From: Gammaproteobacteria bacterium
Lineage (GTDB): Bacteria > Pseudomonadota > Gammaproteobacteria > JAABTG01
NCBI GenBank assembly: GCA_034522055.1
Contig: JAXHLS010000002.1
Span: 2,356,001 to 2,420,000 of the forward strand
Direction: 5' to 3'
DNA length: 64,000 bases
The position numbers and the translations under genes were made by a program. Positions 1-64,000 of the stretch are shown here, piece after piece. The notes under the pieces are model-generated. The model searched no databases, was not told the DNA's origin, and was given only the letters and a program-made list of their open reading frames with translations. Numbering within the stretch: the stretch's first letter is position 1; every line of letters starts with the position of its first letter.

Positions 1-365
1 GCGATGATGTTCGGGTCACCCACCTGCAGAGTGCTGTGGATCCCGGCCTCCGGGTAATGGCGCAGGGTCTGGCCGTGGCTGCCCACGGCGGTGATGGCCC
101 GGGCCGGCACACCGGTGTCGCGCAGAATGGCCTCCGCGGCCGCGGCGAAGGCCTCGCCGAGGGCATGGTCCAGGCCCATCATGCGCCGCAGTTCGTCGGC
201 CCCGCCCGGCTGGCACAGGGCGTGGAGTTCTCGCTGCAAGGCTTCGGGGAGGGGCCATGTCAGGCCGTGGTCGAAACTCACGCCACCATCCCCGGTCATG
301 CTTACCAGGGCGGCATCGATACCGTCCATGCTGGTGCCGGAGATGAGGCCGATGTAGCGGGCCAT
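1..365 (-). CDS. anmK: Anhydro-N-acetylmuramic acid kinase (5' part only)
   Basis: Phosphorylates anhydro-N-acetylmuramic acid during cytoplasmic recycling of cell-wall fragments. Only about the first 121 residues are present; the gene runs off the left edge of the window. The N-terminus reads MARYIGLISGTSMDGIDAAL, which carries the family's SGTSMDGID nucleotide-binding motif. A later GSHGQT segment also fits the ASKHA kinase fold. Start chosen at the ATG immediately before this motif. It lies about 58 bases downstream of the M23 peptidase stop on the same strand, so the two cell-wall genes probably form one operon. Identity is firm; the C-terminal half cannot be seen. Confidence 0.93.
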   Translation of the reverse strand, partial: MARYIGLISGTSMDGIDAALVSMTGDGGVSFDHGLTWPLPEALQRELHALCQPGGADELRRMMGLDHALGEAFAAAAEAILRDTGVPARAITAVGSHGQTLRHYPEAGIHSTLQVGDPNII

Positions 366-422
366 CAGGTCGGGATGGAGGAAGCGCGGCCCGGGGATGC
401 CACGAGCGGCGGAGGGAACGCC

Positions 423-2291
423 CTACTCGCCGTCGTTGAGGGCCAGTCGAGTCCGGCGCAGGCGCTCCAGGTGGGCGAGAAGGGGCGCGGTTTTCTCCTG
501 GAAGTCGGCCATGTGCCGCCGTTCCAGGGGCAGTGCCTTGGGCAGTTCCACCTTGAGGGGGTCCCGATGCACGCCGGCGACCCGGAACTCATAGTGGACA
601 TGGGGCCCGGTGGCGAGCCCGCTGCTGCCCACGTAACCGATGACCTGGCCCTGTCTCACGCGGCTTCCCGCTCCCGTCTTCTTGCCGTATCCCGACATGT
701 GGGCATAGAGCGTGGTGTAGCGTTCGCCGTGCTTGATGACGATGGTCTTGCCATAGCCGCCCTTGGTGCCGCGCAATATCACCTTGCCGTCGCCGGTCGC
801 CAGGATGGGCGTACCCCGCGAGGCCGCATAATCCACCCCCTTGTGGGCCCGGAAACGGTGCAGCACGGGGTGCCAGCGGGCGGTGGTGAAACGCGAACTC
901 ACACGGCCGAAACGCACCGGCATGCGCCGGAACGCCTTACGCATGCTGTGGCCGTCGGGCGAATAGTAGTCGGTCTCACCGGAGGGCTTGGTGAACCGCA
1001 GGGCACTGACGGTGCGGCCGCGGTTGACGAACTCCAGGGCCAGGATGTCGCCGTCCTTGATTTTCTCACCCTGGTCGTCGAAGTGTTCCTCGTAGAGGAC
1101 GGTGAAGCGGTCACCCTCCCGCAGATCCTGGGCGAAGTCGATGTCCCAGCCCAGGATCTCGGCCATCTCCATGATGGTGCGGTCCGCCAGACCGGCGGCG
1201 ATGCCCGCCTCGAACAGGGAACTGCTGATGTTCCCGGAGGCGGCCACACGGCGCGTGGATACCTCCATTTCCTCCACCCGGATGGAGAAACCCCGGGGCT
1301 TCCGCTCGGCTACCAGGGTGGTTATGCGGTCCTGTTGCCACACCAGCCGCTGGAGGCTGTTGGCGTCGTCCACCTCCAGGGTGATCGCCTGTCCGGGCTG
1401 GATCCGCGACAGGCGCTCCCGGTTGCTGCGATCCCTCACCAGGCCGGCCAGTTCCGCCGGCGGTACGCCGAGGCGGCGGAAGATGAGGGCCAGGGAATCC
1501 CCGCGTTTCACCTTGGCGTCCAGGGCCTTAACGGGGGGTTCCTCGTTGGCGGGTGCGTCCATGGCCCGCGCCTGCCCCTGCGGGGTCGTTGCCGCGGGTG
1601 AACGGGTCCCCGGCCTCAGGGCAGCGGCGTCGATCGTGGTGTCGTGGGGCGTTTGCTCTCCTCGGAACTCCTCGAAAGAGAAGCCTTCAGGGGTGCGCGT
1701 GGCCACCAGTGTCGCGTCGGCGGCCTGTCGCCAAGCCAGCCGCTGCAGGCGGTCGTCTCCGGTTATCTGCAAGGACAGTTCCTGTCCGGGCTTCATTCGG
1801 GACAGACGGTCCTTGGCATTCCCTTCCCGTACCAGGGCCACCAACTCGGCGGCCGGTATCTCCAGGCGCCTAAAGATGCGCGCAAGGGAGTCGCCCGGGG
1901 CGACGGTGGCGGTGAGTTCGGTGATGTCGGGTGGGGCCGTGACCGCGTCGACCGAGGCCGTGCCCGTTGCCGCGGATGAAGCCTCCCCATCCGGGTATGC
2001 CGATGCGACGAGGGGTGCGGGGACGGGGGGCGCATCCACGGCGGCCACGATGGTGTTCGCCGTGTGGCGATCGCCGGCCGGCGCAGCGGCGGTCCCGTCG
2101 TACGCCGGTGGGGTGCCGGCGCCACGACTACTCCCGGTGCTGCTCCCGGGATCACCCAGATAACCGAAGGCGCTGAGGCCGAGGGCGATGGTGACGACGC
2201 CTGTCACGATAATAATCCGGTGACCCGTCGAGCCCCTCTTTTTTCTCCCCATGACGTTGTAGTCGTTCTTGACGTATTTATGATAATTCAT
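423..2291 (-). CDS. M23-family murein DD-endopeptidase with two OapA/LysM-like domains
   Basis: Inner-membrane-anchored, periplasmic zinc endopeptidase that should cleave peptide cross-links in murein (MepM-like). It is 622 residues from the ATG at 2291. A single membrane segment lies at about residues 26-46. Two similar OapA/LysM-like domains follow at about 131-208 and 260-338, each beginning with a GDSLA-x-IFRRL motif. The M23 core is near 460-580, with HKGVD (H483, D487), H531 and HVH (H564, H566) as zinc and catalytic residues. An ATG at 2252 is a possible alternative start; neither has a clear ribosome site. It is divergent from tyrS and upstream of anmK, an arrangement common in gammaproteobacteria. 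The duplicated N-terminal domain is less usual. Confidence 0.9.
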   Translation of the reverse strand: MNYHKYVKNDYNVMGRKKRGSTGHRIIIVTGVVTIALGLSAFGYLGDPGSSTGSSRGAGTPPAYDGTAAAPAGDRHTANTIVAAVDAPPVPAPLVASAYPDGEASSAATGTASVDAVTAPPDITELTATVAPGDSLARIFRRLEIPAAELVALVREGNAKDRLSRMKPGQELSLQITGDDRLQRLAWRQAADATLVATRTPEGFSFEEFRGEQTPHDTTIDAAALRPGTRSPAATTPQGQARAMDAPANEEPPVKALDAKVKRGDSLALIFRRLGVPPAELAGLVRDRSNRERLSRIQPGQAITLEVDDANSLQRLVWQQDRITTLVAERKPRGFSIRVEEMEVSTRRVAASGNISSSLFEAGIAAGLADRTIMEMAEILGWDIDFAQDLREGDRFTVLYEEHFDDQGEKIKDGDILALEFVNRGRTVSALRFTKPSGETDYYSPDGHSMRKAFRRMPVRFGRVSSRFTTARWHPVLHRFRAHKGVDYAASRGTPILATGDGKVILRGTKGGYGKTIVIKHGERYTTLYAHMSGYGKKTGAGSRVRQGQVIGYVGSSGLATGPHVHYEFRVAGVHRDPLKVELPKALPLERRHMADFQEKTAPLLAHLERLRRTRLALNDGE

Positions 2292-2433
2292 TGATACAGT
2301 TTGTGTTTTGTTTCGCGAAAGATAGTCGCTTAAAACGCCCCAGTCAATGCGATGACAGGTTTTTTCTAGGGCTGAATCGACCCCTGTGATAGGCTTTCTT
2401 CCCCTGATTTCCTGCGCGTTCCCGACAGCATAC

Positions 2434-3642
2434 ATGACATCCACAAACGAGGACTTGGCACTGATCCGGCGGGGTACGGACGAGGTATTGCCGGAGGCAC
2501 TCCTCGAGACCAAGTTGGCCCGCGGCAAGCCCCTGCGAGTCAAAGCGGGCTTCGATCCCACCGCGCCCGATCTCCACCTGGGACATACGGTGCTGGTCAA
2601 CAAGCTCCGGCAGTTCCAGGACCTCGGTCATGACGTTCTCTTCCTGATCGGTGATTTTACCGGCATGATCGGCGACCCCACCGGTAAGAATGTCACCCGC
2701 CAGCCCCTCACCCGGGACCAGGTCATGGCCAACGCCCGCACCTACGAGGAGCAGATATTCAAGATCCTGGACCCCAAACGCACCACGGTGATGTTCAACT
2801 CCACGTGGATGGGCAAGATGTCGGCGGCGGAACTGGTGCAACTGGCCGCCCAGTACAACGTGGCGCGCATGCTGGAGCGGGACGATTTCAACAAGCGTTA
2901 CCACAGCGGTCAATCCATTGCCGTTCACGAGTTCCTGTACCCCCTGGTGCAGGGCTACGACTCCGTGGTCATGAAGGCCGACGTGGAGTTGGGGGGCACG
3001 GATCAGAAGTTCAATCTGCTCATGGGGCGTCACCTCCAGGAGATCTACGGCCAGGAGCCCCAGGTGGCCATCACCCTGCCCATCCTCGAGGGCCTGGACG
3101 GGGTGCAGAAGATGTCCAAATCCCTGAACAACTACATCGCCATCGCCGAGGACCCACGGGAGATGTTCGGCAAGGTGATGTCGGTCTCGGATGGGCTCAT
3201 GTGGCGGTACTATGAGCTGCTGTCCCTGGACTGCTCCCTGGCGGACATCCAGGCCATGCGGGCCCGCGCGGAGGCGGGGGAGGAGAACCCGCGCACCTAC
3301 AAGGTGCAGCTGGCCATGGAACTCATCAGCCGCTTCCACGATGCCGCCGCGGCCAGGGCCGCCCGCGAGGACTTCGAGCGGCGATTCACCCAGGGCGCGC
3401 TGCCGGAGGACATGGCCGAGGTGACCCTGGAGGCCGGCCCCGATGGCCTGGCGGTGGCCAACCTGTTGAAGGATGCTGGCCTGACCTCCAGCACCTCGGA
3501 CGCCATCCGCATGGTGAAGCAGGGGGCCGTGCGCATCGACGGCGAGCGCCTGGCGGATCCCAAACGACAGGTGGCGGCGGGGACCACGGCGGTGTTCCAG
3601 GTGGGCAAGCGCCGCTTCGCCCGGGTCACCGTGAACGCCTGA
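2434..3642 (+). CDS. tyrS: Tyrosyl-tRNA synthetase
   Basis: Cytoplasmic class I aminoacyl-tRNA synthetase that charges tRNA-Tyr. It is 402 residues from the ATG at 2434, matching the TyrZ-like branch of about 400 residues. The HIGH-type signature is HLGH at residues 48-51, and the KMSKS loop is near residues 226-230. A C-terminal S4 RNA-binding domain follows ([16 protein letters not shown]). An in-frame ATG at 2386 would add 16 residues that do not look like family sequence. Convergent with recQ. The C-terminus ends VTVNA just before an inter-gene hairpin. Confidence 0.97.
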
Positions 3643-3651
3643 ATCGGCTGC

Positions 3652-3674
3652 GGCCGCATGAGTCCCGTGCGGCC
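3652..3674. terminator. Hairpin between convergent tyrS and recQ
   Basis: Seven-base perfect inverted repeat, GGCCGCA at 3652-3658 and TGCGGCC at 3668-3674, with a 9-base loop. It lies in the 57-base gap between two convergent genes, where a shared terminator is expected. There is no U-tract on either strand, so intrinsic termination is only a possibility. Confidence 0.35.
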
Positions 3675-3699
3675 TTGCCGTCGGGTTGCGAGTCCATGG

Positions 3700-5574
3700 T
3701 CACGAGACCCCGTCCGGCTCCGCGGTCCGGCGCTGCGTGGTACTTTCCATGCAGTGGTCGGCGATGACGTCCAGGAAGGCCCTGCCGTAACTCTCCAGCT
3801 TGAACTGGCCGACGCCGCTGATGGCCAGCAATCCCGTCTCGTCGAGGGGTTTGTGGCGCGCCATCTGCATCAGGGTGTTGTCGCCGAAGACGATGTAAGG
3901 GGGCACGTTCTGGCGCTCCGCCAGGGTCTTGCGCACTTCCCGCAGGCGCTCGAACAGGGTCTGGTCATAGGGCCCGACATCGCCTTCGGGACGGGGCCGG
4001 CGTTGCCGCGATGCCGCCTGGGGGCGGGGCTTGGCCAGCTCGATGCGCAGCTCGCCCCGCAGCAGGGGGCGGGCCGCCGGGGTCAGACGCAGGGCGTTGA
4101 AGGCCGCCATGTCCTGGTAGAGATAACCGTGGTGGATCAGTTGCCGCACCATGCCGTTCCATTCCCGCGCATCCCGGTGGCGGCCGATGCCGTAGGTGGA
4201 CAGGCGGTCGTGACCGAATTTGTGCACCCGCTCGTTGTCGGCCCCCCGCAGCACGTCCACCACGTGGCGGGCACCGAAACGCTGGCCCACGCGGTACACG
4301 CAGGACAGCAGTCTGCGGGCATCCTCCGTGGCGTCGACGCGCTCCGGTGGGTCCAGGCAGACGTCGCAGTTGCCGCAGTCCGCGGTGCGGGCCTCGCCGA
4401 AGTAGTTGAGCATCACCCGCCGCCGGCAGGTGTCGGCCTCCGCCAGGGCCACCATGGCATCGAGCTTGCGGCTCTCGATGCGCAGCTGGTCCGGGTTACC
4501 GTTGTTGCCGATGAGGCGCCGGGCCGTGACCACGTCCTGCAGCCCGTACAGCAGTAGGGCCTCGGCCGGCAGGCCGTCCCGCCCGGCACGGCCCGTTTCC
4601 TGGTAGAAACCCTCGATATGCCGCGGCAGGTCGTAGTGCATGACGAAACGCACGTTGGGCTTGTCGATGCCCATGCCGAAGGCCACGGTGGCCACCACCA
4701 CCTCCAGTTGGTCCCGCAGGAAGGCTTCCTGGACGCCGCGCCGGTGCTCCCGGGTTAGCCCGGCGTGATAGGACTCGGCCCGGATCCCGCGGTGTTGCAG
4801 GTGGGCCGTCAGCTCCTCGACGCGTTTGCGGGACAGGGCGTAGATGATGCCGGCCTGGCCGCGGCGTTCCTCGACGAAGGCCGTCATCTGCTCCAGGGGC
4901 CGCGCCTTCTCCCGCACGGTGTAACGGATATTGGGGCGATCGAAGCCGCTGACATGGTGGCCGGCCTGCTCCAGTTGCAGGACACGGACGATGTCGTCCC
5001 GGGTCTGGCCGTCGGCGGTGGCGGTCAGGGCCACCAGGGGGATCTCCGGAAAATGCTGTCGCAGGCTGCCGAGGGCCTGGTATTCGGGCCGGAAATCGTG
5101 GCCCCACTGGGAGACACAGTGGGCCTCGTCGATGGCGAACAGGGCGACGGGCAGGCCGGCCAGCCGATCCAGGAAGCTGCCGTTCAACAGCCGCTCGGGA
5201 CTCACGTAGAGCAGGTCCAGGTCGCCGCCGTGCAGCGCCGCCAGCACCTCTCGCGCATCCTCGGCCTCGAGGCTGGAGTTGAAGAAGGCGGCAGCCACGC
5301 CGTTGGCCGCCAGGGCGTCCACCTGGTCCTTCATGAGGGAGATGAGGGGGGAGACCACGATGGCCACCCCCGGGCGGTGCAGCGCCGGGATCTGGTAGCA
5401 CAGGGACTTGCCGCCCCCCGTGGGCATGAGGACGAAGGCATCGCGGCCGGCGGCCACGTCGCGGCAGATATCGAGTTGCCCGGGCCTGAAGGTCTCGAAG
5501 CCGAAGACATCCCGCAGGATACGGTGGAGGGCGTCGTCTCCGGGAAGGGATGGCTCCGCTGGTTTCATCCGCAT
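3700..5574 (-). CDS. recQ: ATP-dependent DNA helicase RecQ
   Basis: 3'-5' superfamily 2 DNA helicase of the RecF recombination pathway. About 624 residues from the ATG at 5574, normal for bacterial RecQ. Visible motifs: Walker A MPTGGGKS near residue 60, motif II DEAHCVSQWGHDFR, motif VI QETGRAGRDG. The RQC zinc-binding cysteines follow (CRRR, then CGNCDVC). A winged-helix segment comes next, and a C-terminal HRDC domain spans about the last 90 residues (PPYIVFGDNTLMQMA). An ATG two codons later (5568) is an alternative start. The reading frame stays open far upstream, but that part is antisense to proV and is not included. Divergent from the osmoprotectant transporter. Confidence 0.97.
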   Translation of the reverse strand: MRMKPAEPSLPGDDALHRILRDVFGFETFRPGQLDICRDVAAGRDAFVLMPTGGGKSLCYQIPALHRPGVAIVVSPLISLMKDQVDALAANGVAAAFFNSSLEAEDAREVLAALHGGDLDLLYVSPERLLNGSFLDRLAGLPVALFAIDEAHCVSQWGHDFRPEYQALGSLRQHFPEIPLVALTATADGQTRDDIVRVLQLEQAGHHVSGFDRPNIRYTVREKARPLEQMTAFVEERRGQAGIIYALSRKRVEELTAHLQHRGIRAESYHAGLTREHRRGVQEAFLRDQLEVVVATVAFGMGIDKPNVRFVMHYDLPRHIEGFYQETGRAGRDGLPAEALLLYGLQDVVTARRLIGNNGNPDQLRIESRKLDAMVALAEADTCRRRVMLNYFGEARTADCGNCDVCLDPPERVDATEDARRLLSCVYRVGQRFGARHVVDVLRGADNERVHKFGHDRLSTYGIGRHRDAREWNGMVRQLIHHGYLYQDMAAFNALRLTPAARPLLRGELRIELAKPRPQAASRQRRPRPEGDVGPYDQTLFERLREVRKTLAERQNVPPYIVFGDNTLMQMARHKPLDETGLLAISGVGQFKLESYGRAFLDVIADHCMESTTQRRTAEPDGVS

Positions 5575-5731
5575 GATTGTAACGCCTGGCCACGGTGTTG
5601 TCCGAGCGCCTCTGAGATTGCTAAGCCACATGGGAAAAGATAATGTAGATACATAACTATTTGAACTCGAAGCGTTAGCATGAGGCCGATAAACAATAAG
5701 ATCGGGACAATAAAGTCGGGGGAAATCCGGT

Positions 5732-6925
5732 TTGACTGACAAATTGGTCATCGAGGGCCTGTACAAGATCTTCGGGCCCGATCCGGGGCAGGCCCTGACC
5801 TTGCTGGAGCAGGGGTTGTCCAAGGACGAGATATTCGACCAGACCCGCAACACCGTGGGGGTGCAGGATGCCAGCTTCGCCATTCGGGACGGCGAGGTGT
5901 TCGTCGTCATGGGCCTGTCCGGGTCGGGCAAGTCCACCCTGGTGCGGATGCTGAACCGGCTCATCGAGCCCACGGCCGGGCGGGTGCTGGTGGACGGCAC
6001 GGACATCACCCGCATGAGCAAGCAGGAACTCATCGACATGCGGCGCCACCAGATGAGCATGGTGTTCCAGTCCTTTGCCCTCATGCCCCACAAGACGGTG
6101 GCGGAGAACACCGCCTTCGGTCTCGAGGTCGGCGGTATGGCGGCCGGTGATCGGCGCGCACGGGCCCTCAAGGCCCTGGAGACCGTGGGGCTGGCGGCCA
6201 TGGCGGACAGCCGGCCCGATGAGCTCTCGGGCGGCATGAAACAACGGGTGGGTCTCGCCCGGGCGCTGGCCACCGAGGCCCCCATCCTGCTGATGGACGA
6301 GGCCTTCTCGGCCCTCGACCCCCTCATCAGGACGGAGATGCAGGACGAACTGGTGCGCCTGCAGCAGCACGAGGCCCACACCGTGGTGTTCATCTCCCAC
6401 GACCTCGACGAGGCCATCCGCATCGGTGACCGCATCGCCATCATGGAGGGCGGCGCCATCGTGCAGATCGGCACGCCCGAGGAGATCGTCACCAACCCCG
6501 CCAACGAATACGTGCGCTCCTTCTTCTACGGGGTGGACGTCAGCAAGGTGTTCAAGGCCTCGGAGATCGCCGAAAAGCGCGGGCTCATGGTGTTCGAACG
6601 CCCCGGGGTCAACGTGCGGGCGGCCCTGGCCCAGCTCAAGGACCGCAACCGCAACGTGGCCGTGGTGGTGGACGGAGACGGCCGCTACCGCGGCATGGTG
6701 AGCATCAACAGCCTGTCCAAGGCGGTGGACGGCCCCGGCGATACCCGCTGGGACGATGCCTTCCTTAAGGGCATCGAGGCGGCGCCCGATGATATGGACC
6801 TGAGCGAGGTCCTGAGCCTAGTGGCCGCCAGCGAATATCCGGTGCCGGTGGTGGAGAAGGGCGGGCGCTATGTCGGCATCGTCACCAAGACCGTGCTGCT
6901 CCAGACCCTCGACAAGGCGGGCTGA
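5732..6925 (+). CDS. proV: Glycine betaine/proline ABC transporter, ATP-binding subunit
   Basis: ATPase of an osmoprotectant (quaternary amine) importer. 397 residues. Walker A GLSGSGKST is at 61-69, followed by a Q-loop, the signature LSGGMKQR, and Walker B LLMDEAFSALDP. A C-terminal pair of CBS domains (about residues 280-397) is typical of the ProV/OpuAA group and is thought to sense ionic strength. The start is the TTG at 5732, preceded by a GGGGG-A run at a good distance; no ATG lies nearby in frame. First gene of proV-proW-proX, with 3 bases between proV and proW. Confidence 0.95.
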   Translation: MTDKLVIEGLYKIFGPDPGQALTLLEQGLSKDEIFDQTRNTVGVQDASFAIRDGEVFVVMGLSGSGKSTLVRMLNRLIEPTAGRVLVDGTDITRMSKQELIDMRRHQMSMVFQSFALMPHKTVAENTAFGLEVGGMAAGDRRARALKALETVGLAAMADSRPDELSGGMKQRVGLARALATEAPILLMDEAFSALDPLIRTEMQDELVRLQQHEAHTVVFISHDLDEAIRIGDRIAIMEGGAIVQIGTPEEIVTNPANEYVRSFFYGVDVSKVFKASEIAEKRGLMVFERPGVNVRAALAQLKDRNRNVAVVVDGDGRYRGMVSINSLSKAVDGPGDTRWDDAFLKGIEAAPDDMDLSEVLSLVAASEYPVPVVEKGGRYVGIVTKTVLLQTLDKAG

Positions 6926-6928
6926 ACC

Positions 6929-7828
6929 ATGGCGGGCGATTCCTTCATCACGGACTTCGAGATTCCCATCGGTGACTGGGTGGGTGCGGCCGTCGACTGG
7001 ATCCAGTCCAACTTCACGGGCGTGCTGGACGGCTTCTCGGATGCCATCAAGTTCATCATCGACAACTTCGAGGACGGCCTGCTGGGGATCCCACCCGTGC
7101 TGCTGGCCTTGATCATCGTCGCCATTGCCGCCTGGCGGGTGAGCTGGCGTTTCGGCATCTTCGCCTTCATTGCCATGGCCCTGATCTTCGGCATGGGGAT
7201 CTGGGACGAGACCATCTCCACCCTGGCCCTGGTCATCGGTTCCAGTTTCCTGGCGCTGGTCATCGGCATCCCCATCGGCATCGCCATGGCGCGTAAGGAC
7301 ATGGTGGAGGCGGTGGTGAGGCCGGTGCTCGACTTCATGCAGACCATGCCGCCCTTCGTCTACCTCATTCCGGCCGCCATCTTCTTCGGCCTGGGCAAGG
7401 TGCCCGGCGCCATCGCCACCCTGGTGTTCGCGATGCCGCCGGCGGTCCGCCTCACCAACCTCGGCATCCGCCAGGTCAGCGAGGAACACGTGGAGGCGGG
7501 CCGCGCCTTCGGCTGCACGGACCGGCAGTTGCTGTTCAAGGTGCAGTTGCCCCTGGCCATGCCCTCCATCATGGCCGGGGTCAACCAGACCATCATGCTG
7601 GCCCTGTCCATGGTGGTCATCGCCTCCATGATCGGCGCCGGTGGCCTGGGCAACACCGTGCTCACCGGCATTCAGCGCCTCGACGTGGGGCTCGGTTTCG
7701 AGGGCGGGCTTGGTGTGGTGCTGCTCGCCATCCTGCTCGACCGTGTCACCCAGAGCTTCGGCATCAGGAAGGCGACCGGCCCGTCGCGGTTGCGGACACG
7801 CTTTAGACAACTATTGGGGAAAGGCTGA
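6929..7828 (+). CDS. proW: Glycine betaine/proline ABC transporter, permease
   Basis: Inner-membrane permease of the osmoprotectant importer. 299 residues with a hydrophilic amphipathic N-terminus (about residues 1-45), then several hydrophobic segments. The binding-protein-dependent transport signature for coupling to ProV lies in the stretch beginning HVEAGRAFGCTDRQLLFKV. Its length and the N-terminal extension match ProW rather than the shorter OpuAB-type permeases. It begins 3 bases after the proV stop, so the two are probably translationally coupled. The binding protein proX follows after a 119-base gap that contains two small hairpins. Confidence 0.95.
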   Translation: MAGDSFITDFEIPIGDWVGAAVDWIQSNFTGVLDGFSDAIKFIIDNFEDGLLGIPPVLLALIIVAIAAWRVSWRFGIFAFIAMALIFGMGIWDETISTLALVIGSSFLALVIGIPIGIAMARKDMVEAVVRPVLDFMQTMPPFVYLIPAAIFFGLGKVPGAIATLVFAMPPAVRLTNLGIRQVSEEHVEAGRAFGCTDRQLLFKVQLPLAMPSIMAGVNQTIMLALSMVVIASMIGAGGLGNTVLTGIQRLDVGLGFEGGLGVVLLAILLDRVTQSFGIRKATGPSRLRTRFRQLLGKG

Positions 7829-7880
7829 AGGTCCCGGCATACACAAGCCGGACACGCCACCACAGCGACCCGCCTGCGGC

Positions 7881-7919
7881 ACCGGTTGGGCCGGTTTTTC
7901 GGAAGGGGTAATGACCCCT
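7881..7919 (+). promoter_or_regulatory. Two small hairpins between proW and proX
   Basis: First hairpin: ACCGG at 7881-7885 pairs with CCGGT at 7891-7895 and is followed by four more Ts. Second hairpin: AGGGGT at 7904-7909 pairs with ACCCCT at 7914-7919 around a 4-base AATG loop. In binding-protein transporter operons such structures often adjust the relative amount of the periplasmic component. Here they could terminate part of the proVW message or shield the proX 5' end. The function is inferred from position only. Confidence 0.35.
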
Positions 7920-7947
7920 CCAAACTGAGAGCGATAAGGAGGAAATC

Positions 7948-8814
7948 ATGAAGATATCCAAGACATTCCAATGGTTGTCGGCGGCCGTGCTCGCCGTGGG
8001 CATGAGCGCCAATGCGATGGCCGCTCAGGACATCCGCATCGGCTGGACCGCGTGGTCCGATGCGGAATTCGTCACCAAGCTCGCCAAACGCATCCTGGAA
8101 GAGAAGATGGATTACGAGGTGGAGCTGCTGCAGACGGACATTGCCCCCCAGTACCAGGGCCTTGCCACCGGCGGCATCGACATCATGCTCATGTCCTGGC
8201 AGCCGGGCACCCACGCGGACTACGTGACCAAGATGGGGGACAAGATAGTCAACCTCGGCCTGCTCTATACCCACGCCCGTCTCGGCTGGGTGGTGCCCGC
8301 CTATGTCCCCGAGAGCGAGGTGAGTTCCATCGCCGATCTCAAGAAGCCGGCGGTCAGGGACCGGCTGGATGAGACCATTACCGGCATCGACCCCGGTGCC
8401 GGCCTCACCCGCCTGTCCAAGCAGGCCATCGAGGACTACGGCCTCGACTACGAGCTGCAGATCTCCAGCGGCGCCGGCATGACGGCGGCCCTCGATCGGG
8501 CCATCCGCCGCGACGAGTGGATCGTGGTCACCGGCTGGAGCCCCCACTGGATGTTCGGTAAGTACGACCTGCGTTATCTGGAAGACCCCAAGGGTGCGCT
8601 GGGGGCCTTCGAGCGCGTCCATGCCGTGGCCCGCAAGGGTTTCTATCAGGACGACGTCAAGGCCGCCGGTTTCTTCTCCCGCATGCAGCTGCCCATCGAC
8701 GACCTGCAGGCGGCCATGAACGACGCCCAGGAGAGTTCGTACGAGGAGGCCGTTACCCAGTACATGGCGAACAACGAGAAGCGTATCCACTACTGGGTGA
8801 CGGGAGAACTCTGA
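7948..8814 (+). CDS. proX: Glycine betaine-binding periplasmic protein
   Basis: Periplasmic substrate-binding protein (OpuAC fold) that delivers glycine betaine or proline betaine to ProWV. 288 residues. A clear Sec signal peptide has a hydrophobic core at about residues 9-24 and probable cleavage after ANAMA. The mature protein starts QDIRIGWTAWSD. Trp-rich segments such as SWQPGTHADY and TGWSPHWMF fit the aromatic cage that binds quaternary ammonium ligands. Strong ribosome site AAGGAGGAA about 6 bases before the ATG. Third gene of the transporter operon. The exact ligand cannot be told from sequence alone. Confidence 0.93.
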   Translation: MKISKTFQWLSAAVLAVGMSANAMAAQDIRIGWTAWSDAEFVTKLAKRILEEKMDYEVELLQTDIAPQYQGLATGGIDIMLMSWQPGTHADYVTKMGDKIVNLGLLYTHARLGWVVPAYVPESEVSSIADLKKPAVRDRLDETITGIDPGAGLTRLSKQAIEDYGLDYELQISSGAGMTAALDRAIRRDEWIVVTGWSPHWMFGKYDLRYLEDPKGALGAFERVHAVARKGFYQDDVKAAGFFSRMQLPIDDLQAAMNDAQESSYEEAVTQYMANNEKRIHYWVTGEL

Positions 8815-8867
8815 CTGCCGGTGCCTGGTGAATCACAGGCCGGCCGGAAATCGTGACCTCGTGAGGG

Positions 8868-8907
8868 CGCCCCCTGGGCGTGCCACACGGGGCGGGGGGT
8901 GTTTTTT
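8868..8907 (+). terminator. Candidate terminator after proX
   Basis: CGCCCC at 8868-8873 can pair with GGGGCG at 8889-8894. The stretch then continues G-rich into six Ts at 8902-8907. It sits between proX and the porin-like gene, a sensible end for the transporter operon. The loop is long, so the call is tentative. Confidence 0.35.
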
Positions 8908-8922
8908 CGCGGGGACCGAAAA

Positions 8923-10290
8923 ATGACGCTACAAAAGAAAGGAATGATGGGTGTGCTGGGTACCGCGGTGGCCGTGACGGCTCTGGCGGGAGTGCCGGCC
9001 TTTGTGTTTGCCGCCGACCAGACACCGGAAGAACTCCAGCGCCGGGTGTTGGAACTGGAACGGGAACTCGAGCAGGCCAGGAAGGAGTTGGCGGTGGCCG
9101 AGGAGGCCAGGGCGGAGGTCGACGAGCAGGTGGTGGAGGCCGAACGCAAGCTCGAGACCATCGTCCCTGCGCCCGCCAAGGTCAAGGTGGGGGACCTCAC
9201 CATCGGCGGTGCCATCAGGGCCAACTACGTCATAGGCGATTACCCGGGTAATGGTGGCGCCTCCCGTGCCTGGGAGGACGGGGGGACTTTCGAACTGGAT
9301 ACCTTCAGGGTGAACCTCGATTATTTGAGCGGGCCTTGGGTGGGTAAGCTCGAGTATCGGTGGTACCAGGATGATTTCAGGGGTGGCGGCTACAACTTTC
9401 TCCACACCGGTTGGGTCGGCTACAACTTCGAGGACGATAGTCAGGTACAGGTGGGGGTGAACCGGGTGCCCTTCGGGCCGGGGCCCTACGGCGTTTCCCA
9501 GAGCTGGCTGTTCGACCAGCACTATTACCTGGGGCTCTCGGACGATATGGACCTGGGGGTGAAGTACAGCAGAATCTTCGACGATTGGGCCTTCGATTTT
9601 GCCTACTATGCGGCGAGCGAGGGCACCTACACCGGCAGGACCAAGGACAGTGCCCGTTATTCCTACGACGTGGTGGATGAAACGGGTAACGGCTATGAAG
9701 AACGCAATCAGTTCAACATAAGAGGTATCTACACCCTGCCGGATACATCCATCGACACCGCCCTCGGCTTCTCCCTCCAGTACGGTGAACTCAGGAGTGA
9801 GGGCCCCCAGGATGATGGCGATCACCATGCCGCGTCGGTCCACATGGTAAACAAATGGGGCAATTTCACCTTGGCCAGCCAGTTGACCTACTTCAAGTTC
9901 GACGTGGATGCCGGGCAGCCCCTGGGCATGGCCGATCGGGTTCAGATGGGGGCCTACGATTTCCCCAGTACGGCCGCCGCCGAAGGCTGGATCCCGGCTG
10001 TCTCCCTCAGCTATTTCCACCAGACGCCCGGTATCCCGTGGCTCAATTACGTCATTCCCTACGCGGAGTACAGCTCCGTGGTCAAGGAAAAGAGCGGCTT
10101 CAATGACAGCGAACTCTTCATACTCGGGGCGGCCTGGGGCCATGGCGGCTGGTATATCTACACCGATATGGCCTGGTCCAACGGCAATGAGTTCGTGGGG
10201 GGAGACGCTGCCTTCGGTGACCGCCTGGGTGCCAATGCCGATGATAAGTGGCAGGAGCGCTTCAACATCAATTTCGGTTATTACTTTTAA
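8923..10290 (+). CDS. Porin-like outer-membrane beta-barrel protein with coiled-coil N-terminus
   Basis: Probable outer-membrane channel; substrate unknown. About 455 residues from the ATG at 8923, which has a GGGGA ribosome site; a GTG at 8899 is possible but less likely. Signal peptide with hydrophobic core near residues 9-27, cleavage around FVFAA. It is followed by a heptad-rich coiled coil at about 32-85 (ELQRRVLELERELEQARKEL), like that of trimeric porins anchored to peptidoglycan. The remainder has alternating aromatic/polar strands (KLEYRWYQDD, FNINFGYYF) and ends in a C-terminal Phe, the usual BAM signal. It lies just after proVWX, but no operon link is shown. Confidence 0.8.
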   Translation: MTLQKKGMMGVLGTAVAVTALAGVPAFVFAADQTPEELQRRVLELERELEQARKELAVAEEARAEVDEQVVEAERKLETIVPAPAKVKVGDLTIGGAIRANYVIGDYPGNGGASRAWEDGGTFELDTFRVNLDYLSGPWVGKLEYRWYQDDFRGGGYNFLHTGWVGYNFEDDSQVQVGVNRVPFGPGPYGVSQSWLFDQHYYLGLSDDMDLGVKYSRIFDDWAFDFAYYAASEGTYTGRTKDSARYSYDVVDETGNGYEERNQFNIRGIYTLPDTSIDTALGFSLQYGELRSEGPQDDGDHHAASVHMVNKWGNFTLASQLTYFKFDVDAGQPLGMADRVQMGAYDFPSTAAAEGWIPAVSLSYFHQTPGIPWLNYVIPYAEYSSVVKEKSGFNDSELFILGAAWGHGGWYIYTDMAWSNGNEFVGGDAAFGDRLGANADDKWQERFNINFGYYF

Positions 10291-10315
10291 TCGACGGACG
10301 GCCGTCTGCTGAAGT

Positions 10316-10338
10316 GGGAGGAATATCCCCCCTTTTTT
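10316..10338 (+). terminator. Terminator after the porin-like gene
   Basis: GGGAGG at 10316-10321, loop AATAT, then CCCCCC at 10327-10332, with one A-C mismatch in the stem. Six Ts follow at 10333-10338. It sits between two convergent genes. A second small hairpin (GACGG/CCGTC) lies just upstream at about 10293-10306. Confidence 0.55.
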
Positions 10339-10339
10339 C

Positions 10340-11382
<1,043 letters not shown>

Positions 11383-11730
11383 TCAAACGAGCTTGAGTAC
11401 GTCTTCAGGGGGGCGCCCGATCACCGCCGCGCCGTCCTTGACGACGATGGGGCGCTCCATGAGTCTGGGGTGCTCCGCCAGGGCCTTTATCAACGCGTCC
11501 GCGTCGAGGGTGGGGTCATCGAGCCCCAATTCATGATATTCCTTTTCTTTCTTGCGCATGAGGTCACGCGGGCCCAAGGCCAGCAGCTGCAGCAGGCGGC
11601 GCAAGGTCGCCTCGTCGGGCGGCGTCTTTAGATAGTCCACTATCTCCACTTCGACATCCCGGTCCCGCAGCAGCTGCAATGCCTGGCGGCTCTTGGAACA
11701 GCGTGGATTGTGATAGATTCGAACGGTCAT
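11383..11730 (-). CDS. arsC: Arsenate reductase, glutaredoxin-coupled (ArsC/YffB superfamily)
   Basis: Thioredoxin-fold protein of 115 residues. The catalytic cysteine is in YHNPRCSKSRQA (C11). The downstream EIVDYLKTPP, LMRKKEKEY and ERPIVVKDGAAVIGRPPE segments match glutaredoxin-dependent arsenate reductases. There is no arsenic operon nearby (no arsR, arsB or acr3), so a role in general thiol redox or in a low-level arsenate response is also possible. The start is an ATG at 11730. The next gene on this strand, wrbA, begins 66 bases downstream of its stop. Confidence 0.88.
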   Translation of the reverse strand: MTVRIYHNPRCSKSRQALQLLRDRDVEVEIVDYLKTPPDEATLRRLLQLLALGPRDLMRKKEKEYHELGLDDPTLDADALIKALAEHPRLMERPIVVKDGAAVIGRPPEDVLKLV

Positions 11731-11884
11731 TTTTCTTTCAAAACAATAAGTTGCGGCGTTTATCCATCTTGACAGCCTATGGGGCCGGTGTTAGGTTTCG
11801 ATATATTAAGGAAATTGGTTTCCGTGAGATAGCCGCGCAGCTCGTGGTCTCAGGAGTCGGTGCGATGAAACAGGAGTCATCCAG

Positions 11885-12799
11885 ATGAAGATTGTGTCGA
11901 CGCTAAAGGCAGTTGGGACGACCGTCCTGGTGGCCCTCCTGGTCATCGGTTGCGCGAGTGCGCCCACCCAGGAGATGGCCGATGCCCGCCAGGCCCTGCA
12001 GGCGGCGGAGAGCGCCGGTGCGGCGACCCATGCACCGGCCAATCTCAAGGGGGCGAAAGAACTTCTCTCGAAGGCCGAGAAGGCCATCGGCGACGGCGAC
12101 TATAATGCCGCGAAGGCGGATGCCATCGCCACCAAGAAGGCCGCGGTATCGGCACGAAATATCGCCCTGGCCATCGGGACGGCGGAGAAGGCCCTGAACG
12201 ACGCCGAGGCAGTCGGTGCGCCGGCGCCTGACGCCCGTGCACTGTTGGCCCGGGCCAGGACGGCGGCGGAGCGGGGTGACGAGGTGACGGCGGTCAAGCT
12301 GGCCAACGAGGCCAAGGCCCAGGGTGAGTCGGTGAAGGACCGGTATTACCTGAAACAGGCCAAGGCCATGCTCGAAGAGGCCGGCGTCTATCGGTCCCGT
12401 ATGTCGGCCACGGAGCAGGCTCGATACCGTGATGCCCTGGCCGCCGTGGGACAGGGGGACGGTTGGCGCGCCTACGATATCGCGAAAACCCTCATGTCCA
12501 CCCTGGATACGTCCACCCCCCTCGCGGTGGAGTCCTACCAGGTGGTTCGCGGTGACAGCCTGTGGGGAATCTCAGGGCAGGAAGTCATTTACGACAACCC
12601 GTACTACTGGCCTTTGATATTCAAGGCCAACGCGGATCGCATCAGGGACGCGGATCTCATCTACCCCGGCCAGGGTCTGGATATTCCTCGGGGCTATGGC
12701 CGTGGTGAGGCGGATGCCGCCGTGGACCATGCCAGGAATCGGGGTGCCTGGTCCCTCGGCACGGTGGAGGCATCCGATCGGACCTATCTCGGGCGCTGA
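11885..12799 (+). CDS. DUF4398/LysM-domain lipoprotein
   Basis: Probable periplasmic peptidoglycan-associated lipoprotein of 304 residues. The signal peptide ends in a lipobox (LLVIGC, Cys at about residue 20). Residues about 25-160 are Ala/Lys/Glu-rich helices of the DUF4398 kind, with repeats built on A-x-x-LL-x-A. The C-terminal LysM domain begins SYQVVRGDSLWGISGQEVIY and ends at about residue 270 with DLIYPGQGLDIPRG. A CAGGAG ribosome site precedes the ATG. It probably binds murein. No partner is evident, and the next gene encodes a TlpA-like protein. Confidence 0.82.
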   Translation: MKIVSTLKAVGTTVLVALLVIGCASAPTQEMADARQALQAAESAGAATHAPANLKGAKELLSKAEKAIGDGDYNAAKADAIATKKAAVSARNIALAIGTAEKALNDAEAVGAPAPDARALLARARTAAERGDEVTAVKLANEAKAQGESVKDRYYLKQAKAMLEEAGVYRSRMSATEQARYRDALAAVGQGDGWRAYDIAKTLMSTLDTSTPLAVESYQVVRGDSLWGISGQEVIYDNPYYWPLIFKANADRIRDADLIYPGQGLDIPRGYGRGEADAAVDHARNRGAWSLGTVEASDRTYLGR

Positions 12800-12969
12800 A
12801 CTTCTCTTCAGCCGCCACCCCGCCGGAAACGGTCCTGGGGGTTCTCTTCGCTACGGCGGGTGTCCTCGGGGCCACCGCAGGAAGGCTGGAACGCGCGGGC
12901 AAATCAACCCCGGCGCCATTCGTGTATCCACTATCTTTCACCATGACTCAACCTCGAAGGAGTGCCGGC

Positions 12970-13458
12970 TTGGCTGAACTCTATCTGAAGTGTCTCCGGA
13001 CCCTCCTGGCCGGCCTGTTGCTGGTCACCGTGGGCGTTCACGCGGAACCCGCGAAGCTGGCCCTTCCAGACATGGATGGGAATCCCCATTCACTGGCCGA
13101 CTTGCGTGGCAAGTGGGTGGTGGTGAACTTCTGGGCCACCTGGTGTCCACCGTGCATCGAGGAGATCCCGGAACTCGTGCTGTTCCATGAGGCAAACAAG
13201 GACAAGGGTGCCGTGGTGTGGGGTGTCAATTTCGAGGACATCGATGCCGCCGGTTTGAACGACTTCCTGGAGGACTTTTTCGTCACCTATCCCATCTCCA
13301 TGATGCGCCCCGCTGGAGTAACACCTCTGGGCCCCATCATGGGGCTCCCCACCACGTTCGTAGTCGACCCCGAGGGTAAGCTGGTGGCCAAGCAGACCGG
13401 ACCGGTGACTGCGGAAATGCTGGAAAACTTCATAGAGAAAAAGAATAATCAGCGTTAA
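12970..13458 (+). CDS. TlpA-like thiol-disulfide oxidoreductase
   Basis: Exported thioredoxin-fold protein of 162 residues with an N-terminal hydrophobic segment (LRTLLAGLLLVTVGVHA) and the active site FWATWCPPCIEE. The conserved cis-Pro lies in GLPTTFVVD. The start is TTG at 12970, which has a perfect AAGGAG 7 bases upstream; ATG starts at 12943 or 12922 would extend it without a ribosome site and spoil the signal peptide. It could reduce periplasmic disulfides, for example in cytochrome c maturation or protection of envelope enzymes. A second thioredoxin-fold gene lies 230 bases downstream. Confidence 0.87.
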   Translation: MAELYLKCLRTLLAGLLLVTVGVHAEPAKLALPDMDGNPHSLADLRGKWVVVNFWATWCPPCIEEIPELVLFHEANKDKGAVVWGVNFEDIDAAGLNDFLEDFFVTYPISMMRPAGVTPLGPIMGLPTTFVVDPEGKLVAKQTGPVTAEMLENFIEKKNNQR

Positions 13459-13462
13459 CTCT

Positions 13463-13514
13463 CATGGCGATACGCGCCGCCCAAGATGATGAAAGAGGAG
13501 CGCGTATCGCCATG
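13463..13514. repeat. Long perfect inverted repeat (15-base arms)
   Basis: CATGGCGATACGCGC at 13463-13477 is exactly repeated in reverse complement at 13500-13514, around a 22-base loop. It starts just after the TlpA-like gene, so it may act as a terminator-like or message-stabilising hairpin. No U-tract follows. It directly abuts the mosaic repeat at 13521-13634. Confidence 0.7.
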
Positions 13515-13520
13515 TTCGTT

Positions 13521-13634
13521 CCCTCACCCCATCCCTGTACTCCGGGCATCCTGCCCTTCGCCCTGCGGGCCGCGCCAAGGCGCGTTCAAATCCGTTCCCG
13601 ACGGATTTGTCCCAGAGGGAGAGGGGGAGGGGGA
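13521..13634. repeat. Intergenic mosaic repeat of stacked palindromes
   Basis: Bounded by a CCCTCACCCC block at 13521-13530 and its near complement, a GAGGGAGAGGGGGAGG block at the right end. Inside are two perfect hairpins: CGCGCC-AA-GGCGCG at 13571-13584, and CAAATCCGT-TCCCG-ACGGATTTG at 13587-13609. This is the look of a non-autonomous dispersed intergenic element (MITE-like). Copy number in the genome is unknown. Confidence 0.5.
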
Positions 13635-13687
13635 GATCGTGCTTCGCGACTTCACGTTAAATACTCTATGGGTTCGAGGTGAAGGTT

Positions 13688-14233
13688 ATGCAGAACAAAG
13701 GCGTGTTTGGCAAAGGCATCCTGCTCACCATGCTGCTCTCGATCGCGGTCTCCTGCGGCGCCGCAGGCCGCGACCCCTATACCCATTTTTTCAACGATAC
13801 CTTCGGTGATTTCACGGAAGAACTCACGGTGGCACGGGAGCAGGGCAAGAAAGGCATTCTTATATTCTTCGAGATGGACGAATGCCCCTTTTGCCATCGC
13901 ATGAAGCAGACGGTGCTGAACCAACCGCGGGTCCAGGAGTGGTATCGGGACAATTTCCTGATCTTCCCGGTGGATGTGGAAGGTGATACGGAGATCACCG
14001 ATTTCGAGGGTAACACCATGCGCTCCAAGGATTTTGCCGAGAAGAAGAATCGCGTCAGGGCCACCCCGGTATTTGCCTTCTATGATCTGGAAGGCAACCG
14101 GGTGGTGCGCTACACGGGGGCGACCAGTGACGTGGACGAGTTCCTGTGGCTCGGCGAGTTCGTGGCCGAGGGCCATTACAAGGACACGAACTTCGTCCGT
14201 TACAAGCGCCAGAAGAGAAGTCAGGGCGAATAA
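13688..14233 (+). CDS. Periplasmic thioredoxin-like protein (SoxW/thioredoxin_7-like)
   Basis: Exported thioredoxin-fold protein of 181 residues. The N-terminal signal has hydrophobic core ILLTMLLSIAVSC, and the VSC could be a lipobox. The active site is FEMDECPFCHRMK (CPFC), and the cis-Pro segment is RATPVFAFYDLEGN. It resembles SoxW-like and thioredoxin_7 proteins that handle periplasmic thiols. The ATG at 13688 has a GAGGTGAAGG ribosome site; a GTG three codons earlier is an alternative. It ends 7 bases before the TolC-like gene, so it likely shares that operon. Confidence 0.82.
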   Translation: MQNKGVFGKGILLTMLLSIAVSCGAAGRDPYTHFFNDTFGDFTEELTVAREQGKKGILIFFEMDECPFCHRMKQTVLNQPRVQEWYRDNFLIFPVDVEGDTEITDFEGNTMRSKDFAEKKNRVRATPVFAFYDLEGNRVVRYTGATSDVDEFLWLGEFVAEGHYKDTNFVRYKRQKRSQGE

Positions 14234-14240
14234 CCCATTC

Positions 14241-15569
14241 ATGGATTACCGTCGGCTCCGTGGTGGGCTGGGGTTTCTCCTTGCCCTTGCTGCTGCCCTG
14301 GTCATTGCCCAGACACAGGCCCAGGAGGCCGTGCCCTCTCCTTTGCCCCAGCCGCTGACCCTGGAATACGCCCTGGGCCTGGCGGACGAGCCTCACCCCG
14401 ACCTGCTGGAGTCCCGCGCCCGCCTGGCGCTGGCCCGCGCGGAACATGAAGGCGCGGCCGCCGACGATGATGCCACCGCGGTGTTGTCGACCACCCTGGC
14501 GTGGGCGGACGAGGACCGCTTCGGGGAGTCGCAGGATCATGCGGTCGGGGTAGCGGTGCGCAAGCGGTTGTACGACTTCGGTTACTCCGCCACCCTGAGC
14601 GAGGCCGCGGCTGCCGGCGTTCGTGGCTTCGAAAGCCGGTTGCTGGATGCGCGCCAGCAGCGGCGCGTCGCCATCCTGGAGGCCTTCTTCGATGTCGTCC
14701 TCGCCGATCTGGCCTTCGCCAGGGACAACGAGGCCATGGCCCTGCAGTTCGTGCGTTTCGACCGCCTGCGGGACCGCCACGAACTGAAACAGGCTTCGGA
14801 CCTCGAGTTGTTCGAGGCCGAGGCGACATACCAGGAGTTTCGCAGCGCCGTGATGCGCAGCCGGGCCACCCAACGGACCACCCGGGTGCGGTTGGCGGAA
14901 CTCCTCAATCGCCCCCAGGATTCGCCGTCGGATGTCGCCCGGCCTACTGACCTGTCCGCGATCGGCCGGGACCTCGTGGACGTCGAGTCGTTGCAGGCCA
15001 GCGCCGCCGAGCACAATCCTCGCCTCGTGGCTCTCAGGGCCGAGCTGGATGCCGCGGCCAGGGGCATCGAGGCGGCGCAGGCCGCCAGCGGACCGGTGCT
15101 GCGGGCTGAACTGGATGCCGGGGCCCAGAGTCGCTCCCAGCGGTCGAGTGCGAACGACTGGCGGGCCGGCATCGTGCTCGATATACCCTTATATGAGGGC
15201 GGCCGTGCCGGGGCCCGTATCGCCCGCGCCGAGGCCGAGCACGATCGAGTCAGGGCCGAATTGGCCCGCCACGCCATCGCCGTGCGCCGGGCGGTGGTGG
15301 ATCTGTGGGTGGAACTCGACGTCCTGCAGCGCCAGCGCGAGGTGGATGCCGTGCGCCGGGACTTCACGGAACTGAACCTCGATCGCAGCCGCACCCTTTA
15401 CCAGATGGAGGCCATTTCCGATCTGGGAGACTCCATGGTAATGACCTCCGAAGCACGGCTGCAGACGGCCCGCACGGAGTTCGATATCGCCCTGGCCTGG
15501 GTCCGGCTGGACGCCCTGACGGGCAAGGCGCCGGAAGAGATGGTCAGCAATCTCTTGGGTAGCCGTTGA
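14241..15569 (+). CDS. TolC-like outer-membrane efflux protein
   Basis: Outer-membrane channel component of a tripartite efflux or type I secretion system. 442 residues. Signal peptide (LGFLLALAAALVIAQTQA), then two outer-membrane-factor repeats rich in long Ala/Arg/Glu helices. The second repeat contains the NDWRAGIVLDIPLYEGG strand-turn typical of TolC (compare the first repeat, HAVGVAVRKRLYDFGY). The C-terminus is short. It is followed 33 bases later by a membrane-fusion adaptor, but no inner-membrane pump is present, so the third partner must be encoded elsewhere if the system works. Confidence 0.82.
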   Translation: MDYRRLRGGLGFLLALAAALVIAQTQAQEAVPSPLPQPLTLEYALGLADEPHPDLLESRARLALARAEHEGAAADDDATAVLSTTLAWADEDRFGESQDHAVGVAVRKRLYDFGYSATLSEAAAAGVRGFESRLLDARQQRRVAILEAFFDVVLADLAFARDNEAMALQFVRFDRLRDRHELKQASDLELFEAEATYQEFRSAVMRSRATQRTTRVRLAELLNRPQDSPSDVARPTDLSAIGRDLVDVESLQASAAEHNPRLVALRAELDAAARGIEAAQAASGPVLRAELDAGAQSRSQRSSANDWRAGIVLDIPLYEGGRAGARIARAEAEHDRVRAELARHAIAVRRAVVDLWVELDVLQRQREVDAVRRDFTELNLDRSRTLYQMEAISDLGDSMVMTSEARLQTARTEFDIALAWVRLDALTGKAPEEMVSNLLGSR

Positions 15570-15602
15570 GACATTCGTTGTTTCCGTGAAAGGAGTTCGG
15601 CA

Positions 15603-16367
15603 ATGAGGCACAACATCATTCTCTGGGGCCTGCTGCTGGTGTCGCTCGGGGCCCACGGGCTGGAGGCTACGGGACGGCTGGCGTGGGGCCGGCAAGTGAC
15701 TCTCAGCACGCCGGCCTCCGGCATGGTGGTGGCGGTGCCCGTGACCGCGGGTGACCGGGTGAAAGAGGGAGGGGTGCTGGTACGCCTGGATCAACGCGCC
15801 GTGACGGCCCGCCTCGCGGCCGCCGGGAAGCATGTCGAAAGGGCGCGCCAGGCCTTCGAGGAGGCGGGACGGGAACTCGAGCGCACCGAAGAGCTTTATG
15901 ACCGCACCCTGCTTGCCGATCATGATCTGCAGGTGGCCCGCATTGCTCACGTGACGGCGGCGGCCGAGTTGAAGGGGGCCGAGGCGAGGCATGTCGAACG
16001 GCGGCTGGATCTCGAGTACAGGGTGGTCAGGGCTCCTTTCGCGGGCACGGTGGTGCAGCGTCATATCCATCCCGGCATGGCGGTGGTGAACACCCATGTG
16101 GCCATTCCCCTGGTGACCCTGGCATCTCTCCGCCCCTATACGGTAGAGGCCGGGGTCCCAGGCGAATGGGCGGCGGCGGTGATGCCGGGCCAGCAGGTCA
16201 CGGTGGTCATCGGCGACGCCCGCCGCGGTGGGACGGTGGCCTCCCTGCTGCCGGAACTCTGCCGTGAAGGCGTATCCGGCTCCGGGTACGTGTTGCGGGT
16301 GATCCTCGAGGATGACGAATCCGCGGAGTTCTCTCCCGGTCAAACCGTTCGGATCCTGGGGCCCTGA
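15603..16367 (+). CDS. Periplasmic adaptor (membrane-fusion) subunit
   Basis: HlyD/RND-type adaptor of 254 residues. N-terminal signal (IILWGLLLVSLGAHG), a lipoyl-like half (STPASGMVVAVPVTAGDRVK), a short alpha-hairpin (about residues 80-135), the second lipoyl half (VRAPFAGTVVQRHIHPGMAV), and a beta-barrel domain ending GQTVRILGP. It is short for the family because the membrane-proximal C-terminal domain is missing, as in small adaptors that pair with divergent pumps. An AAGGAG ribosome site precedes the ATG. It shares a run with the TolC-like gene; no RND, MFS or ABC pump lies next to it. Confidence 0.82.
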   Translation: MRHNIILWGLLLVSLGAHGLEATGRLAWGRQVTLSTPASGMVVAVPVTAGDRVKEGGVLVRLDQRAVTARLAAAGKHVERARQAFEEAGRELERTEELYDRTLLADHDLQVARIAHVTAAAELKGAEARHVERRLDLEYRVVRAPFAGTVVQRHIHPGMAVVNTHVAIPLVTLASLRPYTVEAGVPGEWAAAVMPGQQVTVVIGDARRGGTVASLLPELCREGVSGSGYVLRVILEDDESAEFSPGQTVRILGP

Positions 16368-16371
16368 TGGC

Positions 16372-16481
16372 GGGCAATTCGATATGAATACCGAAGAGCG
16401 GCTGAGCCGTTCGGTGTCGGGCTGAAGCCCGACCTACATCCGTGGGCAATTCGATATGAATACCGAAGAGCGGCTGAGCCG
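16372..16481 (+). repeat. 38-bp direct repeat duplicating the acyP start, with a 34-bp insert
   Basis: The 38 bases at 16372-16409 are identical to 16444-16481. The unit begins GGGCAATTCGATATGAATAC and includes the acyP start codon and first nine codons. Between the copies are 34 bases holding a REP-like palindrome. The left copy makes a 13-codon open frame ([13 protein letters not shown]) that stops at TGA 16423-16425; the right copy is the real gene start. The pattern fits a duplication linked to insertion of the palindrome. Confidence 0.9.
16416..16433. repeat. REP-like palindrome
   Basis: GTCGGGCT-GA-AGCCCGAC is a perfect 8-base-arm palindrome, followed by CTAC. This GTCGGGCT...AGCCCGAC core is characteristic of repetitive extragenic palindromes in many gammaproteobacteria. 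These are usually mobilised by RAYT (Y1-type) transposases; none is encoded in this window. Confidence 0.7.
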
Positions 16482-16737
16482 GCGGTGCCGGGTGACGGGG
16501 CGGGTGCAGGGGGTCTGGTTTCGCGCCGCCACCCGCGACAAGGCCCTGGAATTGGGCCTCGATGGCGAGGCGCGGAACCTGCCGGATGGTGCCGTGGAGG
16601 TGGTGGTGACGGGGCCCGCGCAGCAGCTGGAGGCACTGTGCCAGTGGTTGTGGCAGGGCTCTCCCATGTCCCGGGTGGAGGCGGTGGAGTGCCGAACCAT
16701 CGCCACGACCACCCACCGCGGCTTTTCCACCGCCTGA
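16456..16737 (+). CDS. acyP: Acylphosphatase
   Basis: Small cytoplasmic enzyme of 93 residues hydrolysing acyl phosphates. The signature [20 protein letters not shown] carries the phosphate-binding loop with its catalytic Arg (WFR). The second motif, [18 protein letters not shown], contains the catalytic Asn (RNLPDG). The C-terminal strand segment is present. The 5' end is duplicated upstream (16372-16409), so the native promoter and ribosome site may have been displaced. No strong Shine-Dalgarno is visible before the ATG. Convergent with a lytic transglycosylase gene. Confidence 0.93.
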
Positions 16738-16747
16738 CGGGCCGCCG

Positions 16748-17347
16748 CTATTGCTTGTACCAGTGGCGTCTCAGGGCGTCGAACACCAGGCGGGGATACA
16801 CCGGGCGTCCCAAGCTGCCGTTGTAGCGCGCCAGGGCGCGCGCCAAGTGGCCATCCTCCATGTCCACGTAATAGCGCAGGATGGTGCAGCCCATGCGCAG
16901 ATTGGTCTCGATGACGAAGAGATTGTCCTCGGGATGGCCGATCTCATCCAGCCAGAAGGGCATGATCTGCATGAGCCCGCGGGCACCGGCGCGCGAGATG
17001 GCGAAGCGATCGAAGCGGCTCTCCACATGGATGACGGCGAGTACCAGTTCCGGGGGCAACGCCGCGCGGTCTGCCTCGCGATGGACCGCCTCGAGAATGG
17101 CCAGGCGTTCTTCCACGTCCGGCACGTAGGGGGCCAGACGCTGGGACATGTCCATCAGCCACACCTGGGCCTCGAAGCGATCGCCGAAGCTGGTGGCATC
17201 CTCGATGGCGTCCTTGAGCCGGGCCGCCAGCACCGGGTCCGGCCGGCCCTGGGGTGCGGCGGCGACCACCATGGCCGTCGCGAGCCATAGCAGGGTCGTG
17301 GTCACCAGGCACAGGGGCGCGGTGCGGGCCACGGCCGACGTCCTCAA
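16748..17347 (-). CDS. Lytic transglycosylase, SLT domain
   Basis: Exported murein lytic transglycosylase-like protein of 199 residues. Signal peptide core [22 protein letters not shown] domain in the C-terminal two thirds: [17 protein letters not shown] holds the catalytic Glu (HVES). [11 protein letters not shown] follows, and [12 protein letters not shown] and LARYNGS are the later SLT motifs. The TTG start at 17347 overlaps the proS stop as TTGA, which implies coupled translation with proS. This proS-transglycosylase pairing is known in gammaproteobacteria. Confidence 0.9.
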
Positions 17348-19068
17348 GCGCGGTCGGTGAGCTTGTCCTCGAGGAACGCCACGCAGTCTTCCAGGGGGAT
17401 GCGCACTGAGTCCTCATCGCTGCGGCCCTTGTACTCGATCTCGCCTTCGTCCAGGGCGCGCTCGCCGAGCACCAGGCGATGGGGAATGCCCACCAGCTCC
17501 ATATCGGCGAACATGACGCCGGGGCGGGCCCCGCGGTCGTCCAGGAGTACGGTGATACCGGCGTCCAGCAACCTCTCGTAGAGGGCCTCCACCGCTCCCC
17601 GCAGGCGCTGGGACTTGTGCATGTTCATGGGCAGCAGGGCCACGGTGAAGGGCGCGATGGCCCCCGGCCAGATGATGCCGCGGTCGTCGTGGTTCTGCTC
17701 GATGGCGGCAGCCACGATGCGCGACACCCCGATGCCATAGCAGCCCATGGTGAGCACCCGGTCCTTGCCGTTCTCGTCCAGCACCGCGCACCCCATGGCG
17801 GCGCTGTACTTTTGCCCCAGCTGGAAGATATGCCCCACCTCGATGCCCCGCAGGATATGGAGGCTGCCCTTGCCGTCGGGGCTGGGGTCCCCCTCCTGAA
17901 CGTTGCGCAGGTCCGCCACCGGCGGCAGGGGCAGATCCCGCTCCCAGTTGAGGCCGAAGTAGTGCTTGCCCTCGATGTTGGCACCCGCCGTGAAGTCGGC
18001 CACCACCGCCACCGCCCGGTCGGCGATGCACGGCATGGGCAGATCCAACGGCCCCAGGGAGCCGGCGCCTGCCCCCACGGCCTCGCGGATCTCCTCCTCC
18101 GTGGCCATGCGTAGCGGCGTCGCCACCTCCGGCAGTTTCTCCGCCTTGATGCCATTCAACTCGTGGTCGCCGCGCACCAGCAGGGCCACCAGGGGGCCCT
18201 CCACGGCGTCGGATGCCGCCACCACCAGGGTCTTCACGGTGCGCTCCACGGCGATTCCGTAGTCCTCCACGAGAGCCTGGATGGTCTTGCAGTCGGGGGT
18301 ATCCACCAGGTGCATCTCTTCACCCGGGGCGGGGCGGGTGACGTCGGGGGCCAGGGCCTCCGCCAGTTCCACGTTGGCGGCGTAGCCTCCGCCGTCACTG
18401 AAGGCGATGGCATCCTCTCCCGAATCGGCGAGGACATGGAATTCATGGGAGGCGGCGCCCCCGATGGCCCCGGTATCTGCCTCCACCGCGCGGAAGTCCA
18501 GTCCGCAACGGCGGAATATGCGCCCGTAGGCCTCGTACATGCGCTCGTAGGTGTCCTGGAGGGAGGCCTGGTCCAGGTGGAAGGAATAGGCGTCCTTCAT
18601 GAGGAACTCGCGGGCCCTCATGACCCCGAAGCGCGGCCGGATCTCGTCCCGGAACTTGGTCTGGATCTGGTAGAAGTTCACCGGCAGCTGCTTGTAGCTG
18701 CGCAGTTCGTCACGGGCCAGGGCGGTGATCACCTCCTCGTGGGTGGGGCCGAAGCAGAACTCCCGCTGGTGGCGGTCCTTGAGGCGCAGCAGCTCGGGGC
18801 CATACTCCTCCCAGCGTCCGGACTCCTGCCACAGCTCCGCCGGCTGCACCGCCGGCATCATCAGCTCCTGGGCGCCGCTGGCGTCCATCTCCTCCCGTAC
18901 GATGCGCTCCACCCGGCGCAGCACCCGCAGGCCCAGGGGCAACCAGCTGTAGAGGCCGGCGGCGACCTTGCGGATCATGCCGGCCCGCAGCATCAACTGG
19001 TGGCTTACCACCTCGGCGTCGGAGGGGACCTCTTTGACGGTGGCGAGCAGAAGCTCCGTGGTGCGCAT
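17344..19068 (-). CDS. proS: Prolyl-tRNA synthetase
   Basis: Class II aminoacyl-tRNA synthetase of the long bacterial type with an editing insertion; 574 residues. Motif 1 region [20 protein letters not shown]. Motif 2 [21 protein letters not shown]. The INS/YbaK-like editing domain occupies about residues 225-385 ([24 protein letters not shown]). Motif 3 [14 protein letters not shown]. The anticodon-binding domain is C-terminal. The ATG at 19068 has AAGGAG 6 bases upstream. It overlaps the downstream transglycosylase start by 4 bases. Confidence 0.97.
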
Positions 19069-19159
19069 GACGACTCCTTGGGGGCAGATGATGGGAGGGA
19101 TAGGGTAGTTCACCCCGTGGGCCCGCGCATTATAAGGTCGCGGGTCGCCTGGCTCGACA

Positions 19160-19190
19160 ATAAAAAAACCCGGCCGCAGCCGGGTTCTTC
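19160..19190 (-). terminator. Intrinsic terminator of the repeat-motif protein gene
   Basis: AACCCGGC at 19167-19174 pairs perfectly with GCCGGGTT at 19179-19186 around loop CGCA. Read on the minus strand the stem is followed by a run of Us, because the plus strand has seven As at 19162-19168. It sits 24 bases beyond the stop of the gene at 19214 and insulates it from proS. Confidence 0.88.
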
Positions 19191-19213
19191 AGGTGGGGCA
19201 TGTAGCGTGCCGA

Positions 19214-19564
19214 TCAGCGGACGCCGTACAGGATGTCCCGATCCAGATGGTAGGCCGGGGTATTCTCGGCGTTCTGGGCCTCGTAGAGGATATCGCGGTC
19301 GACGTGATAGGCGCGCTGCGTGGCCGCCGCATGGTACAGGATGTCCCGATCCACGTCGTACTCCTGGACGGTCTGTAGGTTGGCGTTCTCGGCCTTGTAC
19401 AGGATGTCACGGTCTACATGGTATGCCGCCATCGGGGTGGTCACCGGCGGTACGGACTGTCCATAGAGAAGGTCGCGATGGATCCGGTATTCGTCGGCGG
19501 CCGCAGTTCCGGCCATCAACAGGGTGGCCGCGAGGGTGCCGTAGAGCAGGGTGGATGTTTTCAT
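19214..19564 (-). CDS. Secreted protein with five Y-x-x-D-R-D-I-L-Y motif repeats, function unknown
   Basis: Not recognised as a named family. 116 residues from the ATG at 19564, which has a GGAGAT ribosome site 6 bases upstream. Signal peptide with core LLYGTLAATLLMAGTAAA. The mature protein is almost entirely five copies of one nonapeptide: YRIHRDLLY (26-34), YHVDRDILY (48-56), YDVDRDILY (69-77), YHVDRDILY (86-94), YHLDRDILY (105-113), at spacings of 22, 21, 17 and 19 residues. There is no cysteine. The regular Tyr/Arg/Asp pattern suggests a repeated binding or assembly motif in the periplasm. It stands alone with its own palindromic promoter region and terminator. Confidence 0.75.
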   Translation of the reverse strand: MKTSTLLYGTLAATLLMAGTAAADEYRIHRDLLYGQSVPPVTTPMAAYHVDRDILYKAENANLQTVQEYDVDRDILYHAAATQRAYHVDRDILYEAQNAENTPAYHLDRDILYGVR

Positions 19565-19570
19565 ATTTGT

Positions 19571-19629
19571 AATCTCCAATTGATTTAGTATTTAACTGTA
19601 TTATAATATACTAAATCACTTAGGAGATT
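19571..19629 (-). promoter_or_regulatory. Palindromic promoter/operator of the repeat-motif protein gene
   Basis: GATTTAGTAT at 19582-19591 is perfectly repeated in reverse complement as ATACTAAATC at 19608-19617. Outer arms AATCTCC (19571-19577) and GGAGATT (19623-19629) extend the dyad at nearly equal distance. On the minus strand a perfect TATAAT (plus-strand 19600-19605) lies inside the dyad; no good -35 is seen at 17 bases. The left outer arm contains the gene's ribosome site. A repressor or activator acting on a dimeric site is likely. Confidence 0.6.
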
Positions 19630-19694
19630 GCAAGGTCAGCCTTCCCCCGGGGATCGTCCTAACGTGACGGCGGTCACGGTTGCCGATATCCCTC

Positions 19695-20177
19695 TCAGTT
19701 GCAGAATTTCTCCACGTTCGCCTGCGCCCGCTCGCGGCGGGCGGCGAGTTCGTCGTCTTTCAGCTCCACCTCGTTGCCGTCGGCATCCCGTTCGATGATC
19801 CGGTCCGGCATGGCCTCCAGGGTCTTGAGGTTTTGGCGCGCGATGGTGCAGTTGGCCTCGTTGACCTGGCGCCGAGCCTGTTGCTGTTCGCTGCTCAACT
19901 CGGGTTTCGGGTTCTCGTCGGCGGCGTTTTCATCCGGGTCCATTGCGGGCAGTGCGGGTGTATTCTCTGCCCCCGGGGATTCATCTGCAGCCGCGGGGAC
20001 CGGTCCCTTGCGCAGGATGAGTTCCTCGGCGGGTTGATCCCTGGGCGGGGCGGCCCCGTAATTCACGTTACCGTCGGCATCCACCCACTTGTAGGCCTTG
20101 TCGCCCGCGGCAGCCAGCGGTTGTGCGACAAGGGCCAGCACCAAGGCCGTGATTGACAGCGCTTTGAGACGTGACAT
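19695..20177 (-). CDS. DUF4124 domain-containing exported protein
   Basis: Exported protein of unknown function, 160 residues. Signal peptide (ALSITALVLALVAQPLAAA), then a DUF4124 motif KAYKWVDADGNVNYGAAPP near residues 27-45. An acidic, Pro-rich linker follows (about 55-95), then a charged helical C-terminus with two cysteines (EANCTIARQNL, VEKFCN). The ATG at 20177 has GGAGAG 6 bases upstream. Divergent from ilvB. Confidence 0.82.
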   Translation of the reverse strand: MSRLKALSITALVLALVAQPLAAAGDKAYKWVDADGNVNYGAAPPRDQPAEELILRKGPVPAAADESPGAENTPALPAMDPDENAADENPKPELSSEQQQARRQVNEANCTIARQNLKTLEAMPDRIIERDADGNEVELKDDELAARRERAQANVEKFCN

Positions 20178-20402
20178 GAGTTCTCTCCAATGACGGTAAC
20201 CAGGGCTGAAGGATCCGACATCTACCGGGGCGGCGTCCTCCGTCGAGGGTAGAGACCGTATACTGATCCCTAGCGGCATTTCTCCCAATGATTTTAGCCT
20301 GCTTCACCTTGACCTGACATTGGAATATAAGTACGGTCTGAATCTTTTTTATATCATGCCGGTCTACGGGCCGGTCTTATCGGTTGCGATGGAGACACAG
20401 GC

Positions 20403-22130
20403 GTGGAATTGACCGGCTCTCAGATAATCGTCCAGTTCCTCAAGGACGAAGGTGTGGAGTTCCTCTTCGGATATCCCGGCGGGGCGGTCCTGCATATCTA
20501 CGACGAACTCCATAAGCAGACCGACGTCAAGCATATTCTGGTGCGCCACGAGCAGGGGGCGGCCCATGCGGCGGACGGCTATGCCCGCGCCACCGGCCGG
20601 CCGGGGGTGGTGCTGGTGACCTCGGGGCCGGGGGCCACCAATGCCGTGACCGGCATCGCCACCGCCCACATGGACTCCGTGCCCATGGTGATCCTCACCG
20701 GTCAGGTGCCCACCCCCTGGATAGGCAGCGATGCCTTCCAGGAGGCCGACACCGTGGGCATCACCCGTCCGTGCGTGAAGCACAACTTCCTGGTCAAGGA
20801 CATCCGCGACCTCGCCCTCACCCTCAAGAAGGCCTTCTACGTCGCCGCCACGGGGCGGCCGGGTCCGGTGGTGGTGGATATCCCGAAGGACGTCACGGAT
20901 CCCAACATTCGCATCCCCTACGAATACCCGAAGCAGGTGGCCATGCGTTCCTATAACCCGGTGGTCAAGGGTCATCCGGGCCAGATCAAGCGTGCGGTAG
21001 ATCTCATCCTCAGCGCCCGCCGTCCGGTCATCTACACCGGCGGCGGCGTGGTGCTCGGCAATGGTTCGGAGGTCCTCACCCGGCTGGTGCGCCACCTCAA
21101 GTACCCCATCACCCAGACCCTCATGGGGCTCGGCTCCTACCCGGCCACCGATCCCCTGTTCCTGGGCATGCTCGGCATGCACGGGACCTACGAGGCCAAC
21201 ATGGCGATGCACGAATGCGACGTGCTCATCGCCATCGGTGCGCGCTTCGACGATCGGGTGACGGGCAAGCTGGACACCTTCTGCCCGACGGCCAAGATCG
21301 TGCACGTGGATATCGACCCCGCCTCCATTTCCAAGAACGTGCCGGTGGACATCCCCATCGTCGGGGACGTGGTCAGCGTGCTGCAGGAGATGTTGCGCTT
21401 GCTGGAGGCCGGCGGCGGCGCGCCGGACCCGGATGCCCTCGGCGCCTGGTGGTCCCATATCGAGGAATGGCGCAGCCACCACTGCCTGGAGTTCGATCGC
21501 GAGTCCCGGGTCATCAAGCCCCAGGCGGTCATCGAGGCCCTGTATCGGGTCACCAGGGGGCAGGCCATCGTCACCTCGGATGTGGGCCAGCATCAGATGT
21601 GGGCGGCCCAGTTCTACAAGTTCGACCAGCCGCGGCGCTGGCTGAACTCCGGCGGCCTCGGCACCATGGGGTTCGGTCTGCCGGCCGCCATGGGGGCCAA
21701 GCTGGCCTTCCCGGATACCACGGTGGCCTGCGTCACCGGCGAGGGCAGCATCCAGATGTGCCTCCAGGAGCTTTCCACCTGCAAGCAGTACGGGCTGCCG
21801 GTGAAGATAGTCAATCTCAACAACCGCTACCTCGGCATGGTGCGGCAGTGGCAGGAGTTCTTCTACGACAACCGCTACTCCCATTCCTACATGGATGCCC
21901 TCCCGGACTTCAAGAAGTTGGCGGAGGCCTACGGCCATGTGGGCATGCTCATCGACAAGCCCGAGGACGTGGAGCCGGCCCTGGAGGAGGCCATGGCCAG
22001 CGACCAACTGGTGTTCATGGACTTCATCACCGACCCCACCGAGAACGTCTATCCCATGATCGAGGCGGGCAAGGGCCACCACGAGATGACCCTGCCGCCC
22101 CATATGTCACCGGAACGGGAGCTGGCCTGA
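20403..22130 (+). CDS. ilvB: Acetolactate synthase, large (catalytic) subunit
   Basis: Thiamine-diphosphate enzyme that makes acetolactate or acetohydroxybutyrate, the first common step of valine, leucine and isoleucine synthesis. 575 residues. N-terminal pyrimidine-binding domain with the catalytic Glu (HEQGAAHAADGYARA), then an FAD/Rossmann-like middle domain. The C-terminal ThDP motif is GEGSIQMCLQELSTCKQYGLP, with NNRYLGMVRQWQ following. It begins at a GTG with GGAGA about 10 bases upstream. The regulatory subunit ilvH starts 2 bases after the stop. Confidence 0.96.
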   Translation: MELTGSQIIVQFLKDEGVEFLFGYPGGAVLHIYDELHKQTDVKHILVRHEQGAAHAADGYARATGRPGVVLVTSGPGATNAVTGIATAHMDSVPMVILTGQVPTPWIGSDAFQEADTVGITRPCVKHNFLVKDIRDLALTLKKAFYVAATGRPGPVVVDIPKDVTDPNIRIPYEYPKQVAMRSYNPVVKGHPGQIKRAVDLILSARRPVIYTGGGVVLGNGSEVLTRLVRHLKYPITQTLMGLGSYPATDPLFLGMLGMHGTYEANMAMHECDVLIAIGARFDDRVTGKLDTFCPTAKIVHVDIDPASISKNVPVDIPIVGDVVSVLQEMLRLLEAGGGAPDPDALGAWWSHIEEWRSHHCLEFDRESRVIKPQAVIEALYRVTRGQAIVTSDVGQHQMWAAQFYKFDQPRRWLNSGGLGTMGFGLPAAMGAKLAFPDTTVACVTGEGSIQMCLQELSTCKQYGLPVKIVNLNNRYLGMVRQWQEFFYDNRYSHSYMDALPDFKKLAEAYGHVGMLIDKPEDVEPALEEAMASDQLVFMDFITDPTENVYPMIEAGKGHHEMTLPPHMSPERELA

Positions 22131-22132
22131 CC

Positions 22133-23699
<1,567 letters not shown>

Positions 23700-23802
23700 C
23701 GGGGCCGGATCCGATGGCGGGGCGGGCGGTGGGCGCCTGCCGCGGCCGCACCTTTAGGGAATCGCCGGCCGCCCATGGCCGGCACGGCACATCGAGGTAT
23801 AT

Positions 23803-24603
23803 ATGATCCCCGAGGAGGGTGAGCCAGAAGAATCTTCGGCGCCGGAGGCGGCGCGCCGCCGGCGCCGTGGTATCTATCTGCTGCCCAACCTCTTCACCAC
23901 CGGCGCCCTGTTCGCCGGCTTCTACGCCATCGTGGCGGCCATGGGGGAACGCTTCGAGGCCGCGGCAGTGGCCATCTTCGTGGCCATGGTGCTGGACGGC
24001 ATGGACGGCCGCATCGCCCGCATGACCAATACCCAGAGCGCCTTCGGCGCCGAGTACGACAGCCTCGCCGACATGGTGTCCTTCGGCCTCGCGCCGGCCC
24101 TGGTGGTCTACGAGTGGTCGCTGGCCAGCCTCGGCAAGATGGGCTGGCTGGCGGCCTTTCTCTACACGGCCGCCGCGGCCCTGCGCCTGGCGCGCTTCAA
24201 TACCCAGGTGGCGGTGGTGGACAAGCGCTATTTCCAGGGTCTGGCGAGCCCGGCGGCGGCGGCCATCATCGCGGGCCTGGTGTGGTTTGGCGCGGATACC
24301 GGCACGGACGGCGCCTCCCTCAACCTGCCCGTCCTGGCCCTGACGGTGGCCGTCGCCCTGCTCATGGTGAGCAATTTCCGCTACCACAGCTTCAAGGGTC
24401 TCGATCTGCGGGGCAAGGTGCCGTTCATCACCGTGCTGGTGACGGTGTTCGTGCTGGTGTTCGTATCGAGTTACCCGCCCCAGATCCTGTTCCTGGGTTT
24501 CTTCGCCTACGCCGCCTCGGGGCCGCTGCTGACCCTGGTGGAACTGCGCCGCCGCCGGAGCCGCCGGCGCGGTGGCGGGGAGCCGCGGGAAGGGGACGAT
24601 TGA
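23803..24603 (+). CDS. pssA: CDP-diacylglycerol-serine O-phosphatidyltransferase
   Basis: Integral-membrane enzyme making phosphatidylserine, the precursor of phosphatidylethanolamine. 266 residues. The CDP-alcohol phosphotransferase motif lies at about residues 66-88, with its four Asp residues in DGMDGRIAR and EYDSLADM. It has about eight hydrophobic segments, a charged acidic N-terminus and an Arg-rich C-terminus (RRRRSRRRGGGE). This is the type II (Bacillus/Helicobacter-like) enzyme, not the E. coli peripheral type. Its position between ilvC and leuA is seen in other proteobacteria. Confidence 0.93.
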   Translation: MIPEEGEPEESSAPEAARRRRRGIYLLPNLFTTGALFAGFYAIVAAMGERFEAAAVAIFVAMVLDGMDGRIARMTNTQSAFGAEYDSLADMVSFGLAPALVVYEWSLASLGKMGWLAAFLYTAAAALRLARFNTQVAVVDKRYFQGLASPAAAAIIAGLVWFGADTGTDGASLNLPVLALTVAVALLMVSNFRYHSFKGLDLRGKVPFITVLVTVFVLVFVSSYPPQILFLGFFAYAASGPLLTLVELRRRRSRRRGGGEPREGDD

Positions 24604-24614
24604 CGCCACGAGGC

Positions 24615-24644
24615 TTGGCAAGAGTCGGGCAGAATGATTATGAT
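24615..24644 (+). promoter_or_regulatory. Sigma-70-like promoter upstream of leuA
   Basis: TTGGCA at 24615-24620 and TATGAT at 24639-24644 are separated by 18 bases; each box matches the consensus in 5 of 6 positions. This would start transcription near 24651, giving leuA its own message with a leader of about 245 bases. The -10 box falls inside the candidate leader peptide at 24634, so the two readings compete. Confidence 0.5.
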
Positions 24645-24690
24645 AGCGAGTATTAGCTTCAGAATACCGGTCATTGCCGCCCGAACATGA
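24634..24690 (+). CDS. Candidate Ile-rich leader peptide before leuA (18 aa)
   Basis: Open frame MIMIASISFRIPVIAART, with five isoleucines in 18 residues. All five use ATT or ATA, whereas neighbouring genes use ATC almost exclusively. It is followed 27 bases after its stop by a terminator-like hairpin, the layout of an amino-acid attenuator. Against it: no strong ribosome site, no leucine codons, and an overlap with a plausible -10 box, whose AT-richness could by itself create ATT/ATA codons. A second short frame starts at ATG 24687, overlapping this stop, and runs 33 codons to 24788 with a Leu-rich end. Confidence 0.3.
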   Translation: MIMIASISFRIPVIAART

Positions 24691-24717
24691 CGTACGCCAT
24701 CGCCAGCCCAGGACGAC

Positions 24718-24740
24718 CCACCCTCCCCCAGGGTGGTTTT
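24718..24740 (+). terminator. Terminator-like hairpin in the leuA leader (possible attenuator)
   Basis: CCACCCT at 24718-24724 pairs perfectly with AGGGTGG at 24730-24736 around a C5 loop, and four Ts follow at once. It is about 155 bases before the leuA start, within the leader of the candidate promoter. It is short on Us, but its placement fits transcription attenuation of leuA. Confidence 0.5.
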
Positions 24741-24896
24741 GCGTGCGTGCTCCCCGCCGGCCTGCCGGGCCTGCGGCGACTGCCCTGAGGGGCGACTACT
24801 CCAACCCCCCGGTCCGGATTCGGACCACCCCAAGCATGAATTCCATACCCGCCGGCCCCGAGTCTGTGGCCGGCCCGTGGGCTGAGGAGCAGGACA

Positions 24897-26432
24897 ATGA
24901 ATGACCGATTGATCATATTCGACACCACTTTGCGCGACGGGGAGCAGAGCCCCGGGGCCTCCATGACGCGGGACGAGAAGGTCCGCATCGCCCGGGCCCT
25001 CGAGCGCCTGCGGGTGGATGTCATCGAGGCCGGGTTCCCCATCTCCAGCCCCGGCGATTTCGAGGCCGTCAAGGCGGTGGCCGGTGCCATCGAGGACAGC
25101 ACCGTGTGCGGGCTCGCCCGCGCCGTCCCCAAGGACATCGAGCGGGCGGCCGAGGCCCTGAAGGAGGCGGTGTCGCCGCGCATCCATACCTTCATCGCGA
25201 CCTCGCCTATCCATATGGAAAAGAAGCTCAACATGAGCCCGGATCAGGTGTTGGAACAGGCGGTGGCGGCGGTCAGGCTGGCGCGCAACCATACGGATAA
25301 CGTGGAATTCTCGCCGGAGGACGCCGGGCGCTCCGAACTCGACTTCCTGTGTCGTGTCATCGAGGCGGTGATCGATGCCGGCGCCGGCACCATCAACATC
25401 CCCGATACCGTGGGTTACTCCGTGCCGGAGCAGTTCGGGGGCCTCATTCGCAATCTCATCGAGCGGGTGCCCAATGCCGACAAGGCCGTGTTCTCCGTGC
25501 ACTGCCACAATGATCTCGGCCTCGCCGTGTCCAATTCCCTGTCGGCGGTGCTTAACGGGGCCCGGCAGGTGGAATGCACCATCAATGGTCTCGGCGAGCG
25601 CGCCGGTAATGCGGCCCTCGAGGAGGTGGTGATGACGGTGCGCACCCGCCAGGACATCTTCCCCGTGGATGTGCGGCTGGATACCACGCAGATCGTCACC
25701 TGCTCGCGTCTGGTGTCCAACATCACCGGTTTTGCGGTCCAGCCCAATAAGGCCATCGTGGGTGCCAACGCCTTCGCCCACGAGTCGGGGATCCACCAGG
25801 ACGGCGTGCTCAAGAGCCGCGAGACCTACGAGATCATGCGGGCCCAGGACGTGGGCTGGAAGGAGAACCGCATGGTGTTGGGCAAGCTTTCGGGACGCAA
25901 CGCCTTCCGCTCGCGGCTGGCCGAACTCGGGATCAGTTTCGCCAGCGAGGAGGAACTCAACGCCGCCTTCAGCCGCTTCAAGGATCTCGCCGACAAGAAG
26001 CACGAGATCTACGACGAGGATCTCCAGGCCCTGGTGACGGATGCGGCCATGAAGGCCGAGAACGAGCGCTTCCAGCTCGTCGCCCTCAGGGTGTGCTCGG
26101 AGACCGGCGAGATCCCCGAGGCCACGGTGACCCTGGTGATGGACGGCCACGAGCACGGCGCCACCGCGAGCGGCAGCGGCCCCGTGGACGCCGCCTACCG
26201 GGCCATCGAATCCCTGGTCCACAGCGACGCCGATCTCAAGCTCTATTCGGTGAACAACATCACCAGCGGCACCGACGCCCAGGGTGAGGTGACGGTGCGC
26301 CTGGAGAAGGGGGGACGCATCGTCAACGGCCAGGGGGCGGACACGGACATCGTGGTGGCATCGGCCAAGGCCTATATCAACGGGCTGAACAAGATGATGC
26401 TGCTCACGGAACGCACCCACCCCCAGATCTGA
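24897..26432 (+). CDS. leuA: 2-isopropylmalate synthase
   Basis: First committed enzyme of leucine synthesis: condenses acetyl-CoA with 2-oxoisovalerate. 511 residues. HMGL-like TIM barrel with the N-terminal motif [16 protein letters not shown], metal-binding [13 protein letters not shown], and [16 protein letters not shown]. The C-terminal regulatory dimer domain that binds leucine starts near residue 395. The ATG at 24897 has GAGGAG about 8 bases upstream. A family-4 uracil-DNA glycosylase gene starts 2 bases after the stop. It probably has its own leader control (see 24615-24740). Confidence 0.97.
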
Positions 26433-26434
26433 CC

Positions 26435-27124
26435 ATGGACGGCAAGCGGGTCGCCTACCTGCAGGCCATGGGGATCGACGTGTGGCTGGAGCGCGAGGCC
26501 CCCGTGCCCGCCTGGCCCGCGGCCGCGCGGCCCGCCGGGGACGGTGGTGACGGTGGGGCGGCCCTGGACTGGCCGGAGCTGGAGGCCCGGGTGCGGGCGT
26601 GCCGCGATTGCGGGCTTCATCGTAGCCGCACCCAGACGGTGTTCGGCGTCGGCGACCGCCAGGCCCGCTGGATGATCGTGGGGGAGGCCCCCGGCGCCGA
26701 CGAGGACCGCCAGGGTGAGCCCTTCGTAGGCCGGGCCGGGCGGCTGCTGGACGCCATGCTGCGGGCCATCGGTCTTACGCGGGAAGAGGTTTACATCGCC
26801 AACATTCTCAAGTGCCGCCCGCCCGACAACCGCGATCCCAGGCCCGACGAGGTGGCCCACTGCGAGGGCCATCTGCGCCGCCAGGTGGGGCTCGTCGCCC
26901 CGGCGGTGATCCTTGCGGTGGGGCGGGTGGCGGCCCAGAATCTCCTCAAGACCGAAACCCCCATCGGGCGCCTGCGGGGCGCCGTGCACCGGCTGCCGGA
27001 CACCGACATTCCGGTGGTGGTGACCTATCACCCCGCCTACCTGTTGCGCAGTCCGGCGGAGAAGGGCAAGGCCTGGGCGGATCTGAAACTGGCCTGGCGC
27101 ACCGTGGCTGACCGCGAAGGATGA
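26435..27124 (+). CDS. Family 4 uracil-DNA glycosylase
   Basis: Iron-sulfur uracil-DNA glycosylase (type 4, UdgA-like) that removes uracil from DNA; 229 residues. Motif A GEAPGADEDRQGEPFVGRAG, and motif B HPAYLLRSP near the C-terminus. [4Fe-4S] cysteine ligands: the C-x2-C of VRACRDCGLHRSR and the Cys of NILKCRPPDNRDP, with the usual fourth Cys in HCEGHL. It has a short Ala/Pro/Gly-rich N-terminal region like many proteobacterial members. Sits 2 bases after leuA and 7 bases before rimI; a udg-rimI pair is common. Confidence 0.92.
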   Translation: MDGKRVAYLQAMGIDVWLEREAPVPAWPAAARPAGDGGDGGAALDWPELEARVRACRDCGLHRSRTQTVFGVGDRQARWMIVGEAPGADEDRQGEPFVGRAGRLLDAMLRAIGLTREEVYIANILKCRPPDNRDPRPDEVAHCEGHLRRQVGLVAPAVILAVGRVAAQNLLKTETPIGRLRGAVHRLPDTDIPVVVTYHPAYLLRSPAEKGKAWADLKLAWRTVADREG

Positions 27125-27131
27125 ACATGCC

Positions 27132-27601
27132 GTGAGTGCCGTCCTGGAGTCCCCCCGTTTGAGGTTTCGCCCCATGGCGGCGGACGACCTCGACGAGATC
27201 ATGGTCATCGAGCAGGCAGCCTACCGCTTTCCGTGGGGCCGCGGGATCTTCGAGGACTGCCTGCGGGTGGGGTATATCGCCTGGGTGATGCATCGCGGGG
27301 AGGAACTCATGGGTTACGGCGTGATGTCGGTGGCCGCGGGCGAGTCCCATGTCCTCAACCTGTGCGTGCGCCCCGAATATCAGGGCCAGGGTTATGGGGG
27401 CCTGCTGCTGGAGCACCTGGTGCGCATGGCCACCCGCTTCCGGGCCGAGGTGGTGCTGCTGGAGGTGCGCCCCAGCAACCGGGCCGCCGTGCGGCTCTAC
27501 CAGAGCAAGGGCTTCTCCGAGGTGGGGGTGCGCAGGAACTATTACCCCGGGGACAAGGGCCGCGAGGACGCCCTCATCCTGGCCCGCGACCTGCTGGCCG
27601 A

Positions 27602-27629
<28 letters not shown>
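27132..27629 (+). CDS. rimI: Ribosomal protein S18-alanine N-acetyltransferase
   Basis: GNAT acetyltransferase that acetylates the N-terminal Ala of S18; 165 residues. Acetyl-CoA-binding motif VRPEYQGQGYGGLLLEHLV, then LLEVRPSNRAAVRLYQSKGF. The C-terminal RRNYYPGDKGREDALILARD stretch is diagnostic of RimI. GTG start at 27132, inside the ATGAACATGCCGTGAG stretch after the glycosylase stop. Its last 28 bases overlap the convergent hybrid kinase gene. The target S18 (rpsR) is also encoded in this window at 62911. Confidence 0.93.
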
Positions 27630-30387
<2,758 letters not shown>

Positions 30388-30391
<4 letters not shown>

Positions 30392-31401
30392 GGTAGCGGC
30401 TCCATCTCCATCTCCTGCTGGCGCAGGATGGCCCGCAGTTCGTTCGCCGGCAGCAGGTGGATACCCAGGGAGTCGGCCACGGTGGGGTTCACCACCACGT
30501 CGTAATAACGTGGAAAGGCCGGGGGCGGCAGCGCCGGCCGCGGTGTCGGTGAACGGGCCAGCCCGGCGAGGATCTCGCCGAGCTGGGTGCCGATATGTGC
30601 CGGTGTGGAATCAACGGCAGTGATGGCGCCCGCCCTGACGTAGGCCTGAGACAATCCGATGAGGGGTACCCGGTGGCGATAGGTGGTGAGCAGTATGCCC
30701 TTCATGGTCCGCGGGTTGTAGACCAGGGGATCGGGCAGGGCGAGTATGGCATCGCTGCGTGCCAGGGTGCGCTTGAGGGCCGGCATCACCTCGCGAGGGG
30801 AATTCACCATCTGGACATCGAGGGGTGCGGTGCGGGCCAGGGCCCGCCGCAGGTCGTGGACATAGGGGGCCGATGATGGCCCGACGACGACGCCGATGCG
30901 CCGGATCATGGGCAGGCTGGCACGCAGCAGACGCAACTGCCGGGCGAAGGGTTGGTCGAGGAAAATGGCGGTGGTGTCGCCGCCGCGGGGTGGTTCCATG
31001 CGGCGGGCCGTGAGGGTGGCGTACTGGGCACGGGTGATCAGGGTGTATATCAGTGGTGTGGTGATGGAGGGTCCATGCAGGGTATCGGCCGCGGCGCGGC
31101 CGCCGACGGCGACGACGATGGCATGGTCTGCGGGGTCCAGCCGAGCCAGGTAATCGGGAATCCCGTCCGCATCCGTGACCTGCAGGATGACGTTATCCGC
31201 CGCCGCCGCCGCCTCCAGGCCCTGCTTGACGGCCTTGAGCAGCTGTCCGTGGGGGGCATGGGCCGGGTCCGCCAGCAGCAGGACGACGATGTGCCGGGCG
31301 GCGTCGGGGGCCGCCGCCGTGTCCGCCATGGCCATCAGCATCATGGACACGAGAAGGAGGCACCGTATCGCCCTGCAGGCGGTGCCTCGATGCGGCGCCA
31401 T
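30388..31401 (-). CDS. ABC-type substrate-binding-like periplasmic protein coupled to the kinase
   Basis: Exported protein of about 337 residues from the ATG at 31401. Signal peptide core IRCLLLVSMMLMAMA ending DTAAA. The body resembles the ABC_sub_bind/TrpX-like periplasmic binding fold: HIVVLLLADPAHAPHGQLLK at the start, IIYTLITR-type centre, RRIGVVVGPSSAPYVHDLRR opening the second lobe, and the closing GEILAGLARSP segment. No permease or ATPase gene is adjacent. The stop overlaps the hybrid kinase start, so it is more likely a ligand-sensing partner of that kinase than a transporter part. A start at 31458 would add 19 residues before the signal peptide. Confidence 0.78.
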
Positions 31402-31557
31402 GGGCCGTGTCGGCCCTGGCTGGGAGGGGCCGACGGTGGTGGGGTGAGAGTGCGTCATCACGAGGTCGGGTTGCGGTTCCTCGGAACCGATGTTTATTTA
31501 CATCATACGGTCTCTGATAATGTAGTCCATTCGACCCCTTACAGACCCGTTCATGCC

Positions 31558-32445
31558 ATGGCCCTCGTCACCATCGAAGACTTCGTCGGCAACACCCCCC
31601 TGGTCCGCCTGCAGCGCCTGCCGGCCAACGGTGCCTGCGAGGTGTGGGCCAAGCTCGAAGGCAACAACCCCGCGGGCTCAGTGAAGGACCGGCCGGCGCT
31701 CAGCATGATCAGGCGGGCCGAGGAACGGGGCGACATCAAACCCGGCGACACCCTCATCGAGGCCACCAGCGGCAATACCGGCATCGCCCTGGCCATGGCC
31801 GCGGCCATCAAGGGCTATCGTCTGTTGCTCATCATGCCGGAACACATGAGCCGCGAGCGCCAGGGTATCATGCGGGCCTTCGGTGCCGAACTCATGCTGA
31901 CACCCCGCGAAGGCAGCATGGAGGCCGCCATCGACCTGGCCCGCAAACTGGAAGAAGAGGGCCGCGGTACGGTCCTCGACCAGTTCGCCAACCCCGACAA
32001 CCCGCGCTCCCACTACGAAGGTACGGGGCCCGAGATCTGGCGGGATACGGAAGGGCGTATCACCCACTTCGTCAGCGCCATGGGCACCACCGGCACCATC
32101 ATGGGCACCTCGCGATTCCTCAAGGAGCAGAATGCCGGGGTCCAGATCGTCGGGGTGCAGCCTGCGGAGGGGGCCAGCATCCCCGGTATCCGCCGTTGGC
32201 CCGAGGCCTATCTGCCCAAGATCTATGAGGCCGAGCGCGTGGATCGCATCATCGACGTCACCCAGGCGGAGGCCGAGAACACGGCGCGCGCCTTGGCCGC
32301 CAGGGAGGGGATCTTCGCCGGCGTATCCTCGGGCGGTGCCGTGGCGGCGGCCCTCAAGCTCGCTGGCGAGCTGAAGGAAGGCGTGCTGGTGTGCATCATC
32401 TGCGATCGTGGCGACCGTTATCTTTCCACCGGCGTCTATCCCTGA
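31558..32445 (+). CDS. cysM: Cysteine synthase B
   Basis: PLP enzyme of 295 residues making cysteine from O-acetylserine and sulfide or thiosulfate. The PLP lysine is in NNPAGSVKDRPAL, the phosphate-binding loop is TSGNTGIALAMAA, and the second loop is GTTGTIMGTSRFL. The CysM-type segment IPGIRRWPEAYLPKIY, with Arg/Trp in the active-site lid, separates it from CysK. The ATG at 31558 was chosen because VTIEDFVGNTPLVRLQ follows closely, as in the family. Divergent from the binding protein/kinase pair. rlmD begins 22 bases after the stop. Confidence 0.93.
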   Translation: MALVTIEDFVGNTPLVRLQRLPANGACEVWAKLEGNNPAGSVKDRPALSMIRRAEERGDIKPGDTLIEATSGNTGIALAMAAAIKGYRLLLIMPEHMSRERQGIMRAFGAELMLTPREGSMEAAIDLARKLEEEGRGTVLDQFANPDNPRSHYEGTGPEIWRDTEGRITHFVSAMGTTGTIMGTSRFLKEQNAGVQIVGVQPAEGASIPGIRRWPEAYLPKIYEAERVDRIIDVTQAEAENTARALAAREGIFAGVSSGGAVAAALKLAGELKEGVLVCIICDRGDRYLSTGVYP

Positions 32446-32467
32446 CGCCTTCCGCACCGCGCCGACC

Positions 32468-33802
32468 GTGTCCAGGAAACGTCCATTGCCCCGGGATCCC
32501 GTGGCGGCCCGAGTGGATTCTCTGGACCACGATGGCCGGGGCGTGGCCCGGGTGGCGGACAAAGTGGTGTTCATCGATGGTGCTCTGCCCGGCGAGGAGG
32601 TGATGTTCAGTTACCTCAACCGCCGCTCCCGCTACGATGAGGGCCGCGTAGTGGAAGTGCTGAGCCCATCCCCGGAACGGGTGGAACCCCGCTGTGCCCA
32701 CGCCGGGACCTGCGGCGGTTGCAGCCTCCAGCACCTGGGGGCCGAGGCCCAGATCCGCCACAAGCAGGCGCAGCTTCTGGCGGCCCTCGGCCATGCCACC
32801 GGGGCGCCGCCCGCCACCATCCTGGCACCCCTCACGGGGCCGTTATGGGGCTACCGCCGCAAGGCCCGCCTGGGGGCCCGCTACGTGGTCAAGAAGGGGC
32901 GCCTGCTGGTGGGTTTTCGCGAGAAGCGCAGCGGCTTCGTGGCCGATCTGGCCCGCTGCGAGGTGCTGGACCCGCGGGTGGGTCAGCGCCTCGAGGCGCT
33001 GCGGGATACCCTCGCCGGGCTCTCCGTGGTGCGTGCGATACCCCAGGTGGAGGTCGCGGTGGGCGACGACCGGGTGGTCCTGGTGCTGCGCCACCTGGAG
33101 CCCCCGTCGTCAGAGGATAGGGAGCTACTGGGTCGGTTCGCGATGACCCACGGCTGTCAGATCCTGCTCCAGCCGGGAGGGCGCGACTCGGTGGTGGACC
33201 TCGACGGCAGGGCGCCGGAACCCCTTCTTTACCGGCTCGAGGCCCACGGACTCACCCTGGAGTTCCAGCCCCTGGATTTCACTCAGGTGAATACCGTCAT
33301 CAACGCGGCCATGGTGGACCGCGCCCTGGAACTGCTCGCGCCCCGGCCGGATCACGCGGTGCTGGACCTGTTCTGCGGCCTCGGCAATTTCACCCTGCCC
33401 CTGGCCCGGCGGGTGAGCCGGGTTTTGGGCGTGGAGGGGGATGCCGCCCTGGTGGACCAGGCCCGCCACAATGCGCAACGCAACGGCATCGATAACGCCG
33501 AATTCGTGGTGGCGGACCTCACGGATCTGGAACGGCCCCCACCGTGGTATGACCAGGGTTTCGAGCGTCTGCTCCTGGATCCACCCCGCAGCGGCGCCCT
33601 GGCGGTGGTGAGCCGCCTGCCACGGCCGGTGCCGCCCCTCATCGTCTACGTGTCCTGCAATCCGGCGACCCTGGCCCGCGACGCCGGCGTGCTGGTGAGG
33701 GAACAGGGCTATCGTCTGGCGGCTGCCGGGGTCATGGACATGTTTCCCCACACCAGCCATGTGGAGTCCATGGCGGTGTTCGAGCGGGGTCGGGTTATTT
33801 GA
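32468..33802 (+). CDS. rlmD: 23S rRNA (uracil-1939-C5)-methyltransferase
   Basis: SAM-dependent rRNA m5U methyltransferase of 444 residues from the GTG at 32468. N-terminal TRAM domain (DSLDHDGRGVARVADKVVFI). The [4Fe-4S] ligands are CAHAGTCGGC and the Cys of LARCEVLD. SAM domain DLFCGLGNFTLPLA. The catalytic Cys lies in IVYVSCNPATLARD, and the general base region is LLLDPPRSGA. cysM-rlmD order is typical of gammaproteobacteria, where relA often follows; here relA is not next. Its stop overlaps the convergent lipoprotein gene by 8 bases. Confidence 0.95.
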   Translation: MSRKRPLPRDPVAARVDSLDHDGRGVARVADKVVFIDGALPGEEVMFSYLNRRSRYDEGRVVEVLSPSPERVEPRCAHAGTCGGCSLQHLGAEAQIRHKQAQLLAALGHATGAPPATILAPLTGPLWGYRRKARLGARYVVKKGRLLVGFREKRSGFVADLARCEVLDPRVGQRLEALRDTLAGLSVVRAIPQVEVAVGDDRVVLVLRHLEPPSSEDRELLGRFAMTHGCQILLQPGGRDSVVDLDGRAPEPLLYRLEAHGLTLEFQPLDFTQVNTVINAAMVDRALELLAPRPDHAVLDLFCGLGNFTLPLARRVSRVLGVEGDAALVDQARHNAQRNGIDNAEFVVADLTDLERPPPWYDQGFERLLLDPPRSGALAVVSRLPRPVPPLIVYVSCNPATLARDAGVLVREQGYRLAAAGVMDMFPHTSHVESMAVFERGRVI

Positions 33803-34391
33803 TCTCCAGGGTGAATATGTCCCCCAGGGTCTCCCGTATCTGGGCCACCGTCAGGTGATGGCGCTCGGTCTCCGGGCCCGACGCGTCCAGGCGGTCCGCC
33901 AGACAGGTGAGGCGGTAGACATCCACCGAGGGCTCGGCGGGACGCAGGCTCATCCGGGTGACGTAGAACCACTGGGAGAGGGCGCTGCCACCGTCGCCCC
34001 CGGAGCCGCCGCCGGAGGTCGGCATGATGCCGCCCGGCCCACCCGGGGGCAGCCAGCTGAAGTGGAAGCTGCGCCCCACCTCGGTGATGGTGAAGGTGGT
34101 GGGCACGACCCGCAGGGGGCCCTCCGGGCGTTGCCGGGTCTCGATGTAGCAGTGGGGATAGACCTCCTGGACGCTACTAAACCGCAGGGTGCGACCATGC
34201 TGAAGATAGAGCAGATCGCCGCGGCCGGGCAGTTCGATGGCCTCGTTGAGCATCAGGGTGGAGCCCGCGGGAATGGCATAGCGGCTATCGCCCTCCAGAT
34301 GGTCCGGAGCGATGGCGGCGCAGCCGGCGAGGAATACGACCACGGCGGTGAGGATGGCCGGGCGGCTGGCGCTGAGACGTTCACGGGGCAT
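33795..34391 (-). CDS. Uncharacterised lipoprotein
   Basis: Probable outer-membrane or periplasmic lipoprotein of 198 residues. The signal ends VVVFLAGCAAIAP, a good lipobox. The body begins with a beta-rich segment (IPAGSTLMLNEAIELPGRGD), followed by VYPHCYIETR and TFTITEVGRSFHF. A Gly/Ser/Pro-rich loop lies at about residues 113-135, then a C-terminal segment with RLTCLADRLDASGPE and IRETLGDIFTLEIK. The family is not recognised. The ATG at 34391 lacks a good ribosome site; a GTG eight codons upstream is possible. Confidence 0.75.
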   Translation of the reverse strand: MPRERLSASRPAILTAVVVFLAGCAAIAPDHLEGDSRYAIPAGSTLMLNEAIELPGRGDLLYLQHGRTLRFSSVQEVYPHCYIETRQRPEGPLRVVPTTFTITEVGRSFHFSWLPPGGPGGIMPTSGGGSGGDGGSALSQWFYVTRMSLRPAEPSVDVYRLTCLADRLDASGPETERHHLTVAQIRETLGDIFTLEIK

Positions 34392-34578
34392 GGCGGCGGG
34401 TCCGGTTGAAAACACGTGACGGATTAGAGTAGTTTCGCCATGCGATGTTCCACTTTCAATAGCCGATGGCGCCGGCGGCATGCGGCCCGGCAGGTAGCGC
34501 GTGTCGCGCAAGGATTCCGGGTATCGGGGTTTTCGCGCCCGTCCTTCCGCCCGGGCGACACCCTTCGGCCCGATACCC

Positions 34579-36312
34579 ATGACCGATAGCGCCCTCCGCC
34601 GCATCCTGCCCCTGCCCCCGATGCTGGCCAGCCAGATCGCCGCCGGCGAGGTGGTGGAGCGCCCGGCCTCCGTGGTGAAGGAACTGGTGGAGAACGCCAT
34701 CGACGCCGGCGCCGGTACCATCGAGCTGACCTTCGAGCAAGGCGGCCTGGCTCTCATCCGGGTCGAGGACGACGGCGATGGCATCCATCCCGACGACCTG
34801 GCCCTGGCCCTCACGGGCCAGGCCACCAGTAAGATCCGCGACCCGGCGGATCTGGAAGGCATCAGCAGCCTCGGCTTCCGGGGCGAGGCCCTGGCCAGCA
34901 TCGGCTCGGTATCGCGACTGACTCTGGAATCCCGCCAGCGGGATGCCGACGCCGGCTGGCGCATGCGCATGGAGGGAGGTGTCCGGGAAGGTCCCGTGCC
35001 CGCGGCGCTGCGTCACGGCACCCGGGTGGAGGTGCGGGAACTCTTCTACAACACCCCGGCGCGGCGCAAATTCATGCGCTCGGAACGTACCGAGCAGGCC
35101 CATCTCATGGCCATGGCGCGGCGGCTGGTGCTGTCCCGCTGGGAATGCGGCTTCCGGTTGGTGGCCGGCCAGCGCGAGGTGCTGAAGGTGCCCCCCGCGC
35201 GCGATGAACGGGCCCGGGAAGCCCGAGTGGCGACGGTGCTCGGCCGGGCCTTCATGGAACAGGCATGGCCGGTGGCGGTGGACCATCCCGATGTGCGCTG
35301 CTGGGGCTGGCTCGGCGCCCCGGACGTGAGTCGCAGTCACACCGACGGCCAGTATCTCTATCTCAATGGCCGCATGGTGCGCGACCGGCTGCTGGTCCAC
35401 GGCATCCGCCAGGCCTTCGGTGACGCCATCCCCGAAGGCCGCCAGCCCGCCTTCGTCCTGTTCATCGAACTGGATCCCACGCGGGTGGATGTCAACGTCC
35501 ATCCCACCAAGCACGAGGTACGCTTCCGCGATGCCCGCCTGGTGCATGACGTGGTGGCGGGGGGGCTGGTGCGTTCCGGGGGCGGCGGGGTCTCCCGCGT
35601 TGCGTCCGCTACCACCGCTATATCGACATCCCGCCAGGTCCCCGTCCGTGGTTCGGGCGGTGACTCCAACCATGCCTCGAATGGCCCCCGCGGCGGCGCC
35701 TCCTCTCGTCTGCCCGCGTCCCCGCGGCGGCCGGCGGAGCGTCACAGTGTGGCTGAGACCACCGCGGCTTATGCGCGGCTGGCGGAGGGCGCCCGCGGGA
35801 CGGTCCCGGCCCCCGGGACCCTGGGACTCATGGCCGGGCGTTATCTGCTGCGCCTCGACGGCGATGAACTGGTGGTGGTGGACGGGGCGCGGCTGGCGGC
35901 CCATCGGCTGCGCGTCGCCCTCGGCCGCCTGGAAAGGGAGGGCGTGGACATGAAGCCCCTGCGTATGCCCCGGGCGGTGACGGTGGCCGCTGCGACGGTC
36001 CGCTGGCTGGGCGAGGCCGGTGGAATCCTCGAGACCCTGGGCATCGATGCGGTGGCCAACGGTCCTGACCGGGTGACCGTGCGCCGTCTCGCCCCGGGTC
36101 TGGAGGTCATCGACCTCGGCCCGCTCCTCGATGCCCTGGCCGGGTTCGCCGACATGGACTCGGCGCGGTCGCGCCTGGAGGCCTTCGTGCCGGACAGGGT
36201 GAGCGATACGGAGGCCGCCGTACGGTTGCTGGAAGGGAGCGGGGAGGACCCGCCGGCGGATTGTGTCACCACCGTCACGGCCCTGGAGCTGGCGCGGCGT
36301 TTTGGGGCTTGA
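34579..36312 (+). CDS. mutL: DNA mismatch repair protein MutL
   Basis: GHKL ATPase linking MutS to the incision step; 577 residues. N-terminal ATP-binding motifs: SQIAAGEVVERPASVVKELV, ENAIDAGAG, DDGDGI, GFRGEALASIGSV. A Ser/Pro/Ala-rich linker occupies about residues 330-405. The C-terminal dimerisation domain shows no DQHA-x2-E-x4-E endonuclease motif, so this should be the MutH-dependent, nuclease-less type. Start at ATG 34579 (MTDSALRRILPLPP). miaA follows 16 bases later, as in the classic mutL-miaA-hfq superoperon. Confidence 0.96.
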   Translation: MTDSALRRILPLPPMLASQIAAGEVVERPASVVKELVENAIDAGAGTIELTFEQGGLALIRVEDDGDGIHPDDLALALTGQATSKIRDPADLEGISSLGFRGEALASIGSVSRLTLESRQRDADAGWRMRMEGGVREGPVPAALRHGTRVEVRELFYNTPARRKFMRSERTEQAHLMAMARRLVLSRWECGFRLVAGQREVLKVPPARDERAREARVATVLGRAFMEQAWPVAVDHPDVRCWGWLGAPDVSRSHTDGQYLYLNGRMVRDRLLVHGIRQAFGDAIPEGRQPAFVLFIELDPTRVDVNVHPTKHEVRFRDARLVHDVVAGGLVRSGGGGVSRVASATTAISTSRQVPVRGSGGDSNHASNGPRGGASSRLPASPRRPAERHSVAETTAAYARLAEGARGTVPAPGTLGLMAGRYLLRLDGDELVVVDGARLAAHRLRVALGRLEREGVDMKPLRMPRAVTVAAATVRWLGEAGGILETLGIDAVANGPDRVTVRRLAPGLEVIDLGPLLDALAGFADMDSARSRLEAFVPDRVSDTEAAVRLLEGSGEDPPADCVTTVTALELARRFGA

Positions 36313-36328
36313 TGCGTTCCGGCCCGCC

Positions 36329-37285
36329 ATGACCGCCGCACCGGTGATCTTCCTCATGGGCCCCACCGCCACCGGCAAGACCGACTTGGCGGTGGGGCTG
36401 GTGGCGCGCTTTGCCGTCGATATCGTCAGCGTGGATTCCGCGCTGGTGTATCGGGGCATGGACGTGGGGACCGCCAAGCCCTCCCCGGCGGTGCTGGCGC
36501 GGGCGCCCCATCGGCTCGTGGACTGCGTGGCCCCCACCGAGAGCTATTCGGCGGCGCGCTTCCGGGATGAGGCCCTGGCCGCCATCCGGGACATCCACGG
36601 GGTGGGGCGGGTGCCCCTGCTGGTGGGGGGCACGGGCCTCTACTTCCGGGCCCTGGAACAGGGTTTGTCACCCCTGCCGGGGGCCAATCCGGAACTGCGG
36701 GCGCGGCTGGCCCGGCTGCGGGAACGCGAGGGCAACGCGGCCCTCCACGCCCGTCTCGCGGCCCTGGATGCGGCCTCGGCGGCGCGGATCCACCCCAACG
36801 ATCCCCAGCGCGTGCAGCGTGCCATCGAGGTATTCGAGATCACCGGCCGCCCCATGGGGGAATGGCTGGCCGCGGGGCGCGGGGCGGCGTTCCCCTTTCC
36901 CCTGCTGAAGCTGGTGCTGATGCCGCGGGACCGTGACGTCCTGCGGCAGCGCATCGCCCGGCGTCTGGAGCACATGCTGGCCGCCGGTCTGGTCGACGAG
37001 GTGCGGCGCCTGCGTGCCGAGGAGGAGGTGTCGAGGGAGCTGCCGTCCATGCGGGCGGTGGGTTACCGCCAGGTATGGGGCTATCTGGAAGGGGAGTACG
37101 ACCTCGCGGAGATGAAACGGCGACTCCATACCGCCACCGCCCGCCTCGCCAAGCGCCAGATGACCTGGCTGCGGGCCGAATCCGGTGCCGTGGCTCTTGA
37201 CCCCTTCGGTCCGCGGGTGGAGGATGGCCTCGGCGGACGGATCGCCCGCTTTCTTGAAGCTCACGGTGCAGGCGTGAATGGTTGA
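36329..37285 (+). CDS. miaA: tRNA dimethylallyltransferase
   Basis: Transfers an isopentenyl group to A37 of tRNAs reading UNN codons; 318 residues. P-loop FLMGPTATGKTDLAVGL. The DSALVYRGMDVGTAKPS segment contains the catalytic Asp, and GGTGLYFRALEQGLSPLP is the substrate tunnel region. RAVGYRQVWGYLEGE and LAKRQMTWLR lie near the C-terminus. The ATG at 36329 was chosen over an in-frame start inside mutL. hfq follows after a 135-base gap that contains a good -10 sequence. Confidence 0.96.
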   Translation: MTAAPVIFLMGPTATGKTDLAVGLVARFAVDIVSVDSALVYRGMDVGTAKPSPAVLARAPHRLVDCVAPTESYSAARFRDEALAAIRDIHGVGRVPLLVGGTGLYFRALEQGLSPLPGANPELRARLARLREREGNAALHARLAALDAASAARIHPNDPQRVQRAIEVFEITGRPMGEWLAAGRGAAFPFPLLKLVLMPRDRDVLRQRIARRLEHMLAAGLVDEVRRLRAEEEVSRELPSMRAVGYRQVWGYLEGEYDLAEMKRRLHTATARLAKRQMTWLRAESGAVALDPFGPRVEDGLGGRIARFLEAHGAGVNG

Positions 37286-37299
37286 CTTCAGTTGTGAGC

Positions 37300-37305
37300 T
37301 ATAAT
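37300..37305 (+). promoter_or_regulatory. Possible -10 element of an hfq promoter
   Basis: A perfect TATAAT at 37300-37305 lies about 115 bases before hfq in an otherwise GC-rich gap. A TTGACT sits only 12 bases upstream, too close to be its -35, and nothing convincing is at 17 bases. Internal hfq promoters in this gap are known in enterics. Confidence 0.3.
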
Positions 37306-37420
37306 TCCCCACTGCGCTTGGCTGACTGTGCCGGACGCGTACATCCTTCGGGTGGCGGCCTCGCCACGGCAGGGCGCGGTTCACCCAGACCTGAATAACA
37401 ATATCCATAAGGAGAATACG

Positions 37421-37678
37421 ATGAGTAAGGGGCAGAGCCTACAAGATCCCTACCTGAATCAGCTCAGGAAAGAGCGCGTACCCGTATCCATTTATCTCAT
37501 CAACGGCATCAAGCTGCAGGGACAGATCGAGTCCTTCGATCAGTTCGTGGTGTTGCTCAAGAACTCGGTCAACCAGATGGTCTACAAACATGCCATCTCC
37601 ACCGTGGTGCCGTCCCGTAACGTCCGCCTGCCGCGCCCCGAGGGAGAGCAGGGTGGGGTGCCCGGCGACGGCATGTGA
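37421..37678 (+). CDS. hfq: RNA chaperone Hfq
   Basis: Hexameric Sm-like RNA chaperone for small-RNA regulation; 85 residues. Sm1 motif region [20 protein letters not shown], and the distal- and proximal-face residues of [20 protein letters not shown]. The Sm2 motif reads [12 protein letters not shown]. The C-terminal tail is short (about 15 residues), as in Pseudomonas. A strong AAGGAG ribosome site precedes the ATG. An earlier in-frame start at 37328 would add 31 non-Hfq residues and is rejected. Confidence 0.97.
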
Positions 37679-37710
37679 TGGCGGCAGCGTCATCCGCCGG
37701 AGCGTCGTGA

Positions 37711-39003
37711 TTGTTTGAAAGACCGGTGGGCGGCGACGCCGTGGTGCTCGTGCATGTCGATTTCCGCGCGGCAGAGGAGCAGGAGCGGCTGGACGAGTTC
37801 CGGGATCTGGCGCACTCCACCGGTGTCACGGTGGCGGGGCTGATCACGGCGAGCCGGGATCGGCCCGACCCCGCGTATTTCGTGGGCCGGGGCAAGGTAG
37901 AGGAGATCCGCGAGGCGGTGCTGGCGAGTGATGCGGGCGTGGTGCTGTTCAACCATGGCCTGTCACCGGCCCAGGAACGCAACCTGGAGCGGGCCCTGCA
38001 ATGTCGCGTCCTCGATCGCACCGGCCTCATTCTCGATATCTTCGCCCAGCGGGCCCGCTCCTATGAGGGCAAGTTGCAGGTGGAGTTGGCCCAGTTGCGG
38101 CACCTGTCCACCCGCCTGGTGCGGGGCTGGACCCACCTCGAGCGCCAGAAGGGCGGTATCGGCCTGCGCGGTCCCGGCGAGAAGCAGCTGGAGACCGACC
38201 GCCGCCTGCTGGCCGTGCGCATCAAACGGATCAACCAGCAGCTTGCCCAGGTGAGCAGGAAACGCCAGCTCCAGCGGCGCTCCCGGCGCAAGGCGGAGCT
38301 ACCGGTGGTCTCCCTGGTGGGGTACACCAACGCCGGCAAGTCCACGCTCTTCAATAGTCTGACGGACGCCGGCGTGCTGGAAGCCGACAAGCTGTTCGCG
38401 ACCCTGGATCCCACCCTGCGGCGCGTGGAGGTGGGCCACGGCCGGGCCTTCATCCTCGCGGATACCGTGGGTTTCATCCGCCACCTGCCCCACGACCTGG
38501 TGGCCGCCTTCCGTTCCACCCTCGAAGAGACCCGGGATGCCGACCTGCTGCTGCACGTCGTGGACGCCGCCGATCCCGAGCACCGCGAGAAGATGGAGCA
38601 GGTGAACGAGGTGCTGGAGGCCATCGGGGCGGCCGAGGTGCCGGTGCTGCTGGTGTACAACAAGGTGGATGCCCTGGAGGGCGGCGGTCCCCGGGCGGAT
38701 GCGGACGAGGCCGGTGCGGTGTGGCGGGTGTGGCTGTCCGCCCACAGCGGCGAGGGGCTCGACCTGCTGCGTGAACAACTGGCCCAGCGCTTCATCGGCC
38801 GTCTCATTCGCCGCCGTCTGTGCCTGCCGTCCTCGGCGGGACGGCTGCGCTCGCGTCTCCACGACCTCGACGCCGTCATCACCGAAGAGGTGGTCGAGGA
38901 GGGCTGGCACATGGACGTGGAGGTGGAACTCGAGGTGTGGCAGCGCCTCAATCTGGGCGAGGCGGAATGCGGCGCGGTTGCGGGCCGGGCCGCGGACACC
39001 TAA
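37711..39003 (+). CDS. hflX: GTPase HflX
   Basis: Ribosome-splitting GTPase of the Obg-HflX group; 430 residues. N-terminal HflX domain (PAYFVGRGKVEEI, VLFNHGLSPAQERNLERAL, VLDRTGLILDIFAQRA). RLVRGWTHLERQKGGIGLRG precedes the G domain. G1 is VGYTNAGKSTLFN, G3 is DTVGFIRHLP, and G4 is NKVD. Start is the TTG at 37711 with a GGAG about 9 bases upstream; no ATG is available nearby in frame. It lies 32 bases after hfq, as expected. Confidence 0.95.
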   Translation: MFERPVGGDAVVLVHVDFRAAEEQERLDEFRDLAHSTGVTVAGLITASRDRPDPAYFVGRGKVEEIREAVLASDAGVVLFNHGLSPAQERNLERALQCRVLDRTGLILDIFAQRARSYEGKLQVELAQLRHLSTRLVRGWTHLERQKGGIGLRGPGEKQLETDRRLLAVRIKRINQQLAQVSRKRQLQRRSRRKAELPVVSLVGYTNAGKSTLFNSLTDAGVLEADKLFATLDPTLRRVEVGHGRAFILADTVGFIRHLPHDLVAAFRSTLEETRDADLLLHVVDAADPEHREKMEQVNEVLEAIGAAEVPVLLVYNKVDALEGGGPRADADEAGAVWRVWLSAHSGEGLDLLREQLAQRFIGRLIRRRLCLPSSAGRLRSRLHDLDAVITEEVVEEGWHMDVEVELEVWQRLNLGEAECGAVAGRAADT

Positions 39004-39087
39004 AATGCACGTCCTTTCTGCGTATTTCGTAGTCCTCTAAAACTTTACACTTCCCGAATCTTAAACTTCGGCGGCTGGAGCAACAGT

Positions 39088-40278
39088 ATGGCTTGGAATG
39101 AGCCTGGCGGTGGGCGGGACCCTTGGGGTGGCAACAACCAACAAGGGCCTCCGGATCTGGAACAAGCGATCAAGAACCTGCAGGGCAAGCTGTCGGGGAT
39201 CTTCGGTGGCCGCGGTGGCGGTCAGGGCGGCGGCTCCCGGGGTGGTGGCGGTCCCAATTTCAGCAAACTCGGGGTCATGGTCATCATCGGCGTGCTGTTC
39301 GTGGGCTGGCTGGTGGCCGGCTTCTATATCGTCGACCCGGCCGAAGAGGCGGTGGTCACGCGTTTCGGCAACTACGTGCGTACCGAGACCTCCGGTCCCC
39401 ACTGGCTGCCGTACTTCATCGAGAAGCATGAGACGGTGAACGTGGCCCAGGTGCGGAGCGCGGAGGTCGGTTTCCGCACCGCCGGCCGGACCCAGGGCTC
39501 GGTGGGCAACGAGTCCCTGATGCTGACCCAGGACGAGAACATCGTGGACATCAAGTTCGCCGTCCAGTATCGGGTCAAGGATGCCCGGGACTACCTGTTC
39601 AATGTGCGCGATCCGGATCTCACCCTGCGCCAGGTTACGGAATCGGCCGTGCGTGAGGTGGTGGGCAAGAGCACCATGGACTTCGTGCTCACCGGGGGCC
39701 GCAGCGCGGTGGCCGACGATACCCGGGTGCTGGTGCAGGACACCCTGGACAAATACGGCGCCGGCCTGTTCGTCATCAGCGTCAACATGCAGGACGCCCA
39801 GCCGCCGGCGCAGGTGCAGGACGCCTTTAACGATGCCGTCAAGGCCCGCGAGGACGAGGAGCGCCTGAAGAACGAGGCCCAGGCCTTCGCTAACGAAATC
39901 CTGCCCAAGGCCCGCGGTGAAGGCGACGCTATCCGCGAGCGCGCCCAGGGTTATAAACAGCGGGTCACCGCCCAGGCCGAAGGCCAGTCGGACCGCTTCC
40001 TGGCCCTGCTCACGGAGTATCAGAAGGCCCCCGACGTGACCCGGGAGCGCATCTACCTGGAGACCATGGAATCGGTGCTGGGCAAGAGCAGCAAGGTGCT
40101 GCTGGGGGCCGAGGGCAGCAACAACCTCATGTACCTGCCCCTGGACAAGCTCATGTCCAGAGGCTTCGAGGATGACGAAGACGGCGCAGGCCAGGACGGG
40201 GACAGCGGGACCTCAACGTTACCCGCCAGCCGGCTACGCAATGATTCCGACAGATTCCGTTCCGGGAGGACACGCTGA
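39088..40278 (+). CDS. hflK: HflK, membrane FtsH-protease regulator (SPFH/band 7)
   Basis: Forms with HflC a periplasm-facing cage around FtsH; 396 residues. The cytoplasmic N-terminus is Gly-rich (GGRDPWGGNNQQGPPDLEQA and a GGGQGGGSRGGGG run). A single membrane segment lies at about residues 64-85 (VMVIIGVLFVGWLVAGFYIV). The SPFH domain begins DPAEEAVVTRFGNYV. A helical Ala/Glu/Lys region follows (RLKNEAQAFANEILPKA), and the C-terminus is Asp-rich. Its TGA overlaps the hflC ATG by one base, so equal synthesis is likely. Confidence 0.96.
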   Translation: MAWNEPGGGRDPWGGNNQQGPPDLEQAIKNLQGKLSGIFGGRGGGQGGGSRGGGGPNFSKLGVMVIIGVLFVGWLVAGFYIVDPAEEAVVTRFGNYVRTETSGPHWLPYFIEKHETVNVAQVRSAEVGFRTAGRTQGSVGNESLMLTQDENIVDIKFAVQYRVKDARDYLFNVRDPDLTLRQVTESAVREVVGKSTMDFVLTGGRSAVADDTRVLVQDTLDKYGAGLFVISVNMQDAQPPAQVQDAFNDAVKAREDEERLKNEAQAFANEILPKARGEGDAIRERAQGYKQRVTAQAEGQSDRFLALLTEYQKAPDVTRERIYLETMESVLGKSSKVLLGAEGSNNLMYLPLDKLMSRGFEDDEDGAGQDGDSGTSTLPASRLRNDSDRFRSGRTR

Positions 40279-41147
40279 TGCCACAGAGCAGACTTTGGGT
40301 CGGTGTTCTCATCGCCATCGCCGTCGTGTTGGGCTTCTCCGTCTTCACGGTGCACGAGCGCCAGAAGGCCATCCAGTTCCAGTTGGGCAAGATCGTCAAG
40401 TCCGACTTCGAGCCGGGCCTGCACTTCAAGCTGCCCTTCGTGCAGAACATTCGCAAGTATGATGCCCGGGTCCAGACCCTGGATTCGCCACCAGAACTCT
40501 ACCTCACCAGCGAGAAGAAGAACGTGCGGGTGGACCACTTCGTGAAGTGGAAGATCGCCGACGTGGAGTCCTACTACAAAGCCACGGGTGGTAACTTCGC
40601 GGTGGCGGGACAGCGTCTCCTCGAGGTGATCAAACGGGGCCTCAAGGACGAGTTCGGCAAGCGCACCATCCAGGAGGTGGTGTCCGGTGAACGTACAGAC
40701 ATCATGGACATCCTCTCCATCACGGCGAATCGCGCGGTGGACGAGTACGGCATCAACATCGTCGACGTGCGCATCAAGCGCATCGACCTGCCGGAGGACG
40801 TGAGCGAATCGGTCTACAGTCGCATGCAGTCCGAGCGCAAGGAGGTGGCCCAGGGCTTCCGCGCTCGGGGTGCCGAGGAGGCCAAGCGCATTCGCGCCAA
40901 GGCCGAGCGCGAGCGGGAGGTCATGCTCGCCGAGGCGGAACGCGACGGCCTGCGCCTGCGGGGCCAGGGCGACGCCCAGGCGGCGGAGATCTATGCCAAC
41001 GCCTTTGGTCAGGACCCCGAGTTCTTCTCCCTGTACCGCAGCCTGACGGCCTATCGGGACACCTTCAGCAACAAGGGCGATATCCTGCTGTTGGATCCCA
41101 AGTCCGACTTCTTCCGCTACTTCGTCGACCCCCTGGGCAAACAGTAG
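40278..41147 (+). CDS. hflC: HflC, membrane FtsH-protease regulator (SPFH/band 7)
   Basis: Partner of HflK; 289 residues. N-terminal membrane anchor (LWVGVLIAIAVVLGFSVFTV), SPFH domain (HERQKAIQFQLGKIVKSD), and an Arg/Glu/Ala-rich helix (AEEAKRIRAKAERERE). The C-terminus has the conserved DPKSDFFRYF segment. Start ATG overlaps the hflK stop. It is followed by a tiny DUF2065 gene, the usual neighbour. Confidence 0.96.
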   Translation: MPQSRLWVGVLIAIAVVLGFSVFTVHERQKAIQFQLGKIVKSDFEPGLHFKLPFVQNIRKYDARVQTLDSPPELYLTSEKKNVRVDHFVKWKIADVESYYKATGGNFAVAGQRLLEVIKRGLKDEFGKRTIQEVVSGERTDIMDILSITANRAVDEYGINIVDVRIKRIDLPEDVSESVYSRMQSERKEVAQGFRARGAEEAKRIRAKAEREREVMLAEAERDGLRLRGQGDAQAAEIYANAFGQDPEFFSLYRSLTAYRDTFSNKGDILLLDPKSDFFRYFVDPLGKQ

Positions 41148-41193
41148 CCCGCGTGGCCGGGCCAGAGGCAGGGCAGGATGAGGCAGGGCGCCC

Positions 41194-41381
41194 GTGAACT
41201 GGCAGGATCTGGGGGCCGCCCTGGCCTTGTTGCTGGTGCTCGAGGGCCTGTTGCCCTTTCTTAACCCGGATGGGCTGAAGCGTGCCATCAGAGTAATCGC
41301 CAACATGGACGACAACACCCTGAGGTTCGCCGGCCTCACCAGCATGGTCATCGGCGTATTCCTGCTCACCCTGGTGCGCTG

Positions 41382-41382
<1 letters not shown>
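41194..41382 (+). CDS. DUF2065 small inner-membrane protein (YjeT-like)
   Basis: 62-residue protein with two hydrophobic segments ([18 protein letters not shown] and [17 protein letters not shown]) around a polar loop, [20 protein letters not shown], that matches DUF2065. Function unknown; it regularly lies between hflC and hisZ or purA. GTG start. The TGA overlaps the hisZ ATG by one base. Confidence 0.88.
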
Positions 41383-43957
<2,575 letters not shown>

Positions 43958-44153
43958 CGAAGGGAGGCGGGAACGCTCGATCCTGGCCGGGCGCCAACAT
44001 CTCTCTCGCCAAGAGCGCCAAGAACAGCAAGGCATTGCTATCAATTATCTCCGTGGCCTTGGTCTCGAACAGCTTCGGCGCTAAAAGCAATAGTCACCGC
44101 CGCCCGCGGGTACTCCCCGCCGCACGCCATGGGGCGCTTGCCGGCTATGGGCC
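43958..44153. other. Non-coding gap between convergent purA and the permease gene
   Basis: Contains no convincing gene. The left half has a CGCCAAGAGCGCCAAGAACA stretch of the kind found in dispersed intergenic sequences. The middle (about 44030-44095) is less GC-rich than its surroundings. It could be a decayed element or a remnant of a small gene. No clear terminator was seen. Confidence 0.4.
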
Positions 44154-44894
44154 TCAGAAGGCGGTCAGACCGGCGCGCACCGTCATCATCAGGCCCATGA
44201 CCAGGACCAGGCCGAAGGTGATGCGCTGATAACCCTTTACGGACATGCGCCGGTAGACGGCGATGCCCAGCAGCGTGCCCACGATGAGGGCCGGGATGGC
44301 CCGCAGGGCCAGCTGCACCGTGGTGGCCGAGATGAGACCCCCGGCGATGAAGGCACCCACGGTGATGATGCTCGAGGTGACGAAGAACATGGACAGTACC
44401 GCCTTTTTCACATCGGCGGGCCAGTCCTGGCTGCTCACGTGGAGGATGATGGGCGGACCATTGGTGCTGAAGGCGGCGCCCAGCGCCCCGGATACGGTGC
44501 CGAGGGCTACGGCCTGTTCGCGGATCCATCGGTAGTCGGGCACCCGTCCGGCCAGGGCGGTGGCGGCGTAGACCGACAGCAACACGCCGAGCAGGCCCAG
44601 CACCAGGGCCTCGGGGGCAAAGACCAGAAAATAGAGCCCCAGGGGCGTGCCTATTAAATAGCCGCCCAGCAGGGGCAGCAGGGGGCGCCAGCGCACGGCG
44701 CGGCGCAGGTGGATGGCGTTGATGACCGCCATCAGGGCGGCGGTAAAGGCCATCAGGGGCACGGCGGTGGCCATGTCCAGGAACAGGGCCATGAGGGGAA
44801 TGGCCACCAGGGCCGAGCCGAAACCCGCCAGCCCCTGCACCATGCCGGCGAAGAGCATGACCCCCGCCACCAGCATCCAGGGCTCGGCCGTCAA
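44154..44894 (-). CDS. TauE/SafE-family membrane transporter
   Basis: Probable sulfite/organosulfonate (or other anion) exporter of the TSUP group; 246 residues with about eight membrane segments. Family features: GFGSALVAIPLMALF near the N-terminus, LGAAFSTNGPPIILHV in the middle, and VKGYQRITFGLVLVMGL at the end. The TTG start at 44894 overlaps the yaeQ stop as TTGA; the next in-frame ATG (MLVAGVML) is 18 bases in and is also possible. Third gene of arfB-yaeQ-permease. Substrate unknown. Confidence 0.87.
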   Translation of the reverse strand: MTAEPWMLVAGVMLFAGMVQGLAGFGSALVAIPLMALFLDMATAVPLMAFTAALMAVINAIHLRRAVRWRPLLPLLGGYLIGTPLGLYFLVFAPEALVLGLLGVLLSVYAATALAGRVPDYRWIREQAVALGTVSGALGAAFSTNGPPIILHVSSQDWPADVKKAVLSMFFVTSSIITVGAFIAGGLISATTVQLALRAIPALIVGTLLGIAVYRRMSVKGYQRITFGLVLVMGLMMTVRAGLTAF

Positions 44895-45436
44895 GAAGGG
44901 GCCTGCCACACGGTGCGTTCCAGTTCCACCGCGTGGTTCCCGTCCGCCAGCCATACCTGGTCGTCCTGGATGGTGGCGGAAAGCTCCATGGAGCGCTGCA
45001 CCAGCCCGTCCAGGCGGCCACCGTCCCGCGGCGCCAGGTGGCAGACCCCGAGGTTGGCGAAGCGCGCGTAGTCCGTGCCGTGCTGGGACCACCACTGGTG
45101 GGCGGGCCGTTGATCGTAGGTGTATACCATGACCCGGCGGGCTAGGCCGCAGGCGCGGCGGGCTCGTTTGATATCGGGCTGCCCCAACTCCATCCACAGC
45201 AGGACGGCCCCCGTGAGGTCCTTCTGCCACAGGTCGGGCTCGTCGTCGTTGCTGAGGCCGCGGGTGAATTCGAGGTCGTCGTGGGCATGGAGGGCGAAGG
45301 CCACGATTCGGTACATCATGCGTTCATCCGTCTCCGAGGGGTGACGCGCCAGGGTCAGTTCATGGCTGCCGTAGTAATGGCGGCTCAGATCCGCCACGGC
45401 CAGTTGGACGCGAAACACCGTCGCCTTGAGGGCCAT
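44891..45436 (-). CDS. yaeQ: YaeQ family protein
   Basis: 181 residues with a PD-(D/E)XK nuclease-like fold in this family; molecular role is not settled. Family segments: MALKATVFRVQLAVADLSRH at the N-terminus, LARHPSETDERMMYRIVAFA, LWMELGQPDIKRARRAC and RVMVYTYD. One base separates it from the arfB stop; in E. coli yaeQ is likewise beside yaeJ (arfB). Its TGA overlaps the permease start. Confidence 0.92.
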   Translation of the reverse strand: MALKATVFRVQLAVADLSRHYYGSHELTLARHPSETDERMMYRIVAFALHAHDDLEFTRGLSNDDEPDLWQKDLTGAVLLWMELGQPDIKRARRACGLARRVMVYTYDQRPAHQWWSQHGTDYARFANLGVCHLAPRDGGRLDGLVQRSMELSATIQDDQVWLADGNHAVELERTVWQAPS

Positions 45437-45437
45437 G

Positions 45438-45860
45438 TCATTCCTCGTCGTGGCGGACCTGGCCGCGCAGGACCTTGCGGCCGCCCCGCTGCCGCTTGTC
45501 CGCGAGGCGCGCCTTACGGGCGCGGGGGGGCGGTCGCGTGGCCACCCGGCTCTTGGTGACGGCGCCGGCACGCCGGATGAGGTCGGCGAGCCGCTCCAGG
45601 GCCGCCTCCCGGTTCCTGGTCTGATCACGATGGGCCTGGGCCTTGATGACGATGACGCCGTCCTTGCCGATGCGCCGGTCGGCGAGCCTCATCAACCGGC
45701 CCTTGTAGAATTCCGGCAGGGAGGATTCATGGATGGCGAAGCGCAGCTCGATGGCGCTGGACACCTTGTTGACGTTCTGTCCCCCGGGCCCCTGGGCGCG
45801 GATGGCCTTGAGTTCGATCTCATGGTCGGGGAGGGTGACGCGCTGGGAGATTCTCAGCAT
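45438..45860 (-). CDS. arfB: Alternative ribosome-rescue factor B (peptidyl-tRNA hydrolase)
   Basis: Release-factor-like protein that frees ribosomes stalled without a stop codon; 140 residues. Catalytic GGQ in IRAQGPGGQNVNKVSSAIEL. The C-terminal basic tail (ATRPPPRARKARLADKRQRG) inserts into the empty mRNA channel in this family. The start is the ATG at 45860. It is the first gene of the three-gene minus-strand run. Confidence 0.95.
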   Translation of the reverse strand: MLRISQRVTLPDHEIELKAIRAQGPGGQNVNKVSSAIELRFAIHESSLPEFYKGRLMRLADRRIGKDGVIVIKAQAHRDQTRNREAALERLADLIRRAGAVTKSRVATRPPPRARKARLADKRQRGGRKVLRGQVRHDEE

Positions 45861-45925
45861 GGTTGGGCAGGCTTGCGAGGGAGGTTTGTGGAAGCATAAT
45901 CAAGCTGCCAAGATAGCGGCTGCCC

Positions 45926-46153
45926 ATGAACATCACAATGTTGCTTGCGTTATCCCTGGTGGCGGTCGTGGCCGGCGGCTTCCTGCTGCCGCGAAGGCGC
46001 CACCGGCCGGATGGGCTGGAGCAGTTCTTCGAGGCCGCCGGCCATGCTCGACATGGTGGTCCTGGACAAGGCGGATTCACGCTTGGGGATGGTGCGGCTC
46101 ATGGGCAAAGAGTGACGCGGCCCCCGATCACCGGAGGTGCATACCATGAGTGA
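45926..46153 (+). CDS. Possible small membrane-anchored ORF, doubtful
   Basis: 75-codon frame starting MNITMLLALSLVAVVAGGFL, a plausible membrane segment, then a polar tail that overlaps the SDR start. In the +1 frame a short open stretch (46044-46115) reads MLDMVVLDKADSRLGMVRLM and stops before the SDR ribosome site. This could mean a frameshifted small gene, with the first frame's helix joined to the second frame's tail. No homologous family is recognised. Confidence 0.25.
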   Translation: MNITMLLALSLVAVVAGGFLLPRRRHRPDGLEQFFEAAGHARHGGPGQGGFTLGDGAAHGQRVTRPPITGGAYHE

Positions 46154-46853
46154 CCAGAGAACGGCCGTGGTGGCGGGCATCGGCCCCGGGCTGGGGGCCG
46201 CCCTGTGCCGGGCCCTGGTCCGGGACGGTTACCGGGTGGCGGGGCTCGCGCGCTCCGCCACCCCCGGCGAGGCCCTGGAAGAGGAGTTGGGGGCAGGGTC
46301 CTTCCGGGCCTTTCAGTGTGGCCTCACCGACGCTCCCGCGGTCCAGGGCGTGATGGCGGCCGTGTCCGAGGACCTGGGAACCCCGGCGGTCTACGTCCAC
46401 AACGCCGCCGCCTTCCATCATCAGGCCTTCGCCGACACCCCGCCGGCGGTCTTCGAGCACCTGTGGCGCACCACCTGCCTGGGGGCGGTGCACGGCGCCC
46501 AGGCGACACTACCCGCCATGGTGGCCCAGGGCGGCGGCACCCTGCTGCTGGTGGGCGCCACGGCCTCCGTCAAGGCCGCCGCGGGCTTCAGCGCCTTCGG
46601 CGCGGCCAAGTTCGCCCTGCGCGGCCTCGCCCAATCCCTGGCCCGCGAATACGGCCCCCAGGGCGTGCACGTGGCCCACGTGGTCATCGACGGCGTGATG
46701 TGGGGCGAGCGCGCCCGGGACGATTTCGCCATGACCGAGGACCAGTGCATGGATCCCACCTCCGTCGCGGCGACCTGTCTCGACATCATCCGCCAGCCTG
46801 CCGACTGCTGGACCCACGAACTGGACCTGCGGCCGGCCGGCGAGTCGTTCTGA
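46146..46853 (+). CDS. SDR-fold oxidoreductase with an atypical catalytic site
   Basis: Short-chain dehydrogenase/reductase of 235 residues. Cofactor loop TAVVAGIGPGLGAALCRALV, and the VHNAA motif in place of NNAG. The catalytic segment reads GFSAFGAAKFALRGLAQ, so the usual Tyr of Y-x3-K is Phe, while the Lys remains. The Ser position lies in LLLVGATASVK. The enzyme may act on an unusual substrate or be non-catalytic. A GGAGGTG ribosome site precedes the ATG at 46146. Followed by a terminator-like hairpin and then the restriction-modification island. Confidence 0.85.
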   Translation: MSDQRTAVVAGIGPGLGAALCRALVRDGYRVAGLARSATPGEALEEELGAGSFRAFQCGLTDAPAVQGVMAAVSEDLGTPAVYVHNAAAFHHQAFADTPPAVFEHLWRTTCLGAVHGAQATLPAMVAQGGGTLLLVGATASVKAAAGFSAFGAAKFALRGLAQSLAREYGPQGVHVAHVVIDGVMWGERARDDFAMTEDQCMDPTSVAATCLDIIRQPADCWTHELDLRPAGESF

Positions 46854-46953
46854 GGGGTGGGCGCAGGGCGCTCCAGTTATACGGGTATCGGACTGAGGAA
46901 ATCAGGGATGGTTGGGAGTCAATGAATGAATTGGCGATTGTTCCCCGCAACTT

Positions 46954-46977
46954 CCCCCGAAGTGGGGGTGGGTTTTT
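46954..46977 (+). terminator. Terminator between the SDR gene and the RM island
   Basis: CCCCC at 46954-46958 pairs with GGGGG at 46964-46968 around GAAGT, followed by TGGG and five Ts at 46973-46977. It marks the end of the housekeeping side. A further imperfect inverted repeat (CCTGACAAGAAAAGC against GCTTCTTTTTGGCAGG) lies at about 47024-47064, close to the hsdM start. Confidence 0.5.
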
Positions 46978-47094
46978 CCTTTTTCCAGGTGAACCAGGGG
47001 AGGAGGCGAGGTGATGGCCTTACCTGACAAGAAAAGCCGAAAATGCTTCTTTTTGGCAGGAAAAGAACAATAAGTCATAGGGAGTGTTTCCGTC

Positions 47095-49080
47095 GTGTCC
47101 GAGCCGCTCAATCTCAACTGGATCGTCAACTTCATCTGGGGCATCGCAGACGACGTGCTCCGGGACCTCTACGTCCGGGGCAAATACCGTGACGTCATCC
47201 TGCCCATGACGGTTCTGCGGCGCCTCGATGCCGTGCTGGAGCCGACCAAGCAGGCGGTCCTTGATATGAAGGCCTCGTTGGATGAGGCCGAAATCATCCA
47301 TCAGGATGCCGCTCTGCGGCAGGCCGCGGACCAGCCCTTCTACAACACCTCCAGGTTTACTCTGCGGGACCTTCGCAACCGCGCCAGCCAACAGGCTCTC
47401 AAGGCCGATTTCGAGGCCTATCTGGACGGCTTCTCGCCCAACGTCCAGGAGATCCTCGATAACTTCGAGTTCAGGAATCAGATACCACGGCTCTCCAAGG
47501 CCGACGCCCTCGGCACCCTGATCGAAATGTTGCTTTCGCCCGACATCAACTTGAGCCCCAAGCCCATGGTGGCCCAGGACGGCACGGTGAGGCAGCCCGG
47601 CCTCGACAACCACGCCATGGGTACCATCTTCGAGGAGCTGGTCCGGCGCTTCAACGAGGAGAATAACGAGGAGGCGGGTGAGCACTGGACGCCCAGGGAT
47701 GCGGTCAAGCTCATGGCCCGCCTGGTCTTTTTGCCCATCGCCGACCAGATCGAGGATGGCACCTATCTCCTCTACGACGGCGCCTGCGGTACCGGCGGCA
47801 TGTTGACCGTCGCCGAGGAGACCCTGCAACAACTGGCCGCCGAGCACGGTAAGCAAGTGGCCACTCACCTCTTCGGCCAGGAGATCAACGCCGAAACCTA
47901 CGCCATCGCCAAGGCCGACCTGTTGCTGCAGGGGGAGGGAGATGCCGCAGACAACCTGGTCGGCGGCCCCGAGCATTCGACGCTGTCGAACGATGCCTTC
48001 CCGTCCCGGGAGTTCGACTTCATGCTCTCCAACCCGCCCTATGGCAAGAGCTGGAAGGGCGACCTGGAGCGCATGGGAGGCAAGAAGGGCATAAAGGACC
48101 CACGTTTCGTCATCGAGCATGGGGGCGATCCGGAATACCCCCTCATCACCCGCTCCAGCGACGGCCAGATGCTGTTCCTGGCGAACATGCTTTCCAAGAT
48201 GCGGCGGGATTCCAGGCTTGGCAGCCGCATCGCCGAGGTCCACAACGGCAGCTCGCTGTTCACGGGGGACGCCGGCCAGGGCGAGAGCAACATCCGCCGT
48301 TGGATCATCGAGAACGACTGGCTCGACGCCATCGTCGCCCTGCCCCTCAACATGTTCTACAACACCGGTATCGCGACCTACATCTGGGTGCTCACCAACC
48401 GCAAGCTGGCGCATCGCAAGGGCAAGGTCCAACTCATCGACGCCACCGAGTGGTACAAGCCCCTGCGTAAGAATCTCGGCAAGAAGAACTGCGAGCTGTC
48501 CGAGGAGGACCTCCAGTGCATCTGCGATACCTTCCTCTCCTTCGAGGAGACGGAGCAATCCAGGATCTTTCCCAATGCGGCCTTCGGCTATTGGAAGGTC
48601 ACGGTGGAGCGCCCCCTGCGCCTCAAGGGCATCGACCCCGAGCGCGCTTACAAGGCCGCGGACATCAAGAAGCTGAGAGAGATCCACGAGCGGGCCGATG
48701 ATGCGCCGCCGGTCATCAAGAAGATCCACAGGAAGGGAACCCCAGCAGACCCCCTTCGGGGCCTGTTTGCAGTCACCCTTAAAGGCAAGACCGCCGTGGT
48801 GGAGTACGAGCCCGACAGCGACCTGCGCGACACCGAGCAGGTGCCTCTCATGGAGGAGGGTGGTATCGAGGCCTTCCTGCGCCGCGAGGTGCTGCCCCAC
48901 GCGCCCGATGCCTGGTACCTCGCGGACAGCGTGAAGACCGGCTACGAGATCAGCTTCACCCGCTACTTCTACAAGCCGCAGCCGCTGCGTTCGCTGGAAG
49001 AGATTCGGGCGGACATCCTGGTACTGGAGAAGGAGACCGAGGGGTTGTTGGGCGAGATCATTGGGGGGATGCCGGGTTGA
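47095..49080 (+). CDS. hsdM: Type I restriction-modification system, methyltransferase subunit M
   Basis: N6-adenine methyltransferase subunit; 661 residues. N-terminal HsdM helical domain (about 5-150). SAM motif I DGACGTGGMLTVAEE near residue 228, catalytic NPPY at residues 313-316 (MLSNPPYGKSW), and the HsdM-specific IRRWIIENDWLDAIVALPLN. The long C-terminus (from about 470) carries extra charged helices. Start is GTG at 47095, with AGGGAG about 11 bases upstream. First gene of an operon in which the S and R genes are separated by accessory genes. Confidence 0.95.
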   Translation: MSEPLNLNWIVNFIWGIADDVLRDLYVRGKYRDVILPMTVLRRLDAVLEPTKQAVLDMKASLDEAEIIHQDAALRQAADQPFYNTSRFTLRDLRNRASQQALKADFEAYLDGFSPNVQEILDNFEFRNQIPRLSKADALGTLIEMLLSPDINLSPKPMVAQDGTVRQPGLDNHAMGTIFEELVRRFNEENNEEAGEHWTPRDAVKLMARLVFLPIADQIEDGTYLLYDGACGTGGMLTVAEETLQQLAAEHGKQVATHLFGQEINAETYAIAKADLLLQGEGDAADNLVGGPEHSTLSNDAFPSREFDFMLSNPPYGKSWKGDLERMGGKKGIKDPRFVIEHGGDPEYPLITRSSDGQMLFLANMLSKMRRDSRLGSRIAEVHNGSSLFTGDAGQGESNIRRWIIENDWLDAIVALPLNMFYNTGIATYIWVLTNRKLAHRKGKVQLIDATEWYKPLRKNLGKKNCELSEEDLQCICDTFLSFEETEQSRIFPNAAFGYWKVTVERPLRLKGIDPERAYKAADIKKLREIHERADDAPPVIKKIHRKGTPADPLRGLFAVTLKGKTAVVEYEPDSDLRDTEQVPLMEEGGIEAFLRREVLPHAPDAWYLADSVKTGYEISFTRYFYKPQPLRSLEEIRADILVLEKETEGLLGEIIGGMPG

Positions 49081-49165
49081 AAGCAGCAGCTGCATACGCC
49101 AGGCGACTTACGGGCTCCGAGACTCGACAGACGCCCCGCGCAGGGTGTAACCTAAGCACTAACAA

Positions 49166-49212
49166 AACCCGCCAAGGCTATGCTCTTCGGAGTACCCTCA
49201 AACCGGCGGGTT
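49166..49212 (+). ncRNA. Structured RNA upstream of the Abi_2/AbiF gene (AbiF-RNA-like)
   Basis: AACCCGCC at 49166-49173 pairs perfectly with GGCGGGTT at 49205-49212. Inside, TGCTC (49181-49185) and GAGTA (49190-49194) form a second stem capped by a TTCG tetraloop. It begins 69 bases before the Abi_2 gene. A family of structured RNAs (the AbiF RNA motif) is known to sit just upstream of AbiF-type genes and is thought to act with them. I match it by position and structure only; I could not run a covariance model. It could otherwise be a terminator for hsdM, but only a weak T-run follows. Confidence 0.6.
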
Positions 49213-49234
49213 ACTTGTTTCTGGGGTCGCTGCG

Positions 49235-50167
49235 GTGACCCGCCGGTTCCGCAAGCCCCCGCTTTCCTACCGCCAGCAGCTCGAATTGCTCATCGAACGC
49301 GGTCTGATCGTTGACGATCCCGCCGAAGCGCAGTTCTACCTGCAGCACCTGAACTACTATCGTTTGGGCGCCTACTGGCTGCCGTTCGAGGCGGACCATG
49401 GGACGCATCAGTTCAGACCCGGCACGCGGTTCAGCGAGATTCTGAATCTCTACGTCTTCGATCGCGAGCTGCGGCTGCTGGTGATGGATGCGATTGAGCG
49501 CGTGGAGGTATCGATCCGCAGCCACTGGGCCTACCAGCTCGCCCGTCTGCACAATCCACACGCGCATCTGGACCCCGCACTCGCCCGGCGCAGGGATCGC
49601 TGGCAGCAGAATCTGGCGAGCTTGACCGACGAAGTGAACCGTTCGGACGAGGTCTTCATCGAACACTTCCGGACCACTTACCAGGAAGCACTACCGCCCG
49701 TCTGGGCAGTGTGTGAAGTCATGTCGTTGGGACAGCTTTCGCGCTGGTACGCAAACCTCAGGCCGAAGGCGACTCGGCGTGCAATAGCAGACGTTTATCA
49801 CACGGACGAAGGTCTCCTGCAATCCTGGCTGCATCACCTGAGCCACGTTCGCAATGTCTGCGCGCATCACAGTCGGCTGTGGAACCGGGAATTCACGATT
49901 ACACCCAAGCCACCGCGGACCAAACCCTCTGGTCTGGACACACAATGGGCGCACGGTTCTCGCAAGCTTTACAACAGCCTCGTCGTGCTACTCCATTGCA
50001 TGGACATCGTGTCGCCCGGCCATCACTGGTGCACCCGGCTGCGGGAGCTTGTAGCACACCACGGCATCGACACAGCCGCTATGGATTTCCCATCCGACTG
50101 GCAGGCCTGGTCGATCTGGCGCACGATCAGCAAGCAACCTACCGGGAACGGTGGAGGTGACAGTTGA
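49235..50167 (+). CDS. Abi_2 / AbiF-like abortive-infection protein (HEPN)
   Basis: Abi_2-family protein (AbiD/AbiF group) of 310 residues. N-terminal family segment [19 protein letters not shown] and [17 protein letters not shown]. Then [20 protein letters not shown], and [15 protein letters not shown]-x4-H motif RNVCAH (R206, H211), followed by HSRLWNR. This motif is the RNA-cleaving centre in HEPN toxins and in Cas13. GTG start at 49235. It is preceded by a structured RNA and overlaps the next HEPN gene by one base. Probable role: RNA-targeting phage defence under control of the upstream RNA. Confidence 0.88.
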
Positions 50168-50973
50168 TGGCCAAAGTTCCGTGCTTTCCAGAAGGGCAAG
50201 TTGAAGCTTTGGCCCGAGCGCTCGGCGAGTGCGGATCGGGAACCGACATCAGCCCCGTGTTCCAAAATCGCGGCCTCGCCGACAACTCCAGTGAATCGAC
50301 GAAAAGGCGTCGACTCTACTGGTTGTTTCTGGATTGCCAGAACCGTAGCGGCTGCGCTAATCAGGTCATCGACGTCATTCGTGCGTTCCTGACGCCAGCG
50401 CGATTCGTCGGGCGAAGCGAGGCGTTCGGAGCGCATCGGCAGAACTTGAATATGATTCTGGCCTTCTCAGGGCTCGACTACGGTTCGGACGAGCAGTTCC
50501 GCAAGGTCGATCCAGCCACCACGATCGATGAGGCGGAGCGACGAGTACGCACGATCCGCGCAAAGTTTCAGGGTCGGCGTATGCACCCCGAGGTCGTCAA
50601 GTACTGCCGTTCCGAACTCCTGCAGGACAACTACTTCCACGCCGTGTTCGAGGCTACCAAGGGCCTTGCCCAACGGGTTCGAGATATGACCAGGAATCCT
50701 GGCGGACGACACCCATCTGATCGATCGGGTGTTGCCGCCGAACGGCCGATGCTGGCCATGAACACTCTACAGACCGAAACCGAGAAGTCCGAGCACAAGG
50801 GTTTCGCCGCGCTGCTGAAAGAATGCATCGCGGCCGTTCGCAATCCGCTCGCTCACGAGCCGAAGATTCTCTGGGAGGGAGAAGACGACGCGGCCGACTA
50901 CCTGTCACTGATCTCGCTGCTGCATAGGAAGCTCGACCAGTGCGTGCCGACCAGGCTGGGTGAAGCGCAGTGA
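50167..50973 (+). CDS. TIGR02391-like protein with a HEPN R-x4-H motif
   Basis: 268 residues. Resembles the TIGR02391 (Ymh) family of uncharacterised proteins, often found in RM and phage contexts. Conserved C-terminal region from about residue 130: HPEVVKYCRSELLQDNYFHA, VFEATKGLAQRVRDMT, and the HEPN-type motif RNPLAHEPK (R225, H230). The N-terminal part (YWLFLDCQNRSGCANQVIDV) is family-like as well. ATG at 50167 overlaps the Abi_2 stop (TGATG) and has a GGAGGTGA ribosome site. Its own stop overlaps the hsdS GTG, so all three are translationally coupled. Confidence 0.75.
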   Translation: MAKVPCFPEGQVEALARALGECGSGTDISPVFQNRGLADNSSESTKRRRLYWLFLDCQNRSGCANQVIDVIRAFLTPARFVGRSEAFGAHRQNLNMILAFSGLDYGSDEQFRKVDPATTIDEAERRVRTIRAKFQGRRMHPEVVKYCRSELLQDNYFHAVFEATKGLAQRVRDMTRNPGGRHPSDRSGVAAERPMLAMNTLQTETEKSEHKGFAALLKECIAAVRNPLAHEPKILWEGEDDAADYLSLISLLHRKLDQCVPTRLGEAQ

Positions 50974-52406
50974 TTCCCGACCTCAAACCGTATGCCGCCA
51001 TGAAGGACTCCGGCGTGCCCTGGCTGGGGAAAGTGCCGGAGCATTGGGAGATTCGACCGATCGCGCGCATGGGCCAGCTATTCAAAGGCAAAGGTGGCAA
51101 TAAAGAAGATGAGGTTGTGGAAGGCGTGCCCTGTGTCCGCTACGGAGACCTCTACACGCGACACGAGTTCTTCATCCGGTCGACGAAGGCCGATGTCTCG
51201 GCTGAAAGAGCGTCAGCGTACACACCGATACAGTTCGGTGACCTCCTATTCGCGGCTAGCGGAGAGACTATTGAAGACATAGGCCGTTCAGCAGTGAACC
51301 TTCTGACTGGATCAGCCTGTTGTGGCGGTGACGTTTTGGTTTTTCGACCTTTGATTCCCATAGAGCCTCGCTTTCTCGGCTACGCGGCAGACGCTCCACC
51401 GGCTCGACATCAAAAGGCGGGCATGGGCCGAGGCTTCACGGTCGTTCACATCTATGGTTCGCAACTGAAGCGCCTTATGTTGCCTCTCCCACCCCTCCCC
51501 GAACAAGTCGCCATCGTCCGCTACCTCGACCACATGGACCGGCGCATCCGGCGCTATATTCGCGCGAAGCAGAAGCTGATCAAGCTGCTGGAGGAGCAGA
51601 AGCAGGCCATCATCCATCGCGCCGTCACCCGCGGCCTCGACCCCAACGTCCGCCTCAAGCCCTCCGGCGTGGAGTGGTTGGGGGATGTGCCGGAGCATTG
51701 GGAAATCAAGCGAGGAAAGTACTATTTTCGTGAAATCGACATCAGAAGTGGCGCTGGCCAAGAAGAACTTCTGTCAGTGTCTCACATTACGGGTGTGACT
51801 CCGCGCAGTCAGAAGAACATCACCATGTTCAAGGCTGAGTCGTATGTAGGATCGAAAATCTGTACCCCCGGGCAGATTGCCGTCAACACGATGTGGGCTT
51901 GGATGGGAGCGATCGGCGTTTCGGGCTATCACGGACTCATCAGCCCTTCTTACCACACGTATGAGCAGATCGATTCAGGTAGGTTCGCCGATGAGTACTT
52001 GGACCTTCTGTTGCGGACGACGCTGTACAAGAACTTCTACACGGCTAATTCCAGTGGCATAACGACAAGCCGGTTGCGCCTGTACCCAGATGACTTTCTA
52101 AATATCCGCTTCCTCTGCCCTCCGCGCCCAGAACAGGACGCGATTCTAGAGTGGCTTCATGACGCCACCGCCGATATCGACGCTACTATCGGCCGGGCTA
52201 GTCGCGAGATCGGACTCCTCCGCGAATACCGCACACGCCTGATCGCCGACGTTGTCACCGGCAAGCTCGATGTACGGGAGGTGGCGGCACGGCTCCCTGA
52301 TGAGGCAGAGGAACCTGAGGTTTTCGATGATGCCGACGCCATGGACAGCGCCGATGGAATTGAGAGCGATGAATTCGATGCGACCATTAAAGAGGCCGAG
52401 ACATGA
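50970..52406 (+). CDS. hsdS: Type I restriction-modification system, specificity subunit S
   Basis: DNA-recognition subunit of 478 residues. Two target-recognition domains, each opening with the same pattern: DSGVPWLGKVPEHWEIR near residue 10 and PSGVEWLGDVPEHWEIKRG near residue 230. Central conserved helix with PLPEQVAIVRYLDHMDRRIR, and the distal one with PEQDAILEWLHDATADIDAT. The last 40 residues are acidic. GTG start within GTGA, overlapping the previous stop. Its ATGA stop overlaps the next frame. Confidence 0.94.
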   Translation: MIPDLKPYAAMKDSGVPWLGKVPEHWEIRPIARMGQLFKGKGGNKEDEVVEGVPCVRYGDLYTRHEFFIRSTKADVSAERASAYTPIQFGDLLFAASGETIEDIGRSAVNLLTGSACCGGDVLVFRPLIPIEPRFLGYAADAPPARHQKAGMGRGFTVVHIYGSQLKRLMLPLPPLPEQVAIVRYLDHMDRRIRRYIRAKQKLIKLLEEQKQAIIHRAVTRGLDPNVRLKPSGVEWLGDVPEHWEIKRGKYYFREIDIRSGAGQEELLSVSHITGVTPRSQKNITMFKAESYVGSKICTPGQIAVNTMWAWMGAIGVSGYHGLISPSYHTYEQIDSGRFADEYLDLLLRTTLYKNFYTANSSGITTSRLRLYPDDFLNIRFLCPPRPEQDAILEWLHDATADIDATIGRASREIGLLREYRTRLIADVVTGKLDVREVAARLPDEAEEPEVFDDADAMDSADGIESDEFDATIKEAET

Positions 52407-52789
52407 GCGTCGATCTCGTCGCAATGGTCGATCGCCTGCGCGGTCTGCCGACCGAGACGGAGTGGCTTGAGTTCAAGCGTAACCGCTATGATCCCCAGGA
52501 AATAGGCGCATACCTTTTCGCCCTGGCCAACGCTGCTTGCCTCGCAAACCAGCTGCGCGACTATCTGGTCTTTGGCATCTCAAGGATGAGCGAGCAAATA
52601 ATTGCCATAGAAGCCAGTGGTTCTAGCAAAGCCGAGCATGTATTTGGCTTATTTATCAATAAGATGGGTCTTTGCTATAACCAAGCTAGAACATGCGAAG
52701 TTAGCAAAGGATTAAGCAAAGGCCGGCTTTTCGAGCAGGCGCAGCCCTTGTTTGACCATTGCTTGACAGGCGGGCTCTCAGACGTCTGA
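52403..52789 (+). pseudogene. Truncated AlbA_2-type (schlafen-like) gene between hsdS and hsdR
   Basis: 128-codon frame. The first 65 residues look like the start of an AlbA_2 domain: LPTETEWLEFKRNRYDPQEI, then GAYLFALANAACLANQLRDY and LVFGI. From about residue 66 the sequence no longer resembles the family, becomes visibly AT-richer, and stops; normal members are several hundred residues. I read this as a 5' remnant joined to unrelated DNA. ATG overlaps the hsdS stop, so the frame is translated or was until recently. The 10-mer ATTGCTTGAC occurs at 52758-52767 and again at 52836-52845 nearby. Confidence 0.6.
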
Positions 52790-52907
52790 CTGGCCCAGCA
52801 CTTGCGATGCAAATTAATAGGATAAGCTCATTCCGATTGCTTGACGGTTGCTTGATCAAACCCATCGACGGCGAGGTGCCCGTGAGCGCCAGGAGAAAGG
52901 AACCTCG

Positions 52908-55898
52908 ATGACTACGGATACCAGCGAGAGCGGGCTCGAAGCCCTCATCTGCAAGGCGCTGACGGGGCATCCCTGCGATCCGCTACCCGCCGCCGCGGTC
53001 AAGCGGCCGGAGGTCCCCTACGGTGGTACCGGCTGGATCGGCGGTTACGCTCAGGACTACGAGCGCGAGTACGGCGTCGATCTCTATCAGCTGTCCGCCT
53101 TCTTGCGGCAGACCCAGCCGGACACGGCCGAGGCCCTTGACCTTGGCGATGATAGCCCGGTTCGCCGCAAGTTCCTGGCCCGCCTCCAAGGGGAGATCAC
53201 CAAGCGAGGCGTGATCGACGTGCTGCGACACGGCGTGGGCCACGGACCCCATCACTTCGACCTCTTCTACGGCACGCCGAGTACAGGAAACGAGAAGGCG
53301 GCGGAACGATATGCCCGCAACCGTTTCAGCGTCACCCGGCAGCTCCGCTACAGCGGGGACGAGGCGCAGCTGGCCTTGGACCTGGGGCTGGTCATCAACG
53401 GGCTACCCGTGTTCACCTTCGAACTCAAGAACTCCCTCACCAAGCAGACCGTGGAGGACGCGGTGGAGCAGTACAGGCGGGACCGCAATCCGCGCGAGCT
53501 GCTATTCCAGTTCGGTCGCTGTATCGCGCATTTCGCGGTCGACGACCAGGAGGTCCAGTTCTGCACCCACCTCAAGGGCAAGGCCTCGTGGTTCCTGCCG
53601 TTCAACAAGGGCTGGAATGACGGTGCCGGCAACCCGCCGAATTCGGAAGGCCTCAAGACCGATTACCTGTGGAGGGATGTGCTGACGCCGGGCGGACTGA
53701 CCGACATCCTGGAGAACTATGCCCAGGTGGTGACGGAGAAGAACCTGAAGACCGGCAAGTCGAAGTCAGTACAGATCTTTCCCCGTTACCACCAGCTCGA
53801 TGTGGTGCGGAAGCTGCTGGCGGATGTGGAGGCAAGAGGTGCCGGCAGGCGCTACCTGGTCCAGCACTCGGCCGGCAGCGGCAAGTCCAACTCTATCGCC
53901 TGGCTGGCACACCAGCTCATCGGTTTGGCGAGGGAGGGGGTGGAAGTCTTCGACTCCATCATCGTGGTCACCGACCGGCGCATCCTCGATAAGCAGATCC
54001 GTGACACCATCAAGCAGTTCGCCCAGGTGAAGTCGACGGTGGGGCACGCGGAGCACTCCGGTGACCTGCGCGGGTTCATCCAGGGGGGCAAGAAGATCAT
54101 CATTTCAACGGTGCAGAAGTTCCCGTTCATCCTTGACGAGATCGGGAGCGAGCACCGGGGCCGTAGGTTTGCCATCATCATCGACGAGGCCCACTCCAGC
54201 CAGGGTGGCAAGACCTCGGCGGCCGTTTCTATGGCCCTTGCCGAGAGCGGAGAGAACGACGACGAGGAAACGCCCGAGGACCGCATCAACCGCATCATGG
54301 AGGCGCGCAAGATGCTGCCGAATGCCAGCTACTTCGCGTTTACGGCCACGCCGAAGAACAAGACCCTGGAGATATTCGGCGAGGCCGATCCGCAGCCAGA
54401 CGGGCGCGTCAAACACCGGCCTTTCCACAGCTACACCATGAAGCAGGCCATCGAGGAGGGTTTCATCCTGGACGTGTTGAAGTACTACACGCCGGTAAAC
54501 AGCTACTACAAGTTGGTCAAGACCGTCGAGAGCGATCCGGAGTACGACACCAAGCGCGCAAGAAAGAAGCTGCGCCGCTACGTGGAGAGTCATGATCATG
54601 CCATCCGACTGAAGTCCGAGATCATGGTGGATCACTTTCACGAGCAGGTGGTGGCGCTGAACAAGATTGGCGGCCGGGCGCGGGCCATGGTGATCACCAA
54701 TGGGGTGGATCGTGCCATCCGGTACTTCCATGCCTTTCGCGCTTACCTCGGAGAGCGCAAGAGTCCTTATGCGGCAATCGTCGCCTTTTCGGGTGAACAT
54801 GAATACGGCGGCGACAGGGTGACGGAGGCGTCGCTCAACGGGTTCCCATCCAACCTCATACCCGACAACATCCAGGAAGACCCCTACCGATTCCTGATCT
54901 GTGCGGACAAGTTCCAGACGGGCTACGACGAACCGCTCCTGCATACCATGTACGTTGACAAGACCCTGTCGGGCATCAAGGCGGTGCAGACCCTGTCACG
55001 CTTGAACCGCGCGCATCCGAAGAAGCATGACGTGTTCGTGCTGGACTTCATGAACGACGCGGATACCATCGAGGCGGCTTTCTCCGACTTCTACCGGACG
55101 ACCCTCCTCAGCGAAGAGACCGACCCGAACAAGCTCCACGATCTCAAGTCGGCACTCGATGGCTACCAGGTGTATGACCAGGGCCAGATCGATGGCATGG
55201 TGGATCAATACCTGGCGGGCGCCGAGCGCGATAAGCTGGATCCCATCCTCGATGCCTGCGTGGCCACCTATAACGACGAACTCGACGAGGACGGCGAGGT
55301 GGACTTCAAGGGCAAGGCCAAGGCCTTCGTTCGGGCCTATGGCTTCCTTGCGGCCATATTGCCCTACACCAATGCGCAGTGGGAGAAGCTCTCGATCTTC
55401 CTCAACTTCCTGATACCCAAGCTGCCGGCACCCAAGGAAGAAGATCTCTCAAAGGGCATCCTGGCAGCCATCGATATGGACAGCTATCGGGTGGAGAAGC
55501 AGGCAGCCCTGAAGATCCAGCTCCCCGACCAGGAGGCAATGATAGAGCCCGTCCCAACGACCGGAGGCGGCGCCAGGGGCGAGCCGGAGCTGGAGCGGCT
55601 CTCGAATATCCTGAAGACCTTCAACGACCAGTTCGGCAACATCAAGTGGACTGATGCCGACAGGGTGCAGAAGCTGATTACCGAGGAAATCCCCGCGAGG
55701 GTGGCGGCGGACACTGCTTATCAGAACGCGAAGAAGAACTCCGGCAAGCAAAACGCCCGCATTCAGCATGACAAGGCGTTGGCCCGTGTGATGATAGAGA
55801 TCCTTAAAGACGATACCGAACTCTTCAAGCAGTTCAGCGACAATGACTCGTTCCGCAAGTGGCTCGCGGATACGGTGTTTCAGCAGACTTATGCTTAG
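52908..55898 (+). CDS. hsdR: Type I restriction-modification system, restriction subunit R
   Basis: ATP-dependent translocase and endonuclease of 996 residues. N-terminal PD-(D/E)XK nuclease region with LVINGLPVFTFELKN (ELK). Superfamily 2 helicase motifs: HSAGSGKSNSIAWLAHQL (Walker A), IIIDEAHSSQGGK (motif II, DEAH), FTATPKNKTLEIFG (motif III), TGYDEPLLHTMYVDK, and TLSRLNRAHPKK (motif VI). The C-terminal helical domain binds the M/S complex. ATG at 52908 with AGGAGAAAGGAA upstream. It appears intact, so the RM system should be functional if hsdS is. Confidence 0.96.
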   Translation: MTTDTSESGLEALICKALTGHPCDPLPAAAVKRPEVPYGGTGWIGGYAQDYEREYGVDLYQLSAFLRQTQPDTAEALDLGDDSPVRRKFLARLQGEITKRGVIDVLRHGVGHGPHHFDLFYGTPSTGNEKAAERYARNRFSVTRQLRYSGDEAQLALDLGLVINGLPVFTFELKNSLTKQTVEDAVEQYRRDRNPRELLFQFGRCIAHFAVDDQEVQFCTHLKGKASWFLPFNKGWNDGAGNPPNSEGLKTDYLWRDVLTPGGLTDILENYAQVVTEKNLKTGKSKSVQIFPRYHQLDVVRKLLADVEARGAGRRYLVQHSAGSGKSNSIAWLAHQLIGLAREGVEVFDSIIVVTDRRILDKQIRDTIKQFAQVKSTVGHAEHSGDLRGFIQGGKKIIISTVQKFPFILDEIGSEHRGRRFAIIIDEAHSSQGGKTSAAVSMALAESGENDDEETPEDRINRIMEARKMLPNASYFAFTATPKNKTLEIFGEADPQPDGRVKHRPFHSYTMKQAIEEGFILDVLKYYTPVNSYYKLVKTVESDPEYDTKRARKKLRRYVESHDHAIRLKSEIMVDHFHEQVVALNKIGGRARAMVITNGVDRAIRYFHAFRAYLGERKSPYAAIVAFSGEHEYGGDRVTEASLNGFPSNLIPDNIQEDPYRFLICADKFQTGYDEPLLHTMYVDKTLSGIKAVQTLSRLNRAHPKKHDVFVLDFMNDADTIEAAFSDFYRTTLLSEETDPNKLHDLKSALDGYQVYDQGQIDGMVDQYLAGAERDKLDPILDACVATYNDELDEDGEVDFKGKAKAFVRAYGFLAAILPYTNAQWEKLSIFLNFLIPKLPAPKEEDLSKGILAAIDMDSYRVEKQAALKIQLPDQEAMIEPVPTTGGGARGEPELERLSNILKTFNDQFGNIKWTDADRVQKLITEEIPARVAADTAYQNAKKNSGKQNARIQHDKALARVMIEILKDDTELFKQFSDNDSFRKWLADTVFQQTYA

Positions 55899-56113
55899 TG
55901 GCTGCCCCGTTTGCAGCCGTGTAAGCTTCCCTGCGGAAGTGACAGTTCACAAGGTCGGGTTTGGGGGCATGATGCCGGTGGGGGGTGGCCGGGCCGCGGG
56001 CGCGAGTCGCGTTGTTCACGATGGGGTCGGGCATCGGTGGCATCCTCACGGACCACCAACGCGGACACATGGCCGTCAGCAGAAGGCAACTGCTTGATAA
56101 CCCAGATAAAGCG
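55899..56113. other. Non-coding stretch after hsdR
   Basis: No gene supported. It begins with a small hairpin (CTTCC/GGAAG near 55926-55939). A G-rich segment follows (about 55963-56000), before the tRNA-derived repeat at 56114. A diffuse terminator for the RM operon may be present, but no stem plus T-run is clear. Confidence 0.5.
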
Positions 56114-56143
56114 AGGAGATGGTGCCGAGGAGAGGACTTGAAC
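56114..56143. repeat. Left attachment-like repeat (tRNA-Leu 3' end copy)
   Basis: 30 bases identical to 58497-58526. They comprise 24 bases of the tRNA-Leu 3' end, including CCA, plus 6 flanking bases. Beyond it the sequence departs from the tRNA into an AT-rich stretch. This is a tRNA fragment left by site-specific integration, not a functional tRNA. Confidence 0.85.
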
Positions 56144-56315
56144 TACCATAACTCCCTAAAAATAATCATATAAAACAGCAGCATACATAAAATCTGTTTT
56201 TCTGCGCTCCACGTGCGCTCCATTTTTCGTGATTGCTGTACAGCGCCAGCTCCCGGCTGGCGGACAGGCGCCTTGTCCATTGGCCATTTCCGGCAAACCA
56301 TTATCTCTGTTACAG

Positions 56316-56438
56316 TGACAAAGCGTGCTTAAACCCCTAATTTTGTTAGGTGCAACAGCAGGAAACGTCAAGTGACTAGAAGTTGACAAATATAGCAACT
56401 ACCCCTAAATTAGTTAGGTGTCCACGCAAGAATTGTCA
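56316..56438 (+). promoter_or_regulatory. abiE promoter with two identical nested-dyad operators
   Basis: Promoter TTGACA at 56383-56388, 17-base spacer, TAAATT at 56406-56411. Operator 1 spans 56316-56370 and operator 2 spans 56384-56438. Each has the layout TGAC-N16-CCTAA-N5-TTAGG-N16-GTCA, perfectly symmetric about 56343 and 56411. Centres are 68 bases apart, and the copies also share flanking bases (CCCCTAA, TTAGGTG). Operator 2 covers the -10 and start region. AbiEi antitoxins are known to bind two inverted repeats and repress their own operon, which fits. Confidence 0.8.
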
Positions 56439-56456
56439 ACTACTGGCTCGCACGCA

Positions 56457-57263
56457 ATGAAGGTACAGGATTTCTTCCGTGAAAATCCGGTGTTCCGGCA
56501 TGAGACGTTTGCCGCCTTTCTGGAGGCCAGTGGCCCCCGTAGTACAAAGACCCGGGAGGCCCTGCTGGCCTACCACGTCAACGCGGGTCACCTGCTGCGG
56601 GTCCGTCGCGGCCTGTATGCCGTCGTGCCGGAGGGAATACGCCCGCAGAGCTACCGAGTGGACCCCTACCTGCTTGGGGCGCACATGACGGATGACGCCG
56701 TGCTGGCCTACCACAGCGCACTGCAGTTCCACGGCAAGGCCTATTCGGTGCATCGCCGGTTTCCCTATCTGTCCCGCCACGCCCGGCGGCCCTTCGAGTA
56801 CCAGGGGCAGGAATTCACCGCCGTGCCGTTTCCGAAGGCATTGCAGGCCAATCAGGCCGAACTGTTCGGGGTCGAGACTCACAAACACGCCGGGGGACAG
56901 GTTCGGGTCACCCATCTCGAACGCACCATGGTGGACGTGCTCGTGCGTCCCGGCCTGGGCGGCGGATGGGAGGAGGTGTGGCGATCCCTGGAATCGGTCG
57001 AGTACTTCAACCTGGACCAGGTCACCGACTACGTCCTGATGTTGCAAAGTGCGACGGCAGCCGCGAAGGTGGGCTTTTTCCTCGAGCAACACCGTGAAGC
57101 ACTGATGGTGGATGAGGCACGGCTGGATCTGTTGCGACAGCACATACCCAAGCAGCCCTGTTACCTGGACCGCGGCCGTCGGGAATCCGGCAAGCTCGTT
57201 TCTTCCTGGCGATTGGTGGTGCCGCCGGCCGTGCTGGAGCGTAGCTGGGAGGAGGGGGCATGA
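56457..57263 (+). CDS. AbiEi-family antitoxin / transcriptional repressor
   Basis: Antitoxin of a type IV-like AbiE system; 268 residues from the ATG at 56457. N-terminal winged-helix region MKVQDFFRENPVFRHETFAA and LLRVRRGLYAVVPEG. Then the C-terminal antitoxin domain, with LAYHSALQFHGKAYSV and VRVTHLERTMVDVLVRPGLG. A GTG at 56418 would give a 281-residue, nearly leaderless form that overlaps the operator, so the ATG is preferred, although no ribosome site is clear for either. The stop overlaps the toxin ATG (ATGA). Confidence 0.87.
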   Translation: MKVQDFFRENPVFRHETFAAFLEASGPRSTKTREALLAYHVNAGHLLRVRRGLYAVVPEGIRPQSYRVDPYLLGAHMTDDAVLAYHSALQFHGKAYSVHRRFPYLSRHARRPFEYQGQEFTAVPFPKALQANQAELFGVETHKHAGGQVRVTHLERTMVDVLVRPGLGGGWEEVWRSLESVEYFNLDQVTDYVLMLQSATAAAKVGFFLEQHREALMVDEARLDLLRQHIPKQPCYLDRGRRESGKLVSSWRLVVPPAVLERSWEEGA

Positions 57264-58237
57264 ATCTTTCGCTCCAGGATCTCCAGGCCGAGGCGGCGGC
57301 GACCGGGTTTCTGCCGGAAACGCTGGACAAGGTCATCCGTCTGATCGGGTTGCTGGATGCGTTTCGAAGTCATCCCTTCCTCAAGGATCGCGTTGTCTTG
57401 AAAGGCGGCACGGCGCTGAACCTGTTCGTATTCGACTTGCCACGGCTCTCCGTCGATATCGATCTGAACTACATAGGGTCTCCGGAGCGTGACGTGATGC
57501 TTGCTGAGCGGGAGAAGGTTGAACACGCGATCACGGCAATCTGTGGCCGCGAAGGGTTGACGCTGCGACGTGTACCGCAAGAACACGCCGGCGGCAAGTG
57601 GCGACTTGGATATACCAATGCGCTTGGCCGCAACGCCAATCTTGAAATCGATGTGGTCTTCACCTTGCGGGTTCCGTTGTGGCCGGTACAGCTGGGCGAT
57701 TCCCATCCCGTGGGCTCGTTCCAGGCGCGCGATATACCGATCCTCGATATTCACGAACTCGCGGCGGGCAAGCTTGGTGCGTTGTTTTCCAGACAGGCGA
57801 GTCGCGATCTTTTCGACGCACACGCGTTGCTCAGTCACGATGATCTTGAACGCGAAAAGGTACGGTTGGGTTTTGTTGTGTATGGCGCGTGCAGCCGTAA
57901 AGACTGGAGAACGATATCACCTGACGATATACGCTGTGACCAGAGAGAGCTTCAACAGCAGCTTATACCCGTTCTACGCGGTAACGCCGTTCCTGCATCC
58001 AGGGAGATGAACGAGTGGACGGAACGCTTGGTCACAGAATGCCGGGATCGGTTATCGTTGGTGTTGCCATATGAGCAACATGAACGTGATTTTCTGGATG
58101 CGGTCCTCGAACGTGGTGAAATTGTCCCCGAGCTTCTGACCGGTGACGACAAACTGGCAGCGCGTATCAGGCAACACCCCCAGTTGCTATGGAAAGTGAA
58201 GCATGTCCGGGAACATAGGAAGCTAACTCTTGGTTAG
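57260..58237 (+). CDS. AbiEii-family nucleotidyltransferase toxin
   Basis: Toxin of the AbiE pair, a DNA-polymerase-beta-like nucleotidyltransferase of 325 residues. Motif I LKGGTALNLF (G49, G50, T51), motif II LSVDIDLNYI (D66, D68), and the later ILDIHELAAGKLGALFSRQA motif with its conserved Lys. In characterised homologues these residues are needed for toxicity and phage abortive infection, probably by nucleotidylating tRNA. Coupled to the antitoxin by ATGA overlap. The 3' half is less GC-rich than the surrounding chromosome, consistent with transfer. Confidence 0.9.
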   Translation: MNLSLQDLQAEAAATGFLPETLDKVIRLIGLLDAFRSHPFLKDRVVLKGGTALNLFVFDLPRLSVDIDLNYIGSPERDVMLAEREKVEHAITAICGREGLTLRRVPQEHAGGKWRLGYTNALGRNANLEIDVVFTLRVPLWPVQLGDSHPVGSFQARDIPILDIHELAAGKLGALFSRQASRDLFDAHALLSHDDLEREKVRLGFVVYGACSRKDWRTISPDDIRCDQRELQQQLIPVLRGNAVPASREMNEWTERLVTECRDRLSLVLPYEQHERDFLDAVLERGEIVPELLTGDDKLAARIRQHPQLLWKVKHVREHRKLTLG

Positions 58238-58496
58238 ATTGTAGTGAATCTGCTTTTCAGCATGGATGGCCTTGGCTTCGTACTGGACAACAGCCGTCAG
58301 TGCTGAATCGGGGCAGCGCCGTGCAGCTGCTGCATATGAGGTGGAATGTAGAACTTAAACTCAGGTGGACTTTGTCTTGACAGGGGGCACTTCAACCGAC
58401 AACAAAACACAATGTAAATGCAAATGGAACGAAGCGGCTGGGAAAACGCTTTCAGAACAATTGCTTGAATGCTCTGGCATGGTCTGGCATGGCTTA

Positions 58497-58526
58497 AGGA
58501 GATGGTGCCGAGGAGAGGACTTGAAC
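58497..58526. repeat. Right attachment-like repeat (tRNA-Leu 3' end)
   Basis: Perfect copy of 56114-56143. Of its 30 bases, 58503-58526 are the 3' end of the intact tRNA-Leu on the minus strand, and 58497-58502 are the adjoining flank. With the left copy it delimits the AbiE cassette. Confidence 0.85.
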
Positions 58527-58589
58527 CTCCACTGGGTTTCCCCAACTAGCACCTGAAGCTAGCGCGTCTACCAATTTCGCCACCTCGGC
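58503..58589 (-). tRNA. tRNA-Leu (CAG)
   Basis: 87-base type II tRNA on the minus strand. Acceptor stem GCCGAGG pairs with CCTCGGC, and CCA is encoded. Anticodon arm CTAGC-TTCAGGT-GCTAG with anticodon CAG (58555-58553). A long variable arm and T-arm (GGTTCAAGTCC) follow. The 3' end is the integration target of the cassette to its left and is kept intact after insertion. Confidence 0.95.
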
Positions 58590-58636
58590 AGGTGGATCCC
58601 GGGCCGGGGCTATGAATGCCCGTCAGGAAGCGCGAG

Positions 58637-58665
58637 AATGTACCTTTCGTCCCGCGCAGTGTCAA
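58637..58665 (-). promoter_or_regulatory. Promoter of tRNA-Leu
   Basis: On the minus strand, a perfect TTGACA (plus 58660-58665) is followed by a 17-base spacer and TACATT (plus 58637-58642). Transcription would start near 58630, about 40 bases before the mature tRNA 5' end. The site lies within the region that an upstream rnr start would occupy, supporting the later rnr start. Confidence 0.65.
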
Positions 58666-58712
58666 CGTACGCTTCCGTCTTTCCCAACTTCCCAACAATA
58701 AATTCCGAACCT

Positions 58713-61349
58713 ATGGCAAAAAACAAAAGCAAGCCCGCCGACTGGCGCGCCGGGGATCCCCACGCCGGCCGCGAGGCCAGGCGCTACGACAACCCCATCC
58801 CCAGTCGCGAATTCCTCTTGGATCTGCTGGCCGAGGCGGGTCAGCCCCTGCCCTTCGCGGAGATCCGGTCCCGCATCGGTCTGGAAGACGAGGCCGTGGT
58901 GGCCCTGGAGCGGCGCCTCGGCGCCATGGTGCGGGACGGCCAGCTGGTGGTGACCCGGCGCGGCGCCTACGGCCCCGTCGACAAGATGGACCTGGTACGC
59001 GGGCGTGTCATCGGCCATGCCGACGGCTACGGTTTCCTGGTGCCGGAGGCGGGTGGGGACGACCTGTTCCTGTCGCCGCGCCAGATGCGCGGCCTGCTCC
59101 ACGGCGACAAGGCCTTGGTGCGCACCGTGGGGGTGGACGCCCGGGGACGGCGCGAAGGCACCCTGGTGGAGGTTCTGGAGCGCAACACCAACACCCTGGT
59201 GGGGCGCTTCATGGAAGAGGGCCCCCTGGGGCTGGTGGTCCCCGACCACAAGCGGGTGCAACACGACGTGCTGGTGCTGCCGGAGGATCGCGGCGGCGCC
59301 GAGCCCGGCCAGATCGTCACCGTGGAACTCACCCGCCAGCCCGAGAAACACGCCCGCCCCATGGGACGGGTGGTGGAGGTGCTGGGGGACCACATGGGAC
59401 CGGGCATGGAGATCGACATCGCCATCCGCGCCCACGGCATCCCCTACGAATGGCCGGAGGGGCTGGAGGAGGAACTCAAGGCCTTCGGACATGAGGTGCC
59501 CGAGGCCGCCAAGAAGGGTCGCACGGATCTACGCCATCTGCCCCTGGTGACCATCGACGGTGCCGACGCCAAGGACTTCGATGACGCCGTCTATTGCGAG
59601 GCCACCCCCAAGGGCTGGCGCCTGCTGGTGGCCATCGCCGATGTCTCGGCCTACGTGGAGCGCGGCGTGCTGCTGGATCAGGCGGCGCTGGAGCGCACCA
59701 CCTCCGTCTATTTCCCGGGGCGGGTGGTACCCATGCTGCCGGAGGTGCTGTCCAACGGCCTGTGTTCTCTCAACCCGGAGGTGGACCGCCTGTGCCTGGT
59801 GTGCGAGATGCAGTTCGATGCCGCGGGCACCATCCGCCGCTCGCGCTTCATCGAGGGGGTAATGCGCTCCCATGCGCGCTTCATCTACGACGAGGTTGCC
59901 GACATCCTCGTCGCGCGCGATGCCGCGTTGCGCGAGGAGTATGAGCACCTGGTGCCCCACCTGGAAGCCCTGCACGATCTCTACAAGGTGCTGCGGGTGG
60001 CCCGGGAGCGCCGCGGCGCCATCGACTTCGGTTCCTCTGAGACCCGCATCGTGTTCGGGCCGGACAAGAAGATCGACCGCATCGTGCCGGTGGAGCGCAA
60101 CGACGCTCACATGCTCATCGAGGAGTGCATGATCGCGGCCAACGTGGCGGCCGCGCGCTTCCTCAAGCGCCATCGCATACCGGCCCTGTACCGGGTCCAC
60201 GAGCCGCCCGGCGGCCAGAAGCTGTCCGACGTGCGGGAGTTCCTCCAGGGCCTCGGCCTCAGCCTGCAGGGCGGCGACAAGCCGGAACCGATTCATTACA
60301 ACGAGCTGCTGACCGCGGTGCATGAGCGGCCGGATCGCCACCTCATCGAGACGGTGATGCTGCGCTCCCTCAACCAGGCGGTGTATAGCCCGGAGAAGAA
60401 GGGTCACTTCGGTCTCGCCCTGGAGCACTACGCCCACTTCACCTCGCCCATCCGACGCTACCCCGATCTCATGGTGCACCGGGCCATCCGTCACATGCTG
60501 CGGGGCGGCAAGGCCGCGGATTTCCCCTATGACGAGGGCGACCTCGGCCAGCTCGGCGAGGTGTGCTCGGCGGGCGAACGGCGGGCCGATGATGCCACCC
60601 GTGACGCCGAGGCCTGGCTCAAGTGCGAGTACATGCAGGACCGGGTGGGGGATACCTTCGAGGGCGTCATCTCCTCCGTCACCTCCTTCGGGCTGTTCGT
60701 GGAGCTGAACGGCATCTACGTGGAGGGCCTGGTGCACATCACCGCCCTCGGCGACGACTATTACCACTTCGACCCGGTACGCCGCTGGTTGAAGGGGGAG
60801 CGCACGGGCCAGACCTTCCGTCTCGGCGATCCCCTCGAGGTCCGCGTGATGCGGGTCAACCTGGACGAGCGCAAGATCGATTTCGAGCCTGCCGCCGCGC
60901 CGGCCACCAAGGGCCGGGGTCAAGGCAAGGGCCAAAGCAAGGGCCAAAGCAAGAGCCAGAGCAAGGCCAGGAGCAGGGGCGCTCGGGGCAGGGCCCGGCC
61001 CAAGGCCGCCGGCGGCACACTGGCACCCCCTGAAACCCCACCAACCCCGGCAGCCCCGGCAAACGTGGCGGAAGGCGATAAACCCAAGGCCAAGGGTGGC
61101 CGTGGCAGGGGCCGGCCCAAGGCCGCCGACGACACTCCGGCTCCCCTTGAAACCCCGCCAACCCCGGCGTCAGGCGATAAGCCGAAGGACAAGGCCGGGA
61201 GCGGCCGCGGCAGGGCGCGGCCCAAGGCCGCCGCCGAGATTCCGGCAATCCTGGAGACGCCGGCAACCCCGCCAACCCCGGCAACCCCGGCAGAAGGCGA
61301 TAAGCCCAAGGCCAAGTCCCGGCGCGGCGGTCGGCGGCGCCGACGTTAG
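58713..61349 (+). CDS. rnr: Ribonuclease R with an extended repetitive basic tail
   Basis: 3'-5' exoribonuclease that degrades structured RNA; 878 residues. N-terminal helix-turn-helix and cold-shock domains (about 20-230). RNB catalytic domain with TIDGADAKDFDDAVYCE (active-site Asp residues) and HYAHFTSPIRRYPDLMVHRA. S1 domain (about 635-720) with VTSFGLFVELNGIYVEGLVH. The last 155 residues or so are a Lys/Ala/Pro/Arg tail containing three copies of a unit with GRxRPKAA and ETPPTP, ending RRGGRRRRR. Start ATG at 58713; the longer frame from 58638 would cover the tRNA promoter. rlmB follows, as usual. Confidence 0.95.
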   Translation: MAKNKSKPADWRAGDPHAGREARRYDNPIPSREFLLDLLAEAGQPLPFAEIRSRIGLEDEAVVALERRLGAMVRDGQLVVTRRGAYGPVDKMDLVRGRVIGHADGYGFLVPEAGGDDLFLSPRQMRGLLHGDKALVRTVGVDARGRREGTLVEVLERNTNTLVGRFMEEGPLGLVVPDHKRVQHDVLVLPEDRGGAEPGQIVTVELTRQPEKHARPMGRVVEVLGDHMGPGMEIDIAIRAHGIPYEWPEGLEEELKAFGHEVPEAAKKGRTDLRHLPLVTIDGADAKDFDDAVYCEATPKGWRLLVAIADVSAYVERGVLLDQAALERTTSVYFPGRVVPMLPEVLSNGLCSLNPEVDRLCLVCEMQFDAAGTIRRSRFIEGVMRSHARFIYDEVADILVARDAALREEYEHLVPHLEALHDLYKVLRVARERRGAIDFGSSETRIVFGPDKKIDRIVPVERNDAHMLIEECMIAANVAAARFLKRHRIPALYRVHEPPGGQKLSDVREFLQGLGLSLQGGDKPEPIHYNELLTAVHERPDRHLIETVMLRSLNQAVYSPEKKGHFGLALEHYAHFTSPIRRYPDLMVHRAIRHMLRGGKAADFPYDEGDLGQLGEVCSAGERRADDATRDAEAWLKCEYMQDRVGDTFEGVISSVTSFGLFVELNGIYVEGLVHITALGDDYYHFDPVRRWLKGERTGQTFRLGDPLEVRVMRVNLDERKIDFEPAAAPATKGRGQGKGQSKGQSKSQSKARSRGARGRARPKAAGGTLAPPETPPTPAAPANVAEGDKPKAKGGRGRGRPKAADDTPAPLETPPTPASGDKPKDKAGSGRGRARPKAAAEIPAILETPATPPTPATPAEGDKPKAKSRRGGRRRRR

Positions 61350-61358
61350 CCCGCTGCC

Positions 61359-62096
61359 ATGGCGGAGAAGGTCTGCGGCCTCCATGCGGTCACGGCCCTG
61401 CTGGAGGGCGATGCCGGGGCCGTGACCGAGCTGTGGGTCCAGCGCACCCGCAAGGATCGCCGGTTGGAGCGCCTGCTGGGGCTGGCCCGCCGCCGCGTCG
61501 GCATGGTCCACGAGGTGGAGCGCGCCGAACTGGACCGGCTGGTGCCCGGGGTGCGGCACCAGGGTGTGGTGGCTCTCGCCCGGAGCGGCCACCCCCGGGG
61601 GGAACCCGACATCGAGCCCCTGCTGGAAGCCGCCGGCCCGGCACCCCTGGTACTGATACTCGACGGCATCCAAGACCCCCATAATCTGGGGGCCTGCCTG
61701 CGCACCGCCGATGGCGCCGGCGTGACCCTGGTGGTGGCGCCCCGGGACCGGGCGGTGGGTCTCACCCCCACGGTGCGCAAGGTGGCCTGCGGGGGTGCCG
61801 AGACCGTTCCCTTCATCCAGGTGGCCAATCTGGCCCGCACCCTCAAGCTGTTGGCGGATCGCGGACTCAAGCGGGTGGGTCTGGAGGGCATGGCGGCCGC
61901 GCCCCTGTCCGACTGCGACCTGCGGGGTCCCCTCGCCCTGGTGATGGGCGGCGAGGAGAAGGGACTGAGGCACCGGACCCGGGAACACTGTAGCGAGTTC
62001 GCCGCCATCCCCCTCAAGGGCACCGTGGAGAGCCTCAACGTCTCCGTGGCGGCCGGCATCGCGCTGTTCGAGGCGGTGCGGCAGCGCGATCGATAG
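61359..62096 (+). CDS. rlmB: 23S rRNA (guanosine-2'-O)-methyltransferase
   Basis: SPOUT methyltransferase of 245 residues that modifies G2251 of 23S rRNA. N-terminal substrate-binding domain (EKVCGLHAVTALLEGDAGAV). SPOUT motif 1 LILDGIQDPHNLGACLRTAD, motif 2 LALVMGGEEKGLRH, and motif 3 IPLKGTVESLNVSVAAGIAL. It starts 9 bases after rnr, the standard pairing. A heptamer repeat tract follows before rpsF. Confidence 0.95.
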   Translation: MAEKVCGLHAVTALLEGDAGAVTELWVQRTRKDRRLERLLGLARRRVGMVHEVERAELDRLVPGVRHQGVVALARSGHPRGEPDIEPLLEAAGPAPLVLILDGIQDPHNLGACLRTADGAGVTLVVAPRDRAVGLTPTVRKVACGGAETVPFIQVANLARTLKLLADRGLKRVGLEGMAAAPLSDCDLRGPLALVMGGEEKGLRHRTREHCSEFAAIPLKGTVESLNVSVAAGIALFEAVRQRDR

Positions 62097-62106
62097 GGAT
62101 ACTTTG

Positions 62107-62230
62107 GGGGAATAGGGGAATAGGGGAATGGTGAATGGTGAATGGTGAATGGTGAATAGGGAGTAGGGAGTAGGGAGTAGGGAGTAGGGAGTAGGGGAAA
62201 AGGGAAAGGGGAAAGGGGAAAGGGAATGGG
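62107..62230 (+). repeat. G-rich heptamer tandem repeats upstream of rpsF
   Basis: Three successive blocks of near-7-base units: GGGGAAT-type, then four GGTGAAT (about 62129-62156), then four AGGGAGT (about 62158-62185). An irregular AAGGGGA stretch follows to about 62225. All share the G-run on one strand, so the tract could slip in replication and might form G-quadruplexes. It sits between rlmB and rpsF, about 150 bases before the rpsF start. Confidence 0.85.
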
Positions 62231-62378
62231 GGCGGCTGTGGGGGCGGGGAGGCGCGCTTGCTGTTGTTGCGTCGGGCGGGCCGGTGGATTAGACTGCCCT
62301 GCTTTTCCGTCCCCCATGCGGGACATCTCCTTGCCCCACCGCAGCGCAACGGGGGGCTCAACCCGAAAGGAACCCTAC

Positions 62379-62864
62379 ATGCGTCATTACGAGATCGTGT
62401 TCCTGGTCCATCCGGATCAGAGCGAGCAGGTGCCGGCCATGGTGGAACGATACCGATCCATGGTCGAAGGCGGTAACGGCAAGATCCACCGCTTCGAGGA
62501 CTGGGGACGCCGCCCCCTCGCCTATCCCATCTCCAAGATCCATAAGGCTCACTACGTGCTTCTCAACATCGAGTGCGGACAGGAGGTGCTGGACGAGTTG
62601 GTGAGTGCGTTCAAGTTCAACGACGCCGTGTTGCGCAACCTCGTTCTGAGCAGGAAAGAGGCGGTTACCGAACCCTCGTTCATGGCCAAGTCCAAGGAGG
62701 AGAAGGAGCCGCGTTCGGGTGATCGGGATGGTGGCGATACGCGCCCGTCGCGGAGCCGCTCAGACGATGACTCCGGTGAAGACAGCGACGACGGTGACGC
62801 GGATGACGGCGGTTCCCGTGGTGGTGACGATGACTCCGGGGGTTCGGACAAGGCCGCCGACTGA
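62379..62864 (+). CDS. rpsF: 30S ribosomal protein S6 with a long acidic tail
   Basis: Small-subunit protein that pairs with S18; 161 residues. The S6 fold occupies residues 1-100: [40 protein letters not shown], and [10 protein letters not shown]. From about 103 there is a charged tail, first Lys/Glu, then an Asp/Ser/Gly-rich stretch to the end ([17 protein letters not shown]). This is longer than the short acidic tails of enteric S6, which RimK extends with Glu. An AAAGGAA ribosome site precedes the ATG. First gene of rpsF-rpsR-membrane protein. Confidence 0.95.
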
Positions 62865-62910
62865 GGCCGCTACTTCACTTTTCGAACTCACGTATTCAGG
62901 AGAAAGGGGC

Positions 62911-63138
62911 ATGTCCAGATTTTTTCGCCGCCGCAAGTACTGCAGGTTCACTGCCGAGGGAATTACCGAGATCGATTACAAGGATCTCGCCACCCTCAAG
63001 GCCTATGTCACCGAGACGGGCAAGATAGTGCCCAGCCGGGTGACGGGCACCAAGGCCCGTTACCAGCGCCAACTGGCCACGGCCGTCAAGCGGGCCCGTT
63101 ATCTCGCCTTGCTGCCGTTTTCGGACCAGCACGAGTAA
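62911..63138 (+). CDS. rpsR: 30S ribosomal protein S18
   Basis: 75-residue S18, starting [20 protein letters not shown], with the conserved [20 protein letters not shown] and [20 protein letters not shown] segments. The ATG at 62911 has AGGAGAAAGGGGC upstream. Cotranscribed with rpsF; its N-terminal Ser-Arg start differs from the Ala target of enteric RimI. The expected rplI would follow the membrane-protein gene but lies outside the window. Confidence 0.97.
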
Positions 63139-63215
63139 AATCGACGAGGGCGTGTCGAGGGGCGGGCAGGGCCTCCGGCGACGCCCGCGGTGAGTCACTG
63201 CCCGGCCAACCTACA

Positions 63216-64000
63216 GTGCGCTTGATCGCCCAATACACGATGCGGGGCCGCTTCCAGGCGGTCACCGTCATCGCGGTTTTCACGGTGTTGTCGCTGTTGG
63301 TGGCGCCCCTGGCCTATCTGGGCGCCGGAGCCCTGGTGCTCGTGGCCCTGCGCCACGGCGGGCGCGAGGCCCTGGTGGTGGGAGCCGCAGCCCTGCTGGG
63401 CACCGGCCTGCTGGCGACCCTGGCGTTGGGTTCCTTCGTGCCGGCCGTGGCCGTGGCCCTGAGCCTGTGGGTACCGGTCACCCTGCTGGCCCTGGTGCTG
63501 CGGGCCACAGGTTCCCAGGAACTGGCGATGTTGACGGCGGGTGCCTTGTCCGCCCTGGTAGTGGTGCTGCTGTATATTTTTCTGGAGTCGCCTGCCGACT
63601 GGTGGCGACAGATGCTGGAGGAGATCCTGGCCCCGGCCCTCAGCGGTCAGGGTGTAACCATGGATCCCCAGGCCCTGGACAACATCGCCGCGCTGATGAC
63701 GGGACTGGTGGCGGTGGCGTCCATGGTGGGCCAGTTGCTGTCCCTGTGGCTGGGTCGCTGGTGGCAGTCGGTGCTCTACAAGCCGGGCGGGTTCGGCGAG
63801 GAGTTCCGCGCCCTGCGTCTGCCCCAGGCCCTGGCGCTGGCGACCCTGGTATTGGTCGGTGTCGCCATGGTGGCCCCCGGCGGCTTCGGCCGCTTCGCCG
63901 GCGAGTTCGCGATCATCGGCATGGCCCTGTTCGTATTTCAGGGTCTGGCCGTGGTCCATGCCCTGGTGGCCAAGCGGGGCGCTTCCGTGGGCTGGCTGTT
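63216..64000 (+). CDS. Multi-span membrane protein of the S18-L9 operon (partial)
   Basis: Runs off the right edge; about 261 residues visible. Very hydrophobic with at least six membrane segments. The N-terminus MRLIAQYTMRGRFQAVTVIA resembles the membrane protein found between rpsR and rplI in Pseudomonas and relatives (DUF2232/YybS-like), of unknown function. GTG start at 63216 chosen for this similarity; ATG at 63240 is the alternative. A cytoplasmic or periplasmic loop near residues 130-165 (DWWRQMLEEILAPALSGQGV) is polar. Confidence 0.72.
   Translation, partial: MRLIAQYTMRGRFQAVTVIAVFTVLSLLVAPLAYLGAGALVLVALRHGGREALVVGAAALLGTGLLATLALGSFVPAVAVALSLWVPVTLLALVLRATGSQELAMLTAGALSALVVVLLYIFLESPADWWRQMLEEILAPALSGQGVTMDPQALDNIAALMTGLVAVASMVGQLLSLWLGRWWQSVLYKPGGFGEEFRALRLPQALALATLVLVGVAMVAPGGFGRFAGEFAIIGMALFVFQGLAVVHALVAKRGASVGWL

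Follow-up and report, generated by a model that had tools for sequence, protein, structure and literature searches.

The structured RNA directly upstream of an abiF (Abi_2) gene in the window, a 64,000-nt stretch of a Gammaproteobacteria bacterium genome (contig JAXHLS010000002.1), is very probably the antitoxin of the AbiF encoded 22 nt downstream, judging by homology to related systems. Free-standing RNAs of the abiF type also occur in unrelated phages, often within tRNA arrays, and these probably represent a widespread counter-defense, decoys that copy the AbiF antitoxin. What the sequences show directly is the structure of the RNA, the covariation within it, its association with AbiF genes, and the existence of phage copies that lack the gene.

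The structured core occupies positions 49166–49212 of the forward strand and is built as the first-pass annotation had described it, down to the base: a perfect 8-bp outer stem (AACCCGCC, 49166–49173, paired with GGCGGGUU, 49205–49212) encloses a 5-bp apical hairpin capped by UUCG (UGCUC, 49181–49185, with GAGUA, 49190–49194), and 22 nt separate the 3′ arm of the outer stem from the GTG start of abiF at 49235. Two features absent from that annotation complete the structure, namely a 3-bp middle helix (49175–49177 with 49196–49198) and an unpaired strand, CAAACC (49199–49204). The 47-nt element folds at −19.2 kcal/mol (z = −2.98), and none of 200 shuffled sequences folded equally well. We place the predicted abiF-type antitoxin RNA at 49161–49219 on the forward strand, using the promoter register and the U-rich tail as guides to its putative ends.

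A single protein search yielded 40 loci with AbiF relatives (48–73% identical) from several phyla, and an abiF-type RNA lies directly upstream of the AbiF gene in all 40, in diverged or shortened form at two of them (L030 and L038). The outer stem and the motifs AAGGCU and CCUCAAA are nearly invariant across homologues, while the apical stem and tetraloops vary, with UUCG and GNRA-type tetraloops interchanging. Among 38 distinct homologue rows, 97.2% of cells are paired, compared with at most 49% when the structure is slid along the alignment, and five of the 16 pairs change on both sides. These two-sided changes amount to 19 cells, versus 3.4 in shuffled alignments, so that the search for compensatory changes upstream of homologues, proposed earlier as a check on the element, came out in its favor.

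A covariance model made from the RNAs of homologous AbiF loci (R1) matched the whole genome once, at the window element (85.6 bits over 49159–49223, E = 1.6e-18). When R1 alone was run on 369 and 398 other genomes, AbiF was detected by HMM at 41 of 57 loci, and the loci without AbiF were mostly weak matches. Three bacterial genome contigs (L123, L145, and L159) carry an abiF-type RNA at 50–58 bits with no AbiF detected nearby; these may be gene-less copies that belong to prophages or that lie at the edge of a contig. Two cyanobacterial annotations also deserve mention: the AbiF gene on Synechocystis 6714 plasmid pSYLA is missing from the plasmid gene table, the annotated start of the Picosynechococcus PCC 73109 AbiF appears to be 69 nt too late, and an R1-type RNA lies upstream of both genes (the pair L333 501–1385 and L332 501–1391).

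The Rfam family abiF RNA (RF03085) aligns over its full length (model positions 1–37) to 49168–49211 with 29.2 bits (E = 0.0036, 601 nt searched), below its gathering score of 37 bits, because the apical hairpin of the window RNA is longer. A default Rfam scan therefore overlooks this RNA: at the gathering cut-off, RF03085 had no match in the window or in the nine homologous AbiF loci scanned, and a search of the whole genome returned none owing to the family cut-offs. The covariance-model check suggested at first pass thus gave a divided answer, positive for position and covariation and negative for score, and we accordingly describe the element as an abiF-type subtype and not as an Rfam-threshold member. 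Of the features that define the family, the element has the position directly upstream of abiF/Abi_2, the consensus stem, and a single-stranded CUCAAA. Family and window RNA share the site before the Abi_2 gene, the outer stem, an A bulge, AG/CU pairs, and the CUCAAA strand, whereas the apical part of the window RNA is ∼7 nt longer and bears a tetraloop hairpin. The RF03085 match, the Abi_2 domain of the downstream protein, and the 40 of 40 homologous loci together bear out the initial claim of a conserved structured RNA before an AbiF-type gene, and the window element is a clear subtype of this toxin-controlling RNA. Matches to the DnaX frameshift and PVT1 families in the same Rfam scan were dismissed as chance.

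The RNA and abiF sit inside a type I restriction–modification (RM) operon, as had been noted from the sequence and as Pfam and PADLOC now confirm, with hsdM upstream and hsdS and hsdR downstream; all genes are on the forward strand. In order, these are hsdM (47095–49080; N6_Mtase 171 bits, HsdM_N 83.5 bits), the RNA, abiF (49235–50167; Abi_2 203 bits against a Pfam cut-off of 25.6, PADLOC AbiD 249 bits), a TIGR02391/Hypoth_Ymh gene (50167–50973; PF09509 116.5 bits, TIGR02391 95.8 bits), hsdS (50970–52406; Methylase_S 44.3 bits, PADLOC Specificity_I 304.6 bits), a small ORF, and hsdR (52848–55898; HSDR_N 64 bits, SWI2_SNF2 99.2 bits). The abiF stop overlaps the TIGR02391 gene by 1 nt, and the latter overlaps hsdS by 4 nt. 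AbiF, a predicted HEPN RNase toxin, is homologous over residues 5–296 to PDB 8vz6 (E = 4.6e-49), which is PbAbiF according to a review, and its R-N-x3-H motif (RNVCAH, residues 206–211) aligns with R210/H215 of that structure. The TIGR02391/Ymh gene, whose best PADLOC match is PD-Lambda-3_B (211.9 bits), has the motif RNPLAH, so that two HEPN-type genes adjoin between hsdM and hsdS. The small ORF (52403–52789) matches SLFN_AlbA_2 in part, with 20.7 bits, which falls short of the cut-off, and is probably a truncated gene.

AbiF lies in an hsd cluster at 16 of the 40 homologous loci, where identity to the window HsdM drops to 35% in some cases; no such cluster was found by this search at the other 24. 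Abi2/AbiF genes within RM operons were reported in 2013, and HEPN genes in RM operons are a known theme (PMC3710099). The RM setting is therefore recurrent and already known.

A possible promoter of the RNA is located at 49124–49153 on the forward strand (TCGACA, 49124–49129; 18-nt spacer; TAACCT, 49148–49153). When the regions upstream of the homologues are aligned, a −10-like box recurs at a constant register together with a TTG-like −35 element (the informative columns are −13 to −7 and −35/−32), and the TAACCT box shares the register of their TATAAT-like boxes. The window promoter is weak, with a score of 2.0 against a median of 5.6 (fourth lowest of 41), and a plain consensus scan called neither a promoter nor a terminator at the window RNA. 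A U-rich tail (ACUUGUUUCU, 49213–49222, forward strand) follows the outer stem, which it would make terminator-like. Such tails are conserved among homologues, with UUUUUU in many, and the tail is interrupted in the window. Given the weak promoter match and the interrupted tail, the RNA may instead be made as part of hsdM transcripts. We also considered whether the tail is weaker in hsd-embedded copies (interrupted in 9 of 17 versus 3 of 24, p = 0.013 in a post hoc comparison that ignores kinship) and rejected this pattern, as it was absent in a second sample.

Homology to the tested Clostridioides difficile and Prevotellaceae systems makes antitoxin the most likely identity of the window RNA. 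RCd22 of C. difficile terminates before abiF, lowers abiF transcription, binds AbiF, and neutralizes it in trans, and toxicity of the C. difficile AbiF requires R202 and H207 (PMC12373285). Like the RCd22–AbiF pair of C. difficile phi027, the window locus has an RNA just 5′ of abiF and a HEPN RNase toxin, together with a promoter and terminator that are, in the window, predicted. RCd22, which belongs to a prophage lysis module, carries two abiF motifs followed by a terminator hairpin of its own, whereas the window RNA has a single motif, an outer stem that appears to be terminator-like itself, and an hsd operon as its setting. In the PbAbiF–AbiFr complex (PDB 8vz6), PbAbiF takes one RNA per monomer (PMC12737573); at the protein level it is a homologue of the window AbiF, with identical catalytic R and H. 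The relationship between such RNA–protein pairs and Cas13, invoked in the first-pass annotation, is already published (PMC12165695, PMC12373285), and type III-like inhibition by direct RNA–toxin binding is known for relatives (PMC12373285).

On this model, a promoter 3′ of hsdM would give rise to a short transcript starting near 49161, which would fold into the 8-bp outer stem, the 3-bp middle helix, and the capped apical hairpin, leaving CAAACC unpaired. The outer stem and U-rich tail would terminate most transcripts, resulting in abundant free RNA and scarce abiF mRNA. If the window system resembles its tested relatives, the free RNA would bind AbiF in trans and block the HEPN RNase site, until a phage upsets the RNA supply and the released AbiF cleaves RNA and halts infection. 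Phages may in turn reply with toxin-less copies of the RNA, often among tRNA genes, that keep AbiF blocked. Type III antitoxins such as ToxIN are encoded as tandem repeats; the window has a single motif, and the genome one R1 copy. The AbiF–RNA pair would thus work like a type III toxin–antitoxin system, minus the repeat array.

Could the window RNA be a mere hsdM terminator or a cis attenuator of abiF–hsdS, with no trans-acting RNA? Its stem and U-rich tail do stand right behind hsdM, and RCd22 too works partly via termination (PMC12373285), yet the loop and internal bases, needless for termination, are conserved like the stem, the RNA also occurs in loci without hsd genes, and phage copies in tRNA arrays retain the structure without a U-tail. 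We consider this explanation very improbable. The joint role raised in the first-pass annotation, in which the RNA would control both AbiF and the levels of hsdS/RM and the toxin might, for instance, be released once the RM operon is lost (compare PrrC in the EcoprrI locus), is compatible with the gene layout and with the antitoxin reading; it is conceivable though rather doubtful. The 1–4 nt overlaps between the abiF, ymh, and hsdS frames, the hsd clusters at 16 of 40 loci, and the known occurrence of HEPN genes in RM operons (PMC3710099) speak for such coupling; the 24 loci at which the same search found no hsd cluster speak against it, as does the failure of the U-tail difference of hsd-embedded copies to recur.

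Copies of the antitoxin-like RNA that lack a toxin gene were surveyed by pattern scans of IMG/VR followed by R1 scoring. More than 50 viral contigs carry an abiF-type RNA at 35–87 bits, and AbiF is present in only two of them (L178 and L202). When phage records with gene-less RNA were searched whole with Pfam Abi_2, none of 56 (many of them IMG/VR fragments, 16 of them complete named phages) contained the domain or a detectable AbiF remnant, and both positive controls were positive. Among the matches listed when 50,697 phage records were searched at the protein level, no AbiF came from a mycobacteriophage or cyanophage. Searching plasmids with a phage RNA gave chance matches only.

When two R1 copies were compared with phage records by BLAST, a limit of E 0.1 gave no match; shorter queries and E 10 recovered the mycobacteriophages. 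By BLAST, an R1-type RNA lies right before tRNA-Pro in 28 mycobacteriophage records, including Faith1, Bromden, and DyoEdafos, with at least 91% identity to the DyoEdafos copy. The outer stem of these mycobacteriophage copies, which were unselected for stem sequence, is CAUUGCC/GGCAAUG in place of CCCGCC/GGCGGG, a compensatory swap. Rfam-type abiF RNAs exceed the family cut-off in 12 phages (Thibault, S-SZBM1, CGphi29, PZL-Ah8, S-CREM1, LittleE, S-SRM01, Aziz, DyoEdafos, Bromden, Baka, and Snenia). DyoEdafos and Bromden match both models, and each therefore carries both RNA types. In these two phages the RNAs share one tRNA array, one before tRNA-Pro and one between tRNA-Gly and tRNA-Lys (Bromden/DyoEdafos: L288 1463–1524 and 2799–2835; L289 1474–1534 and 2829–2865). 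Many phage copies lie within tRNA arrays, and others precede capsid, connector, or terminase genes. A major capsid gene follows the RNA in Pasto (L299 1202–1237), and in two contigs (L107 1622–1686 and L116 4725–4790) an unclassified 427-aa phage protein begins 54 nt after it.

The phage copies appear, from their sequences, to be specific and conserved. Among 39 distinct phage R1-type RNAs, five outer-stem pairs change on both sides, in 25 cells versus 4.1 in shuffles; in this set pattern-fixed bases are conserved by construction, and mis-set inner columns only lower the share of paired cells. The LittleE RNA (L290 1204–1239) is identical at 41 of 42 bases to an actinomycete Rfam-type RNA (L316 2181–2216, minus strand; 47.1 bits) that precedes AbiF. 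The actinomycete copy has a U-rich tail and the LittleE copy lacks it, a difference that fits a phage requirement for the RNA but not for the attenuator. A decoy role likely extends across mycobacteriophages of several genera, cyanophages, and T7-like phages, with two RNA types in Bromden and DyoEdafos; the target of the decoys would be AbiF.

Racrs, solitary RNA mimics of CRISPR repeats with proven anti-defense activity, offer a precedent, and phages also mimic antitoxin RNAs (PMC10651486). Racrs and phage abiF RNAs are both solitary copies of a defense-system small RNA without its protein genes, Abi_2 being absent from all 56 records; Racrs have a Cas target and a tested function, whereas phage abiF RNAs have AbiF as putative target and a predicted function. 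Telling against the decoy proposal, the Rfam and R1 models find no abiF RNA in lactococcal phage sk1, a region of which protects against AbiF according to a cited 2000 study. The gene-less RNAs might instead be regulatory elements, processing sites, or leftovers of lost AbiF systems, a view to which the several copies placed just before capsid, connector, terminase, or 427-aa protein genes (L106, L107, and L116; PZL-Ah8, CGphi29, and Pasto) lend some weight. We regard it as unlikely, since unrelated phages share an almost unchanged loop on stems that covary, the genomic surroundings vary greatly from copy to copy, the 56 records showed no trace of a lost AbiF gene, and the LittleE RNA is nearly identical to the RNA of a bacterial AbiF locus.

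One such RNA, lacking its gene and placed among phage tRNA genes, has been annotated before: the available text on cyanophage S-CREM1 (PMC9964418) reports its abiF sRNA as probably functional and mentions three more phages in Rfam. That text contains no proposal of AbiF inhibition, whereas the present analysis covers many phages and two RNA types. We found no anti-AbiF RNA proposal in the papers searched, and an earlier mention in the 2025 AbiF–Cas13 study or the 2017 Rfam source paper is possible. If the decoy reading is true, these RNAs form an RNA-based inhibitor class against a relative of the Cas13 ancestor. The gene-less copies suggest that phages beat AbiF by supplying its own antitoxin, placing this RNA mimicry beside RNA anti-CRISPRs, and phage tRNA arrays may hold further anti-defense RNAs. 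The copies are exact, readily testable sequences in tractable phages, and as natural variants they could serve to map AbiF recognition.

Two further viral arrangements were observed. One viral contig carries four abiF-type RNAs as two tandem pairs, with the AbiF gene absent (L114 92–547, minus strand). In another phage contig (L098 172–614), an abiF-type RNA follows an apparent tRNA 3′ end, with a group I intron (108.7 bits) upstream.
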